Origin: Bacteroidota bacterium | GTDB lineage: Bacteria > Bacteroidota > Bacteroidia > 2-12-FULL-35-15 | Assembly: GCA_947469885.1 (NCBI GenBank) | Contig: CANIQT010000003.1 | Location: forward strand, 1 to 64,000 | Direction: 5' to 3' | DNA: 64,000 nt | In this document: positions 1 to 64,000 of the stretch, one piece after another | How positions within the stretch are numbered: position 1 is the first letter of the stretch | Layout of the letters: the number at the start of each line of letters is the position of its first letter | Notes under the pieces: generated by a model | What the model saw: the letters and a program-made list of their open reading frames with translations, nothing else | Told to the model about the DNA's origin: nothing | Database searches by the model: none | Translations under genes and position numbers: made by a program

Positions 1-76
1 CTTTTGTTGTGGATTTATATTCCAACAAGGTAAATATTATGTCTACTATCGCAACTTTTTTTAGATTATTAACAGG

Positions 77-148
77 TGCTCAATTTGCTCCGAAATCAAC
101 TGCTCACTTTAAACCGAAATACTATGCTCAATTTGTCCGAAATCTCCA
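77..148. repeat. Three ~24-bp direct repeats (TGCTCAATTTGCTCCGAAATCAAC / TGCTCACTTTAAACCGAAATACTA / TGCTCAATTTGTCCGAAATCTCCA), possible terminal transposase-binding sites of an IS21-like element lying to the left
   Basis: Repeats read directly; resemblance to multiple terminal repeats of Bacteroidota IS21-family elements is from memory. The transposase genes would be outside the window. Confidence 0.5.
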
Positions 149-337
149 GTCAGTCATTTGTTTTTGCATTTTATTACTTGATATTTCTAATCAAAAAAAG
201 GTGTAATTTTTATGAGGTAGCAAGATAACAACATTTGTACTTTGAACCAATAGGGTAATAATTTCTAATCCATTAAAAAACTGTGAAAGTCTTGCTATAT
301 TTGCAGCATATTATATGGAAAATTCTAAATAAATAAT

Positions 338-409
338 GGTTTCGTAGTTCAACGGATAGAACCCTCGTTTCCTAAACAAGTAATGGCAGTTCGATTCTGC
401 CCGAGACCA
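338..409 (+). tRNA. tRNA-Arg (anticodon CCT)
   Basis: Acceptor GGTTTCG/CGAGACC, D-arm GTTC/GAAC, anticodon loop TTCCTAA, T-arm GGCAG-TTCGATT-CTGCC; one C-A mismatch in the anticodon stem. Confidence 0.85.
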
Positions 410-538
410 CAAATAGTTCTTTATATTTATCAAGAGACGTTGAAGATAATTTCAAACTGAAAGTTGAAACAAATCTCACAAATATCTCACAAATGAAAAT
501 AACTAAAAATTAAACTAACTGAATATCAACAACATAGA

Positions 539-605
539 GGCGATTTTGAACTAAGATTAGGAGTTTCCTAAACTTTTGATACAGGTTCGATTCCTGTCGA
601 AGCCA
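539..605 (+). pseudogene. Degenerate tRNA-Arg(CCT)-like sequence
   Basis: Intact T-arm ACAGG-TTCGATT-CCTGT and anticodon loop TTCCTAA, but 5' acceptor GGCGATT does not pair with CGAAGCC and the D-arm is eroded. Confidence 0.55.
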
Positions 606-635
606 CACAGGGAATTAGGAATTAAGAATTAGGAA

Positions 636-1349
636 TTGAATAATATGGACTCACATCTTCACCCACATAAAGAACATCATCTCACCAGTTCGGAAACACT
701 AATGGATATTGTAATAGGTATGTCGGACGGACTGACAGTACCTTTTGCTTTGGCAGCCGGATTAAGTGGTGCAGTTGAAAATGTTCATGTGATAGTAATA
801 GCCGGAATAGCTGAAATTGCAGCAGGTTCGATAGCGATGGGACTTGGCGGATACCTTGCCGGAAAAACAGAACAGGACCACTACAACAGCGAACTAAAAA
901 GAGAATACGAAGAAATAAAAGAAGTTCCGGAAATAGAAAAGAAAGAAGTAAAAGATTTTTTTGCCGAGTTGGGGTTAAGCGAAGATGTTCAGGAAAAAGC
1001 AACATTGGAAATTATTAAAGATGATAAACGGTGGGTGGATTTTATGATGAAGCATGAATTAGGTCTTGAAAAACCCGACCCAAAACGTGCAGGAAAATCA
1101 GCATTTAATATTGGTGTTTCTTATATAGTTGGTGGATTAGTTCCTTTGTCTCCTTATTTTTTTGTGGATGATGGTATCACGGGTTTAAAATTTTCGGCAC
1201 TTCTTGCAATTATCAGCCTGCTCATATTTGGTTACTTCAAATCAAAATTAACCGGAATGAATCCATTTGCCGGAGCATTGAAAGTAGCAGTAATTGGTGC
1301 TATAGCAGCGGGCTGTGCTTTTGCAATTGCAAAATTAATACAAATGTAA
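636..1349 (+). CDS. VIT1/CCC1-family transporter (iron/manganese)
   Basis: Motifs DIVIGMSDGLTVPFALAAGLSG and AAGSIAMGLGGYLAGKTEQDHY, C-terminal TM helices. Confidence 0.85.
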   Translation: MNNMDSHLHPHKEHHLTSSETLMDIVIGMSDGLTVPFALAAGLSGAVENVHVIVIAGIAEIAAGSIAMGLGGYLAGKTEQDHYNSELKREYEEIKEVPEIEKKEVKDFFAELGLSEDVQEKATLEIIKDDKRWVDFMMKHELGLEKPDPKRAGKSAFNIGVSYIVGGLVPLSPYFFVDDGITGLKFSALLAIISLLIFGYFKSKLTGMNPFAGALKVAVIGAIAAGCAFAIAKLIQM

Positions 1350-1359
1350 ATTCAGTACA

Positions 1360-1704
1360 ATGAGCGAAATGGTAAAACAATTCAATGATTACAGAGCCAG
1401 GATGAATGATAAAATTTTGGCAGAGGATAACATAGTGCTCAAACGTTTGTTTAATTTGGATACCAATACTTATTCGGATGGTGCGCTAACTTCTAAAACA
1501 AAAGAAATGCTTGGTTTAGTAGCATCAATGGTTTTGAGATGCGATGATTGTGTAAAATATCATTTAGAAAAATGTAAACAGCAAGGGGTAACCACTACGG
1601 AATTATTTGAAATATTTGCAGTCGCCAACATAGTTGGAGGAACAATTGTAATACCCCATACACGCAGAGCAGTAGAGTTTTGGGAAGAACTTCAAAAACA
1701 ATAA
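1360..1704 (+). CDS. Carboxymuconolactone decarboxylase family (AhpD-like)
   Basis: LVASMVLRCDDCVKYHLEKCKQQGVT motif (CxxC..H). Confidence 0.8.
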   Translation: MSEMVKQFNDYRARMNDKILAEDNIVLKRLFNLDTNTYSDGALTSKTKEMLGLVASMVLRCDDCVKYHLEKCKQQGVTTTELFEIFAVANIVGGTIVIPHTRRAVEFWEELQKQ

Positions 1705-4194
1705 ATGGCTGCTAAGTACAGATACCATTTTCTTTTTCGTGCATTAATAGTAATGCTATTGTTTATCCTTTCACCCAAAGGCTTTTCGCAAACCACAAAA
1801 GTTACTGGTAAGGTTGTTGATGCGGTTACGCGAGAACCATTACCATTTGTAAATATTATTTTTAAAGGAACATCGGTTGGAGTTACCACTAATGTGGAAG
1901 GGGTGTATTCCATTTCTTCCAATCTTAAAGTGGACTCCATGATCATTTCTTACATCGGTTACAACACTTCGAGACGAGCAATAAAACCAGGTATAACACA
2001 AGAACTAAATATTCCACTTACACAAGGCGTGGAGTTGCAAATGGTGGTGGTAAAAGCAGGTGAGAACCCTGCATGGAGAATACTTAGAAAAATTATTGCA
2101 AATAAGGATAAGAACGACCGAAAAAAATTGGATGCTTACGAGTACGAAGTGTATAATAAAGTGGAGTTTGATTTGAATAATATTAATAAAGCAACAAAAA
2201 AAATACTCAAACCATTTTCATTTATCTTCAACGAAATTGACAGTAGCAATACAAAAGAAAAACCTTACCTGCCGGTATTTATGACTGAAGCCCTTTCTGA
2301 TTTTTATTACCGAAAAAATCCACAAACTAAAAATGAAGTCGTGAAAGCAAGTAAGGTTACTGGCGTACAAAATGCTTCTGTTTCTCAGTTTATGGGCGAT
2401 ATGTATCAAAACGTAAATATTTATGATAACTCTATTTTGGTGTTTGGTAAAAATTTTATTTCACCCATTGCCGATAACGCCTTGTTATTTTATAAATATT
2501 ATTTGATAGACAGTATGACCATTGATGGACATAAATGTTATCAGTTACAATTTAAGCCTAAACGAAAAGGAGACTTAACTTACTCTGGGAATTTATTTGC
2601 AGCCGATACTAGCTTTGGAATAAAACGAATAGAAATGAGTATGGGCGAAGATGCAAATATTAATTTCATAAATACCACCAATGTTATTCAGGAATACACG
2701 TATGTTGACAGCACTTGGATGATGAAAAAAGAACGACTTGTAATAGATTTTAATCCGTTTCCGATTGATCAAAAAAAGAAACCAATGATGGGTGTGTATG
2801 GCAGAAAAACTGCATCTTACAACAATTTTGTGATTAATAAACCAAGAGAACCTAAATTCTATTCGCTTACCGAAAACTTAAAAGTAAATGACGATGCGTT
2901 TACTAAATCGAAAGAATATTGGAAAGAGCATCGATTAGATTCGTTGAGCAAGGATGAAAAACAAATTTATCACATGGTAGATACACTTCAAACACTGCCT
3001 GTTTATCATACATGGATTGACATCATACAAATGTTTGCAACAGGATATAAAGTAAAAGGAAATTTTGAATACGGACCTTATTACAATATGTTTAGCTACA
3101 ATGCCATTGAAGGAAACCGTTTTCGATTTGGTGGACGAACGAGTAATAAATTTAGCAAGTGGTACGAATTCAGTGGCTATGCAGCCTTTGGCACAAAGGA
3201 TGAAAAATTTAAATACAGTTTAGGTATCCGTTCGTTCATCACCAAAAAACCAAGAGTGATGGTAGGTATGTATTATAAAAATGACAACGAAATTTTGGGT
3301 CAGAGTCAGAATGGATTTACAACAGACAATATTCTTTCTTCAGCATTAGCTATTACGCCATTAAGCAATCTTACCAATGTAAAGCAAACACATGCCTATT
3401 ACGAAAGGGAATGGTTTACAGGATTCAAATCTTCGATTGGTATATATAATAGAATAATGACTCCACTTGCTGATTTTCATTACGAGTATCAGAAAACATC
3501 AACAACAACTGCATATTTAAACAAAATTACCACTACTGAAATTCGTTTTCTTACTCGACTTGCTTATCAAGAAAAATATATAGAAGGTGAATTTACCCGT
3601 GTGAGTATGGGAACAAAGTGGCCCATCATTTCAGCACAATATACACTTGGAGTAAAAAACCTTTTTGGTGGAGATTATGATTATCATAAAATAGTTATCA
3701 ATTGGGATCATTTTATTAGAACAAGAGCGTTAGGTCATTTCGACTATGTGCTGGAATTTGGAAAAACCTGGAAACCTTTACCTTACCCATTATTGACTCT
3801 GCACGGAGGTAATGAAACATATACGTATGACCCCTATGCTTTTAATGCCATGAATTATTATGAATTTGTAAGTGACGAATATGCTTTCTTTAAAGGGGAG
3901 CATCATTTCGATGGTTTTTTCTTTAATAAAATTCCATTACTCAGAAAATTAAAATGGCGAGAAGTAATTGGAGGAAATGCTCTGATTGGAAGCATCAACA
4001 AAGAGAACAGAAGTTTATTAAACTTCCCCAATCATCTTTACGATTTGAGCAGAGGTCCTTATTTGGAAGCGAATGCAGGGATAGAAAATATTTTTAAAAT
4101 ATTCCGATTGGATGGTGTTTGGAGATTGTCTTATTTGGATAATCCACGTGTAACCCCTTTCAGTATTCGTTTTTCGCTCAACCTTGTTTTCTAA
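1705..4194 (+). CDS. DUF5686 / carboxypeptidase-regulatory-like domain outer-membrane protein
   Basis: Signal peptide, TKVTGKVVDAVTREPLPFVNIIFKGTSVGVTTNVEG CarboxypepD_reg-like start, long beta-rich body ending in F. Confidence 0.75.
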   Translation: MAAKYRYHFLFRALIVMLLFILSPKGFSQTTKVTGKVVDAVTREPLPFVNIIFKGTSVGVTTNVEGVYSISSNLKVDSMIISYIGYNTSRRAIKPGITQELNIPLTQGVELQMVVVKAGENPAWRILRKIIANKDKNDRKKLDAYEYEVYNKVEFDLNNINKATKKILKPFSFIFNEIDSSNTKEKPYLPVFMTEALSDFYYRKNPQTKNEVVKASKVTGVQNASVSQFMGDMYQNVNIYDNSILVFGKNFISPIADNALLFYKYYLIDSMTIDGHKCYQLQFKPKRKGDLTYSGNLFAADTSFGIKRIEMSMGEDANINFINTTNVIQEYTYVDSTWMMKKERLVIDFNPFPIDQKKKPMMGVYGRKTASYNNFVINKPREPKFYSLTENLKVNDDAFTKSKEYWKEHRLDSLSKDEKQIYHMVDTLQTLPVYHTWIDIIQMFATGYKVKGNFEYGPYYNMFSYNAIEGNRFRFGGRTSNKFSKWYEFSGYAAFGTKDEKFKYSLGIRSFITKKPRVMVGMYYKNDNEILGQSQNGFTTDNILSSALAITPLSNLTNVKQTHAYYEREWFTGFKSSIGIYNRIMTPLADFHYEYQKTSTTTAYLNKITTTEIRFLTRLAYQEKYIEGEFTRVSMGTKWPIISAQYTLGVKNLFGGDYDYHKIVINWDHFIRTRALGHFDYVLEFGKTWKPLPYPLLTLHGGNETYTYDPYAFNAMNYYEFVSDEYAFFKGEHHFDGFFFNKIPLLRKLKWREVIGGNALIGSINKENRSLLNFPNHLYDLSRGPYLEANAGIENIFKIFRLDGVWRLSYLDNPRVTPFSIRFSLNLVF

Positions 4195-5498
4195 TTTTTA
4201 ATTACTTCGGCAACTGTAAAAGTGCTACCTCCAATAAAAATTAAATCATCCATTTCTGCATTTTGTTTAGCTGCTTTCAAAGCTTCTTTAACTGATGAAT
4301 AAACTTTTCCATTCAACTTATGCTTCCGTGCCTGAGCAGCCAATTCATCAGCATTTAAAGCACGGGGTATGTTGGCTTTGCAAAAATAATAGATAGCTTC
4401 CTTCGGAAGCAAATCAAGTATGGTGGAAATATCTTTATCGTTTACAACTCCCAAGACAAAATGCAATTGTTTATGTGGAGTAGAATTCAGTTGAGAAACA
4501 ACCTCAGAAATACCAGCTTCGTTATGCCCTGTATCAGCAATTGTTAGTGGTTGATTATTTAATATTTGCCACCTACCCAACAAACCGGTAGTTGCAACAA
4601 CTTTTTTTATACCTGTACGAATATTAGCATCAGTAATAAAATAATTTTTCTTTTTTAGTTCATCAATAACACAAAGCACAGTCGGAATATTTTTTTGCTG
4701 ATAAAAACCAAGTAATTCACTTTCAATATTATTATATACTACATTTCCCCTTCGTACTATATCCATTGATAAAAAGAGCTTGTCATTATTTTTATGTTGA
4801 ACATTTTGGGCTGTGTAAATACCATCTGCAAACACAATCGGAGTATTTTGTTCGGCTGCTTTTTTTATAAAAACAGTTTTTGATTTTTCTTGTTGTTCTC
4901 CAATAATAACAGGTACACCTTGTTTTACTATTCCTGCTTTTTCTGTTGCAATAAGTTCAAGAGTATCTCCAAGCAATGATTTATGGTCGAACGAAATGTT
5001 GGTGATAATGCTTAGTTCAGGGGTGATGACATTAGTAGAATCTAATCTTCCGCCCAAACCCACTTCTATTACTGCGATGTCCACATTCTCTGTTGCAAAA
5101 TATTTAAATGCCAAACCAACCGTCATTTCAAAGAAGGAAAGTTCTAGCTTGGTCTCTGTTTCAGGAATGATGTACTGTTCTACAAAATTCACAACAAACT
5201 GTTCAGGAATTTTATTCCCATTAATTTTTATTCGTTCCCTGAAATCGGTAAGATGTGGAGAAGTATATAATCCTACTTTATATCCTGCGCTTTGAAGTAT
5301 GGAAGCAAGAAAATGCGAAGTGGAGCCTTTGCCATTTGTTCCGGCTATGTGAATAGATTTGAATTCTTTTTCCGGATTATCCAATAATTTACAAAGCGCA
5401 ATGGTGTTATCTAAATTTGCTTTGTAAGCAGCGCTGCCAATGCGTTGAAACATGGGCAAGCGGGAAAACATATAATCAAGGGTTTCCTGAAAGTTCAT
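4191..5498 (-). CDS. folC: Bifunctional folylpolyglutamate/dihydrofolate synthase
   Basis: HIAGTNGKGSTSHFLASILQSAGYKVGLYTSPHL and IEVGLGGRLDSTNVI motifs. Confidence 0.93.
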   Translation of the reverse strand: MNFQETLDYMFSRLPMFQRIGSAAYKANLDNTIALCKLLDNPEKEFKSIHIAGTNGKGSTSHFLASILQSAGYKVGLYTSPHLTDFRERIKINGNKIPEQFVVNFVEQYIIPETETKLELSFFEMTVGLAFKYFATENVDIAVIEVGLGGRLDSTNVITPELSIITNISFDHKSLLGDTLELIATEKAGIVKQGVPVIIGEQQEKSKTVFIKKAAEQNTPIVFADGIYTAQNVQHKNNDKLFLSMDIVRRGNVVYNNIESELLGFYQQKNIPTVLCVIDELKKKNYFITDANIRTGIKKVVATTGLLGRWQILNNQPLTIADTGHNEAGISEVVSQLNSTPHKQLHFVLGVVNDKDISTILDLLPKEAIYYFCKANIPRALNADELAAQARKHKLNGKVYSSVKEALKAAKQNAEMDDLIFIGGSTFTVAEVIKN

Positions 5499-5536
5499 AA
5501 AAAACTTGTAACGAAAAGTTTTTTCTTTTAAGGTAT

Positions 5537-6346
5537 TTAATCAAGGGTAAAAATGAATGTCCATGTCCCTCTTTGTTCTTTAGCACCGTCAGGACTAGGA
5601 TTAAACTTTACCTGCATCACTGCCTGTCGAGCTTTTCCAAACAGTTTGGCTGATGTAGTTGTAGAGCCTCTTTGTCCCGGAGTAGCTTTTATCACTTTTC
5701 CGTTTTCATCCACAATAATTTCAACAACTACAATTCCTTCTTCGTCCGAATCGGTAAGGTTATCAGGTTTTACCATTAATTGTCTGCCTTTTAAATCATA
5801 CCCTCCCTTGCCGTTATAACCTGGTTCTCCGTTTCCATGTCCTGTTCCATTCCCATCTCCAACGCCATTGTTTCCGCCATTTCCCGAACCACCTGAACCT
5901 TTATCTCCTTCTCCTTTGCCGGTATGACGTTTTTTATTTTTTAAAATTGCCAAGGCTGCTTGTAATTCCGAACTGGCTTTTTCCTCGACCACCACAGGTG
6001 TTTCCGATTTGTTTTCCTTTTTACTTTTCGGATTTTTCTTTATTACAACGGCAGTTTCTGTTTCGTCCGTCACTATATTAGTCGCACTGTTATCCGCTTT
6101 CTCACTCTTTACCTTTTCCGAGGTAGTGGCAATATCGTTATCATTTTGTCCGCTTCCACCAGCATCACTGTTGCCAAATCCTTCCATTCCCAATCCTATT
6201 ATCACTTCCGGAACAGGTTTAATTTCGAATGGGGGTATGGGTGTAATAAATACTATTAAAATAAATAATAAAATCAGCAAGGCATGAAACACCAGCGTTA
6301 GTGCCATTGCTATGTACCTGTTTTTATTTTCTATTGTTGCTTCCAT
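5537..6346 (-). CDS. TonB/TolA-like energy transducer
   Basis: N-terminal TM, Pro-rich/Gly-rich linker, C-terminal TonB-like domain; next to ExbD/ExbB. Confidence 0.7.
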   Translation of the reverse strand: MEATIENKNRYIAMALTLVFHALLILLFILIVFITPIPPFEIKPVPEVIIGLGMEGFGNSDAGGSGQNDNDIATTSEKVKSEKADNSATNIVTDETETAVVIKKNPKSKKENKSETPVVVEEKASSELQAALAILKNKKRHTGKGEGDKGSGGSGNGGNNGVGDGNGTGHGNGEPGYNGKGGYDLKGRQLMVKPDNLTDSDEEGIVVVEIIVDENGKVIKATPGQRGSTTTSAKLFGKARQAVMQVKFNPSPDGAKEQRGTWTFIFTLD

Positions 6347-6347
6347 T

Positions 6348-6749
6348 TTATTTTGTTGTAGCTTTTGTTGCCAACACCATTTTTACTCCCAAACTATATC
6401 CTATTTGCATCACGTCCGCCAAATCTTGAATGGACAAGGTGTTATCCAATTTTAAAACCACCGTTGGCGATTGTGTTCTTTTTAATTCAATGCCCAAAGC
6501 CATTTCCAAATCTCCTAACGAAACAGGAGTTTTGTTTAACATATACTTATGGTTAGCATCCACTTCTATTGTCACCTGCTGTTTTGCCACCTGTTCCGCT
6601 GTTTTGGAACTTGGCAAAGTAAGTTTCAAAACCGAAGGATTGGCAAGTGTTGAAATTATTAAAAAGAAAAGTAACAGAAAGAACATAATATCGTTCAACG
6701 ATTCTGTGCTTACTTCTGCGCCTTCTCTATGTCTTCGTTTTAGTTTCAT
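6348..6749 (-). CDS. exbD: Biopolymer transport protein ExbD/TolR
   Basis: STESLNDIMFFLLLFFLIISTLANP typical ExbD N-terminus. Confidence 0.85.
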   Translation of the reverse strand: MKLKRRHREGAEVSTESLNDIMFFLLLFFLIISTLANPSVLKLTLPSSKTAEQVAKQQVTIEVDANHKYMLNKTPVSLGDLEMALGIELKRTQSPTVVLKLDNTLSIQDLADVMQIGYSLGVKMVLATKATTK

Positions 6750-6821
6750 CTTTTAAATTGTTATATTGTTGTTTTGCTAAATTGTTTAATCAGCATATTA
6801 ACTTATCAGCACATCTACTAA

Positions 6822-7559
6822 TTATTTACCTGGTTCCTGAAGCATATCCATAAACTCAACCGATGCAGTTTCCATTTTGTTAATTGTTTTATCCAACATG
6901 GAATTCAAAATAAAATAACCAACAAAAGCTAATAACCCAATTACCAAGCCCGAAGCAGAGGTAATCATTTTTTGATATAACCCTGATGAGATAACACCAA
7001 TACTTATATTATCCGTTAATGATATATCATAAAATATTTTAATAACCCCTGCTATTGTTCCGATGAAACCAAAAATAGGGCCTATTCTCCCAATCAAACT
7101 CAGTACCGAAAGATTTTTTTCCATCCGGTTTATCTCCAATTTCCCAACGCCTTCCATTGCTTCTTCAATTTCTTTTAAAGGTTTACCTATGCGTTTAATT
7201 CCTTTCTCCACCATTCGAGCAACAGGAGAAACAGAACTTCTGCACAATGTTTTTGCAGCATCCAAATTTCCATTATGAACGTAGTCTTTAATACTATTCA
7301 TAAAGTTATGTTCCAATTTACCTGCTTTTTTTATGGTTATAAAACGCTCGATGAAAAAGTAAATGGTGAGCACCGAAAGTATTCCCATGGGAATCATTAT
7401 AGGTCCGCCTTTAATAATCAAATCCATTAACGATAATGAGTCTTGTTTTGGAAGTGCTGCTGCCGGAATACCACTCATTGCATTTTTTGCTGTATCCACC
7501 ACCTGATTAGTGGCAACCACTGTGTTTGTTACTGTTTGCAATAAAATTGATTGAAACAT
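6822..7559 (-). CDS. exbB: MotA/TolQ/ExbB proton channel family protein
   Basis: GRIGPIFGFIGTIAGVIKIF and SGLYQKMITSASGLVIGLLAF motifs. Confidence 0.88.
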   Translation of the reverse strand: MFQSILLQTVTNTVVATNQVVDTAKNAMSGIPAAALPKQDSLSLMDLIIKGGPIMIPMGILSVLTIYFFIERFITIKKAGKLEHNFMNSIKDYVHNGNLDAAKTLCRSSVSPVARMVEKGIKRIGKPLKEIEEAMEGVGKLEINRMEKNLSVLSLIGRIGPIFGFIGTIAGVIKIFYDISLTDNISIGVISSGLYQKMITSASGLVIGLLAFVGYFILNSMLDKTINKMETASVEFMDMLQEPGK

Positions 7560-7686
7560 ATTTTTAGTTTTTAGTTTAAATTATTTACTAGTAATTAACG
7601 AACGCTAAATTAATGTGTTGCAACAGGCAAATGTTTTGGATGTTGATTAACTTATAAACACACCATTGTTTATTAGCATTAAAGTT

Positions 7687-7757
7687 TCTCGCAAAGACGC
7701 AAAAGACGCAAAGCGAATGTTTCCTTTTTTCTTCCCGAACTTTGCGTCTTTGCGAGA
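7687..7757. repeat. Imperfect palindromic intergenic repeat (17-bp arms TCTCGCAAAGACGCAAA / TTTGCGTCTTTGCGAGA)
   Basis: Inverted repeat read directly; internal direct repeat AGACGCAAA. Confidence 0.8.
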
Positions 7758-7762
7758 TACAT

Positions 7763-8548
7763 TTATTTGAGCCTGAATTTTATTGGCAAATTAAACTGCA
7801 CTCTCACCGGCTCGTCATGATTTTTGCCCGGTTTCCATTTCGGCATTCCTTTCACCACTCGTATGGCTTCCTCTGTACACCCATCTCCTAAAGGTTTTAA
7901 TACTTTCACATCTCCAATTGCTCCATCTTTTTCTACCACAAAAGTTAAATATACTTGTCCTTCTGTTCCGTTTTCCACTGCTATTCTTGGGTAATGCAGG
8001 TTGTCGGCTAAATACTGAAACACATTGCCATAAAATTCAGGCATTACACTGGCTATCAACACTGGCAATTTAGGCTCTTCGGGCAATTTTTTTTCTATCA
8101 CATCCGGTGGTACATCTGTTGTCGGCATGGTGTCTTTACCATCTTTTGTGCCCAATTTTGTTACCACCAATGTTTCGTTTGGTTTCACATCTTTGTCAGG
8201 CTTTTCGTTGGAAGCCACCAAATTCTGATCGTCAGAATGTAGTTTTGGTATCTCTACTTTCTTTTTAGGTTCCAATGTTTTTGGCAGCGGACGGGGTAAT
8301 TCCACTTCTACCCAGGTCATCGTATCTGGCGTTACTATCAACACCTTTTTGTCAAATGCTGGTTCATTACCTTTTGTAAACCCCAGTGCCACCAATGCTA
8401 TTAAGCCAAAAAATGCAATAGATAAAAGAAGAGAAAAACTTACATTACTACGGTAACCCTTACGAAGAATGTAAGCTCCGTAAGTTTTGTTTCTGTTTTC
8501 GAAAACCATCTCATTGAAGTTTCCGATGTGTTGATTTTGTGTGTTCAT
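7763..8548 (-). CDS. Energy transducer TonB
   Basis: C-terminal GQVYLTFVVEKDGAIGDVKVLKPLGDGCTEEAIRVVKGMPKWKPGKNHDEPVRVQFNLPIKF TonB signature. Confidence 0.88.
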   Translation of the reverse strand: MNTQNQHIGNFNEMVFENRNKTYGAYILRKGYRSNVSFSLLLSIAFFGLIALVALGFTKGNEPAFDKKVLIVTPDTMTWVEVELPRPLPKTLEPKKKVEIPKLHSDDQNLVASNEKPDKDVKPNETLVVTKLGTKDGKDTMPTTDVPPDVIEKKLPEEPKLPVLIASVMPEFYGNVFQYLADNLHYPRIAVENGTEGQVYLTFVVEKDGAIGDVKVLKPLGDGCTEEAIRVVKGMPKWKPGKNHDEPVRVQFNLPIKFRLK

Positions 8549-8978
8549 AACAAATTAGATTTAAAGATTAATACTGCTTTCTATATATAAGATGCATTTT
8601 GTACTAAAATTCCATAAAAAAATATGTTAAATCTTTCAAATAAATTCAAATCTACTGAAAACAGGTAATTGCTAAGGGGCATGTAACCTTAACCCCAGTT
8701 AAATTTAGCCGATAATTTGAATTATTTTTTCTCTGCAGATTTTATGTTTCTGCTAAACAATAATTAATGTACTTGAACTCTTTAGGTGAATTTTATTCCC
8801 ATGTAAAAAGGGAACGTTAATTTTGAGGGTAATTTTGTTTCAAATGGCAGTTGGTTTAGGTTCGGATTACGATTGATTTCGATTAGTTAATAGTAAAGCT
8901 ATACCTATTGTACGCATATTTTATAAAAGGGTTTCAATTATTGTTAATTATTTTTTTAATGGATAATGAATAATTAAA

Positions 8979-9011
8979 AATGGATAATGAGTGTTACCTA
9001 CATTATCCATT
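8979..9011. terminator. Hairpin downstream of T9SS gene (AATGGATAATG-AGTGTTACCTA-CATTATCCATT)
   Basis: 11-bp inverted repeat; the loop AGTGTTACCT recurs in the same position at 41056-41080. Confidence 0.5.
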
Positions 9012-9033
9012 TTCCATTGTCAATTATAAATTA

Positions 9034-11433
9034 TCAATTAAGAATAATCTTCCTATTCACTTCATTAGTTGGTGAGCCTGCCGAGCCCACTATCCTCACA
9101 AAATAAATTCCTTTTGCATAACCACTCATATCAATTATTTGTTGTCGGTTGTTGGTTGTTAGTTGTTGGATAACATTTCCAAGTACATCTGTTATTTTAA
9201 TGAAGTGCTGGGCTGCTGAGCCTGTTGAAGTATGCTCTTCACTAAAAGTAATTGTTGTTTGAGATGTGAAGGGGTTGGGGGAGATGGTAATGTTAGAATT
9301 ATTATCTTGTTCATTTACTCCAACAGTTACATTCACCATTAATGGCTGAGGATTGAACACCACAGGTAAACCTGCTGCATCATTAGCCATATAATTAGAG
9401 ATGTTTAAATTTATTGATGTTGCAGTTGTTAAAGTTGTTTTAATCTGAAATTTAAAATCAGCTATTTTGCCGTATCCATTTGCGTTTGTTTGATTGATGC
9501 GTGTTTCAGCACCATAAGCAGTTGCTGCAAGTGCATCTATTTTTGCAATTTTAATAGCATCAATACTTGGAGTACCTAACCAACTGGAAGGGTAGGAGAT
9601 GTTTTCTGTTCCTGACTGAACCAACGATGCAGGATAATTTATATTAAAAGCAACACCATATAAATTAGTAACAGGAGTTACGGAGCTCCCTAACCACAAC
9701 TCTGCATCCACCCAATCTCCGGCATTGTAGGTGTTGTTGGTTGTTACAAAATAAATATCAGGCGAGTTTATTTTTTCATCGTTGGGATGAGAAACGATGG
9801 CATGAGCTGAACTAAAATTAAGATTGATTGCAAGTGTGTCATTATTATCTATTGTCCCATCACCATCACAATCTGCATGTTTTATATCTGTTCCGTTCGG
9901 TTCATTTGTTCCCCAATTAACAGAGGTTTCAGCCTGCCATATATTACTTACTATACTTCTTAATGTTCCTGTTTGCCCATAGAATAAACCAATAGGCAAC
10001 AAATCATTATTATCTACATTGTTGTTATTATCTGCATCTCCAGGCCAAACTTCATTCGTAGGAGATAATTTACAAACAAAAATATCGTAGCCTCCATTTG
10101 AAGTTAAAGTAAAACTTCCAGTTCCAGAGCCAACTGTGGAAACAGTTGTATCTATTATTCCAGTTGCGAACACATTTCCATACCCATCCAATGCAATTGA
10201 ATGTCCTTGATTAAGACCATGCACACTTATTTGATTTCTCCAGATTAACACACCTGAAGTATCGTACTTTGAAATTGACGCAGCTCTGCCAATTCCAATA
10301 CTCACTCCGCCTGTTGTATAAATTTTCCCTTCATTATCAATATCAATTTGAGGATATTCTTCATTTTCGTATTTATACCAAAGCATATTGCCAGAAGTAG
10401 TAAACTTACATAGATAAGAACTACCGTCAGTATACATATTACCAAATGGGTCTAATTTTAATGAAGCAAAATTCCAATTAGTGTTACCAGGAAGATACGC
10501 TTGCGCCCACACAAAATTACCATTGGCATCTAATTTTGATAAATAATTGATATCATCATAACCACTCAAAGTATCAAGACTTAAAAGATAAGTACCTAAA
10601 CCAGGATCCATATCTATAAATGTAGTTGTCATAGAATTCCCCGTAAAAAAACCTTTTGTATATACATTACCACTGCCATCCACTTGAATGGCTTGCCCTT
10701 GAAGATAGCCGCCATTAAGAGAATCTATTGCAACAAATTGTTTTGCCCAAACAAAATCGCCATTTTGATTAAGCTTTGAAACAAAACTATTATTAAGTTG
10801 CCCAAATCCTGTACAATTAAAATTATAAGAAGTAGATAATGAAGGGTCAAAGTCAACAATTTCATAAAACCATCCGGTTGTGTATATGTTATTTGTTGAA
10901 TCTATAGTGATACTATTTGGAAAAGCCCAGCCATCAAAACATTTAGCGAAAACAAAATTACCATTTGAATCTAATTTTAAGATAAAGCCACCGACTCCCG
11001 TTTGGTAGCTACCTAAATAAAATGTTCCGGGTCCCGGATCAAAATCAACTGAATCGGTGCCTTGAAAAAATCCAGTAACATAAACATTTTGAGATGCATC
11101 AGTTACAATACCGGTAGCTTCTATCAAATCATTAATACCATTTCCGGTAATAGATTTTGCCCATACTAAATTGCCATTACTATCAAGTTTTTGAATATAT
11201 GCCCCGTAAATAGTTGGACTACTTGTAGTGAAATTTAACGTTGCAGGTCCCGGATCAAAGTCAACAGTACCAAGAAAAAACCCAGTTGTAATAACATTTC
11301 CGCCCGCATCTGTTGCAATGGAAATGCCATAATCGTTACTTGTTCCTCCCATTTGCCTTGCCCATTGAAACGATTGTCCATTTGCATTACTAATTATGAA
11401 TGCAAAAACTGATAGTAAAATTATTTTTTTCAT
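9034..11433 (-). CDS. SBBP-repeat secreted protein with dockerin-like and cohesin-like regions and T9SS type A sorting domain
   Basis: Repeated DPGPGT...KLDSNGNFVWAK units; GDADNNNNVDNNDLLPIG...DCDGDGTIDNNDTL; C-terminal ISPNPFTSQTTITF...GIYFVRI. Confidence 0.8.
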   Translation of the reverse strand: MKKIILLSVFAFIISNANGQSFQWARQMGGTSNDYGISIATDAGGNVITTGFFLGTVDFDPGPATLNFTTSSPTIYGAYIQKLDSNGNLVWAKSITGNGINDLIEATGIVTDASQNVYVTGFFQGTDSVDFDPGPGTFYLGSYQTGVGGFILKLDSNGNFVFAKCFDGWAFPNSITIDSTNNIYTTGWFYEIVDFDPSLSTSYNFNCTGFGQLNNSFVSKLNQNGDFVWAKQFVAIDSLNGGYLQGQAIQVDGSGNVYTKGFFTGNSMTTTFIDMDPGLGTYLLSLDTLSGYDDINYLSKLDANGNFVWAQAYLPGNTNWNFASLKLDPFGNMYTDGSSYLCKFTTSGNMLWYKYENEEYPQIDIDNEGKIYTTGGVSIGIGRAASISKYDTSGVLIWRNQISVHGLNQGHSIALDGYGNVFATGIIDTTVSTVGSGTGSFTLTSNGGYDIFVCKLSPTNEVWPGDADNNNNVDNNDLLPIGLFYGQTGTLRSIVSNIWQAETSVNWGTNEPNGTDIKHADCDGDGTIDNNDTLAINLNFSSAHAIVSHPNDEKINSPDIYFVTTNNTYNAGDWVDAELWLGSSVTPVTNLYGVAFNINYPASLVQSGTENISYPSSWLGTPSIDAIKIAKIDALAATAYGAETRINQTNANGYGKIADFKFQIKTTLTTATSINLNISNYMANDAAGLPVVFNPQPLMVNVTVGVNEQDNNSNITISPNPFTSQTTITFSEEHTSTGSAAQHFIKITDVLGNVIQQLTTNNRQQIIDMSGYAKGIYFVRIVGSAGSPTNEVNRKIILN

Positions 11434-11489
11434 GGTGATAAGTTTTTATTTCCCTGTAAAATTAATCTATTATTTCCCAAAAACAAACA

Positions 11490-11517
11490 ATCCCGCCTTA
11501 TTTAAAAAGCGGGATTG
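11490..11517 (-). terminator. Rho-independent terminator-like hairpin (AATCCCGC...GCGGGATT)
   Basis: Stem read directly; T-rich tract on the minus strand after the stem (GTTTGTTTTTG). Confidence 0.6.
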
Positions 11518-11527
11518 GTTTCGTAAT

Positions 11528-11562
11528 TAAAGGTTCCACCTTTTTAAAAGGTGGAACCTTTA
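11528..11562. repeat. Palindrome, 17-bp arms (TAAAGGTTCCACCTTTT-T-AAAAGGTGGAACCTTTA)
   Basis: Perfect inverted repeat read directly; also at 43529-43563. Confidence 0.9.
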
Positions 11563-11732
11563 TGAACCCAAACTTGTTTTCCAACTTTGTCTTCAGTAAA
11601 AGGAAGTTCAAATGCTGGGCTGTCTTCGGGCAGTTGTAAATGGTAATCATCTTCTGTAGGTAATGTATCAGTAAAATAAATTTTTATACTGATAGCTTCC
11701 ACATCTTTTGGTTTGTTTATTCTAAAATTCAC
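11544..11732 (-). pseudogene. Truncated paralog of the 11757..12425 family (C-terminal domain), ends inside the palindrome
   Basis: TEDDYHLQLPEDSPAFELPFTEDKVGKQVWV aligns with the DDYRVQQQEGRTEFELPQTAGNVGKKLWV segment of the neighbouring ORF; last codons KGSTF* are the palindrome. Confidence 0.6.
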
Positions 11733-11756
11733 AAATCTAAAATTCTAAAATTGTAT

Positions 11757-12425
11757 TTACACAATAATAATAAAGCACGGTTCGCTGTCAGGTCCTGCTT
11801 CGCCTGTAGGACTTAAATAAAAGCAAATTACCCAAAGTTTTTTTCCAACATTTCCGGCAGTTTGCGGAAGTTCAAATTCTGTTCTGCCTTCTTGTTGTTG
11901 AACTCTGTAGTCGTCCAATTCAGGTGGTGCTGTTACTGTGGCTTCGGTATAACAAATTTTTACACCTACTGCACCCACTGTTGGTGGTTTTGCACTTTTG
12001 GCAGGACGATTAGGGTCGGCTGCAAAAAACACAGGTAATAAATGAGTATTACGAATACACGAAACTACCGGAGCAAAATTAACTGCCGGAACACGGCTTT
12101 TTGTAGTTTTTGGTTTAGGAATATCAAGATTGGCATAATCAACAGTGGTTAATTCTATTGAAGGATTTGATTTAATCTGCAATTGCACTCCGTCCATTAT
12201 ACGTTTGTCTTCAGCATAGGTCGTATTCATATTTCCAATTGTTATTGTATTGTGAGTATTGGGGTTGGTGTAGTCATCAATCACCGGTCCCCAATCGGTC
12301 CAGTTGGTTGCCAGCCCGTCTTTTTGGTCTTCGGGAATACCAAGGTCAACAAAGTTAATTACTATGTACGCCACAAATGCTTTGAACCGATAATTAAACT
12401 GTAATATTTTATTTGATAGAATCAT
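11757..12425 (-). CDS. Uncharacterised ~220-aa protein family, paralog 1 (no signal peptide)
   Basis: Shares VNFAPVVSCI..T....FFAADPNRP..K..P and C-terminal YLSPTGEAGPDSEP with 25596..26252 and 43828..44493. Confidence 0.8.
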   Translation of the reverse strand: MILSNKILQFNYRFKAFVAYIVINFVDLGIPEDQKDGLATNWTDWGPVIDDYTNPNTHNTITIGNMNTTYAEDKRIMDGVQLQIKSNPSIELTTVDYANLDIPKPKTTKSRVPAVNFAPVVSCIRNTHLLPVFFAADPNRPAKSAKPPTVGAVGVKICYTEATVTAPPELDDYRVQQQEGRTEFELPQTAGNVGKKLWVICFYLSPTGEAGPDSEPCFIIIV

Positions 12426-12601
12426 GTTTCTCGAGTTTCTTAAACTCTTTTATTAAATTGTTGTTTTTAATTGATTGTTATTTTTTTTACTCTTGATATT
12501 ATATGTTCTAAATTTTAACTGCTAAAATAGTTGTCCAAATTTTGCTTTTAAAGCTATTATTAATGGTTTTTGACCAATTAGGTTTGTTTTCCAATCATTT
12601 G

Positions 12602-12841
12602 CCTTAATCATTCAATAGTTAAGCTAAATGATTGAATGTTTAAGCTAAGCGATTGAATGATTAAGCTAAGCGATCAAATAGTTAAGGTAAATCATTGAAT
12701 GTTTTGCCTTAACTATTCAACCATTAAGCTAAATGATTGAATGTTTTACCTTAAACATTCAATCATTTACTTTAAACATTGAATGATTTGGTTTAACTAT
12801 TCAATGATTTACCTTAAACATTGAATAGTTAAGCTAAATGA
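12602..12841. repeat. Array of eleven 21-bp degenerate units plus a partial unit (e.g. GCTAAATGATTGAATGTTTAA and its reverse-complement form CCTTAAACATTCAATCATTTA)
   Basis: Units parsed by hand at 12602, 12623, 12644, ... 12812; every full unit is 21 bp. Confidence 0.9.
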
Positions 12842-12991
12842 AACCAAAACGCCACCTTTTTACTTATTTGCCTGTAATACAAAGAACTTTCTTTTAGACA
12901 ACAAAGTAAAGTAATTGTTTTTTTGAAAAATCAGCAAACAAAAACATTCGTCCCATATAACTTATTTAATGGGACAATTATTTTTAGTTCA

Positions 12992-13259
12992 TTATTTTCT
13001 CCAAACTTTATATTGCTTATACCACCGCTCAGCAGTAGATTTTGAAATCTTAAATTTACTGGCAACTCGCTGAAAACTTTTGACTCTTTCATAATACTCG
13101 GCTATTACTTTCATAGTCATTAGCCACAACATTGCTTTTGCATCAACCGGCACATCGGGCAATTCAACTGCAAGTTTTTCGAGAATAGATTTTTCAACCA
13201 GTTCATTCGTTTTATCAAATTGCTTACTGGTAATGCTTTTAAAATAGTTTTTTTTTCAT
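12992..13259 (-). pseudogene. Small helix-turn-helix-like protein interrupted by a frameshift at an A9 tract
   Basis: ATG AAA AAA AAA CTA TTT TAA as sequenced; with A8 the frame reads MKKNYFKSITSKQFDKTNELVEKSILEKLAVELPDVPVDAKAMLWLMTMKVIAEYYERVKSFQRVASKFKISKSTAERWYKQYKVWRK*. Absent from the supplied ORF track for this reason. Confidence 0.7.
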
Positions 13260-13321
13260 GTTATTTTTATTTTAAATTATTTAACAAAGAAAAATAAATT
13301 ATTGATACCCTCAAAAGTCAT

Positions 13322-13388
13322 TGTGTGAGTGACTGTTTGGGTTGATGAACGAACGGTTTGGGGTGATAAACGAAAAATGAGGAGATGG
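13322..13388. promoter_or_regulatory. 67-bp conserved element, copy 1 (putative LytTR-type regulatory site)
   Basis: One mismatch to 45767..45833; on the minus strand CGTTTATCA-N12-CGTTCATCA direct repeats. Confidence 0.65.
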
Positions 13389-13604
13389 TTTTTTTTGATT
13401 TTTCGGGAAAAATTGGTCAAGGATGAATACAAGATTTTATCATACAAAGAAAAAAATAATGACTATGAAATTTCGAAGTAAGTCCATTAGCTAATCCTTC
13501 CTTTTTTTATCTTCATATTTAAACAATCAAATGTTAATACTTCCTACTCTATTATAGATTTTCAACCAATTAATAAATTACTTTAGTGTCGTTTTAAATA
13601 AAAA

Positions 13605-16600
13605 ATGATTGTGAAACAAAAACAATTTTGCAGGTTTCTTTTTCTTGTTTTGCTTGTTTGGTGCAGTGTTAACACACGTGCGCAGAAGTTGAATATCAAA
13701 AATTTTAGTGGCGATGATGGTTTGCCCCAGTCGCAGATTATGGATATTATGCAGGATCATACAGGGGTGATGTGGATGGCTACTAACGGTGGTGGGGTGA
13801 GTTTGTTTGATGGATTAAAGTTTACAAGTATTACCACCAAAGATGGGTTGAGCAATAATCATGTGTTCACGGTTTTTGAGGATGAGCATCACAGGGTGTG
13901 GATGGGGACTTCTAAGGGCTTGAATAGGTATGAGAACAATAAAGTGGTGAGGTTTACAGATACATTGGTCAATAGAACTGCAATTTATTCCATTAATCGT
14001 CATCGAAACGGAGATTATTGGTTGGGTACCAGCAGAGGAGTGGTGATTGTGAATCAAAATGGTTTTAGCGCTTTTGAGGGTAATTCAAAGATTGGAAATT
14101 ATCAGGTGTGGAGCATTGAGGAGGATAAGAATGGGAATACATGGATAGCTACCATGTTGAATGGTGTGTTTTGTTTTGATGGAAAAAAAACAATTCATTT
14201 TGGAAGGGAGTCGGGGTTGAATGATATGAAAAATAGGGATATGTTAATTAATGGTGATGAGTTGTGGGTGGCAACGTATAATGGGGTAAATGTGTTAAAT
14301 ATTTCAAAGCCCATTATAGGTGGTGGGCGGGTATTTGATACGTTGAAGGTGAATGGAAAGCCGTATTTAGAAACTACTCATCGGTTTTATAAAGATAAAA
14401 AAGGAGTGGTGTGGATTGGGAATAACAATGGGGTAACAAAGGTGGAGAAAGGAAAGGGAAGTGTGATTACCAAACAAAATGGGCTTTGTAATTCGGTGAT
14501 TGATGCAATAGTGCAGGATAGAGAGGGTAATCTTTGGTTTGGCTCATTTGGTGGCGGATTGAGCAAGTATCGAAATAATATGTTTATTAATATTAACGAA
14601 AATCAAGGGTTGAGCAATAATAATGTAACAGGGTATTTGAAAGATAAAAATGATGCCATGTGGATTTCCACTTGGGGTGGTGGTGTGTCCAGGTTAGATC
14701 ACTATAAGTTTAAATCAAAAGATTCGATTAGTATCAAAAATTATATTCAGCAAAAAGATGGAATAGTGTCGAACACCATTAGCGGCATGTGTCAAGATTT
14801 GGATGATAACATTTGGTTTATTACCAATGCGGCCGGAGTATGCAAGTATGATGGTAAAAAGTTTACGACTTACGATATACGAAATGGGTTGGATGGGTTA
14901 AGAAATCAGGCGATATTGGCAGATAGGAAAGGCAATGTGTGGATTGGTAGCGAGGTGGGGGTGGATAAATGGGATGGAGAAAAATTTATTTTTTATGGAC
15001 ATGAGCAGGGGTTTTCGGCACAGGGAATAAATACAATTTACGAAGACGACCAAGGAAACATTTGGTTTGGGTCGGTGGATAAGGTGGTGAAATATGATGG
15101 GAAATTGTTTACCACCATTCTTCGGTCCGAAGGGTTTCCGCATATCAAAAATATTGCAAAAGATAAATATGGATACATGTGGTTTAGCACCGATGCAGGG
15201 GCTTGTGTGTATAACGGAAAAATATTTAAAGTAATAAGCGAAAACGATGAATTGGTTTCGAATTCGGTAAATTTTGTACGACCTGATAACAAAGGAAATG
15301 TTTGGATAGGCACTAATAAGGGCCTTGATAAACTAAATCTAAAAAAGTACATTGATGATAAGATAATAGTGTTGAAACATTATGGAAAAGAAGAAGGATT
15401 TGTGGGAATGGAATGTAATGCAAACGCGTTTTATGAAGATGTGGATGGAACGGTGTGGATAGGAACTACAGGAGGAGTAATGATTTATAATCCGAAGTTG
15501 GATGAGGATATAAATAAGTTTGAACCACAGTTGCAATTAACAGGCATCCGATTGTTTTTGGAAACAGTGGATTTGGAAAAGTATGCGGATAGCATTGTGA
15601 ATGGACTGCCCGTAAATTTTACCTTGCCTTATTTTAAAAATCACATTACGTTCGATTTTATTGGCATTTCGCAATCCGACCCTACAAAAGTAAAATATCA
15701 GTTTAAGCTAGAAGGTGCGGACAGCGATTGGTCGCCTGAAAGTAAAGAAACGAGTGCAAAATATTCGAACCTTGCACCGGGCAAATATACGTTTACACTG
15801 AAAGCAGAAAATGTGGATGGGGTGTGGAGTGCAAAGCCATTAACGTTTTCGTTCGAAATAATATCGCCAATTTGGAAACGCTCTTGGTTCTTTTTTGCGA
15901 TGGTAGTTTTAGGATTACTTGTTATTTACTTGCTGATAAAAATAAGGGAAAGGAGAATGAGGTATTCTCAAAAACTGTTGGAGCGCCAGGTATCGTTTCG
16001 CACCAAAGAATTGTTTGAAGAAAAAGAAAAACTTCAGATTGTTTATTCTGAAATCGATGAAAAAAATAAAGCCATTACGGATAGTATTCATTACGCAAAG
16101 CGAATTCAGAAAGCACTTTTGCCAACCGATGCAGCCATGAATCAACTGTTCCCCGATTCGTTTGTGTTGTTTAAACCAAAAGATATTGTGAGCGGAGATT
16201 TTTATTGGATGGAACAATGGGGTCATCAAACATTGATAGCAGCGGTAGATTGCACAGGTCATGGAGTACCGGGGGCATTTATGAGCATTGTAGGGCATAA
16301 TATTTTGTCGCATTCGGTAAATGTGTTGGGGCTAACCAAACCATCGTTGATATTGAACGAAACCAATAAACAATTGTCGAGGAAATTAAATCAGAATTCG
16401 GAAGAAGCCAAAGTGCGCGATGGAATGGACATTGCGCTGTGTGCCATTAATTATCCGAAATCCACAATGGAATTTGCAGGAGCAAACAATCCGGTGTGGT
16501 TGATACGCAATAATGAGGTGATAGAAATAAAAGGAAATAAATTTCCGATTGGGGCTTATGTGGGTGACGAGTTGCAAAAGTTTACCAACCACGAATGGGA

Positions 16601-16826
16601 ATTGCAGAAAGGAGATTACATTTATATTTTTACGGATGGTTATGCCGATCAGTTTGGAGGATCGAAAGGCAAAAAATTTAAGTATAAAGAATTTCAGAAA
16701 CTATTGTTAGACAATCATAAAAAACCAATGGTGGAACAGCATCATATTTTGGAAAAAACATTTGAAGAGTGGAGAGGTAAGCTGGAACAAGTGGATGATG
16801 TGCTGGTAATTGGAATAAGAATGTAA
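13605..16826 (+). CDS. Two-component regulator propeller (Reg_prop) + Y_Y_Y sensor with SpoIIE/RsbU-type PP2C phosphatase
   Basis: Repeated GNVWIGT/GLSNNxV units, YKFKLEGADSDWS Y_Y_Y domain, TM helix, IVSGDFYWM...VDCTGHGVPGAFMSIVG phosphatase motifs. Confidence 0.9.
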   Translation: MIVKQKQFCRFLFLVLLVWCSVNTRAQKLNIKNFSGDDGLPQSQIMDIMQDHTGVMWMATNGGGVSLFDGLKFTSITTKDGLSNNHVFTVFEDEHHRVWMGTSKGLNRYENNKVVRFTDTLVNRTAIYSINRHRNGDYWLGTSRGVVIVNQNGFSAFEGNSKIGNYQVWSIEEDKNGNTWIATMLNGVFCFDGKKTIHFGRESGLNDMKNRDMLINGDELWVATYNGVNVLNISKPIIGGGRVFDTLKVNGKPYLETTHRFYKDKKGVVWIGNNNGVTKVEKGKGSVITKQNGLCNSVIDAIVQDREGNLWFGSFGGGLSKYRNNMFININENQGLSNNNVTGYLKDKNDAMWISTWGGGVSRLDHYKFKSKDSISIKNYIQQKDGIVSNTISGMCQDLDDNIWFITNAAGVCKYDGKKFTTYDIRNGLDGLRNQAILADRKGNVWIGSEVGVDKWDGEKFIFYGHEQGFSAQGINTIYEDDQGNIWFGSVDKVVKYDGKLFTTILRSEGFPHIKNIAKDKYGYMWFSTDAGACVYNGKIFKVISENDELVSNSVNFVRPDNKGNVWIGTNKGLDKLNLKKYIDDKIIVLKHYGKEEGFVGMECNANAFYEDVDGTVWIGTTGGVMIYNPKLDEDINKFEPQLQLTGIRLFLETVDLEKYADSIVNGLPVNFTLPYFKNHITFDFIGISQSDPTKVKYQFKLEGADSDWSPESKETSAKYSNLAPGKYTFTLKAENVDGVWSAKPLTFSFEIISPIWKRSWFFFAMVVLGLLVIYLLIKIRERRMRYSQKLLERQVSFRTKELFEEKEKLQIVYSEIDEKNKAITDSIHYAKRIQKALLPTDAAMNQLFPDSFVLFKPKDIVSGDFYWMEQWGHQTLIAAVDCTGHGVPGAFMSIVGHNILSHSVNVLGLTKPSLILNETNKQLSRKLNQNSEEAKVRDGMDIALCAINYPKSTMEFAGANNPVWLIRNNEVIEIKGNKFPIGAYVGDELQKFTNHEWELQKGDYIYIFTDGYADQFGGSKGKKFKYKEFQKLLLDNHKKPMVEQHHILEKTFEEWRGKLEQVDDVLVIGIRM

Positions 16827-16836
16827 GATTGGCACG

Positions 16837-17877
16837 ATGAAAAATTTATCCCCAAAAATAGTATTGTTAGTAATTTCAATTGTGCTTTCAGCAATTGTAT
16901 CCATTGTTATCAGTTATTTTATTTTTAATATAAAAGGTAATTTTACTTGGAATTTTGTAGCGTTCGGTTTTCTTATTTCGTTTGTTACCTGTTTGCTGCT
17001 TTTGTTTTTTGTAAATATTTTTATCTTTAAAAAAATAGAACAGTTATTAATAAACGTAAAGAACTTTCGTTCGCAAAGCGATAATCCTACCTCTTCCATC
17101 AACTATAACAAAAACGAAATAAATAATTTGGATAGCGAAATTATGGCGTGGGCAGAAGACCGAAAAAATGAAATAGAGCGATTGAAAAAGTTGGAAGTGT
17201 ATCGCAAAGAATTTCTTGGTAATGTATCGCACGAATTAAAAACACCGATATTTAATATACAAGGATATGTGCTCACATTGTTGGATGGAGGGTTGGAAGA
17301 TAAATCCATCAATCGAAATTATTTGCAACGAGCCGAAAAAAGTGTGGATAGGATGATTGCCATTATAGATGATTTGGAAGCTATTTCGCAATTAGAAATG
17401 GGAGAATTACAGATAGAACCTGAGCGGTTTGATTTAACTTCGTTGATGAAAGATGTGTTGGAAGCACAAGAAATGAAGGCAACCGAAAAGGGCATTATTC
17501 TTACTTTTCCCGAATCATCAAAACCTGTTTTTGTTTTTGCTGACAGGTTCAGAATTAGGCAAGTGATTGTGAACTTAATTGTGAATTCGGTGAAGTATGG
17601 CAAAGAATATGGAGAAACAAAAATTCGATTTTATGATGTAGGAGATAATATTTCAGTAGAAATTTCGGACAATGGAATAGGGATAGCCGATGTACATTTG
17701 CCGCGTTTGTTTGAACGTTTTTATAGAGCCGACAAAAGCCGTTCGAGAGAACAAGGAGGCACCGGTTTAGGATTGTCGATTGTGAAACATATTATAGAAG
17801 CGCACAATCAAACTATAAACGTGATGAGTACCGAGGGAGCAGGAACTGTTTTTTCTTTCACATTAAAAAAAGCATAA
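16837..17877 (+). CDS. Sensor histidine kinase (PhoR-like)
   Basis: FLGNVSHELKTPIFNIQGY H-box; DNGIGIADVHLPRLFERFYRADKSRSREQGGTGLGLSIVKHI. Confidence 0.92.
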   Translation: MKNLSPKIVLLVISIVLSAIVSIVISYFIFNIKGNFTWNFVAFGFLISFVTCLLLLFFVNIFIFKKIEQLLINVKNFRSQSDNPTSSINYNKNEINNLDSEIMAWAEDRKNEIERLKKLEVYRKEFLGNVSHELKTPIFNIQGYVLTLLDGGLEDKSINRNYLQRAEKSVDRMIAIIDDLEAISQLEMGELQIEPERFDLTSLMKDVLEAQEMKATEKGIILTFPESSKPVFVFADRFRIRQVIVNLIVNSVKYGKEYGETKIRFYDVGDNISVEISDNGIGIADVHLPRLFERFYRADKSRSREQGGTGLGLSIVKHIIEAHNQTINVMSTEGAGTVFSFTLKKA

Positions 17878-17914
17878 CACCTCACCCCTGCCCATCTCCA
17901 AAGAAGAGGGGAGA

Positions 17915-20900
17915 TTATTCTTCGGTAAAACGATTTAGGGAAACAAAGAAGGTACTACCCATCCCACTAACAGTTGTAAACCATATTCTGCCGTTTATAC
18001 TTTCGACAATGTTTTTTACAATTGCCAATCCAAGTCCCATTCCGCCTGTTTTGGTTGTAAAGTTAGGCGAGAAAATTTTATCCAAAACATCGTCCGACAC
18101 CCCAGTTCCATTATCGGCAATGCTGATCGTAATCTGATTGAATTCTTTTTTGATGCCAACATTTATCTGCCCTGCTTTGTTTTCGGGAATAGATTGTATG
18201 GCATTTTTCAAAAGATTGTTGAATACGCGCAGCAATTGTTCCTTGTCGGCACTCACAAAATAGTTTGTGTTGTTTTCTTTCTCAAAATGCATTTGAACAT
18301 TGTGAGTGTTATCAAACAAACCAATACTATTTGCCAGAATTTCTTCCACATTAATTTTTTCGAGATTGGTTTTAGGCATCTTGGCAAAATTTGAAAATTC
18401 AGTAGCAATGGTAGAAAGTGAATCAATTTGTTCGATGATTGTTTTTGTTAAACGTTCCATCTTCGTATCCATATCAGGAGCATGTTCGAGCCAAGTGCGT
18501 TGCAGATGCTGCACAGAAAGCTTCATCGGAGTTAAAGGGTTTTTTATTTCGTGAGCCACTTGTTTTGCCATTTCACGCCATGCACTCTCTCTCTCCGATT
18601 TGGCAAGCAAGTCGGCACTCTTTGCCAATTCCGAAATCATGCGGTTGTATTCGCTCACTAAGTTTCCAATCTCATCATTTTCTTTCCATTCAATTGGCTC
18701 GTTGGTTTTTCCTAATTTAATTTTACTCAACTTGTCCTGAATCAATTTGAGTGGTTTGGTAACATAATTTGAAATAAAAATCGCAGTGACAATAGATAAT
18801 GCAAACAACAGAACATAGATATTAATTAATGCAACTAAAAAACCTGATATTTCTTTTTCGAGTTCGCTTTGCTTCGCAAAATAGGGAAGATTAAGGTATG
18901 CAAGCAATTCTCCTTCTTTGTTTTTAAATGGAATATAAGCGGACAAATAATTTAATTTGCCGATGCGCTCATCATGTATAAATTCTGTTTTACCCAACAC
19001 AGCAATCTGCAGAAAAGCTTCGGGATTCATTTTTTTAGAAGTCAAACCCTCGTCAAACAATTTGGAGCGTGAAGAAGCATAAAGGTTACCTTTTGCATCA
19101 TAAAAACTAATATCAGTAAAAAAGATAGAAGAAGCTTTTTTGAGATTAAACGAAACATATTCCGTAAGACCTTTGTTTAATATCGTTTCTGCCGAAAGCT
19201 TTTCTTCCAAATCAATTAACACAGAATGAATTTTTTCGCTGATGTTTTTCTGGTTCTGTGCTTCAAACTGATGCTTAATGTAATAAATAGTGCCACCACC
19301 AAACAGAGCAAGCGAAACCAACACAATCATTACCAGCACCACTTGTATCCGGTATTTAAAACTAAAATTCTCTAACAAACTTCCGAGCAACATTTGCCTG
19401 AAAAACAAAATGGATAACAAGAGCAAACAAAAGAAAGCAAAGAGGTAGGAGAAAGTAGTTATTCTACCAATTAAACCCTCGCTTTTAAAGCTAAGTACAA
19501 TCAATGTTTCGGAATCGGGGTGATACAGAAGATGGTTGAAGCCATCTTTGTCCAAATAATTAAATTCTTCCTTTGAGAAGTCGAATGCTCGGCTTGTAAG
19601 TCCATACGAATACTTACCATATTGACTTATTAATGCATGGTGTTTGTATTTTGCATACGAATAATTGGTGAGTTCTTCTGACAAACCAATATTTCTATCG
19701 AGTAACAATTCGGGGAAACCTATTTCATCCGAAATAAATTTAGCATCCAACTCAATATAGAGTGTCCCATACTTTTGCTTTGTTTTAGGCTCTCGATAGA
19801 AAACTAACTTAGTGAGGTAACTTATTTTGCCCGATTCGCTATTGATAAAATTAAAGGATTCGCAAGAAGTTGGTTTTCCCTTCTTGGCGATCAATTCGTC
19901 AAAATAAAAATTATTATCAAACAAGGCGTTTTGAGATTTAATAACGGGCACACACATACTATCGAACAAAGCAACGTGTACATCATACTTTTCCCAGAAA
20001 CCGCTAAAGTATTGCTGCTTTATTCGTTTCTCAAATTCAGCAGGTTCTTTATCCACTTTATTTACATACGAAATCAGTGTCAAATCATTTTGCAATTTTT
20101 CCTCAATGTCTTGAAACAAAAGCTCAGCCACAGGGTCTTGCTCTGCCGAGAGTTTTTCAGCATAAATTTTCCGAGTTTCTTTTTCTTTAATTCCAGTATG
20201 TTTAATAAAAATGTGAACTGAATAAAGTGAAAAAATAAATACCAATAAAATAATACCAGAAAACGGATAAACAATTTGTTTTCGTTTGATCAAAGCAATG
20301 GAAAGCACCAGAACAAAGGGAAGGAAAATTACAATTAAATCAAGCGTACCAAGCAAATGAGAAATGGCAGTGTGAATACTAGCGGAAATAATAAATACTA
20401 AAACATACTGTTGGTTATTTAGTTTTAATTGCTTAAGAAAAGATACCATTTTGTCGGCAAACAAAAAATAAACAAACAGCAATAGCCCAATAATAAAGAT
20501 ACCTACATAGGTATATTCATTAAGACTAAATAAATTGTTGATTGAGAAAACAATGTTGGAATTTTTAATCAAACCAATAAACACTTCGGTAATAATCCAA
20601 GAGAACCAAAAGAAGCCAAGAAAAAAAATAAGAGAGAGTACTAGCTTATTGATGCTTTCGAGTCTAGCAATGATGTTGTCGAAATTGCATTCTTTTAAAA
20701 CATAAAACGAAAGATAAAAAAGCAGGACTACATTTATCAATAAATCGCCCAATGAGGTAAGCCACACCGAGCCAGCATCTGCAAACACTTTTGGATTGAA
20801 CAACTCGAAACCGTAAAAACTTTCCGGGAATCTAAACGTGATGGTAAGGTAACGGAAGATTACAATTGATAGCGTAAACATTAGAACATGATAGTTTTTA

Positions 20901-21745
20901 CTGATCTTGGAAAGGGATGCAAAAATTCTTTGGAGAAATAAAATAAAAAGCAAACAAGCAAGTAAATTAAATAATACCACCACATACGAAGTAAATGAGT
21001 TGTAGTAATTGGTGATATTAAAATCCAACGAAAACAAATAATCGCCAGAAACATTCTTTATTCTATTCACTGAATTGGGATTGTCGGTAATAAGTTTGGT
21101 ATCGGCACCAACTTCAAAATCTTTTTGAAATTCGTTGGTCAAATATTTGTTTTGATAAGGGTATTCGTTTTTAATTAAAACAAGTCCTACCACTGTTTTG
21201 GTAGTAGTAGCATTGGTGTGTGGTCGCATTACTTCAAACCATCCATTGTGCAGTTTTGCCATCTTGGTATCCAGACAAACTTCTTTTACCCAATTCTCAA
21301 CAGCAATAGAATTATCGCTCCAAAATTTTAAAGTATCATTTTCATAAATCAAAACTGCCAGTCCTTCTTGTTCCAACAATTGGTTGTAATAGTCAGGTTT
21401 GTCAATAAAAAGTTGATTGTAGCTCTGGGTTTCGGCTCTTTTGGCAAGCGAAGACATTTCGGTGGTAAGCCTTTGTTCCTTTTTATGTAATTGTTTTTCG
21501 AAATCGGAAATGGTGGAAGAGGCATTGTCACTGTAAGAATGATACAGAAAGTAAGCAAACACAAAAAGCAGGAAAGCAATAGTGATTAAAAAGTATTTAT
21601 TTTCGAAAAGTTTTTTCAACCGAAGATTATTAACGTGATTTAAATTTTTGTTCAGAATAAAGTTTATTTTTACAAACCAAACAAAAGTAAAGAAATTAAT
21701 TTTGGACGCTGCATTGCACCATAAATTATACCAAAAATATGGCAA
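17915..21745 (-). CDS. Large membrane histidine kinase with HAMP domain (NtrY-like)
   Basis: AWREMAKQVAHEIKNPLTPMKLSVQHLQRTW and DNGTGVSDDVLDKIFSPNFTTKTGGMGLGLAIVKNI; multiple TM segments. Start codon uncertain (ORF overlaps the divergent gene). Confidence 0.88.
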   Translation of the reverse strand: MPYFWYNLWCNAASKINFFTFVWFVKINFILNKNLNHVNNLRLKKLFENKYFLITIAFLLFVFAYFLYHSYSDNASSTISDFEKQLHKKEQRLTTEMSSLAKRAETQSYNQLFIDKPDYYNQLLEQEGLAVLIYENDTLKFWSDNSIAVENWVKEVCLDTKMAKLHNGWFEVMRPHTNATTTKTVVGLVLIKNEYPYQNKYLTNEFQKDFEVGADTKLITDNPNSVNRIKNVSGDYLFSLDFNITNYYNSFTSYVVVLFNLLACLLFILFLQRIFASLSKISKNYHVLMFTLSIVIFRYLTITFRFPESFYGFELFNPKVFADAGSVWLTSLGDLLINVVLLFYLSFYVLKECNFDNIIARLESINKLVLSLIFFLGFFWFSWIITEVFIGLIKNSNIVFSINNLFSLNEYTYVGIFIIGLLLFVYFLFADKMVSFLKQLKLNNQQYVLVFIISASIHTAISHLLGTLDLIVIFLPFVLVLSIALIKRKQIVYPFSGIILLVFIFSLYSVHIFIKHTGIKEKETRKIYAEKLSAEQDPVAELLFQDIEEKLQNDLTLISYVNKVDKEPAEFEKRIKQQYFSGFWEKYDVHVALFDSMCVPVIKSQNALFDNNFYFDELIAKKGKPTSCESFNFINSESGKISYLTKLVFYREPKTKQKYGTLYIELDAKFISDEIGFPELLLDRNIGLSEELTNYSYAKYKHHALISQYGKYSYGLTSRAFDFSKEEFNYLDKDGFNHLLYHPDSETLIVLSFKSEGLIGRITTFSYLFAFFCLLLLSILFFRQMLLGSLLENFSFKYRIQVVLVMIVLVSLALFGGGTIYYIKHQFEAQNQKNISEKIHSVLIDLEEKLSAETILNKGLTEYVSFNLKKASSIFFTDISFYDAKGNLYASSRSKLFDEGLTSKKMNPEAFLQIAVLGKTEFIHDERIGKLNYLSAYIPFKNKEGELLAYLNLPYFAKQSELEKEISGFLVALINIYVLLFALSIVTAIFISNYVTKPLKLIQDKLSKIKLGKTNEPIEWKENDEIGNLVSEYNRMISELAKSADLLAKSERESAWREMAKQVAHEIKNPLTPMKLSVQHLQRTWLEHAPDMDTKMERLTKTIIEQIDSLSTIATEFSNFAKMPKTNLEKINVEEILANSIGLFDNTHNVQMHFEKENNTNYFVSADKEQLLRVFNNLLKNAIQSIPENKAGQINVGIKKEFNQITISIADNGTGVSDDVLDKIFSPNFTTKTGGMGLGLAIVKNIVESINGRIWFTTVSGMGSTFFVSLNRFTEE

Positions 21746-23628
21746 AACAAAAATCTACTGAAAAGGAATTAAAGGATAATCTGAAAACGAATACATTTAC
21801 TTCTTTCGATAAATTCTGGCTGCAATGTGCAGCATTGGTTATCATTGGTTTTTGTTTCTATGCCAATTCGTTTGTAAACGGATATGCGTTGGACGATGGC
21901 ATTGTTATTCAGAAAAACGATTATGTGCAACAAGGCTTTAAGGGAATTTCGAAGATAATGAAAACCGATGCATACGATAGTTTTTATCGCTCTATGAATG
22001 CTAAGCAACAACTATCGGGAGGGCGATACCGTCCACTTTCGGTTGTTACTTTTGCTATCGAACAGCAATTGTTTGGGAGCAATGAAAAAGAGAAACCAGA
22101 AAATGATGTGGCGATGGTGAGGCATATTATGAATGTGGTGTTTTATATTTTATCATTAGTGTTCTTACTTTATTTCTTGCAAACCTTCGTATTTAAAGAC
22201 ACTCCGCTGGTTGCTTTTTTAACCTGTTTAATTTTTTTAATTCATCCGATACACACTGAAGTTATTTCGAACGTAAAAAGCCGTGACGAAATTTTATCTT
22301 TTTTATTTATCATCCTCACTTTTATTTCTGCATTCGGGTTTCGTGAAACAAAAAAAACACTGCATCTGATTCTCGGATTAATTTATTATTTCTGCGCGCT
22401 GCTCTCTAAGGAATATGCTGTAACATTAGTGGTTTTAATCCCGATGTTATTTTATATTGTAAACAAAGACACCATGAGTCGCTCGTTGTTTTATGTTCTT
22501 CCTTATTTGGCTATTGCTGTCATCTATTTATTAATACGATATTCGATTGTAAAATCGGGAGCGAGTGGAGAAAACCCTGATGTGCTAAACAATCCGTTTA
22601 AGTTTGCTACCACACCCGAAAAGTGGGCAACCAAGATTGAAATACTGAATCATTATTTACGATTGTTGTTTGTTCCTTATCCACTTTCCAGCGACTATTC
22701 GTATAACTCTATTCCTTATACTAACTTTGGTAATCCGATGGTGTGGTTCTCCATTTTGTTTCATTTATCAGCTGTTGTAGCTACCATTTATTTATTTATC
22801 AAACGAAATATTATTGCATTTGCACTTGCGTTTTATTTACTGCACTTACTTTTGGTTTCTAATTTAATAATGAACCTTGGTGCAACCATGGGCGAACGTT
22901 TGATATTTCATTCTTCGTTCGGATTCGCCATCATTATGGCTGTTTTTATAAACTGGTTATTGAACAAAATTTCATCTGCACAAACAAAAAAAATAATTGT
23001 TATTTCATTTGTTTGTTTAATCACCGTTGGCAGTTCAGCTATTGTTATTCCTCGCAATGCACAATGGAAAAATGATGCTTCGCTTTTTATTGCAGATGCA
23101 GAAACTGTTCCCAATAGTGCTTTGGTAAATGGTAATGCAGGTAAAGCTTATTTGGACATGGCAGATACTACTAAAAATAAAACAGAAGAAAAAAAGCTTA
23201 TTCAAAAAGCCATTTATCACCTGAGCAAATCGGTGGCAATTCATACTCAGTATGTAAATGGGTATCTCAACTTAGGTGTGGCATATTATAAATTGGAAAA
23301 CTATGATAGTGCAAAAGTGGAGTGGGACATTGCAAAAACCATATATCCGAACAATCCTTTTTTGCAACGAAATTTTGGATTGCTAGCTCAAATTTATTTT
23401 AATAAAGCAATGGCTATTGGAGATAAAAATCCTTTGCAGGCAGTTGTTTACCTTGAAAAGGCAGTGGATATATCGCCTGCTGATGATGGCTATTGGTACA
23501 ACTTAGGAGGTGCATCATTTATGGCTAAAGATTTTGAAAAAGCAAGAAATGCCTGGAACAAAGCTGTGGAACTAAACCCAAACAATGAGAATGCAAAACA
23601 AGGATTGCGGGCTTTACCCATTAAATAA
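21739..23628 (+). CDS. Multi-TM protein with C-terminal tetratricopeptide repeats (TMTC-like/DUF1736-like)
   Basis: SKEYAVTLVVLIPMLFY, IHTEVISNVKSRDEIL and C-terminal TPR units. Confidence 0.75.
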   Translation: MAKQKSTEKELKDNLKTNTFTSFDKFWLQCAALVIIGFCFYANSFVNGYALDDGIVIQKNDYVQQGFKGISKIMKTDAYDSFYRSMNAKQQLSGGRYRPLSVVTFAIEQQLFGSNEKEKPENDVAMVRHIMNVVFYILSLVFLLYFLQTFVFKDTPLVAFLTCLIFLIHPIHTEVISNVKSRDEILSFLFIILTFISAFGFRETKKTLHLILGLIYYFCALLSKEYAVTLVVLIPMLFYIVNKDTMSRSLFYVLPYLAIAVIYLLIRYSIVKSGASGENPDVLNNPFKFATTPEKWATKIEILNHYLRLLFVPYPLSSDYSYNSIPYTNFGNPMVWFSILFHLSAVVATIYLFIKRNIIAFALAFYLLHLLLVSNLIMNLGATMGERLIFHSSFGFAIIMAVFINWLLNKISSAQTKKIIVISFVCLITVGSSAIVIPRNAQWKNDASLFIADAETVPNSALVNGNAGKAYLDMADTTKNKTEEKKLIQKAIYHLSKSVAIHTQYVNGYLNLGVAYYKLENYDSAKVEWDIAKTIYPNNPFLQRNFGLLAQIYFNKAMAIGDKNPLQAVVYLEKAVDISPADDGYWYNLGGASFMAKDFEKARNAWNKAVELNPNNENAKQGLRALPIK

Positions 23629-23631
23629 CAA

Positions 23632-23663
23632 AACCCCTTGTTTTGGCTAACCAAAACAAGGGG
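23632..23663. terminator. Bidirectional terminator (CCCCTTGTTTTGG-CTAA-CCAAAACAAGGGG)
   Basis: 13-bp perfect stem between convergent genes. Confidence 0.85.
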
Positions 23664-23709
23664 AGTAAAAAAAGAAACAATTGTATTATTTTTGCTAAGA
23701 AATATGAAA

Positions 23710-25533
23710 CTATTTATCTAACTGAATTAATCGAACGGATGCAGACTTATTTTGGGTACTTAATTTCAAAATATAAACTCCATTACTCAATCCAATATCT
23801 TTTACATTTATATTAAATTCATAGTGTCCCATTTCCTGGGTGCCTCTCGAAACGGCATATACTTTTTCTCCCATCACATTATACAATTCGAATTTAACAT
23901 CTGATTTTTCAGGAACAAAATAACTAACTGTAGTGCTTTCGGTGGTTGGGTTTGGATAGATGGAATAACCCAATACTGCAGCGGCTGATTCGTTAATGCC
24001 AACTCCTGTAATTGTTATTGTCTGAAAAGCGGTGTCGTTGCCACAATTGGAAGAGACAATTTGAATAACACCAAACACACCATTAGAAGTATAAGTGTGA
24101 GAAGGGTTTTGATTGGTACTCGTTCCTCCATCTCCAAATATCCATTGATACGTATAATTTATGTTTGGCGGATTAGAAAACTGAACAAAATTACCATTAA
24201 TAACATTGTAAGAAAAAGATGCCTGAGGCAATGGAATTTGTTGTGTCAATGTAATTGGAGCTGCTGCCCAGTTGTTGGTTTCGTCACTTTCCAGGAAATT
24301 ATTATCTGGGTCCGTTATCGAAACAATATAATAATCGCCATTGCAAACGCCTGTCAAATCAATAGACATACCTGACAATCCCTGACTGTAAATATCAAGA
24401 TTCCCAACATAAATTCCTTGGTCAACTCCGCAACCGGTAACTTGCCCGAAACCTGAATTGGGAATAGAATCCATGGTAATAACATTGCCATAACCATTAT
24501 CGCGCACGCAATACCCATAGTTAGAAGTACAGTTTCCAAGATTAATTAAACAAAAGGAAACTTTGGAACCTGTTGCAACAATAGGCCAAGTAGTAGCATC
24601 AGGATTGGAAGTAGAAGTGCGCAATGTAAACTCTGCCCAGTTGTTTACGTGTATGTGCCCGTGAGAAGGGTGATAGCTCATGGTTCCCTGAGTCAGTGTG
24701 TCGTGCGTAGTAATTACACTTCCGTTTTTATGATAAATGGTTTGCAGTAATTTTTGAGTAGGGCTGCTTCCATCAGGACAAGTTAGTGTAGCACAAGGAA
24801 CACTCACGGTATCGCACCAGCAAGAGTTGGAACCATGTATTTCCATTGGTCCCCAACCTATGTTGGGAGTAGCATTACTTAATGTGATGAGATTAGGAGT
24901 TTCGGTATGATTTTGAGTAATAATTAAAGCAGATGCCGTCATATCGGGCAGCAAATCGCAATCTTGCGAACCATCAGGGCAGTAACAACCAGCACCATTG
25001 GCTGCAGAACATGGTCCGAATATAATAGGGTCGGCAGGTGGATGAGCAGCAAAGGTGATGGAAAAAGAAATTAAATTTCCGAAATCGCTTGGCACTTCAT
25101 CAATAATAGCTAACTGCCACAGTCCGTTAGGGTCTTGATTATTATTTACACCATTTATAGAAGTTACCGGGATGTAAGAGCCCGTAAACGGTGCTGTTCC
25201 GTTCATCACATCACCATTGGCACCATTCATCATAAAACAAGTATTTGTAAAATTGTCGCCACCACCACCGTTATTATTGGTCATCGAAATAATGGTTCCA
25301 TCGGGTGCTATTAATCGAATATCAATATCACCATCATACGTATGCGTAATGTTGACACACACTTGTGCCAGTCCAAATGCAGTATCAATCATGTTGGGTA
25401 AACCATTTACTGTAACAGGATAATAACGTAAGGTATCATCATCTGTTATTGGTCCGCCAATGCTGTTGGTAAAGGTTTGTGCATTAATAAAAAAAGGTGC
25501 AAGTAATAAAACAGAGAGTAGAATTTTTTTCAT
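23710..25533 (-). CDS. T9SS-secreted lysyl oxidase-like protein with P-proprotein domain and PKD domain
   Basis: TYDGDIDIRLIAPDGT...NGLWQLAIIDE (P-domain); SYHPSHGHIHVNNWAEFTLR lysyl-oxidase copper motif; YQWIFGDGGTSTNQNPSHTYTSNG PKD; C-terminal YSIYPNPTTESTTVSYF. Confidence 0.85.
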   Translation of the reverse strand: MKKILLSVLLLAPFFINAQTFTNSIGGPITDDDTLRYYPVTVNGLPNMIDTAFGLAQVCVNITHTYDGDIDIRLIAPDGTIISMTNNNGGGGDNFTNTCFMMNGANGDVMNGTAPFTGSYIPVTSINGVNNNQDPNGLWQLAIIDEVPSDFGNLISFSITFAAHPPADPIIFGPCSAANGAGCYCPDGSQDCDLLPDMTASALIITQNHTETPNLITLSNATPNIGWGPMEIHGSNSCWCDTVSVPCATLTCPDGSSPTQKLLQTIYHKNGSVITTHDTLTQGTMSYHPSHGHIHVNNWAEFTLRTSTSNPDATTWPIVATGSKVSFCLINLGNCTSNYGYCVRDNGYGNVITMDSIPNSGFGQVTGCGVDQGIYVGNLDIYSQGLSGMSIDLTGVCNGDYYIVSITDPDNNFLESDETNNWAAAPITLTQQIPLPQASFSYNVINGNFVQFSNPPNINYTYQWIFGDGGTSTNQNPSHTYTSNGVFGVIQIVSSNCGNDTAFQTITITGVGINESAAAVLGYSIYPNPTTESTTVSYFVPEKSDVKFELYNVMGEKVYAVSRGTQEMGHYEFNINVKDIGLSNGVYILKLSTQNKSASVRLIQLDK

Positions 25534-25595
25534 TTGATTTGGGTTTTAAGTTTATGAGTACAATATTAATGTATTTTTAATGGAAAAGCAATAAA

Positions 25596-26252
25596 TCAAT
25601 ACAATTCCACCATTATCGGTTTGCTTTCCCTACCTGCTTCGCCCGTAGGGCTGATGTAATACACTATTATATATAGTATCATTTTTAATTTATCTGCTGG
25701 ATACGAAAGTTCGAAAATAGATTTCTTTTCTTGAAGTTGTGTTTTGTAGTCGTCAGATGCAGGAGCCTCACCGCCTTGTTTCACAAAGGCAATTTTAATC
25801 CCAATAAAAGCAGCTCCATGGGGCTTTTTCTTTTTATGAGGATGCTTTGGGTCGAAAGCAAAAAATTTAACCATTCGCTCCGTTTGAAGAATACATGCCA
25901 AAACGGGTGCAAAATTGGTTACCGGAATTTTCCCGATGCTTTTTGTGTTCAGATTTATTTGGATATATTCCTTATCATTACCATCTAACTTTAGTGTGGT
26001 ATCCGATTTTAAACGGGTTCGCAATCCTGCCAGAAATTCGAAACATTTATCATATTCCCTGCTGATATTCGAACGAATTTGCTCGCGAGGAGATATGTAT
26101 TTATTAAATTCTTCCTCCCACTTTTCCCAAAGCTCTTCCAGCAGTTCAATGAACTTGTAAGGAAGCTTCAGTCTTTCTGCTTCTTCAATTAAATATGGAA
26201 CAAGAATCATAAACCGGATGTGAAATTCGAGATACTTTGCTGATAAAATCAT
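25596..26252 (-). CDS. Uncharacterised ~220-aa protein family, paralog 3
   Basis: VTNFAPVLACI..TERMVKFFAFDPKHPHKKKKP and YYISPTGEAGRESKP shared with the other two paralogs. Confidence 0.8.
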   Translation of the reverse strand: MILSAKYLEFHIRFMILVPYLIEEAERLKLPYKFIELLEELWEKWEEEFNKYISPREQIRSNISREYDKCFEFLAGLRTRLKSDTTLKLDGNDKEYIQINLNTKSIGKIPVTNFAPVLACILQTERMVKFFAFDPKHPHKKKKPHGAAFIGIKIAFVKQGGEAPASDDYKTQLQEKKSIFELSYPADKLKMILYIIVYYISPTGEAGRESKPIMVELY

Positions 26253-26348
26253 GGGATGTTGGTATTAAATTATGGGTAAATTATTGATATAGATTACAGA
26301 ATCCATAAAATTCGAATTTTATTGCAACATCAACATTCCAAACACCAA

Positions 26349-26383
26349 CTTGTGTGTTCATGATGTAATCTTGAACACACAAG
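26349..26383. promoter_or_regulatory. 12-bp perfect inverted repeat (CTTGTGTGTTCA-N11-TGAACACACAAG) upstream of paralog 3
   Basis: Read directly; flanked by AATTCGAATT palindromes on both sides. Confidence 0.6.
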
Positions 26384-26478
26384 ATGCAAAACAATTCGAA
26401 TTTTTCGGTTTCACAAAATTAAGAGTACTATTTTAATACTTTGGATTACTAATGAACCAATGACGATTGACCAATAAA

Positions 26479-28380
26479 CTAGTACGCCCTCACATTTTTC
26501 CCTTCCATATAATTAATGAAAGATTTATTGGCTACTTTGTTTCCTCCGGGAGTAGGGTACTTTCCGGTAAAGTACCAGTCGCCTGTGTGGTTAGGGCAAG
26601 CATTGTGCAGCCCTTCTATAGTTTGATAAATAATTTCCACTTCTGCATTTATTCCATCAGGACGCAACAGTTCAGAAATCTTTTTAGAAATATCTTCAGG
26701 AGAAAAAGGTTGGTAAACCTCTTTGATAATGTTGGTAATTTTTTCTTTGGGCAAATGCTCTTGTGCTTTTGCTTTTTCATACAATTCATCCAAAAGATTT
26801 TCTTTAAAATTATCTTTCAGTAATTGAACTGCTGCCTGAAAGGCAACAAAATCGCCTAACTTAGCCATGTCAATACCATAACAATCAGGATAACGAATCT
26901 GAGGAGCAGAAGAAACAATGACAATTTTCTTTGGTCCGAGACGGTCTAATATTTTAATAATACTTTGTTTCAACGTAGTGCCTCTTACAATAGAATCATC
27001 AATAACTACTAAGTTATCTGTTCCTTCTTTTATCACACCATAAGTGGTATCGTACACGTGCGCCACCATTTCGTCACGTTGCGAATCGTTGGTAATAAAG
27101 GTTCTTAGTTTAGCATCTTTTATTGCAATTTTATGTACACGGGGCTGAATGGAAAGTATATCACTCAGTTCAGGGTCGCGCACAAAAACACCCATCTGTA
27201 ATATTTTGTGTTTCTTAATCGTGTTGGCATAATGATGCAAGCCTTCTACCAATCCACTGAAAGCTACTTCGGCAGTGTTAGGAATATAAGAGAACACAGA
27301 ATTTTTTAAATCATAATCAACCGATTTGAGCACAGCCGGACAAAGTTGTTTGCCTAACTGTTGCCTTTCTTGATAAATATCGGCATCGCTTCCGCGAGAA
27401 AAATAAATACGTTCAAAAGAACAGGAAGTTTTTTTATGAGGAGAAATAATTTCCTGCTCCGAAAATTCTCCATCTTTTTTAATTACTAAAGCATGACCGG
27501 GAGTTAACTCTTTTACCTTTTCTATCGGAACATTAAATGCAGTTTGTATCACAGGTCGCTCCGAAGTAACTACTACCACTTCATCATCCGAATAATAAAA
27601 TGTAGGACGAATGCCGTTAGGGTCGCGCAACACAAACGCATCTCCATGACCAAACAAACCAGCCATAGTATAACCACCATCCCATTTTTTACTTGCAGCT
27701 TTTAATATTCGTTGCACATCCAAATGTTTTGCAATCAAGCCCGAAATCTCTGCTTTGGTATGTCCTTCTTTTTTAAACTGCTTAAACAACCGTTCGTTTT
27801 CATTGTCCAAAAAATGTCCGATTTTTTCCATAACCGTTACCGTATCATTTTTTTCTTTCGGATGTTGCCCGAGTTCCACCAACTGGTCGAAAAGCTCATC
27901 TACATTGGTCAGATTAAAATTACCTGCCACCACCAAATTACGGGTCATCCAATTATTCTGACGAAGAAAAGGATGACAGTTTTCCATTGTATTTCCTCCA
28001 AATGTTCCGTAACGTAAATGACCTAAAAACAACTCACCTGTGTAAGGCAAGTTCTTTTTCAACCATTCAGAATCTTCTAATTTTTCAGGATTGTTTTTCT
28101 GAACTTCTTCGAAACGGGAATTTATTTTTGCAAATATTTCTTTAATTGCACCACTGCCTGTGGCTCTGCTTCGGCTTATGTAGCGGGTTCCGGGCTCCAC
28201 ATCAAATTTTATGTTTGCTACTCCTGCTCCATCTTGTCCCCTGTTGTGTTGCTTTTCCATCAGCAAATATAACTTGTTCAATCCATATAAAGGAGTACCG
28301 TATTTTTCGATGTAATAATCCAATGGTTTAAGCAAACGAATCATTGCTATACCGCATTCGTGTTTTATTTCATCACTCAT
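26479..28380 (-). CDS. purF: Amidophosphoribosyltransferase
   Basis: HECGIAMIRL N-terminal Cys region, GQDGAGVAN, HLRYGTFGG, VVIDDSIVRGTTLKQSI PRPP loop, APQIRYPDCYGIDM. Confidence 0.9.
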   Translation of the reverse strand: MSDEIKHECGIAMIRLLKPLDYYIEKYGTPLYGLNKLYLLMEKQHNRGQDGAGVANIKFDVEPGTRYISRSRATGSGAIKEIFAKINSRFEEVQKNNPEKLEDSEWLKKNLPYTGELFLGHLRYGTFGGNTMENCHPFLRQNNWMTRNLVVAGNFNLTNVDELFDQLVELGQHPKEKNDTVTVMEKIGHFLDNENERLFKQFKKEGHTKAEISGLIAKHLDVQRILKAASKKWDGGYTMAGLFGHGDAFVLRDPNGIRPTFYYSDDEVVVVTSERPVIQTAFNVPIEKVKELTPGHALVIKKDGEFSEQEIISPHKKTSCSFERIYFSRGSDADIYQERQQLGKQLCPAVLKSVDYDLKNSVFSYIPNTAEVAFSGLVEGLHHYANTIKKHKILQMGVFVRDPELSDILSIQPRVHKIAIKDAKLRTFITNDSQRDEMVAHVYDTTYGVIKEGTDNLVVIDDSIVRGTTLKQSIIKILDRLGPKKIVIVSSAPQIRYPDCYGIDMAKLGDFVAFQAAVQLLKDNFKENLLDELYEKAKAQEHLPKEKITNIIKEVYQPFSPEDISKKISELLRPDGINAEVEIIYQTIEGLHNACPNHTGDWYFTGKYPTPGGNKVANKSFINYMEGKNVRAY

Positions 28381-28430
28381 AATTTTTTGTGTTTGAGATT
28401 AGGGAGTGCAAATTTACGATTTTAATTCAC

Positions 28431-29597
28431 TCAATTGCCATACATCTCCAATGCAGCGTCTATGTAGTAATACAAGTCGGTTGGGTGGTTGGTATCTTTT
28501 CTCTTTTCACGTTTTTTACCAAGACGAACCACAATCATTTTTTTATCAGGAAGACAAACAATATACTGCCCCAAAATTCCGCGAGCATAAAAGATAGAAT
28601 GTCCTTTGTAATCAGGAATCAACCACCACGAATAACCGTATTTATTATTTTTGTTTCCATCCTCATCCATCACATCGGCTGGTTTTACAGAGCTAAGAAC
28701 ATAGTCAGTAGGTATCAATTGTTTACCGTTGCACTTTCCCGAATCAAGATATAATTTACCTAACCGTGCAAAATTTCTTGCATTGGAATTGAAACAACAA
28801 TATACTTTTTCCATACCATCTTCATGGTCAAGACTCCAGAATGCACTGCTTTTAGCACCTAGCTGTTGCCATATTTTTTCAGAAAAATAATCGGCTACCT
28901 TCTTACCAGTTGCCTTTTCTAAAACAAAACCAAGCAATTCCGTGTTTCCACTCAGGTATTTAAACTTTTTTCCTGGTTCTTCGGTTACTTTATATTTATA
29001 AGTAAGATTTTTAATATCACTTCCGTAATAAGCCGCAGCAGGATAAGCAAGAGGGTTCACATAATTTTCATCAAAATTAATTCCTGAACTCATGGTTAAT
29101 AAATTCTTAATAGTGAGTTTAGCATTGCCTCCTTCTTGATATTCAGGAAGAAAATCACCAACCGGCTCATCCACCGATTTTATTTTGCCTTCGTCAATAG
29201 CAATTCCAATCAACATACTTGTAAATGTTTTTGCCATCGAAAAAGAATTAGTGTGCGAGTCGGCATTAAATCCATCCCAATATTGTTCATGAATTATTGA
29301 ATCGTTTTTTATTACCAGATAAGCAATTGTACCCATATCAGTAAACTGTTTCTGATGTTCTTCCGAAATTGTTTTTGAGTTATTTAATTTTGAAACAGCC
29401 CATTCTTTGGCAACACCAGCTTTCACTTCCCTGTTATCAAATATGTTATACTCTTCGATACTTGGTCCCGGACGACCCTTTAAATAGGTGTTTGCAATGC
29501 CTTTGTACAAGTAAGTTTTTCCTGAGATAAGTATGGCAAGGTTTAATAAAACAAAAATGATTAAAAACCATTTCCCTATTTTCTTTAGAATTTTCAT
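28431..29597 (-). CDS. Serine hydrolase / class C beta-lactamase-like
   Basis: NSFSMAKTFTSMLIGIAIDEGKI (SxxK) and KYGYSWWLIPDYKGHSIFYARGILGQYI. Confidence 0.85.
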   Translation of the reverse strand: MKILKKIGKWFLIIFVLLNLAILISGKTYLYKGIANTYLKGRPGPSIEEYNIFDNREVKAGVAKEWAVSKLNNSKTISEEHQKQFTDMGTIAYLVIKNDSIIHEQYWDGFNADSHTNSFSMAKTFTSMLIGIAIDEGKIKSVDEPVGDFLPEYQEGGNAKLTIKNLLTMSSGINFDENYVNPLAYPAAAYYGSDIKNLTYKYKVTEEPGKKFKYLSGNTELLGFVLEKATGKKVADYFSEKIWQQLGAKSSAFWSLDHEDGMEKVYCCFNSNARNFARLGKLYLDSGKCNGKQLIPTDYVLSSVKPADVMDEDGNKNNKYGYSWWLIPDYKGHSIFYARGILGQYIVCLPDKKMIVVRLGKKREKRKDTNHPTDLYYYIDAALEMYGN

Positions 29598-29644
29598 AAT
29601 GAGACAAATTTAAATTTCAAACAAAAATACGCTAATTATCGAAA

Positions 29645-29683
29645 CAAAAAAAGCGACCTTCCAAATAAATGGAAGGTCGCTTT
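29645..29683 (-). terminator. Rho-independent terminator (AAGCGACCTTCC/GGAAGGTCGCTT + T-tract)
   Basis: 12-bp stem, T-run on minus strand, just downstream of 29731..32913. Confidence 0.8.
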
Positions 29684-29730
29684 TATAGAACCACCGCTCT
29701 CCTTCGGAGAGGGGATTAAGGGTATGGCTT

Positions 29731-32700
29731 TTATTTAGTCAACACTAATTTTTGAACTGTTTTTTTAGCATCAGTAGTAATGTTTAAGAAATAAGTACCA
29801 GCATTAACATCACTTACATTTAACTTCACATTTTGTCCTTGTGTTGGTTTGTCAATAGACCATGTGCTAACCGTACGACCAGCAATATCAGTTAATTCAA
29901 CAACAGCGGTAGAACTTAAAGCAGTTTGGAAAGTAACATTTACTGAACCAGAAGCAGGGTTTGGATAAACCTGAATTCCATTATTAATTGAAACATTATC
30001 TATTCCTACTGAACCAATTGTTCCGATTACTGGTACTCTTGGACTTGTACAAGTTACTGAAGGTTGAGTTACAACCCAGTCATAGAAATAATAGTAAGTA
30101 GTTGTACTAGTTGTTGTGCCTGTCCAGCCATTTGTAAGATTAATCAAACCGGCAATTCCATAAGGATAAACAACGCCAGTAGAACTTCTTTGTAACACCG
30201 GTGCGTTTCCTCCAAAACTAGTTGTATTTACTGCACCGTTTGTCGTTAATCGATAACCAGTTCCAACAGCTAATGGGAAGTTTAATGTGATTACGGTTGA
30301 ATCAACAGGTATGTTTATTGATAAGGAGTTGATAACTGTTCCCGCTGAATTTTTCAATTGTATTTCACGTGTTCCTGCTGTATTGGTATAAACTTTTACT
30401 GATACAAGAGTGGAAGGTGCTATAACATTAAAATCAATACCTCCATTTGTGCCGTTACCGCCACTGTAAAAACTTGCACCTGTATGGTATGGTTGACCAG
30501 TATTACCATTTACTCCTCCGTTAGTGGTTGATTCATCAACATAATAAGTTGTTGTTGTGCTAATAACCGGAGTAGTATAAGTTGCGCCAGTTCCAAGCAA
30601 TGTTCCTGCTGAAGGCAAATCGTACCAGTTAAGAATTCCTCCCGAACCGGCTGCTGATAAAGTTAATGCAGCAGGAGTAGCGGATGCAGCTCCTGTTCCT
30701 GTTGGAGATGGTGCTGCCAATAATGCAACTGTTAATGGAAGTGATGTTGCCGTTCCGCATCCACCACCTGTGGTAGTTACCGTATAAGCACCTGCTTCCA
30801 TTGGAGTAACTGTTTGTGTGTTTGCACTAAATCCTGATGGTCCTGCCCATTGATACGAACCTCCTACTGTACTTGTTAATGTAATAGTTCCAGGACAAGA
30901 TGCTGTTGTTGAAGAGGCAGTAATTATAGGCAATCCATTTGTATTTAAAATAACTGAAACTACAGGAGAAATATTAGTACATCCACCAGCATTAGAAACA
31001 GTAACTGAATAGGACCCTGCATTGGCACCAGTAACTGATATTGATTGAGTGGTTAAACTGTTTGACCACAAATACGAAGAGAAACCAGCAGCAGCAGTTA
31101 ATGTTTGAGATTGTGAAGAACACAATGTATAAGGTCCGCCAGCCAAAGTATTACCAGTGATAGAACATTGTCCTTCTATTACTGTTACAAACTGATCAGC
31201 TACTAAGTTGGTGAAATGATTAGTGAACTGGTGAGAAGGCCAGTCGATACGGGCAGAGTCAACAGTTGTTGCTGCTCCAATACCAAAGTGTAATTGCATG
31301 GTGTTAGATGTTCCGTAAGCATCACCTGCACGAACTTCACGAATTTGTTTTCCCCATGGTCCGTAAATAGTAACACGGGCACCAATGGCATCAACATTAC
31401 TTACTGTCCCGGTTAAACTAAAAGTGATGTAGTGATTTGTGTTTGTTGTTGTATTAAGATATAATACATCAGCAGTACCAGTTGGTGTATTGTAAACATT
31501 TCCATAAGAAACAAATACATCCATTTTTCCATCATGATTCAAATCTCCTGTTCCGAATGATAACATACCATTTGTTGTACTTGGGAAAGGTGCATTCATC
31601 AAAGTAAAAGTAGAGTTTCCGTTGTTGTGATACATAACATATGAATCTGCACCACCACCACCGGTAACTAAAATGTCAAGAAAACCATCATTATCAAAAT
31701 CTTCAACTGTAGCTTCAATCGGGTCCATTCCTCCAGCGATTGCAGCACTTGTTGTATTAAATCCCGAAGCAGTTGTAATATCAGTATAATGACCTGTTCC
31801 GTCATTTTGTAATACTTGTCCATTTTCTCCGTGGTTAGTTACAACAACATCAAAATCTCCATCATTATCAATATCCCCAAAACTGGTTGTCCAGCCTTGT
31901 TTGTAAGGGCTTGCACCTGTTTCAAATCCATAAGTTGCTTCGCTTTCTGTATAGTGTCCGTTACCATCGTTAACAAACAAACGGTCTCTTCTGCGCTGGT
32001 CAGTATAAGAAGAAGTAGATTGACGGCAATGTGCAATGTAAAAATCCAAATCTCCATCATTGTCAAAATCTAACCAAACACTTCCATAATTTCCAGAATC
32101 GTAAGGGTCGCCACCATAAGTTAAACCCGGATTAATTTCAGTATTAAATACAATGGTCTGATTGATTGACCATCCGGTATAAGTTCCTGAACCTACAAAT
32201 GAAGTTACATTAACTACAAGAGTTGTTCCTGCAAAAGCGGTTACTGTTCCGGTCATATAATTTAAACCATTATATCCTATCTGAACAGTTTGACCAACTG
32301 TAATTGGCAATCCTGCTGCAGTGGTAAAAGTTTTTGAACCTGTTCCAATTGTATTAGAAGTGTTCGATCTTACTATACGAGCTAAGTTTCCAGCTCCGTC
32401 ATTGATATAAATCTTTTCGAAATTCACATCATCACATACTCCAACATCAATCCAACCATCATTATTAAAATCTCCGAAGGTTACATTTTGCACAAAATAA
32501 CCAGGAGATAAAGTGGTTGTGGTGGATGTTACAACTCCAGCATTGGAGAATAATTTTACAAGGTAAAGTGTACCGTTGGTTCCGGTAACAACATCTTTCC
32601 ATCCGTTGTGATCAACATCTGCAGCTGCCATTCCCCAAACTCCAGCATTACCCGAAATGTTTCCTAAACTGGTTCTTGTGTAAGTTCCATTTTGATTTTG

Positions 32701-32913
32701 TAATTCCAGAACCAATGTAGTTGACTGGTCCATAATTAACATGTCGTCCAGACCGTCATTGTTCACGTCAACAACTGTAACTGCGCAACCGCTATGAGTG
32801 GCAGTCGGAATTAAAGAGTTGGTGTTTGCAAAAGAAAATTGCGCTTTGGATGTGTACCCAACACATACCATTGCAGCAAATGCAATTGATTTTAATAGTG
32901 TAATTTTTTTCAT
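29731..32913 (-). CDS. FG-GAP/VCBS + ASPIC/UnbV domain secreted protein with T9SS type A sorting domain
   Basis: Repeated DVNNDGLDDMLI / DFNNDGWIDVGV / DIDNDGDFDVVV; UnbV-like IGARVTIYGPWGKQIREVRAGDAYGTSNTMQLHFGIG; C-terminal VYPNPASGSVNVTF. Confidence 0.87.
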   Translation of the reverse strand: MKKITLLKSIAFAAMVCVGYTSKAQFSFANTNSLIPTATHSGCAVTVVDVNNDGLDDMLIMDQSTTLVLELQNQNGTYTRTSLGNISGNAGVWGMAAADVDHNGWKDVVTGTNGTLYLVKLFSNAGVVTSTTTTLSPGYFVQNVTFGDFNNDGWIDVGVCDDVNFEKIYINDGAGNLARIVRSNTSNTIGTGSKTFTTAAGLPITVGQTVQIGYNGLNYMTGTVTAFAGTTLVVNVTSFVGSGTYTGWSINQTIVFNTEINPGLTYGGDPYDSGNYGSVWLDFDNDGDLDFYIAHCRQSTSSYTDQRRRDRLFVNDGNGHYTESEATYGFETGASPYKQGWTTSFGDIDNDGDFDVVVTNHGENGQVLQNDGTGHYTDITTASGFNTTSAAIAGGMDPIEATVEDFDNDGFLDILVTGGGGADSYVMYHNNGNSTFTLMNAPFPSTTNGMLSFGTGDLNHDGKMDVFVSYGNVYNTPTGTADVLYLNTTTNTNHYITFSLTGTVSNVDAIGARVTIYGPWGKQIREVRAGDAYGTSNTMQLHFGIGAATTVDSARIDWPSHQFTNHFTNLVADQFVTVIEGQCSITGNTLAGGPYTLCSSQSQTLTAAAGFSSYLWSNSLTTQSISVTGANAGSYSVTVSNAGGCTNISPVVSVILNTNGLPIITASSTTASCPGTITLTSTVGGSYQWAGPSGFSANTQTVTPMEAGAYTVTTTGGGCGTATSLPLTVALLAAPSPTGTGAASATPAALTLSAAGSGGILNWYDLPSAGTLLGTGATYTTPVISTTTTYYVDESTTNGGVNGNTGQPYHTGASFYSGGNGTNGGIDFNVIAPSTLVSVKVYTNTAGTREIQLKNSAGTVINSLSINIPVDSTVITLNFPLAVGTGYRLTTNGAVNTTSFGGNAPVLQRSSTGVVYPYGIAGLINLTNGWTGTTTSTTTYYYFYDWVVTQPSVTCTSPRVPVIGTIGSVGIDNVSINNGIQVYPNPASGSVNVTFQTALSSTAVVELTDIAGRTVSTWSIDKPTQGQNVKLNVSDVNAGTYFLNITTDAKKTVQKLVLTK

Positions 32914-33063
32914 TTTGATTGGATTTAGATTAGAATTTATAGTGATTAAATTTTACGAGTGTAAAGAAAGTAAATTATAAATTATAAAACAAATTAATAA
33001 GTTGAACAACCCTTTTTAATAGGTGGTTGAAAGTGGATAATGACTTTAATTGTTGCAAATAAA

Positions 33064-33095
33064 AAAGCCCACCATTTTGGTGAGCTTCTTTGTGC
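33064..33095 (-). terminator. Rho-independent terminator (AAGCTCACC..GGTGGGCTT TTTT)
   Basis: Stem plus T-run on the minus strand. Confidence 0.75.
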
Positions 33096-33102
33096 GTTGA
33101 AA

Positions 33103-33296
33103 CTACTTCGCTTTCTTCTCTTCTTTTCTCTCTCCTTTCTTCTCGCTTTTTTCTCCTTTCTTTTCGTTTTTCTCCTCTCTCTTTTCCGATTTTTTTTCTG
33201 TTTTCAGCGGCTCCTGTTTTTCTCAGGAGTTTGTTTTGCGAAAATTACAGTTGACATCAATAATGCTGCTCCAACAATTAAACTTACTTTTTTCAT
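33103..33296 (-). pseudogene. Small Lys/Glu-rich exported protein, interrupted by single-base frameshift
   Basis: MKKVSLIVGAALLMSTVIFAKQTPEKNRSR* as sequenced; one extra A in the AAAAA tract joins it to KQEPLKTEKKSEKREEKNEKKGEKSEKKGERKEEKKAK*. Terminator hairpin follows at 33064-33095. Confidence 0.55.
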
Positions 33297-33407
33297 TTTG
33301 TTTTTTTTGTTTAAGTATTAATAAATAATTTGTCGCTTCCATTACACCAAACTCATGCAACTAATTTATTTGTTTTTATATTATGATATTTTAACTAGTC
33401 CCTTATC

Positions 33408-34523
33408 TTAGTTTTGTACTTCTTTTTTGTTCATCCAAACAGATGTTGTAGGGTAAGCAAAACTACTTCCGTTCTTTTCTACTATCTTCATTATTTTATA
33501 ATTTATTTCTTCACGAATATTCAGATAAAAATCATAATCCATTGTATCTACAAAATAACAAACTAAAATGTTGATAGCACTGGCATCAAAGTCGTGAAGT
33601 ATTACCTGCATATCGGTTTTTATAACCGAAGGATGGTTTTCCAGACTCGTTTTAATTTCCTGAATAATGTTTTTAAACTGTTCAGCTTTTGTTTCATAAG
33701 TTAGCCCAACATTAAATTTTGCACGCCTTTGCATTCGCATGGATAAATTATCTAGTTCAGTGTCCACCATTTTTTTATTGGGCACGGTTACATAACTTTT
33801 TTCTGCTGTTCTAATTCGAGTACTGCGAAAACCAATTTTTTCTACATTACCTTCCACATTACCCACTCTAATCAAATCGCCAATGGTAAAAGGTTTGTCT
33901 AAGAAAATAGTAAATGAACCAAACAAATTTTCCAACGACTCTTTCGCAGCAAGAGCCACTGCCAAACCTCCAATGCCCAACCCTGCAATAAGTGAAGCGA
34001 TGTTTAAATCGAAAATAGTTCCTAAAATAAAAAAGAAAGAAAAAATAGTGATAAATACTTTAATTGCATCTTTTACAAATGGCACCAATTGGTCATCAGA
34101 TTTTGTTTCGGTTTGCACAGCTCGGTGCATATACACCACACCGAAAAAATCTACAATGCGAAGAAGTATCCAAGTAATAGAAGAAACAATAACTATTTGG
34201 AATAATTTAGAAAGTATCAATCGCAGTCCAAAATGTTCAACAGTTAAAATATTCCATTCGTCTGGAAAATGAAGCCTGTCGAAAGCCAAATAAATGCTGA
34301 TTAATACAATTAGTATTTCAAAGGGTTTTTTTAACAAAAGAAAGAGTTTGTTATATCCCACGCCTTCTGAATATTTTTTCAAAAACCGAAATACACACAA
34401 AGCAAATAATTTTGATAATAACTTCTTAAAAACTAGTCCCAACAACAAAATTCCGAAGAACCAGCAAAACGATTCCACAGTGTTTCCTAAAAATGTACGA
34501 TGTAAAAATTCGAGTAATATCAT
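33408..34523 (-). CDS. MscS-family mechanosensitive ion channel
   Basis: SLIAGLGIGGLAVALAAKESLENLFGSFTIFLDKPFTIGDLIRVGNVEGNVEKIGFRSTRIRT. Confidence 0.92.
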   Translation of the reverse strand: MILLEFLHRTFLGNTVESFCWFFGILLLGLVFKKLLSKLFALCVFRFLKKYSEGVGYNKLFLLLKKPFEILIVLISIYLAFDRLHFPDEWNILTVEHFGLRLILSKLFQIVIVSSITWILLRIVDFFGVVYMHRAVQTETKSDDQLVPFVKDAIKVFITIFSFFFILGTIFDLNIASLIAGLGIGGLAVALAAKESLENLFGSFTIFLDKPFTIGDLIRVGNVEGNVEKIGFRSTRIRTAEKSYVTVPNKKMVDTELDNLSMRMQRRAKFNVGLTYETKAEQFKNIIQEIKTSLENHPSVIKTDMQVILHDFDASAINILVCYFVDTMDYDFYLNIREEINYKIMKIVEKNGSSFAYPTTSVWMNKKEVQN

Positions 34524-34699
34524 TTTATTATCTATTTATTTGACCCCAAAAATACTTTATTCACATTGGTCTATTGAAAACAATTATTAATTTTTTCTTT
34601 AAAAATTTTTGTTTTGAAAAATTATTTTTCAGAAATTTGTGGTATCAAATTAAAAAATCATATAAAAACAAAACGTTTGCAAAACTAATTTCATTACAA

Positions 34700-34933
34700 A
34701 TGAAAAAGCCAGACAAAATTAAAAAAACCACTGCCAAAAAAGGAGCAGACAAAGGTAAGGATTCGGATGAGTTAAGAAAGCCAGCAAAGCTTAAACCTCT
34801 GAAAGAAAAAGAAAAAAAAGGATGGAAACATAAACTGGACGATGAAGAAGAAGATTTTTCCATTGAAGATGACATAAAGTTTGATAACAGTTTTGATGAT
34901 GACGATGATGGTTTTTTTGAAGACGACTACTAA
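34700..34933 (+). CDS. Small basic/acidic low-complexity protein
   Basis: MKKPDKIKKTTAKKGADKG...EEDFSIEDDIKFDNSFDDDDDGFFEDDY; start chosen at the internal ATG of ORF 34574..34933. Confidence 0.55.
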   Translation: MKKPDKIKKTTAKKGADKGKDSDELRKPAKLKPLKEKEKKGWKHKLDDEEEDFSIEDDIKFDNSFDDDDDGFFEDDY

Positions 34934-35009
34934 TTAATTTTCTTCCGGAGGTTCCATTCGTTACATCTTTGTTAACGAAATAAACGAATTGAATCTTCGG
35001 CAGTACTCT

Positions 35010-36101
35010 TTAATATAAAAATATACTTCCTCCGCAATTATCTTTTGATGCACCAGTTACGCTTTTCAAACAATTAATTTCGTGGCGCATTCTAAGCACT
35101 CCTAAAAAAGCAAAAATCATTGCTTCTTTAAATTCAATAATTTTATTTGCAGGAACAATCAACTGGTGTTGGGTGTGTTTTTTTATACACTCCATCAAAA
35201 AAGTATTATACACTCCTCCTCCAGTTGCTATTATTTTTCCTTTTGGCTCATGACTTAATGACTTTGATATTTGAATAGCAATGTGTTCGCAAAAGGTACG
35301 AAGCAAATCTATTTCGGGTAATTCATACTGATTAATCAAAGGATTAATATATTTCAATACCCACTCTTTGCCCAACGATTTTGGGGTGTTTGCCAACTGT
35401 TTATAATATCCAAGCTGATTTAATTCATTTAATAAATAAGTGCTTATCATTCCTGCTCTTGCCAACTCTCCATTTTCATCGTATTCCTTTCCTATTGTTT
35501 TGCAAATAGAATTCATCACCAAATTTACCGGACAAATATCATACGCAATCCGTTTGTTTTTGTGCTCAAACGACACGTTTGAGAAACCGCCCAGATTCAA
35601 ACAAAATTCATAATCAGAAAATAAAAGTTTATCGCCAATTGGTACTAAAGGCGCACCTTGTCCTCCAAGTACAACATCCAATGAACGAAAATCGGAAACC
35701 ACCGTTAATTTACATTTGGATGCTATAGCACTACCTGCACCAATTTGTACAGTTAGTTTATTTTTGGGTTGATGAAAAATAGTATGACCATGCGAAGAAA
35801 CAAAGTCTGCTTTCGCATTTTTTTTTACAATAAAATCGGATACCCTTTGCCCAAGGTATAAGCCATAATCCACATTTGCCTGCTCAAAGGTAAGTGCATC
35901 AGAAGTTTCGAGAGCCACCAGCTTTTGTTTCCACTCATCATTGTAAGCAATGGTTTCCGCATCTATTATTTCATACGTCCACTTATTGTTGTCAATAATA
36001 AACTTGCAAAAAGCAATATCCAGCCCATCCAGCGATGTTCCCGACATCAACCCTATTACATTATATTCCTTTGAAATGATATTTGTCATAATTTGTAGCA
36101 A
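35010..36101 (-). CDS. anmK: Anhydro-N-acetylmuramic acid kinase
   Basis: NVIGLMSGTSLDGLDIAFC, SHGHTIFHQP, ATGGGVYNTFLM. Confidence 0.92.
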   Translation of the reverse strand: MLQIMTNIISKEYNVIGLMSGTSLDGLDIAFCKFIIDNNKWTYEIIDAETIAYNDEWKQKLVALETSDALTFEQANVDYGLYLGQRVSDFIVKKNAKADFVSSHGHTIFHQPKNKLTVQIGAGSAIASKCKLTVVSDFRSLDVVLGGQGAPLVPIGDKLLFSDYEFCLNLGGFSNVSFEHKNKRIAYDICPVNLVMNSICKTIGKEYDENGELARAGMISTYLLNELNQLGYYKQLANTPKSLGKEWVLKYINPLINQYELPEIDLLRTFCEHIAIQISKSLSHEPKGKIIATGGGVYNTFLMECIKKHTQHQLIVPANKIIEFKEAMIFAFLGVLRMRHEINCLKSVTGASKDNCGGSIFLY

Positions 36102-36171
36102 AATTTGAATAATAAATATACTTTTGCACTTCTCAAAAATAAAGTAATTATCAATATAAAAATTAAAGAAT

Positions 36172-37311
36172 ATGTTATTTAATCTTACCGAAGAACATTT
36201 AATGATTCAAAAGGCAGCACGCGATTTCGCAAAAGATGTATTGAAGCCTGGAGTTATTGAGAGAGATGAACATCAGAAATTTCCGACCGAAGAAATAAAA
36301 CAAATGGGTGAGTTAGGATTTCTTGGAATGATGGTGGACCCTAAATACGGAGGTGGCGGAATGGATTGTATTTCCTACGTTTTGGCTATGGAAGAGATTT
36401 CGAAAGTAGATGCTTCTTGTTCTGTGGTTATGTCGGTAAACAATTCACTTGTTTGCTGGGGTATCGAAACATTTGGAACGGAAGAACAAAAGCAAAAATA
36501 TTTACCAAAGTTAGCTACTGGTCAAATTATTGGGGCTTTCTGCTTGTCAGAACCTGAAGCGGGCTCTGATGCTACTTCACAAAAAACAACTGCTGTTGAC
36601 AAAGGAGACCATTATGTATTAAATGGTACCAAAAATTGGATTACCAACGGAAGCACTGCTTCTGTTTATCTGGTGATAGCTCAAACCCATCCCGAGCTGG
36701 GGAGCCGAGGCATAAATGCTCTAATTGTTGAAAAAGGGATGCCCGGTTTTGTGGTAGGTCCTAAAGAAAACAAATTGGGAATTCGTGGTTCCGACACTCA
36801 TTCGTTAATGTTTGATAACGTAAAGGTTCCAAAAGAAAATCGTATCGGTGCTGATGGCTTTGGTTTTAAATTCGCTATGCAAACCCTTACAGGTGGCAGA
36901 ATTGGTATTGCTTCTCAGGCATTGGGTATTGCATCTGGTGCTTACGAATTGGCATTAGCTTATTCGAAAGAGCGCAAAGCATTTGGTAAAACAATTAATC
37001 AGCATCAGGCTATTCAGTTTAAATTAGCTGATATGGCAACACAGATAGAAGCCGCACGATTGTTATGCTTAAAGGCTGCCTGGCTTAAAGACAAACACCT
37101 TGATTACGGAACTGCAAGTGCTATGGCAAAAGTATTTTCATCGAAAGTAGCTATGGATACTACCATTGAAGCTGTGCAAATACATGGAGGATACGGTTTT
37201 GTAAAAGAATACCATGTGGAGCGTTTGATGCGAGATGCTAAGATTACTCAGATTTACGAAGGAACTACAGAGGTTCAAAAGATTGTTATTTCAAGAGCTT
37301 TGCTTCAATAA
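36172..37311 (+). CDS. Acyl-CoA dehydrogenase
   Basis: GAFCLSEPEAGSDATSQKT, GTKNWITNG, QIHGGYGFVKEYHVERLMRDAKITQIYEGTTEVQ. Confidence 0.95.
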   Translation: MLFNLTEEHLMIQKAARDFAKDVLKPGVIERDEHQKFPTEEIKQMGELGFLGMMVDPKYGGGGMDCISYVLAMEEISKVDASCSVVMSVNNSLVCWGIETFGTEEQKQKYLPKLATGQIIGAFCLSEPEAGSDATSQKTTAVDKGDHYVLNGTKNWITNGSTASVYLVIAQTHPELGSRGINALIVEKGMPGFVVGPKENKLGIRGSDTHSLMFDNVKVPKENRIGADGFGFKFAMQTLTGGRIGIASQALGIASGAYELALAYSKERKAFGKTINQHQAIQFKLADMATQIEAARLLCLKAAWLKDKHLDYGTASAMAKVFSSKVAMDTTIEAVQIHGGYGFVKEYHVERLMRDAKITQIYEGTTEVQKIVISRALLQ

Positions 37312-37330
37312 AAATAATCAGTTATTACTT

Positions 37331-39937
37331 TTACAATTTAGCTCCGAGCACACACGTTTTTTTGTAATGCTTCACAGTGCCTGTTAAATCAAATACTTCG
37401 AAGTAGATGATATAAATTCCGATGCGACATTTTTCGCGGTCATCATTTATTCCATCCCAACTGAATGTTCCGTTTATTCCCAACAATTCATTACGGATTA
37501 AATGTTTTGTCAATCTTCCTTTGCTGTCGAATATACTAATATTAGCAGTAAATCCGGGAGTATCAAAATGGTAATTAATATTTACGACATCATTATTTCC
37601 GTCTTCATCTGGTGAAAATATTTCGGGAGTTATTTCTATTGCATTATCTGTTTCTCCTGCATCATTGTATTGCGAATTTTTGTAACCCGGAGTTCCAAAC
37701 CCAATATCTTGTGCTGCCGAATGCCAGTTGGTGCGGTCTTGTGTTGGGCGATTAAAATCAATTCGTTCCAGCGAAACTCCTTTAGTGATATTCAACAAAC
37801 CAAAGTGCATATTAGAATAATAAATAAATTTATCAATGATATTTGAATCGCTTGCCAGACAAACAGTTCCTTCGTCTATATTCATCGAAATCATACTTGG
37901 CAAATCAATAAAACCACTTGGATTAGTTGTAGTGTATTGACTTTTTACTGCATTACCATTGGCACTTAGCAGCACATATTCCTGAGGTAAAATTAAACGG
38001 CTTGCTGTAGTTATTTGTTTTACGCTTGAAATAATATTGGTAATAGTATCAAATTGAGACAACGTAATTTTTTTTAAATCAATTACTTTATTCGAACGAT
38101 TATAAATCTCCACATAATCTACTCCTCCCGTATTTGGGTCCGACAGCACTTCATTTATCACCACATCGTTAGGCATGGCAGGCTCTGGAACAAAGAAGTT
38201 TGCACTAGCGGTCAATAATAAATTGCCCGAACAATCACTCATATTACTTGAGGTTAGTATGTAAGTGGTTGAAGTAGCCAAGTTAGAATTAAGTGTAAGA
38301 TAAACACAAGTGAGTGTCGAATTCACAGTGTCGGCAGTGGGTGTGCCTATACCGCCATTGATGCTGTAATTAGAAAGAGTGGAGATAACAGAAGCATCCA
38401 ACGCTTCTGAAAAACAAACATATATATGAGTAGAATCTTCTACCGAAATGCCTGTTATGGTTGGGTGAACGGTATCGGGAGCTGTTGAATAAACACTGTT
38501 TTGAATTCCGGGAGTTCCTCCGTTAATGTCGTTGCTCGCAATCCAATTGCCCCAAGCAGGGCAGTTAATGTTTGCATTCGGATTTATTAATTCCAATGTC
38601 CATCCTCCATTTTTCTTTACATTATCTTGATACCAGTCGTCAGTAAAGGCAACAGAATCAATAACTGCAAGGGTATCGTTTTTTAAATACAAATGGTCGC
38701 CTGCGTTATTTATGGATGGAAAACTACTTACTCCCATATAATTTCCATACGAAGTAAATAATGCTGTATCGGCAATGTTGCAAATTATTAAATATTGATT
38801 GGCTAAGAGTATCGTATTTCCGAGGGTTGCGGTTGATGAGCCATCCGTAAATTTCCATCCATTGAGGTTAAACGAATTCCCGCTTCTATTATAAATTTCG
38901 ATAAACTCAACAGCCGGAACGTTTACCTGTGGTGTTGGGTCTGCCATAATTTCATTAATAATTACATCTTTATAAAGCGAACCTACCACCACTATGTAAG
39001 TAAAATTGTTAGTGGCTGTGGCAATTGCATTTGCACTCAAATCTTGAACATTGGTAACAGTGAGTGTATTCAAAAGCCCGTTTGTAAAAGGTGTTGCAAA
39101 GGTTAAATGCACCAAGCTAAAATTTACTGCATCGCGCACAGCAGCCGAAGGATTACTTAAACCATTGTTTGCACTATAATTACTAAGAGTTTGAGCAGTT
39201 GTTACATCCACCGATTCGTCAAACAACACATCTACTTGTGTGGATGAAATAACGGTGGACGAAACAATAGTGGGCGGTGTAACGTCAAGAATAATAGGAC
39301 CTGCATAGATGCTATCATAAAAATGTTTGTTAAAAAAAGAAGCAGTGGATTGCTGGATAAAAATTCCGAAATAAGCGGAAGTAGTAATGGCAGCATCTGT
39401 GACAGTGCCTTCTGTAACATAATTGTTTCCGGTGCCTGTTGTATCTCTCTGCAGTGTCCACAGGTTGGCAACATCGCGGGTAACTTTTATTTTTAAAATG
39501 TTGTTTGCATGATTAGTCACTCCGTTGGCTCCATCAATAAGAATAGAATTTACAGTAGCCATTCTTTTATATAAGGATACATCATCGGCAGTATTTCCTA
39601 TTCTCACAAAATAGCCGCTGTGTGTAGCTGCACCTAAATTAGAAGAATCTGAAACCAAATAAATATCAGTATAGTTAGCTGATGAAGTATTGAACTGAAG
39701 ATTGACATACAACTCCCATTGTGCACTGGTGGCGGTGGTGGAGGGTGTGCTGAGATAAAACGAAGAAGATGCAACAGAAGAATTGGAACGTAACTGACCA
39801 CTCACAACAGTAAAATCAACAGCATTGCCGCTCCATGCAGGATTAGCAGTAAAATCTCCGTCACTAAAATTGTCGGTTACCTGAGCCGTTGCTACAGATG
39901 TAATAAATAAAAAAACAAAAGCAATAAAGCGCATCAT
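37331..39937 (-). CDS. Lamin-tail-domain secreted protein with Ig-like repeats and gliding-type C-terminus
   Basis: DVIINEIMADPTPQVNVPAVEFIEIYNRSGNSFNLNGWKFTDG, second VVINEVLSDPNTGGVDYVEIYNRS; C-terminal FSPDEDGNNDVVNINYHF. Confidence 0.82.
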   Translation of the reverse strand: MMRFIAFVFLFITSVATAQVTDNFSDGDFTANPAWSGNAVDFTVVSGQLRSNSSVASSSFYLSTPSTTATSAQWELYVNLQFNTSSANYTDIYLVSDSSNLGAATHSGYFVRIGNTADDVSLYKRMATVNSILIDGANGVTNHANNILKIKVTRDVANLWTLQRDTTGTGNNYVTEGTVTDAAITTSAYFGIFIQQSTASFFNKHFYDSIYAGPIILDVTPPTIVSSTVISSTQVDVLFDESVDVTTAQTLSNYSANNGLSNPSAAVRDAVNFSLVHLTFATPFTNGLLNTLTVTNVQDLSANAIATATNNFTYIVVVGSLYKDVIINEIMADPTPQVNVPAVEFIEIYNRSGNSFNLNGWKFTDGSSTATLGNTILLANQYLIICNIADTALFTSYGNYMGVSSFPSINNAGDHLYLKNDTLAVIDSVAFTDDWYQDNVKKNGGWTLELINPNANINCPAWGNWIASNDINGGTPGIQNSVYSTAPDTVHPTITGISVEDSTHIYVCFSEALDASVISTLSNYSINGGIGTPTADTVNSTLTCVYLTLNSNLATSTTYILTSSNMSDCSGNLLLTASANFFVPEPAMPNDVVINEVLSDPNTGGVDYVEIYNRSNKVIDLKKITLSQFDTITNIISSVKQITTASRLILPQEYVLLSANGNAVKSQYTTTNPSGFIDLPSMISMNIDEGTVCLASDSNIIDKFIYYSNMHFGLLNITKGVSLERIDFNRPTQDRTNWHSAAQDIGFGTPGYKNSQYNDAGETDNAIEITPEIFSPDEDGNNDVVNINYHFDTPGFTANISIFDSKGRLTKHLIRNELLGINGTFSWDGINDDREKCRIGIYIIYFEVFDLTGTVKHYKKTCVLGAKL

Positions 39938-40039
39938 TGGAGTAAATAACTTTTTTGTAAATGTATAAAAAAGTATTTAATCACGGTAATAACATTATTT
40001 TAAATAATTTTGTGCTCTCATTAATTTCAATTCATCGTT

Positions 40040-41032
40040 ATGAAAATAGCAGTAGTTGGTGCCACCGGTTTGGTTGGTACCAAAATGATTCAGATATTAG
40101 AACAACGTAATTTTCCTGTAACCGAACTTATTCCGGTGGCTTCCGAAAAATCAGTTGGAAAAGAAATTTTATATAAAGGAAACCACTATTCAGTAGTGAG
40201 TATGCAAACCGCTATTGATATGAAACCCACCATTGCTTTGTTTTCTGCCGGAGGCAACACCTCCTTGGAATGGGCACCAAAATTTGCAGCAGCCGGAATC
40301 ACTGTTATAGATAACTCTTCGGCATGGAGAATGGATGCCACCAAAAAATTAATTGTCCCCGAAATAAATGCACACGTATTAACTTCTTCCGACAAAATTA
40401 TTGCAAATCCAAATTGTTCTACCATTCAAATGGTGATGGTGTTGCATCCGCTTCATCAAAAATATAAAATAAAACGTATTGTAGTTTCCACTTACCAGTC
40501 CGTTTCGGGCACAGGAGTCAAGGCGGTTAATCAGTTGATGAATGAGCGCAACGGAATAAAAGGAGAAATGGCTTATGCGTATCCAATTGATTTGAACGCT
40601 ATTCCTCAGATTGATGTGTTTACTGATAATGGCTACACCAAAGAGGAAATGAAAATGGTGAACGAAACCAGAAAAATTATGGGTGATGATTCTATTCAAG
40701 TTACTGCAACAACGGTGCGCATACCTGTATTGGGTGGACATTCGGAAAGTGTGAACGTAGAGTTTGAAAACGATTATGATTTAAATGAAGTAATAACACT
40801 GCTTGAAAACACCCCGGGAGTAGTGGTTACGGATGATATTAAAAATTTGAAATACCCCATGCCGATGGATGCACAGGATAAAGACGAAGTGTTTGTGGGG
40901 CGATTGCGCAGAGATGAATCTCAGAACAACTCCTTAAATATGTTTATTGTTTCGGACAATTTGCGAAAAGGAGCAGCCACCAATGCTGTTCAAATTGCTG
41001 AATATGTAATTGCGGCTAAACTTTTTATTTAA
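40040..41032 (+). CDS. asd: Aspartate-semialdehyde dehydrogenase
   Basis: MKIAVVGATGLVGTKMIQILEQRNFP, IIANPNCSTIQMVMVLHPL, STYQSVSGTG. Confidence 0.95.
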   Translation: MKIAVVGATGLVGTKMIQILEQRNFPVTELIPVASEKSVGKEILYKGNHYSVVSMQTAIDMKPTIALFSAGGNTSLEWAPKFAAAGITVIDNSSAWRMDATKKLIVPEINAHVLTSSDKIIANPNCSTIQMVMVLHPLHQKYKIKRIVVSTYQSVSGTGVKAVNQLMNERNGIKGEMAYAYPIDLNAIPQIDVFTDNGYTKEEMKMVNETRKIMGDDSIQVTATTVRIPVLGGHSESVNVEFENDYDLNEVITLLENTPGVVVTDDIKNLKYPMPMDAQDKDEVFVGRLRRDESQNNSLNMFIVSDNLRKGAATNAVQIAEYVIAAKLFI

Positions 41033-41055
41033 TTGACAATGTATAATTGATAATT

Positions 41056-41080
41056 GATAATGAGTGTTACCTGCATTATC
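41056..41080. terminator. Hairpin downstream of T9SS gene (GATAATG-AGTGTTACCTG-CATTATC)
   Basis: Same loop as 8979-9011. Confidence 0.5.
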
Positions 41081-41092
41081 CATTATTCATAG

Positions 41093-43435
41093 TTAATTAA
41101 GTACAATCTTTCTATTCACCACATTTTTGTTTTTGTCAGTTATTCTCACAAAATAAATTCCTTTTGCAACATCACTCATATCAAGGGTTAGTTGTTTGTT
41201 ATTAGTTGTTAGTTGTTGCATAACATTTCCCAGTACATCCGTTATTTTTATGATGTGTTGGGCTGCTGCGGTAGGTGAGCTTGTCGAACCTGTCGAAGTA
41301 TGCTCTTCACCAAAAGTAATTGTTGTTTGGGAAGTGAAGGGGTTGGGGGAGATGGTAATGTTAGAGTTATTATTTTGTTCACTAATTCCAGCATCTGTTA
41401 CTGTGTAACATGCAGAAGTGTCATTACAACTTGCGCCAAATGGTGCAACAATAACAGCATAGCTACCGGGAATTGAAGGAGTGAAAATCTGACTGTTGCC
41501 TCCTGGAATAAATGCATAATTGTTATTGCAATCAACCCAAGTAAAGTATGCCTGATAGGGATAATTCGCAATTAGACTGCCACCAGTGGGATGTACTCCA
41601 ACAGTATATAAAAAAAGATTTACGTTAAAATGAACAACACTATCACAACCATTCACATTACTTAATATTTGTGTGTAAACTCCACTTGTATTATATATTT
41701 GATTGTTTATGTTAATGCTATTACATCCTTCGGCATTTGTATAGGTATGTGTTACATTTATTATCAGTTGAAGTGTTACGACACTATCACATCCTGAAAA
41801 ATTCTGATATACCTCATAATAAGTTCCTGAAGTGGTATAAGCCCCACCCCCACTATGGTATGCGAGGCAACCAGAATAAGAAATTGTTGTGTCAGAAGCA
41901 GTAAGTGTTAAATCAATCGTGATAATACTGTCACATCCTGTGGCATTTCGCAAATATTGATGATAAGTTCCCGATGAATAATAAGTTTGATTATTCAGCG
42001 AATAAACGTGACAACTATTAATTACAATGGTGTGATAGGAAGGAACACAAGTTTTCAATTTCTGAAGGAATGCATAATTTCCTCCTCCTGATAAATTAAA
42101 TACAGCATTGGGAGCAGGGTCAAAATCCATTTGTGTTCCAAAAAATCCGGTAGAATATAAATTCCCTCCATTGTCAACTGCTAAAGAATAGCCCGTTCCA
42201 TTTCCATTTTGACTGGCAAACATCCCTTTTGCCGTAACAAAATTTCCTGTCGTATCTATTTTTTCAATAAATATATTTCCACAGAGAGAGCAAGAATAAG
42301 TGGGGGTAATAGTATAATTACTTCCACCAGGGTCAAAATTTAACGTGTCTTGGAAGTAACCTATTAAACATAGATTATCCTGATTATCTTTTGTCATATA
42401 ATATGGAGTATGATCAACTAGTTTTTTCACCCACACAAAATTTCCATTTAAGTCTAACTTTTGAACAAAACCACCACCCCATGTCAATATAGACGCTCCG
42501 GGACCCGGGTCAAAATCAACTGAATTAATGTAATTACCTGAAGTGTAAATAAAATTATTATCAACAACTATAGATGACCCCTTAATACTATTGAGAAAAT
42601 CTCCCTGCATATTTATTGCCCATTGAAAATTTCCATTAGAATCTAATTTCTGTACAAAGGCACTTGCTGCACTATTTGTTTGTATTGTTCCAAGCAGATA
42701 TACTGAAGGTCCGGGGTCTAAATCGGCAGTTGTAGAAAACATCCCTGTTGTATAAACATTCCCGTTGTGGTCAATATCTATGCCCATTCCCACGTCACCA
42801 CCTATACTTCCGAACCCCTTAGCCCATACAAAATTGCCAGCGGAATCTAATTTTTGAATATAGATGTCCGCTTCTCCAGCACAAACATAGGTACTCACAC
42901 TTGTTAAATTAAAAACTCCCGGACCAGGGTCAAAATCAGCGGTTAGATTATAAGTACCAATAGAAACAACATTTCCGATTGAATCAACTGCCAATGAAGA
43001 GGAAGTGTACCAAGGATAATAAAAATCACCTGCAACTGATTTTGCCCAAATAAAATTACCGAGGGAATTTAATTTTAAGATGAACACTCCTGTTCCGCTA
43101 ACTATTTCAGTTCCGGTACCAGGGTCCAAATCGGCTACTCCGTTATAAACTCCCTGGATATAGATATTATCGAAACCGTCTGATTTAATACATAATACTT
43201 TAGCATTATAAATTCCTTTCGACCAAATAGAAGTTCCAGTAGAATTAAATTTTTCAATTTTAAGCCATGCTCCCCATTCGCCAGCACAATAGACATTATT
43301 ATCACTATCAGTTATTAATGAATGACCGGCAGCATGGGGTGCGCTAGGAATTAAAGCCCAATCAAATGAATTGTATTGAGCATGAGAACCCACTGCAATT
43401 AATGTGAAGACCATTATAACAATTACTTTTTTCAT
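41093..43435 (-). CDS. SBBP-repeat secreted protein with T9SS type A sorting domain
   Basis: Repeated DPGPGT..KLDSNGNFVWAKG units; NNSNITISPNPFTSQTTITFGEEHTSTGS C-terminus nearly identical to 9034..11433. Confidence 0.82.
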   Translation of the reverse strand: MKKVIVIMVFTLIAVGSHAQYNSFDWALIPSAPHAAGHSLITDSDNNVYCAGEWGAWLKIEKFNSTGTSIWSKGIYNAKVLCIKSDGFDNIYIQGVYNGVADLDPGTGTEIVSGTGVFILKLNSLGNFIWAKSVAGDFYYPWYTSSSLAVDSIGNVVSIGTYNLTADFDPGPGVFNLTSVSTYVCAGEADIYIQKLDSAGNFVWAKGFGSIGGDVGMGIDIDHNGNVYTTGMFSTTADLDPGPSVYLLGTIQTNSAASAFVQKLDSNGNFQWAINMQGDFLNSIKGSSIVVDNNFIYTSGNYINSVDFDPGPGASILTWGGGFVQKLDLNGNFVWVKKLVDHTPYYMTKDNQDNLCLIGYFQDTLNFDPGGSNYTITPTYSCSLCGNIFIEKIDTTGNFVTAKGMFASQNGNGTGYSLAVDNGGNLYSTGFFGTQMDFDPAPNAVFNLSGGGNYAFLQKLKTCVPSYHTIVINSCHVYSLNNQTYYSSGTYHQYLRNATGCDSIITIDLTLTASDTTISYSGCLAYHSGGGAYTTSGTYYEVYQNFSGCDSVVTLQLIINVTHTYTNAEGCNSININNQIYNTSGVYTQILSNVNGCDSVVHFNVNLFLYTVGVHPTGGSLIANYPYQAYFTWVDCNNNYAFIPGGNSQIFTPSIPGSYAVIVAPFGASCNDTSACYTVTDAGISEQNNNSNITISPNPFTSQTTITFGEEHTSTGSTSSPTAAAQHIIKITDVLGNVMQQLTTNNKQLTLDMSDVAKGIYFVRITDKNKNVVNRKIVLN

Positions 43436-43446
43436 CTCATTAAATT

Positions 43447-43666
43447 TTATTTCTCTGTAAAATTAATCTATTATTTCCCAAAAACAAACAATCCCGCCTT
43501 ATTTAAAAAGCAGGATTGGTTTCGTAATTAAAGGTTCCACCTTTTTAAAAGGTGGAACCTTTATGAACCCAAACCTGTTTTCCAACTTTATCTGTTGTGT
43601 GCTGAAGTTCAAATGCTGGGCTGGCTTCGGGCAGTTGTAAATGGTAATCATCTTCTGTAGGTACTG
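43447..43666. repeat. ~220-bp segmental duplication, copy 2
   Basis: See 11446..11665. Confidence 0.85.
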
Positions 43667-43835
43667 TTTCGGAGCAGATTATTTTGATACCGATACGGAC
43701 CACATCCCTTGGTTTTGTTCGTTTCATCATTAATATGCCTGGTTCATTCTTCATGGTTTTAAAAGCTGGATTGGTTTTAGCGAAATGAAAGGTACTACCT
43801 TTTAAAAAGGTAGTACCTTTATCAGCATTAAACAA
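43545..43835 (-). pseudogene. Truncated paralog of the ~220-aa family, containing one palindrome and ending in another
   Basis: RIGIKIICSETVPTEDDYHLQLPEASPAFELQHTTDKVGKQVWVHKGSTF; N-terminus KGTTFLKGSTF is encoded by the palindrome at 43789-43821. Confidence 0.55.
43789..43821. repeat. Palindrome variant (AAAGGTACTACCTTTT..AAAAGGTAGTACCTTT)
   Basis: Same architecture as 11528-11562 with compensatory stem changes. Confidence 0.85.
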
Positions 43836-44493
43836 TAATAATTGAAAAAGGCTCGCTATCAGGTCCCGCTTCGTGGGTTGGACTCAGGTAGTAACAAATT
43901 ACCCAAAGCCGTTTGCCTTCTTTATCACCCGTTGAAAGGATTTCGAAAATAGTTGAACCTTCAGGCTCTTGTCTCCGGTAATCATCAATGGCAGGAGGAG
44001 TGGCAGCTGCATCGGTATATACTATTTTATATCCTATTGATTCCACATCTTTTGGTTTTCCTTTTTTGCCAATCCTGTTTGGGTCCATTGCAAAAATTTC
44101 GGTGTCCAAATGAGTGTTTTTAATCAATGAAATAATAGGCGCAAAGTCCTTTGCAGGAACATTGGTTCTTTGTTTTTTCGGACGAGGAATATACAAATTA
44201 GCATAATCTACTCCCGATAACTCAATGGTTGTGTTCGAACTGATTTGTAATTTCAACGCTTCGGTCATGGCATGGTCAGTTATGTAAAGTGCATTGATGT
44301 CGCCAATACTAATTTCGTTGTGCGTATCGGGTGCGGTGTAATCGTCAAAAACGATAACCCATGCATCCCATTGGTCAACAATCGAATCTTTTTGAGCCAA
44401 AGGAATTCCCAAATCCAGATAATTAATTTCGACATAAGACTTTATAGACTTAAATTCGAAATGATACTTTAATATTTTAAATGATAATTCCAT
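43828..44493 (-). CDS. Uncharacterised ~220-aa protein family, paralog 2
   Basis: YVEINYLDLGIPLAQKDSIVDQWDAW...FDDYTAPDTHNEISIGDINALY...YYLSPTHEAGPDSEPFSIIIV aligns end to end with 11757..12425. Confidence 0.82.
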   Translation of the reverse strand: MELSFKILKYHFEFKSIKSYVEINYLDLGIPLAQKDSIVDQWDAWVIVFDDYTAPDTHNEISIGDINALYITDHAMTEALKLQISSNTTIELSGVDYANLYIPRPKKQRTNVPAKDFAPIISLIKNTHLDTEIFAMDPNRIGKKGKPKDVESIGYKIVYTDAAATPPAIDDYRRQEPEGSTIFEILSTGDKEGKRLWVICYYLSPTHEAGPDSEPFSIIIV

Positions 44494-44720
44494 ACTTTTA
44501 TTATTTTTTTGTTTATACTATTTTTTTGTTTTTGTACTTTTTAATTTAAAAATTCCCTCCAGGGGAGATAAATAATTTTTTTTGCTTTTAGATTGCTTTT
44601 CTTTCTTTTTTGGGTATTGGTCATTAGCCTTTGTCTATTTATATTATGTGTTTTTAGTAATTCATCTATATTATTATCCTTTTCACCTTGTTTTGGGCAT
44701 TTCCACTTACTTTAGCATCT

Positions 44721-44972
44721 CATCGAAGTGTTGCGTAAAATCATCGGAGTGTTTTGCAAAATCATTGGAGTGTTTTTTGAAATCACTGGAGTGTTTTTAG
44801 AAAATTTTGAATAATTTTTAAAAATCACCGGAGTAATGTGCAAAATCATCGAAGTGTTTTTAAAAATCACTGTAGTGTTTTTAGAAAATTTCGAATAATT
44901 TTTAAAAACCACCGGAGTATTGTTTAAAATCATTGGAGTGTTTTTTGAAATCACTGGAGTTGTTTTGCGTCT
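44721..44972. repeat. Array of eleven 21-bp units plus a partial unit (e.g. CATCGGAGTGTTTTGCAAAAT), with an 84-bp (4-unit) higher-order period
   Basis: Units parsed by hand at 44721, 44742, ... 44931, all 21 bp; units 4-6 match units 8-10. Confidence 0.92.
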
Positions 44973-45124
44973 TACTCCGGTTTGTTGCTAAAACAGCCAC
45001 TTTTGTTTTTTTGATGCGTTATTTCAATGAACTTTCTTTCGCGCACCAAAGGTAAATGGAGTAAATAAGGTTGCAAGGTGTGAATTCTGTGAGCGTGTAA
45101 AATATTCTGTAAACGTGTATCGAA

Positions 45125-45703
45125 TCAAGAGCGCAACTTTTTTATACGCTCATACCGTTTTTCAAATTCCTCTTTTTTACGATTAGCAACCATCAATTCC
45201 CTTTCATCAATCATTATAGCTATACCCGTTCTGATGTTATCAATATAACTATTAACAAATTTCATTCTAATTATATTACTCCGATGTATTTGTAAAAAAT
45301 CATTAGCCGGCAATACTTTTGCAAACCAGTTCAACTTATTATAAGAAACAAATTGTTTTTTGTTTAACAGGGTGGTAACTGTAAAGTTTCCTTCTTTTAT
45401 AATATGTACCATTTGATTAAAAAACACTTTAACAGGTTTGCCTGCTGCTTCCATATAAATAAAATCAACCCCTTCCACCGCATTTTCTTCTTCCAGTTTT
45501 TTATCAATAAATAAATTTGAAATCACCACTCCTAATTCTTTGGCAACTATTTTTTCAATCTCGTTTGATAACGCACCTTTGGGAAGTGTAATAACCTCTT
45601 TGTCTTTGCAAATTTCAACTTCGCAATCAACAATTTTTGTTTCTTCATCACTTTCGGTAACGAAAGAAAAAGCAAGAGCTATTTTAAAAAGTACTGAATC
45701 CAT
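45125..45703 (-). CDS. LytTR-domain DNA-binding protein without receiver domain
   Basis: FVSYNKLNWFAKVLPANDFLQIHRSNIIRMKFVNSYID...IMIDERELMVANRKKEEFEKRY LytTR signature. Confidence 0.82.
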   Translation of the reverse strand: MDSVLFKIALAFSFVTESDEETKIVDCEVEICKDKEVITLPKGALSNEIEKIVAKELGVVISNLFIDKKLEEENAVEGVDFIYMEAAGKPVKVFFNQMVHIIKEGNFTVTTLLNKKQFVSYNKLNWFAKVLPANDFLQIHRSNIIRMKFVNSYIDNIRTGIAIMIDERELMVANRKKEEFEKRYERIKKLRS

Positions 45704-45766
45704 TTAATTTCCATTTTAAATGCTACTGCAAAGTAAAGCACGATTTAAGAAATATGGTGTGGTGAA

Positions 45767-45833
45767 TGTGTGAGTGACTGTTTGGGATGATGAACGAACG
45801 GTTTGGGGTGATAAACGAAAAATGAGGAGATGG
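45767..45833. promoter_or_regulatory. 67-bp conserved element, copy 2 (putative LytTR-type regulatory site)
   Basis: 66/67 identical to 13322..13388 by eye; 64 bp upstream of the LytTR start. Confidence 0.65.
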
Positions 45834-45857
45834 CTTTCGGGGTGGTAAATGAAAAAG

Positions 45858-45892
45858 TAATGTCGAATAATGATGTTCATTATTCGACATTA
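45858..45892. terminator. Perfect 16-bp inverted repeat, 3-nt loop (TAATGTCGAATAATGA-TGT-TCATTATTCGACATTA); terminator or operator
   Basis: Read directly; T-rich on both sides. Confidence 0.6.
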
Positions 45893-45957
45893 TTTTTAGA
45901 AGATGAAGCGTTAAAACTCCCCGTCAACATTCCTAATTCCTAATTCCTAATTCCTAA

Positions 45958-46638
45958 TTATTCTTCGGTATATTCCTGTCGCTTTTTGCCTCTGTAAGAG
46001 CCCGAAAAATATAAGATGCCACGGAATCCAATTATGGTTTGTTCCTGGTTCCAGTCGGCAAACAAGGAAGCACCAATGCCCACATCGTAAGCAATTTTTT
46101 TAACAATTTCTGCCTCTGCATACAATCCAAATTCGTTGTAAGGCCTGCTGTAATTCGATAGCGTATCGTTTATCTGCACTTTGGCCCAACCGGTAGAAAA
46201 CGAAGGACCTATAAAGGTTGCAAAGTTTATATCCTTGTCTTCAAATCGCCACCCGTAACCCAAATGCAATTGATAATTGCTGTAAGAGTAAAACGTTTCT
46301 CCGGTAATTTCCAAACCGGTTTGAAAATAATTTCGTTTGATATGAAAGTTTAAATCGGCACCACCGGCAAAGCCCAAGCTTCTTTCGTAGGTAAGGTTTT
46401 GCTGCACTCCCCCACCAATGGTAAACCACTTGCTATAGTATCTGAATCGTTTGTTATCCACCACAAACTCGCTATCCAGCGGAGTTAAACGTTTGTGATT
46501 TTTGGTGTATTCTGCGTTTTTATTTTTATCCGCCTTGTAGTGAACACCGTTGATAACAGTGTCTTTTTGCGAATACACGTTGGTTGAAATAAGAATACTT
46601 AAAACAACAATACTTAAAAAGGAGAATTGATTTTTCAA
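45958..46638 (-). CDS. Hypothetical outer-membrane beta-barrel-like protein
   Basis: Signal peptide plus alternating aromatic/polar beta-strand pattern. Confidence 0.5.
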   Translation of the reverse strand: MKNQFSFLSIVVLSILISTNVYSQKDTVINGVHYKADKNKNAEYTKNHKRLTPLDSEFVVDNKRFRYYSKWFTIGGGVQQNLTYERSLGFAGGADLNFHIKRNYFQTGLEITGETFYSYSNYQLHLGYGWRFEDKDINFATFIGPSFSTGWAKVQINDTLSNYSRPYNEFGLYAEAEIVKKIAYDVGIGASLFADWNQEQTIIGFRGILYFSGSYRGKKRQEYTEE

Positions 46639-46686
46639 AATGATAAAAAATAAAATTACAGGGGATGCTGCAAAGATACATTTATT

Positions 46687-48084
46687 TTATTTCATCGAAC
46701 CACACATGTCTTCCGGTTTCACCCAAAGGTCAAATTGTTCGTTGGTTACCAAGCCAAGTTCTATTGCCGCTTCGCGCAAAGTTTTATTTTCTTTGTAAGC
46801 TTTCTTTGCAATTTTAGCTGCATTCTCGTATCCTATATGAGTGTTCAACGATGTAACCAACATCAACGAATTTTCGAGATGTTGTTTCAATATCGGTAAA
46901 TTAGGTTCTATACCCACTGCACAATTATCGTTAAACGAAACACAAGCATCACCTATCAAACGAGCCGATTGCAACACATTGGCAGCTATCACCGGTTTAA
47001 AAACATTCAATTCGAAATGACCTAACGAGCCACCAATAGAAACCGCCACATCATTGCCCATCACCTGAGCACACACCATCGTTAATGCTTCGGGCTGTGT
47101 AGGGTTTACTTTGCCCGGCATAATGGACGAGCCCGGCTCGTTGTCAGGAATAATTAATTCTCCTATTCCGCTTCTTGGTCCCGAACTTAACATGCGAACA
47201 TCGTTTGCAATTTTCATTAGCGAAACTGCACTACGTTTTAAAGCACCTGATAATTCAACCATTGCATCGTGTGCTGCAAGGGCTTCAAATTTGTTGGGAG
47301 CTGTAACAAATGGTAAACCGGTAAGCTCTGCTATTTTTTTTGCAACCAGTACATCGTATCCCTTAGGTGTGTTCAACCCTGTGCCCACTGCTGTTCCGCC
47401 CAATGCCAGTTCGCGAACCATTTCAATTGCATTTTTCACCGCGCGAATACTGTTTGTAATTTGCTGTGCATAGCCCGAAAACTCTTGTCCAAGAGTTAAG
47501 GGTGTAGCATCCATAAAGTGTGTACGCCCTGTTTTTACAATGCTTTTAAAGTCTTCCGTTTTTTTCAATAAAGTGTCTCTTAGTTTTTCCATTCCCGGAA
47601 GGGTAATGTCCACCACTTGTTTGTAAGCCGCAATGTGCATGGCAGTGGGGTAAGTATCGTTTGATGATTGCGATTTATTTACATCATCATTTGGATGAAC
47701 AACTATTTTTCCTTCCCCTAATTTATTTCCCAACAACACATGAATGCGGTTAGAAATTACTTCGTTCACATTCATGTTCGATTGTGTGCCCGAGCCAGTT
47801 TGCCAAATTACCAAAGGAAATTCGTTGTCCAGTTTGCCGGCAATAATTTCGTCACATGCTTTTGCAATCAGGTCTTTTTTGTCAGCAGCCAACACTCCCA
47901 ACTCCGCATTTGCCATTGCTGCTGCTTTTTTCAAATACCCAAAAGCATAAATAATTTCTTTAGGCATTGATGCTTCCGGACCTATTTTAAAATTGTTTCT
48001 TGAGCGTTCGGTTTGTGCTCCCCAATATTTATCGGCAGGCACTTTCACCTCGCCCATTGTGTCTTTTTCTATTCTGTATTCCAT
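46687..48084 (-). CDS. fumC: Class II fumarate hydratase
   Basis: [38 protein letters not shown]. Confidence 0.95.
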
Positions 48085-48151
48085 TTTTTTACTATTTATT
48101 TGTTGTTTATTTATTTCGAATTCAAAATTACAATTTTAATTAATTTAAAAA

Positions 48152-49241
48152 CTAACTATTCCCATATTCCATCAAATAGGCTTTAATAAAATCGTTTAAC
48201 TCCCCATCCATCACCGCCTGTACGTTCGATGTTTCGTAGCCCGTACGAATATCTTTTACTAATTTATAAGGATGAAAAACATAGTTGCGTATTTGCGAAC
48301 CCCACTCAATTTTCTTTTTATTTCCTTCTATAACAGCCGATGCTTCTCGTTTTTTACGCATTTCTATTTCAAACAACTGGCTCTTCAATAGTTTAATAGC
48401 ATTGTCCTTATTTTCAAATTGCGAGCGCGATTCCTGATTTTTAATGATGATGCCCGATGGTTTATGATGCAGCCGCACTGCAGTTTCCACCTTGTTTACA
48501 TTTTGTCCTCCTGCCCCACCCGACCGGAATGTATCCCATTCAATATCTGCCGGATTTACATCAATCACTATGGTATCATCAATCAGCGGATACGCATACA
48601 CAGAAGCAAAAGAAGTATGCCGCTTAGCATTCGAATCGAACGGAGAGATGCGCACCAGACGGTGTACACCGTTTTCGCCTTTCAAATAACCAAATGCATA
48701 ATCGCCTTCAAACTCCAGTGTCACTTGCTTTATTCCAGCCACATCACCATTCGAGCGGTCGGTTTCTTTTATTTTAAATCCATTTTTTTCGCCCCACATA
48801 ATGTACATCCGCATCAGCATTTCTGCCCAGTCGCAGCTTTCGGTACCGCCAGCACCTGCATTTATCTGCACCACACAACTCAAAATATCTTCCTTTCGCG
48901 AAAGCATATTTTTAAATTCAATGTCTTCGAGCAATTTCAATGCAGTGGCAAAGTGTTCTTCCACATCACTTTCCGAGGCTTCCCCTTCCTTAAAATACTC
49001 GTACATCAAAGCAAGGTCGTCCACCTCACGATTTAATTTATCGTAAGCGGTAGTCCAATTCTTTTTAATTTTAGTTTGTTTCAGCAGTTCTTCTGCTTTC
49101 TTAGGATTGTCCCAAAAATCGGGAGCAAGTGCTTTTTCCTCTTCCTCGGTTATTTCACGCAGTTTCTGAGCGATGTCAAAGATGTCCCTCCAACGCGTCA
49201 GTGCGTAATCGAAGGTCCTTTAGTTGGTCTGTAGTAATCAT
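48152..49241 (-). CDS. prfB: Peptide chain release factor 2, with programmed +1 frameshift at CTTTGA (49176-49181)
   Basis: Zero frame [27 protein letters not shown], then +1 frame [25 protein letters not shown]...; SD-like GGAGGG just before; [21 protein letters not shown] motif. Confidence 0.95.
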
Positions 49242-49316
49242 GGGCGCAAAAGTAATATTAATAAAGAGATGCCATGAATAAATTAAAGGTATTTTTGTCG
49301 AAGAATAAATTAATTT

Positions 49317-49793
49317 ATGCAAACAAAATATTTTAGAGTAAACAAAAAAGAATACTGTCACATCACTGATCAAATTATTTTTGTAATCAACAGTAAAGAG
49401 GTATCCCGTGTTCCACTCGAATTCGAATTAGGCGAAGGATGGGGAATTATCAGTATGTTGAACTACATCGTTTTTGTTTTCCTGTTTATTTACACCACCA
49501 TTTCCTTGTCGGCTTATGGTGCAAATTATTTTTTGCAACCAATAAACTATGGCACTTTATTTTTATTGATTCTTTTTTTGATGAGAATAAAAAACGGATT
49601 TGTTGCTAGCCGCACACCCACCATTTCACGCAATAAAATCAAATCTATTTATTTTAAAACTCCTAAGTTCTCTTATCCCAGATTGGTTATTTATTTCACC
49701 GGACCGGAAGGAAAGGTGTTAAGAAAAACAATTCCTATTCGTAACAAGAAGGAGGCATTAGCGGTGTTGAAGGAAACAGGGGTACTTATTTAG
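49317..49793 (+). CDS. Hypothetical membrane protein
   Basis: ORF with two TM segments; no recognised motif. Confidence 0.5.
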   Translation: MQTKYFRVNKKEYCHITDQIIFVINSKEVSRVPLEFELGEGWGIISMLNYIVFVFLFIYTTISLSAYGANYFLQPINYGTLFLLILFLMRIKNGFVASRTPTISRNKIKSIYFKTPKFSYPRLVIYFTGPEGKVLRKTIPIRNKKEALAVLKETGVLI

Positions 49794-49802
49794 TTAAAGG
49801 TA

Positions 49803-50285
49803 TCAAGTTTCAAGTTTAAGAATATCCCAAATCAAATCCTGTTCAAAGCCCCTTGATGCGATATATTTAGCAACCTTATATTTCTTCACTATTTCTTTTC
49901 CTCCTTTTATTTCTTTCGATTTTTTAGTGATAAGGTCTTTAATTGTTTTCATATAATCTTTATCATCTATCTCCTGCATGGCTTTCTTTATACAGTAGTC
50001 AGATATTTTTCTTTTCTTCAACTCCAGCTTAATCTTTACTCGCCCCCACTTCTTTATCCTGAATTTACCACCTGCATAGGCTTTAGCAAACCGTTCTTCA
50101 TTCAAAAAATTATCTGTAATCAATTTGGCAATTATATTCTCCACATCAGTACTGTACAATCCCCATTCATACAATTTATCCCTCATTTCCTGCTGGCAAC
50201 GTTCTTGGTAAGCACAAGTAGATTCTGCCTTTAATAAAGCCTGCGAAGGAGTAAGTTTTTTTTTAGGTTTATTTTCTTCGTACAT
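49803..50285 (-). CDS. recX: Regulatory protein RecX
   Basis: LITDNFLNEERFAKAYAGGKFRIKKWGRVKIKLELKKRKIS. Confidence 0.88.
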   Translation of the reverse strand: MYEENKPKKKLTPSQALLKAESTCAYQERCQQEMRDKLYEWGLYSTDVENIIAKLITDNFLNEERFAKAYAGGKFRIKKWGRVKIKLELKKRKISDYCIKKAMQEIDDKDYMKTIKDLITKKSKEIKGGKEIVKKYKVAKYIASRGFEQDLIWDILKLET

Positions 50286-50302
50286 AACTTTGAAACTTGA
50301 AA

Positions 50303-51658
50303 CTAAATTAATCCTCTCGCTTTCAATTCAAGATACTTATTTATAGTATTAACAGATAAATGTTGAGGTGCTGTTAAAATACTATGAATGCCATACTTCT
50401 CCAGCTCTTTAACAATTAATTTTTTCTCGTACGAAAATTTTTCTGCAATTGTTTTATTGTAAACTTCTTCGGTAGTTGTGGCAGGAGTATTTAGAAAAGA
50501 CTGTAGTTCTGTATTCTCAAAAAAAATAACAACAAGTAGATGGTCCTTTGCTAATCTTCTCAGATATTTTAGTTGGCGTTGTAAACCGGAAAGGCTCTCG
50601 AAGTTAGTATAAAGTAGCATCAAACTTCGCTGATTAATTTTTGTTTTTACATTGATAAATAAATTCTCAAAATCACTTTCAAGGTATCCTGTTTTTTGAT
50701 TGTATAATAGTTCAAGTATCTTTTGCAATTGAGCATTTCTTCTATCGGCTAGCAGCACAGATTGTACCTTGTGCGAAAAAGTAACAATGCCTGCTTTATC
50801 ATGTTTCAACATAGCGATGTTTGAAATCACCAATGAGGAATTAATTGCATAATCCAACAAACTCAATCCCTCAAAAGGCATTCGCATTACTCTACCCATA
50901 TCAATTAATGAATACACCTGCTGCGATTTCTCATCCTGGTATTGATTAATCATGATTTTGTTTTTTCGAGCAGTTGCTTTCCAGTTAATGGTTCTGTAAT
51001 CATCGCCTGCTACATATTCTTTTATTTGTTCAAATTCTACATTGTTTCCTCTTCTTCTTATTTTCTTAATTCCTGCATCTGTCAGGTTGTTGGATATGGC
51101 AAGCAATTCATACTTTCGCATTTGCATAAACGATGGATACACAGGAACCATCATGTCCTGAGAAAAACGAAAACGCTTTTGCACCAATCCAAGCGGACTT
51201 TTTACAAAAAGATTTACCGCACCAAAACTATATTCACCGCGCTTTACAGGATGTAAATCATATTCAACAATTTTATTTTTACCGGAATCAATAGTCAGTT
51301 TAAATTCTTTATCTCTCACTTGAAATTGAAAAGGCAATTCATCAATCACTGAAATTCGTACAGGAAATAAATAGCGATTTTCTAAAACAATTTGCACCGG
51401 GTTATCATCACCATTTGATAATTTGTCCAATGTATCACGTCTAGCAAACATGCCAGTTTTGTTGCTATATAATATAATTGCATCCACAGCAACCAAACTC
51501 AGAATAATGATTAAAGCATAATTTGCAAACGGATATAGAATAGGGAAGTAGAAGCCAAACACAAGCAATACAACTTCTGATACAATTATATAATAGAGCA
51601 GATTTGAAACGTATATTGATTTTAGGATTTTTTTCATCTTGAGTATAACCCCTGTCAT
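50303..51658 (-). CDS. DUF58 domain-containing protein
   Basis: FEQIKEYVAGDDYRTINWKATARKNKIMINQYQDEKSQQVYSLIDMGRVM. Confidence 0.9.
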   Translation of the reverse strand: MTGVILKMKKILKSIYVSNLLYYIIVSEVVLLVFGFYFPILYPFANYALIIILSLVAVDAIILYSNKTGMFARRDTLDKLSNGDDNPVQIVLENRYLFPVRISVIDELPFQFQVRDKEFKLTIDSGKNKIVEYDLHPVKRGEYSFGAVNLFVKSPLGLVQKRFRFSQDMMVPVYPSFMQMRKYELLAISNNLTDAGIKKIRRRGNNVEFEQIKEYVAGDDYRTINWKATARKNKIMINQYQDEKSQQVYSLIDMGRVMRMPFEGLSLLDYAINSSLVISNIAMLKHDKAGIVTFSHKVQSVLLADRRNAQLQKILELLYNQKTGYLESDFENLFINVKTKINQRSLMLLYTNFESLSGLQRQLKYLRRLAKDHLLVVIFFENTELQSFLNTPATTTEEVYNKTIAEKFSYEKKLIVKELEKYGIHSILTAPQHLSVNTINKYLELKARGLI

Positions 51659-51697
51659 TGTTTAGAACACTGACAGGGGTATGTCGTAAGGTAAATA

Positions 51698-52675
51698 CTA
51701 CCTTGGTATTTCTATTTTTTCAATAATTTGTTTAATAATATCATTAGATGTAATTCCTTCCATTTCCTTTTCAGGAGTGAGTATTACCCGATGTTTCAAA
51801 ACAGGAGTTGCAACAAATTTAATATCATCAGGTGTTACAAAGTCTCTACCTCTCATCGCAGCAATCGCTTTTGAAGATGAAAGTATTGCCAGTGATGCCC
51901 TTGGCGATGCTCCTAAATAAAGCGAAGAATTATTTCTTGTTTGATTTACGATTTTAGCGATGTAAGAAATAAGATTTGCATCAATGTGTACCGAACTCAC
52001 CTTGCCTCTGTATTCTTTTACTTGTGCAGCATTCATCACACTGTTAACAGTATTAATATCCACAGTATCTTTTCGTGCATGATAATCAGTAATAATTTTA
52101 GTTTCGTTTTCCAAAGACGGATAAGTAACTTCTATTTTAAATATAAATCTGTCCAATTGCGCTTCCGGCAAACGATAGGTGCCTTCTTGTTCAATTGGAT
52201 TTTGTGTTGCTAATACAATAAACGGAGCAGCTAACTGGTAAGTTTTTCCATCAACAGTAATTTGTCTCTCTTCCATGGCTTCAAACAAAGCAGATTGAGT
52301 TTTTGCAGGAGCGCGATTAATTTCATCAATCAAAATGATGTTTGAAAACAAAGGACCTTGTTTGAATTCAAACTCTGTTGTTTTTAAATTATAAATACTG
52401 GTGCCAATAATATCCGAAGGCATTAAATCGGGTGTAAACTGAATACGGGAAAAACCAACTGACATCGTTCTTGAAAGAAGTTTTGCCGTTAATGTTTTTG
52501 CCACACCGGGAACACCTTCTATTAATACATGTCCATCAGCAAGAATGGCTGCTATCAGCAATTCAATCATATCGTCCTGCCCGACTATAATTTTATTCAC
52601 TTCCTGCTTGATATTGGCAACAGCTATTTGCAAGCCACTTAAATCAACTCTGTTTTGAAATACTTGTTCTTCCAT
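51698..52675 (-). CDS. MoxR-family AAA ATPase
   Basis: GVPGVAKTLTAKLLSRTM Walker A, DEINRAPAKTQSALFEAMEERQIT. Confidence 0.94.
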   Translation of the reverse strand: MEEQVFQNRVDLSGLQIAVANIKQEVNKIIVGQDDMIELLIAAILADGHVLIEGVPGVAKTLTAKLLSRTMSVGFSRIQFTPDLMPSDIIGTSIYNLKTTEFEFKQGPLFSNIILIDEINRAPAKTQSALFEAMEERQITVDGKTYQLAAPFIVLATQNPIEQEGTYRLPEAQLDRFIFKIEVTYPSLENETKIITDYHARKDTVDINTVNSVMNAAQVKEYRGKVSSVHIDANLISYIAKIVNQTRNNSSLYLGASPRASLAILSSSKAIAAMRGRDFVTPDDIKFVATPVLKHRVILTPEKEMEGITSNDIIKQIIEKIEIPR

Positions 52676-52703
52676 TTATATAAATTATTTAATTGTTATT
52701 GTG

Positions 52704-53933
52704 TTATCGTTTGTTTTCTTTGTAAAAATCTTCAATCATCCTGTTTAGCTTTAACAACTGCTGTTGTGTTATGCTTTGTTTAAAAGTAATATCAGAAAAA
52801 TAATAAAATAAATCGTGAACCTTTGTTTTCTCTATTCCTGAAAGATTTGAGATTCGTTCGATGAATGTATCATCATAAAGTGTTGTTTTTACCTGGAATG
52901 ACGAACGAATATATTCTAAAAAGAAAGTAATCTTTTTGTCAGCAATGTTTTTATGATTTCCTGCTTGATAATATAATGTACCTACAATATCAACAAAGTC
53001 AAGTGTGGTGTTTCGCAAAGGTTCTATCACCGGAATAACTCTTTGTTTTCTTTTAGCACCAATAATCATAAAAATAATTAACGAAAGCATTAGTAAATAA
53101 TATGCTGTAAGCAATGCAGGATTATTAAATATTACCCTCATCGGACTATCCTGGTGAACATTCCCTACTTTATAATATTCATCCCAAATCACTTGTTGAT
53201 TGGGCAGATAAGAAAGTGCTTTATAAACATAGTCACTGTTTCTTTCGCTAACAAAATGATAGTTTGAAAATACCTCTGGTAGTGAAGAGATAAATAATTT
53301 CCCTTTGCCAAATTTTATTTGAATAAAATTAATACTCCCCGAAGAGTTCTTGCCCAGTGCTGTTGTTTTGGTGGTATCAAACGAATTGAAATAAGTGTTT
53401 TCAATTCCCTTTTTATAAACATAATCCGTTTTGCTTTTTAATTCAGGATTAACGAAGTTTATTTTTATTGAGTCCTGAGGTTTGTAAATATTTGAAAGTC
53501 CGGAAGAGTCAGTTGAAATTCCATTTCCATAAATAAAGAAATTATCAGTCTTTAACTTAAGTGTGTCAGCCAATTTTCCAGAAAAATAATTTGCTGCAAT
53601 AAAAACACTATTTCCTCTCCCCACAAAATTCAACAACTCTCTTGTATCTAATTTATCAGGCGAGAAAGATTGATTGATGAAAATATAATTAGAGTTATTT
53701 ATTTCATTCCCTTTTAATGAATTATAAACTGGAACATTCATGATGTTAATGGATTGTCCTGGGAATATACCAGAGAGTGCATCATGCAGGGCTGAAGTGC
53801 CGTAAGGAACTTTATCCTTTTTCATGTACGACAATCTCCAGTCAATAGGTTTGGGAGATAAAACCTGAAGTAGAATTAACCCAACAAAACAAATTGTTAA
53901 AATAATTATATATCTTCTATTGCCCTTTGACAT
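52704..53933 (-). CDS. DUF4350 domain-containing protein
   Basis: Position between MoxR and DUF4129-like genes; VPYGTSALHDALSGIFPG and C-terminal TM. Confidence 0.75.
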   Translation of the reverse strand: MSKGNRRYIIILTICFVGLILLQVLSPKPIDWRLSYMKKDKVPYGTSALHDALSGIFPGQSINIMNVPVYNSLKGNEINNSNYIFINQSFSPDKLDTRELLNFVGRGNSVFIAANYFSGKLADTLKLKTDNFFIYGNGISTDSSGLSNIYKPQDSIKINFVNPELKSKTDYVYKKGIENTYFNSFDTTKTTALGKNSSGSINFIQIKFGKGKLFISSLPEVFSNYHFVSERNSDYVYKALSYLPNQQVIWDEYYKVGNVHQDSPMRVIFNNPALLTAYYLLMLSLIIFMIIGAKRKQRVIPVIEPLRNTTLDFVDIVGTLYYQAGNHKNIADKKITFFLEYIRSSFQVKTTLYDDTFIERISNLSGIEKTKVHDLFYYFSDITFKQSITQQQLLKLNRMIEDFYKENKR

Positions 53934-54664
53934 TACAAATGAAATTCTTTAAACTTTGAAATCGTTCCTTTAAAATTAGTTTCATCCAAATTAAAATCTC
54001 CGTACCAGATATATTCATACATTAAAGATAATTCGTTGAACTTGCTGTTATATTTACTATTTGCAAGCTCTATCGAATAATCATTGTTGGTTTTATCAAT
54101 TTGCCATTTAATAAGATTATTGTCTGTTAGTTGTTTTAATAATTTTAAAAAGTGTAAACGTACAGCCTTTCTATAATCTTTTTTTGAAATAGCATCTTCA
54201 ATCAACTCATCAAACTTAATTTTATTTATGTCCTCTTCAAATTCTTTAAAATCAATTGCCACGGATGCACTCTTTCCATAAATGATTGCCCGTACATCAT
54301 TTTTAACAACTAATATAATGATAATTACTATTACTGCAATTATTAATGCATATTGAAAAAGAGTCCACCCAAGTTTTCCTCCTTTGGTATCAAATATATT
54401 ATCGATTGTCTTCCAAAACCAATCCCAAAATCTGTCCCATAAAGACTTTGGCGCAGGTCCAATTTTATCATATTTATATTCTTTTTTTTCTAAAAGTTTT
54501 TTCTGTTCTTCTGCATTTAATTTTCTTACTTCCACTTTAGAAGAATCTAATGGTACAGTTATAACTGTTTTAGGGGAATCTTTTTTTGCATAACAATTGC
54601 TACTATATAGAAAGCTATACAGTATGAAGAAACTAAAAAATAATTTAATATTGTTGCTCAACAT
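53933..54664 (-). CDS. DUF4129-like membrane protein
   Basis: Central TM and C-terminal KDYRKAVRLHFLKLLKQL...YEYIWYGDF. Confidence 0.65.
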   Translation of the reverse strand: MLSNNIKLFFSFFILYSFLYSSNCYAKKDSPKTVITVPLDSSKVEVRKLNAEEQKKLLEKKEYKYDKIGPAPKSLWDRFWDWFWKTIDNIFDTKGGKLGWTLFQYALIIAVIVIIIILVVKNDVRAIIYGKSASVAIDFKEFEEDINKIKFDELIEDAISKKDYRKAVRLHFLKLLKQLTDNNLIKWQIDKTNNDYSIELANSKYNSKFNELSLMYEYIWYGDFNLDETNFKGTISKFKEFHL

Positions 54665-55631
54665 TATTTACAGGAGCATTTCCAATTTCGTTTATTCTGT
54701 CCATCAAGCCTGTTCCATCTTTCTTTTCAGCAAGACTGAAATAATGAAAACCAATAATAACAGATAGTGTACTATATAACAATGTTGTGCAGAAGGTACA
54801 TATAGTGGCAACAATTAAAAAGCCAACAGGAATATCTCCACCACCATCTTTCAAATGACTAAACATTAAAAACATTTGGTACCCAGCTTGTGGAAGCGAA
54901 AAAACAATACCAGCCAAACCAATTGCCATTGTTGCACAAACTACGATTACCCATGTCCACCAGAAATTATCACGCATAACTTGTCGCGTTCTTCGGAATG
55001 ATTCGAAAACTCCTTTTTGCTCCGTCATTTTTACTAAATAAGTAGCTGACATTTGCCACATAAATGGTGGTAAAATCATTAACATTCCAAGAAGTAAGAA
55101 AAGCGCAAGCAATATACCAATTGCAGGAACAGCAGTGCCTATACCTGCTATTATTACTACTATTACTACTACTATTAGAATTATTAATAGTGTGAATGAA
55201 AAAAACACACCAAGTACATTTCCAATATTTTGTGTTACTGTTCTTTGAACATCACTTACTGTAAATCCTCCAGGACCTTTTTCCAGATAATTAATCATAA
55301 ATGAAAACACCGTTGCCATAGATGCCAGACTGGCAAGTATGGCGGCAAGAATAAAAAGCAAATACGCCCAGCCAAATTGCTGTAAAAGACTATCGATTCC
55401 ACCACTTCCCAATCGATTTATAGAGAACATATTTATAGCATTCGATTGATAAAACGCGCCAGCTATGGCACTTAATAAGATAAATGGTCCTGCTATGAAA
55501 AGGATGCACTGGAAAAATAGTTTTGCATTTTGACGTAAGAATTTTACGGATACATTAAATGTTTCACCGAAATCACGTACCTGACGGAAATTAATTTTTT
55601 CTTGGTTCATTGTTTTGTTGTTAGACCTCAC
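54645..55631 (-). CDS. Multi-TM hypothetical protein
   Basis: Six or so TM helices; cluster context. Confidence 0.6.
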   Translation of the reverse strand: MRSNNKTMNQEKINFRQVRDFGETFNVSVKFLRQNAKLFFQCILFIAGPFILLSAIAGAFYQSNAINMFSINRLGSGGIDSLLQQFGWAYLLFILAAILASLASMATVFSFMINYLEKGPGGFTVSDVQRTVTQNIGNVLGVFFSFTLLIILIVVVIVVIIAGIGTAVPAIGILLALFLLLGMLMILPPFMWQMSATYLVKMTEQKGVFESFRRTRQVMRDNFWWTWVIVVCATMAIGLAGIVFSLPQAGYQMFLMFSHLKDGGGDIPVGFLIVATICTFCTTLLYSTLSVIIGFHYFSLAEKKDGTGLMDRINEIGNAPVNNVEQQY

Positions 55632-55673
55632 CCCCGGCCCCTCTCCTTGAAGAAAGGAGAGGGGAGCCAGCGT
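55626..55673. repeat. Palindromic dispersed repeat (CCCCTCTCCTT-GAAG-AAAGGAGAGGGG)
   Basis: Inverted repeat read directly; related sequences at 17881-17912 and 29694-29714. Confidence 0.7.
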
Positions 55674-55737
55674 GTGAAGTAGTTTGTATTTATAATTTAT
55701 TACTTTTCACTATTTACTATTGTCAATTCGCTATTGC

Positions 55738-56700
55738 CTATTCTCTATTCACTCTCTTATTTAATCTGATTGGATAAATGATAAAGTACCAGATAATAAA
55801 AGTAAGTGATGTGCCGATGATTAGCAAACTCAACCACATGGGCATGTTCGAATATCGAGTTACAAAACTTTCGAAAAAACCTGCTGTGATAAATACCGGA
55901 ATTAGTCCTACTACTATCTTTACTCCTTGTTTGGCACCGCGTACAAAGGACGCTCCCCTTGAATATGTTCCGGGAAATAAAATACTGTTGCCCATCACCA
56001 AACCTGCACACCCGGCAATAATGATTGCTGAGATTTCCAACGTTCCGTGAATCCATATTGCTAAAACAGATTTTAATAATAATCCTTTTGAATAAAAAAA
56101 GTATTGGAATGAACCTAACATAATTCCATTGGAGAAGAGAAGATAGCCCGTTCCGAAGGATGCAAGTATTCCAAATGCAAAACATAAAAACGAAACGTAA
56201 ATATTATTTACAGTAATTCCCAAAAACATATCTATCTGATTCATGCTCTTGTAAACAGCCATTGGGTCGCCTTTATCTATATTATCTAAAGTCATGTTAA
56301 CATAACTATCTCCCAGAATAAGCCGAACAAATGAATCGTCATAAGCTGCAGACACTATGCCTATTAACACTGCAATTACTGTAATAATAAAAGCATACGT
56401 TAATTGCTTGTGTGAGTTTTTGAAAATGAACGGCAATTCGTATTTCCAAAAAGTAATGACGCGAGATTTTTTTTCTTTCTTGTTTTTGTATATTTCCTGA
56501 TGCACCCTTGCAGCAAGCGAATTTAGGTATTGTGTGGTTTTGGCTTTAGGGTAATTGGTTTTGGCATAAGATAAATCATCAGTAAGTTGAATAAATAAAT
56601 CAGCCATCAAATCAGGATTGGCTGCACCTTTGGTGGTGAGCATTGATTCGAATTGCTGCCATTTATCAGCATTTTGTTTAAGGAATGTTATTTCTTTCAT
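55738..56700 (-). CDS. Stage II sporulation protein M-like (SpoIIM) membrane protein
   Basis: LLKSVLAIWIHGTLEISAIIIAGCAGLVMGNSILFPGTYSRGASFVRGAKQGVKIV. Confidence 0.88.
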   Translation of the reverse strand: MKEITFLKQNADKWQQFESMLTTKGAANPDLMADLFIQLTDDLSYAKTNYPKAKTTQYLNSLAARVHQEIYKNKKEKKSRVITFWKYELPFIFKNSHKQLTYAFIITVIAVLIGIVSAAYDDSFVRLILGDSYVNMTLDNIDKGDPMAVYKSMNQIDMFLGITVNNIYVSFLCFAFGILASFGTGYLLFSNGIMLGSFQYFFYSKGLLLKSVLAIWIHGTLEISAIIIAGCAGLVMGNSILFPGTYSRGASFVRGAKQGVKIVVGLIPVFITAGFFESFVTRYSNMPMWLSLLIIGTSLTFIIWYFIIYPIRLNKRVNRE

Positions 56701-56704
56701 TATT

Positions 56705-56840
56705 AATAGCCACGACCTTCAGGTCGTGGTGGTAATATAAAACCATTTTACGGGTTTAGCCAAAGTGTAAGATTATTATTTTGGCTAAAGCCAACAACAA
56801 TTATTAATCGAATACCCCGACCTAAAGGTCGGGGCCATTA
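56705..56840. repeat. ~135-bp palindromic element bounded by CCACGACC-TTCA-GGTCGTGG and CCCCGACC-TAAA-GGTCGGGG hairpins
   Basis: Both hairpins and an internal TTAGCCAAA/TTTGGCTAA inverted repeat read directly. Confidence 0.8.
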
Positions 56841-56931
56841 AATTAATCGTTGTAAATTTATATAAAAATTAATTCTTAGCTAATCTAATCTTCATTACCT
56901 GACAATTTTAAAATATATTTGCGCCTCAATT

Positions 56932-57648
56932 ATGGATAATATAAAAATACAAACCACTCAAAACGTTGATATTGAATACGAGCTTGCCAGCATTGGCGAC
57001 CGTATACTTGCTACTTTGCTGGATTATGTCTTTTTTATTGCTTATGTTTTGTTACTTATACTCATCAGTTCATTAGTTAATGGAAAACTTTTTGAAAGCA
57101 TGGCAATGTTGGTTATCATTTTTCTGCCTCTTTTATTGTATGATTTAATTCTCGAAACGTTTTTCCAAGGACAATCGTTTGGCAAAATGATTATGAAAAT
57201 TAAAGTGGTGAAACTAGACGGAACACAAGCTGGCTTTGGTGCTTATGTGCTACGTTGGTTGTTGCGCATCATTGATACCCGCATATTTTCGGGTGGTGTG
57301 GCATTAATTGCTATTCTGCTAAATGGCAAAGGACAACGCATTGGAGATATGGCTGCAGGTACTACAGTAATTAAATTGAAACACCGAGTAAAGATTACCG
57401 ATACGATTTTGAATACAGTAAAACCTGATTATACTCTTGTTTTTCCGGAAGTGACAAGGCTTACTGATAATGACATTGCAGTTATTAAAGAAGTAATGGT
57501 GGTATCGTTAAGGACAAATAATAATGAGGCTATTGAAAAACTGGCTATGAAAACAAAGGCTGCAATGGGTATCACCACTAATTTACCTCACACACAATTT
57601 CTGGCAACGGTGGTCAACGACTATAGTCATTATAGTTTTGATAAGTGA
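56932..57648 (+). CDS. RDD family membrane protein
   Basis: ELASIGDRILATLLDYVFFIAYVLL, FFQGQSFGKMIMKIKVVKLDG, GKGQRIGDMAAGTTVIK. Confidence 0.92.
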   Translation: MDNIKIQTTQNVDIEYELASIGDRILATLLDYVFFIAYVLLLILISSLVNGKLFESMAMLVIIFLPLLLYDLILETFFQGQSFGKMIMKIKVVKLDGTQAGFGAYVLRWLLRIIDTRIFSGGVALIAILLNGKGQRIGDMAAGTTVIKLKHRVKITDTILNTVKPDYTLVFPEVTRLTDNDIAVIKEVMVVSLRTNNNEAIEKLAMKTKAAMGITTNLPHTQFLATVVNDYSHYSFDK

Positions 57649-57671
57649 TTTTTGGGCAAATAAATTAAAAT

Positions 57672-59825
57672 CTAAAACTTGAAGCGTATTTGTGCTTTAA
57701 TTTCTGATTTTGTTTTACCGTCTATTTCATTAAGTCCTCCTGCACTGATGGTAGTTTGGTTATCATAATAGGTTTGAGAATAGCGAACCCAAACTTCTAT
57801 TTTTCGAGTGATGTTATAATCAAGCATTATGTAAAAACGGGAGCCACGATAGTAGTAAGCTGGTATTGAATATACTCCAGGAATATCATTTTCGTAAGCA
57901 TAAATGCGGGCATTGTAAGTATCAGTTTGAAATAGAGCGTAGCCAAGTGTGGCGGAAAACGGATTCCCTATATTATTGTAAATGATATTTTGCATTACTA
58001 AATAGCCCTTTTCTGTTGCGTTGCTCCCCAATTTGTAATCTATCAACTCCAGCCTTGATTTTAATTTTATGGAAGGAATTATGGAAGAAACCATATCTAA
58101 CCGATAGTTGGTTTGTTTGAGTGGAACAAGATAATCTATCGCTTCATAGGTAGTTGATATGTTCTGTTGTTTGTTTCGCTGATGAATTCGAATGTACATA
58201 TCCGTCTTTTTTGATGGAGTGTAATTTAATTGTCCAATAAAATCATTTCCATAGGAGGGAGCATTTACCTGATATTTGAGCCATTGGAATTCGAACCGGT
58301 CGTAATAAGCAGTTAATGTAACGGTATTGCTTGGTTTTATTTGGGTTCCAATGTACAATCCTTTTTCATTGTTAGCGTTACTACTTTCAGCAAAAGCAGC
58401 AGAAAGTGAATTCTGAAAATTGCGCTCGTAATATCTATGTAGAAATGTTAAAGACACCTTAGAGTCTAAATTTATTAAAGCTCCGTTGAGAAAAGCTTTG
58501 CCCCCATTCTGACTAATTGCTTCTTCTCCAAAAAAGTTAAAATTGCGGATTATAAAATTGTAATCTAACCCTACATTAAAATTTTGTTTTGAAGAAAATT
58601 CAAACTGATTGTAATAAGAAAGAGCTCGATTATATTCTTTGTCTAATTCATAATTTACTGCAGTGAGTCCCACGCTAAATTTTTTTCTTTTATATGACAA
58701 ATTGCCTCCGTAAATTGTTTGGAGAATAGTATGTTTATCTGCAATTTCGGATGGAGTAGAATGATAACCTGTAGTTTCTAAAGATGATACTGCAGCCGCT
58801 TCACCATCGGCAGTGGTATCCGACACGTTTGCATCAACATGTTTCATAGAATAAAATGCAGTTGCTTCCACACCTTTGAATCCAATGGTTGTGGCTACAC
58901 CTCGCATAAATTTATTTTCATCAACTGATGTATAAGGACGAATGCCAAGTGCCGATTTTTTGACAGAAAATATATTGACACCTTTTGCAAATGAGTAAGA
59001 AGTCCATGCAGTGAGACCTTGCCCAAACGTTACCTGATAATCGCCAATAGCTAGCGATTTAATAAATTTAATATTATGCAAATAAAAATGGGCGGAATAG
59101 AAATCAAATCCCGATTTTTGATTTCCCTTTAAAGACTGGTTATACCATTCGTAGTTGAAATTTTGATTGCTTTTAAGAAATAATTCTCCCTGATCCTTTT
59201 CTCCTGTTATACCCCAACTCACATTGGTTCCATAATTAAATTTATATCTGGCATATATTTTATCGGGGCTACCAATGTACCGGGAGTTCGGACTTTTGAA
59301 TAATGCCGCACTATCAATAGGAGCAAAACCCGCCTGCTGCTCCAGAACCCTTGAATAACGAAACAAAACAGTATTTTGTCCGTCAACAAACATTTGTTTA
59401 ACGCTGAAATGAGAAGAAGTAAAATTGTCGGTAACACGAATGTAAGGTAGAATTTTATTTATGGTTTGCAAATCAAATCCATTGATAGTTTGCAGTTCAT
59501 ATATGGTAATCAATTTGCCATTTTTTTCTATGTGTTTCAACAAATTATTTATCTGTATGTCGTTTAGGTAAACCAAGTTTTGAAGTTCTTCTTTAGTTGT
59601 ATTATTAAGATTAATGCGGTGTTCTTTGTAATAATTAAGAGCATCTAACAAATCACTGTAATCAGTTTCTTCTGCATTGTTTTCTTCTGCCGTAGTTTCT
59701 AATTGCTGCTGAATGTCACTATCATCAACCCTTACAGGAATGGTGTCTTGAGATTTCATGGAAAAGGAAATCAACAATAAAAACAGTATTGAAAAAATAT
59801 AATAATATGATGAGTGCTTTTTCAA
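57672..59825 (-). CDS. Helix-hairpin-helix (ComEA-like) N-terminal, outer-membrane beta-barrel protein
   Basis: HRINLNNTTKEELQNLVYLNDIQINNLLKHIEKNGKLITIYELQTINGFDLQTINKILPYI; C-terminal KAQIRFKF. Confidence 0.82.
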   Translation of the reverse strand: MKKHSSYYYIFSILFLLLISFSMKSQDTIPVRVDDSDIQQQLETTAEENNAEETDYSDLLDALNYYKEHRINLNNTTKEELQNLVYLNDIQINNLLKHIEKNGKLITIYELQTINGFDLQTINKILPYIRVTDNFTSSHFSVKQMFVDGQNTVLFRYSRVLEQQAGFAPIDSAALFKSPNSRYIGSPDKIYARYKFNYGTNVSWGITGEKDQGELFLKSNQNFNYEWYNQSLKGNQKSGFDFYSAHFYLHNIKFIKSLAIGDYQVTFGQGLTAWTSYSFAKGVNIFSVKKSALGIRPYTSVDENKFMRGVATTIGFKGVEATAFYSMKHVDANVSDTTADGEAAAVSSLETTGYHSTPSEIADKHTILQTIYGGNLSYKRKKFSVGLTAVNYELDKEYNRALSYYNQFEFSSKQNFNVGLDYNFIIRNFNFFGEEAISQNGGKAFLNGALINLDSKVSLTFLHRYYERNFQNSLSAAFAESSNANNEKGLYIGTQIKPSNTVTLTAYYDRFEFQWLKYQVNAPSYGNDFIGQLNYTPSKKTDMYIRIHQRNKQQNISTTYEAIDYLVPLKQTNYRLDMVSSIIPSIKLKSRLELIDYKLGSNATEKGYLVMQNIIYNNIGNPFSATLGYALFQTDTYNARIYAYENDIPGVYSIPAYYYRGSRFYIMLDYNITRKIEVWVRYSQTYYDNQTTISAGGLNEIDGKTKSEIKAQIRFKF

Positions 59826-59838
59826 TTCTGATTGTCAA

Positions 59839-60717
59839 TTAATAAGCAGGTGCGCTTCCTCCTTTTTCTTTTTTAGTGATGGAATACGATAAACCAAGTT
59901 GAGGACTGATTCCAAGTACCTGATGATAGTTGGCTGATAAATCAATTTTGAGGTTTTTTAAATTGACACCAAAACCAAAACAACTTAATGTAGGGTTTGT
60001 AGCAATTCCTGCGCGCAAATAAAATTCCTTTGCTACTTTGTACTCTATTCCCGCTTTAAATATGGCTTTCTGAGCAATATCTTTTTCAGTTTCGATAGCA
60101 AGAATCACTTTATTTGAAAAATTATAATCGCCACCTAAACGAATAATAGTAGGCAAACGTTCGTCATTATAGGAAGCAATTTTTGAACGAGTAGGATTAT
60201 ATATATGTACACCAATGGTAAGATTCTTAATTGGTTTGGCTATTATCCCCGCTTCGGCTGCAACCACACTTTTGCTTCCATAGCCTTCCGCAATTTTTGT
60301 GGATAAATAATCAATTGCAATTCCGGCTGATAATTTGTTTCCAAATGATTTTGCAAATGATAGGCTGTATTTATTTTCACTGTATTGTGTGTATCCAAAG
60401 CTGGTGATACATAATCCAAAGGTACCACCTTTAACAGGTACTGCCACTGCACCTCCTTTGATACTGAGTTCTTTCAATAAAAATCTGTTTTCATAATACA
60501 CTCCTCCTGCATAATCGCGAACAAAACCAAGCCCTGCCTGATTGTGTTGAGCACTCCATACATCGCTTAATGATACCGAAGCATTGCCCATAGCCGATGA
60601 ACGGGCACCGATCGGGAAATCTTCGTTGCCTGCTTCTGTAATAAAAACAAGGAATGTGAAGAAAAGGAAAGAGTAGATTATTTTCATTGAGAAAGCCTTA
60701 ATTGGTTTTATACTCAA
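59839..60717 (-). CDS. PorV/PorQ-like outer-membrane protein
   Basis: PIGARSSAMGNASVSLSDVWSAQHNQAGLGF. Confidence 0.72.
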   Translation of the reverse strand: MSIKPIKAFSMKIIYSFLFFTFLVFITEAGNEDFPIGARSSAMGNASVSLSDVWSAQHNQAGLGFVRDYAGGVYYENRFLLKELSIKGGAVAVPVKGGTFGLCITSFGYTQYSENKYSLSFAKSFGNKLSAGIAIDYLSTKIAEGYGSKSVVAAEAGIIAKPIKNLTIGVHIYNPTRSKIASYNDERLPTIIRLGGDYNFSNKVILAIETEKDIAQKAIFKAGIEYKVAKEFYLRAGIATNPTLSCFGFGVNLKNLKIDLSANYHQVLGISPQLGLSYSITKKEKGGSAPAY

Positions 60718-61210
60718 ACTTAATATCCGAAAGTTCTTTGTTTGCTTTCAGTATTTTATTTTTCAGATTTTCTTTGAACTCAATTACCTTCTTTAACAAT
60801 TCATCATCACCGGTAGCCAACATTTGTACTGCAAGTATTCCCGCATTTTGCCCGCCATCCAAAGCAACTGTAGCAACAGGAATTCCCGGAGGCATTTGAA
60901 GTATAGACAACACAGAATCCCAACCATCAATTGAAATGGACGAACGACATGGAACTCCAATAACAGGGACTGGAGTAAATGCAGCAACAACTCCTGGCAA
61001 ATGAGCTGCCCCACCTGCACCAGCAATGATAACTCTAATACCTTTTGAATGTGCATTCTTTGCAAATTCTGCTACCTGCTCAGGAACACGATGTGCGCTC
61101 AACGCATTTATTTCAAAAGGAATTTTAAATTCGTTCAGAATCTTTGCAGCTTCCTGCATAATGGGCATATCCGAAGTACTGCCCATAATAATACTAACTC
61201 TTGGTGTCAT
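60698..61210 (-). CDS. purE: 5-(carboxyamino)imidazole ribonucleotide mutase
   Basis: SIIMGSTSDMPIMQEAAKIL, SAHRVPEQ, IIAGAGGAAHLPGVVAAFTPVPVIGVP. Confidence 0.95.
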   Translation of the reverse strand: MTPRVSIIMGSTSDMPIMQEAAKILNEFKIPFEINALSAHRVPEQVAEFAKNAHSKGIRVIIAGAGGAAHLPGVVAAFTPVPVIGVPCRSSISIDGWDSVLSILQMPPGIPVATVALDGGQNAGILAVQMLATGDDELLKKVIEFKENLKNKILKANKELSDIKFEYKTN

Positions 61211-61337
61211 TTTTATAGTTATTTAATTTTATAGATAATGTGGTAAAAATAGCTTTTTTAATAATCAGATAATAATTAATCTCACGTTTTTTATAGACTT
61301 ATTTTGTTTAATTTCGTTTTTTTTATAAAATGATTCT

Positions 61338-61895
61338 ATGGACAAAGTGGTAATTAACGGGCATACATTTAAAATTAAAATTGGTTCTTCCGAAATAAAT
61401 AAAGCAGTTGGCGATGTGGCTCGTCAAATAAATACACAATTGAGAGATAAAAAACCATTATTTCTAGCTGTGTTAAACGGGTCGTTTATGTTTGCTTCTG
61501 ATTTAATGAAGAAAATAAAAATTGATTGCGAAATTTCTTTTGTAAAAGTTGCATCCTATAAAGGTACCTCTAGCACAGGTACCGTTAAACAATTGATAGG
61601 ACTAAGCGAAGATGTGAGAGGAAGAACTGTTGTTATTGTGGAAGACATTGTGGATACAGGCACCACCATCGAAAACGTATATAAACAATTAAAAGGGCTG
61701 GGTGCCTCGGAAATAAAAGTTGCTACTCTTTTGTTCAAACCCGAAGCCTATACCAAGTCTGTACCCATTGAATATGCTGCTATTGTGGTTCCTAACGATT
61801 TTCTAGTTGGTTATGGTTTGGACTATAATGGTTTTGGGCGCAACCTGGAAGATATATATGTACTGGATTACAAAGAAGAGAAAAAATATACATAA
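61338..61895 (+). CDS. hpt: Hypoxanthine phosphoribosyltransferase
   Basis: VLNGSFMFASDLMKKI, VVIVEDIVDTGTTIENVYKQL, FLVGYGLDYNGFGRNLEDIYVL. Confidence 0.93.
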   Translation: MDKVVINGHTFKIKIGSSEINKAVGDVARQINTQLRDKKPLFLAVLNGSFMFASDLMKKIKIDCEISFVKVASYKGTSSTGTVKQLIGLSEDVRGRTVVIVEDIVDTGTTIENVYKQLKGLGASEIKVATLLFKPEAYTKSVPIEYAAIVVPNDFLVGYGLDYNGFGRNLEDIYVLDYKEEKKYT

Positions 61896-61930
61896 TAATT
61901 CTAAATATCAACAATTCTAAATTTAATAAA

Positions 61931-62506
61931 ATGCTAAACATTGTATTATTTGGTCCTCCGGGAGCAGGCAAAGGAACACAATCTGAAAAGCTAATTGAAA
62001 AGTATCATTTGGTACATCTTTCAACAGGAGATATTTTTCGTGCAAATATTAAAGGTGCCACAGAATTGGGTACACTTGCCAAAAGTTATATGGACAAAGG
62101 GCAACTGGTGCCTGACGAAGTTACCATTAAAATGCTGGAAAGCGAAGTAAATAAAAACGCTCATGCTATTGGATTTATTTTTGACGGATTCCCGAGAACT
62201 AAAGCACAAGCCGAGGCTCTTGATAGTTTATTGAAAAGTAAATCAACCAGCATAACCATGATGCTTGCTTTGGAAGTGGAAGAAGCTGAATTAAAAAAAC
62301 GTTTGTTGCTAAGAGGAGAAAGCAGCGGCAGAGCAGATGATAAAAATCCTGAAGTGATTCAAAAACGGATTGAAGTATATAATAATGAAACCTCTCCTGT
62401 AAAAGATTATTTCACCGCACAGGGAAAATACAAAGGCGTACATGGCATTGGCGAAATCAATGAGATATTTCAAGCACTTTGCAATGAGATTGACAGCGTA
62501 AAGTAA
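61931..62506 (+). CDS. adk: Adenylate kinase
   Basis: LFGPPGAGKGTQSEKLIEKYHLVHLSTGDIFRANI, FIFDGFPRTKAQAEAL. Confidence 0.96.
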   Translation: MLNIVLFGPPGAGKGTQSEKLIEKYHLVHLSTGDIFRANIKGATELGTLAKSYMDKGQLVPDEVTIKMLESEVNKNAHAIGFIFDGFPRTKAQAEALDSLLKSKSTSITMMLALEVEEAELKKRLLLRGESSGRADDKNPEVIQKRIEVYNNETSPVKDYFTAQGKYKGVHGIGEINEIFQALCNEIDSVK

Positions 62507-62544
62507 ATCCGCAATCCAAAATCAAAATCCGAAATCTTTAAAAT

Positions 62545-63576
62545 ATGTCTGATAGTAACTTTGTTGATTATGTAAAAATATGTTGCCGTTCGGGTAAGGG
62601 TGGTGCTGGCTCCATGCACTTGCACAGGAGTAAACTCACCGCCAAAGGCGGTCCTGATGGGGGTGACGGAGGAAGAGGAGGACACATCGTTGTTAGAGGT
62701 GACAAACAATTTTGGACGCTTATCCATTTAAAATACCGAAAACACATTATTGCCGAAGATGGTGAAGGTGGTGGAAGCAGCAACAAAACTGGTGCTGAAG
62801 GCAAGGATGAAATTCTTCATGTGCCATTAGGTACAATTATTCGCGATGCGGAAACAGGGGAAATAGAAGGAGAGATAACCGAAGATGGTGAAGAAAAAAT
62901 TGTAGTGCCTGGTGGGAAAGGTGGATTAGGAAACGACCATTTTAAAACTTCTACCAACCAAACTCCAATGTATGCACAGCCCGGAATACCGGGAAGAAAC
63001 GAATGGAAAATTCTTGAATTAAAAGTATTGGCAGATGTAGGGCTAGTTGGTTTTCCTAATGCAGGTAAATCCACTTTGTTATCAGTGCTATCAGCAGCAA
63101 AGCCTGAGATTGCTAATTATCCGTTTACTACTCTTGTTCCTAATCTTGGAATTATTAAATACCGCGATTACAAATCATTTGTCATGGCTGATATTCCAGG
63201 AATCATTGAAGGCGCAAGCGAAGGAAAAGGCTTGGGCATTCGTTTTCTTCGTCATATCGAACGCAATTCTACTTTATTATTTTTAGTTCCTGCCGATACA
63301 AACGACATTATTAAAGAATATAAAATATTGCTGAACGAATTGGATAAATATAATCCTGAGCTGGTTCATAAAAAAAGAATTCTTGCTATTTCAAAGTGCG
63401 ATATGTTGGATGAAGAACTGTTGGAAGAAGTAAAAAAAGACATGAACAAACGATTCAAAGAAAAGAAAACAGTTCCTGTTATTTATTTTTCGTCACATAC
63501 CCAAAAAGGTTTAATAGAGTTGAAAGACGAACTCTGGAAACAACTCAACAGCAAAGACAATTCGTTTGATTACTAA
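62545..63576 (+). CDS. obgE: Obg GTPase
   Basis: [15 protein letters not shown] Obg fold; [61 protein letters not shown]. Confidence 0.96.
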
Positions 63577-64000
63577 ATGGGATTTATTGATAGCATAAAA
63601 GAATTAGACACTCAGCTATTTTTATTCTTAAATAGTAAACACAATTCCTTTTTCGATTTCCTGATGTATTGGGCAAGTAATAAATACACTTGGATTCCTC
63701 TTTATTTATTTTTTGCATACTTCTGTTTCAAACATTTTGGCAAACGAATATGGGTCGTGATGGTGGCTACATTATTACTTATTGTATTGAGCGACCAAAT
63801 CTCGAATCGTGTTTTCAAAAATAATTTTCTTCGTTTTCGCCCTTGCCATAATATTTTGCTCGAGCCACAAGTTCACTTGAATGGGGAATGTGGGGGTACC
63901 TACGGTTTTGTTTCTTCTCACGCTGCCAACACGTTTGCACTGGCAATGTTTTTATCTCTTCTGTTTTATAAACGTATAAAACATTTTGGAGTTTATATTT
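63577..64000 (+). CDS. PAP2-family phosphatase (partial at window end)
   Basis: MGFIDSIKELDTQLFLFLNSKHNSFFDFLMYWASNKYTW...SDQISNRVFKNNFLRFRPCHNI...GGTYGFVSSHAANTFALAMF; frame runs off the window. Confidence 0.85.
   Translation, partial: MGFIDSIKELDTQLFLFLNSKHNSFFDFLMYWASNKYTWIPLYLFFAYFCFKHFGKRIWVVMVATLLLIVLSDQISNRVFKNNFLRFRPCHNILLEPQVHLNGECGGTYGFVSSHAANTFALAMFLSLLFYKRIKHFGVYI

Follow-up and report, generated by a model that had tools for sequence, protein, structure and literature searches.

The tandem array considered here (array 2) belongs, as judged from sequence comparison, to a genome-wide class of intergenic arrays in which the unit length is fixed at 21 bp and the unit sequence is free to drift. 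It lies in a 64,000-nucleotide stretch of contig CANIQT010000003.1 (the window), from a Bacteroidota genome of 4.07 Mb. The presence of the array and the lock on its period are firmly established.

Array 2, its neighbors and the downstream proteins

In line with the first-pass annotation of the window, array 2 was found to consist of about eleven 21-bp units, both by direct reading of the sequence and by TRF (period 21 and 10.9 copies at 44737–44966). Matching at lag 21 was 0.70 over 105 bp, compared to a maximum of 0.50 in 20 shuffles for which all periods from 9 to 69 were searched. The 84-bp super-period was also recovered, as a second TRF call (period 84, 2.7 copies, 86% matches) and as a matching of 0.89 at lag 84. 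It is real but approximate: units 4–6 and 8–10, which had been given as equal, differ by eye at about 6 of 63 positions.

As had been reported, array 2 lies upstream of a gene whose paralog carries array 1 at the equivalent place (Table 1), and the two arrays have a common period and unrelated units. No unit match above background was found between them, the pair being missing from the list of shared units. At array 2, the earlier annotation had missed the LytTR gene on its far side, which is read in the same direction and in whose product no receiver domain was found; array 1 has no adjacent LytTR gene.

Table 1. Features of the array 2 and array 1 loci (window coordinates)
Feature	Position	Strand	Remarks
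Array 2	44720..44972	−	About 11 units of 21 bp plus 84-bp super-period; sense (minus) units, e.g., AGTGATTTTTAAAAACACTTC
221-aa gene downstream of array 2	43828..44493	−	N-terminal helical bundle and C-terminal FN3-like domain (predicted)
192-aa protein gene, C-terminal LytTR DNA-binding domain	45125..45703	−	Directly upstream of array 2; Pfam LytTR E=1.6e-9
TACCTTTG, putative Bacteroidetes-type −7 box (TAnnTTTG)	45047..45054	−	Sequence read, enrichment, kept in ortholog
TTG 19 bp upstream of −7 box TACCTTTG	45074–45076	−	
GTTCATTGAA, boxA-like antitermination element	45023..45032	−	Between promoter and array 2; motif also in congeners' rRNA leaders
5′ flank arm TTTAGCAAC of array 2	44984..44992	−	Inverted repeat with 3′ arm
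3′ flank arm GATGCTAAA of array 2	44711..44719	−	
GGCTAATGACCAATACCCAAA	44609..44629	−	Block between array 2 and gene, conserved in closest subfamily
Array 1	12614..12838	−	Period as in array 2; unit unrelated and present in both orientations
Paralogous 222-aa gene downstream of array 1	11757..12425	−	Product 54% identical to 221-aa protein
GTTCTTTGT, boxA-like sequence upstream of array 1	12879..12887	−	Weaker match; sequence read

Further features recur at the two loci. Short ORFs just 3′ of both array-linked genes (43545–43835 and 11544–11732) are partial copies of the C-terminal domain of the family, and type IX-secreted-related proteins (SBBP, Por_Secre_tail) are encoded after both genes on the same strand (41093–43435 and 9034–11433), with similar neighbors at many other loci. 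An element that contains two 21-bp units (GTTTGGGRTGATRAACGAACG) is dispersed in the genome, with 7 matches, one of which is separated by about 30 bp from a further LytTR match (C3:105602). In the window it was detected at 45760–45870, upstream of the LytTR gene, and at 13322–13392, on the far side of array 1.

The 221-aa protein and the other FN3-type proteins gave no Pfam, NCBIfam or PADLOC match, and the remaining array-linked proteins showed at most a sub-threshold fn3 match. An AlphaFold2 model of the 221-aa protein, built from 4 sequences (mean pLDDT 84, pTM 0.48), predicts a helical bundle at the N-terminus and a beta domain at the C-terminus, the best PDB matches of the latter being FN3 domains; how the two parts are placed relative to each other is uncertain in this model. 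By sequence, solved structures returned only a weak match to LicT (E=0.006), and a tblastn search for a phage origin gave no match in phage records. There are 11 family matches in this genome. A single-sequence search located the family in 9 of 59 relatives, all of them congeners, and when 297 genomes of the class were searched with a profile, 18 of them, from 8 genera, were found to have members.

Period and unit sequence in the protein family and across the genome

The association between the array and the downstream family was analyzed with 71 family members, 65 of which had enough upstream DNA; 3 of these are fragments, leaving 62 near-full-length members. An array of period 21, 42 or 63 (two were read as 41 or 62) was present within 700 bp upstream of 58 of the 62. 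This compares with a background of about 8% for all genes (of the 1044 genes called in the DNA sampled, 81 are start-facing neighbors of an array). Arrays of 21 bp, some of them nearly perfect, also accompany distant homologs outside the genus, in other families of the class. The expectation that unit length would stay at 21 across the family as the consensus varied was thus confirmed, and the family, its distant homologs and the genome-wide census described below lend strong support to the suggestion that it is the period that counts. No array was found within 700 bp of the other four members, namely L025, L080, L093 and L023, although a later census placed one about 840 bp upstream of L025. 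L023 (window 25608–26249) is the third family member in the window and has no 21-bp array upstream.

Similarity between units dropped with protein divergence and tracked the protein only weakly, where stronger tracking had first been expected. Unrelated units were observed despite 82–84% protein identity in two pairs (L030/L037 and L109/L112), and other pairs at about 80% had similar units. In the closest pair of orthologs (74% identical), the promoter, the boxA-like element and the blocks before and after the array are conserved and the array itself has diverged. These comparisons indicate that the units change in sequence more quickly than the protein does.

With respect to column-permuted controls, units tended to be dyad-symmetric (mean z 2.3; 38 of 57 with p<0.05), and this held equally whether or not the array was linked to an FN3-type gene. 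No consistent k-mer was common to the units beyond A/T-rich words, with a mild enrichment of AAGG/CCTT, and no 10.5-bp sub-period was detected within the arrays.

Two other origins of the period were discarded. Phased A-tracts or curved DNA were rejected on a negative AA/TT autocorrelation at 10–11 bp. A translated heptad repeat (7 codons being 21 bp) was rejected for lack of a strand bias, as fully open frames are present on the sense strand in 53 of 89 arrays and on the antisense strand in 54; in array 1, each of the three sense frames contains stops.

The census covered 1.256 Mb, which corresponds to 31% of the genome, and yielded 106 tandem arrays. About 70 of them have period 21 or a multiple of it, 16 consist of 7-bp repeats and few have any other period. 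The 21-bp arrays occur about once per 18 kb in all orientations, and by extrapolation the genome probably contains 200 or more 21-bp arrays. FN3-type genes (of several families) lie downstream of only about a quarter of these; the others are intergenic in every orientation, many of them between convergent genes. The scope of the first-pass annotation was therefore too narrow, as the majority of the arrays in this genome are not upstream of the family. Repeats of 7 bp are the second commonest tandem repeat in the genome and are represented in the window at 45929–45959, in addition to the 16 census sites. Arrays of period 22, 44 or 66 were seen rarely in this genome (L009, about 894–1030; C12 and C7 of G000), one of them in a LytTR gene locus with a 252-aa frame.

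Array positions mapped by orthologous neighbors were kept between genomes G000 and G027 in both cases, beside pyrG and beside a 183-aa gene; the units, compared by eye, are related beside pyrG and unrelated beside the 183-aa gene. Seven of eight genomes with the family have 21-bp arrays, the exception being G028, a genome with few members of which 40 kb were covered, and none were found in 480 kb from nine congeners without a family match. For the co-occurrence of arrays and family, Fisher's exact test by hand gives p ~4e-4, a value that overstates independence, the genomes being related.

Leader anatomy, LytTR genes and possible mechanisms

On the sense strand, the typical order is promoter, boxA-like element, flank arm, array, flank arm and gene, preceded at 20 of 96 loci by a receiver-less LytTR gene. 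At 16 of 51 loci (0.23 expected), the boxA sequence GTTCNTTGA was present distal to the array; no locus had it between array and gene. TAnnTTTG was found in 26 of these 51 distal flanks against 8.2 expected. Among distant homologs, boxA occurred in 6 of 32 (0.14 expected), with no excess of TAnnTTTG. An equivalent pair, TACTTTTG followed by GTTCTTTGA or GTTCATTGA, is carried by the rRNA leaders of congeners, which were used because the 16S gene of the window's own genome was not found. Inverted repeats scoring at least 12 flank the array at 17% of 84 loci tested, compared to 0.3% of mismatched pairs. This anatomy is well supported by sequence statistics and, given the distal promoter and boxA and the flanking inverted repeats, the array is probably transcribed as part of the leader, the promoter being assigned by motif only.

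The LytTR genes directly upstream at the 20 loci are always on the same strand; with 17 LytTR genes in a genome of 4.07 Mb, fewer than one such neighbor would be expected. For the LytTR protein of the window, full-length relatives were found only in genomes with the family. Other LytTR genes of this genome, in L007, L010, L012, L013, L016 and L017, also adjoin 21-bp arrays, with other small proteins encoded downstream. The earlier idea that each array co-evolves with its own factor was only partly sustained. In its favor are these neighbors and the recurrence elsewhere, between unrelated flanks, of the unit of three LytTR-adjacent arrays (#49 with the LytTR-adjacent #70, #60 with L007, and #67 with #35). 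Against it, the unit is private and an adjacent factor missing at most arrays, and genes with 82% identical products may have unrelated units. Among non-LytTR arrays, the strongest sharing confined to the array, between #19 and #45, has no known factor.

A length of 21 bp corresponds to two turns of B-DNA. Starting from what is observed, that is, the array, its period lock, its anatomy, the LytTR neighbor and the co-occurrence with the protein family, we tentatively propose, as a reading that may well prove wrong, that the arrays are helix-phased sites bound cooperatively by LytTR-type proteins, which would regulate the downstream gene. Array 2 would then make up most of the untranslated leader between the promoter and boxA-like element and the gene for the helical-plus-FN3 protein, and would present binding sites arranged like a ladder, two turns apart and all facing the same side of the DNA. 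Receiver-less LytTR-type proteins, one of them encoded just upstream of array 2, would occupy these sites cooperatively; occupancy would set the level of transcription reaching the gene, and copy number and unit drift could tune or re-assign it.

Known LytTR operators consist of 9-bp direct repeats mostly 12 bp apart, with a minority at 11 or 13 bp, and this 9-12-9 layout therefore gives a 21-bp step (PMC6193735); in the arrays described here, 21 is dominant and 22 rare. Those operators are similar also in that recognition sequences diverge between regulators and the regulator is encoded beside its site, a neighbor that only some of the arrays have. They differ in being a pair of repeats upstream of the promoter (PMC6193735), in contrast with about 11 units in a leader downstream of it. 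Several further observations argue against LytTR binding. The units have no common LytTR consensus and are dyad-symmetric, which LytTR direct repeats need not be, and a LytTR gene is adjacent at only about one fifth of the loci. The genome has 17 such genes, too few for each to account for a private unit at the 200 or more arrays extrapolated. Promoter control is hard to see for the many arrays that lie between convergent genes.

Alternatively, the array may act as RNA, a possibility we regard as unlikely. In this case, a boxA-protected leader would carry hairpin-like units of about 21 nt within an outer stem and act in cis on translation or in trans, the repeat RNA perhaps being bound by the downstream protein, by analogy with type III toxin-antitoxin loci. 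The order of elements is compatible with such a role, boxA likewise preceding natural and synthetic CRISPR arrays (PMC7862264), as are the flanking inverted repeats; moreover, array RNA folds better than column-permuted controls (mean z −2.3). However, the antisense strand folds equally well (z −2.1) and stem changes to G-U (178) and to A-C (150) are about equal, so no RNA strand signature is seen. Many arrays lie outside leaders, and a unit length that stays at 21 instead of varying loosely speaks for the pitch of DNA. In addition, the only match at the Rfam gathering threshold in the 64-kb window is a tRNA at 338–409, with none for the arrays.

It appears more doubtful still that the arrays are largely a by-product of a DNA-processing activity, confined to family-bearing genomes, that duplicates DNA in steps of 21 bp. 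Such an origin would account for units that are local and private at most sites, for arrays that occur wherever the family does and not in congeners without it, and for those between convergent genes, and dyad-symmetric units would suit a dimeric enzyme. It would not account for the contrast between 58 of 62 members of one family and about 8% of all genes, for the conservation of promoter, boxA and flank arms, or for the persistence of array positions between species beside pyrG and the 183-aa gene, and no such enzyme has been identified.

Just as improbable, in our view, is a structural role in which the arrays serve as landing sites for a chromosome protein (the helical-plus-FN3 proteins or an unseen partner) that reads helical phase instead of sequence, with regulation secondary: the fixed period and free sequence, the spacing of about 18 kb in all orientations and the so far strict co-occurrence with the family would suit it, but there is no A-tract phasing at 10–11 bp, PDB searches with the FN3-type model returned no DNA-binding match, and the LytTR neighbor and boxA are left unexplained.

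Comparison with known systems

Several known kinds of repeat resemble these arrays in part. Plasmid iterons and partition centromeres are tandem sites at whole helical turns, often next to the gene for their binding protein. They are alike in this helical spacing, whereas the arrays here are chromosomal, number 200 or more per genome by extrapolation, have a different unit at nearly every site and come with no replication or partition gene. Type III toxin-antitoxin loci (ToxIN) comprise a promoter, a non-coding stretch of tandem repeats of about 34–45 and a gene for a protein of about 200 aa, an endoribonuclease toxin. A tandem-repeat non-coding stretch between a promoter (assigned by motif) and the gene for a protein of similar size is likewise found here, but the repeats are of 21 bp, the protein has no PADLOC match and is predicted to be helical plus FN3-like, not a ToxN-like endoribonuclease, and there is no strand-specific RNA signature. 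No terminator between array and gene was seen by eye in the gaps inspected.

REP/BIME elements of enterobacteria are dyad-symmetric and occur as hundreds of intergenic arrays, including some at 3′ ends or between convergent genes, and their unit sequence is common within a genome. The arrays described here are alike in number, location and symmetry, and differ in that only the period is common to them. Finally, a boxA-like element just upstream of a transcribed array (transcription being predicted here) is also a feature of CRISPR leaders (PMC7862264), from which these arrays differ in having degenerate units and no unique spacers between constant repeats.

Since the arrays fail the defining tests of the known kinds compared, they were assigned to none of them. 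No described system fitting them was found, and searches of the open-access literature for 21-bp arrays in this phylum returned nothing. With moderate confidence, we consider that they represent a chromosomal system without a described counterpart, whose information resides in the length of the repeat and not in its sequence. Each genome would hold hundreds of 21-bp arrays, helix-phased and dyad-symmetric, that come and go with an uncharacterized helical-plus-FN3 superfamily and often with a receiver-less LytTR gene. Regulatory DNA is mostly recognized by its sequence; here, in several species and families, the step stays at exactly 21 bp although the sequences are unrelated. Should it be the step that is read, information in the DNA would be carried by helical phase. 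The strict presence or absence of arrays among congeners offers a route to the responsible protein through comparative genomics.

A polypyrimidine stretch with a 21-bp period is also present in the window between two other genes (33103–33221). In G000, some arrays lie within longer repeats of about 700, 660 and 300 bp, in which the flanks have been copied too (C1:256617 and C3:183050; C4:160565 and C5:21098; and C1:49896, C1:278608 and C7:140927, respectively).
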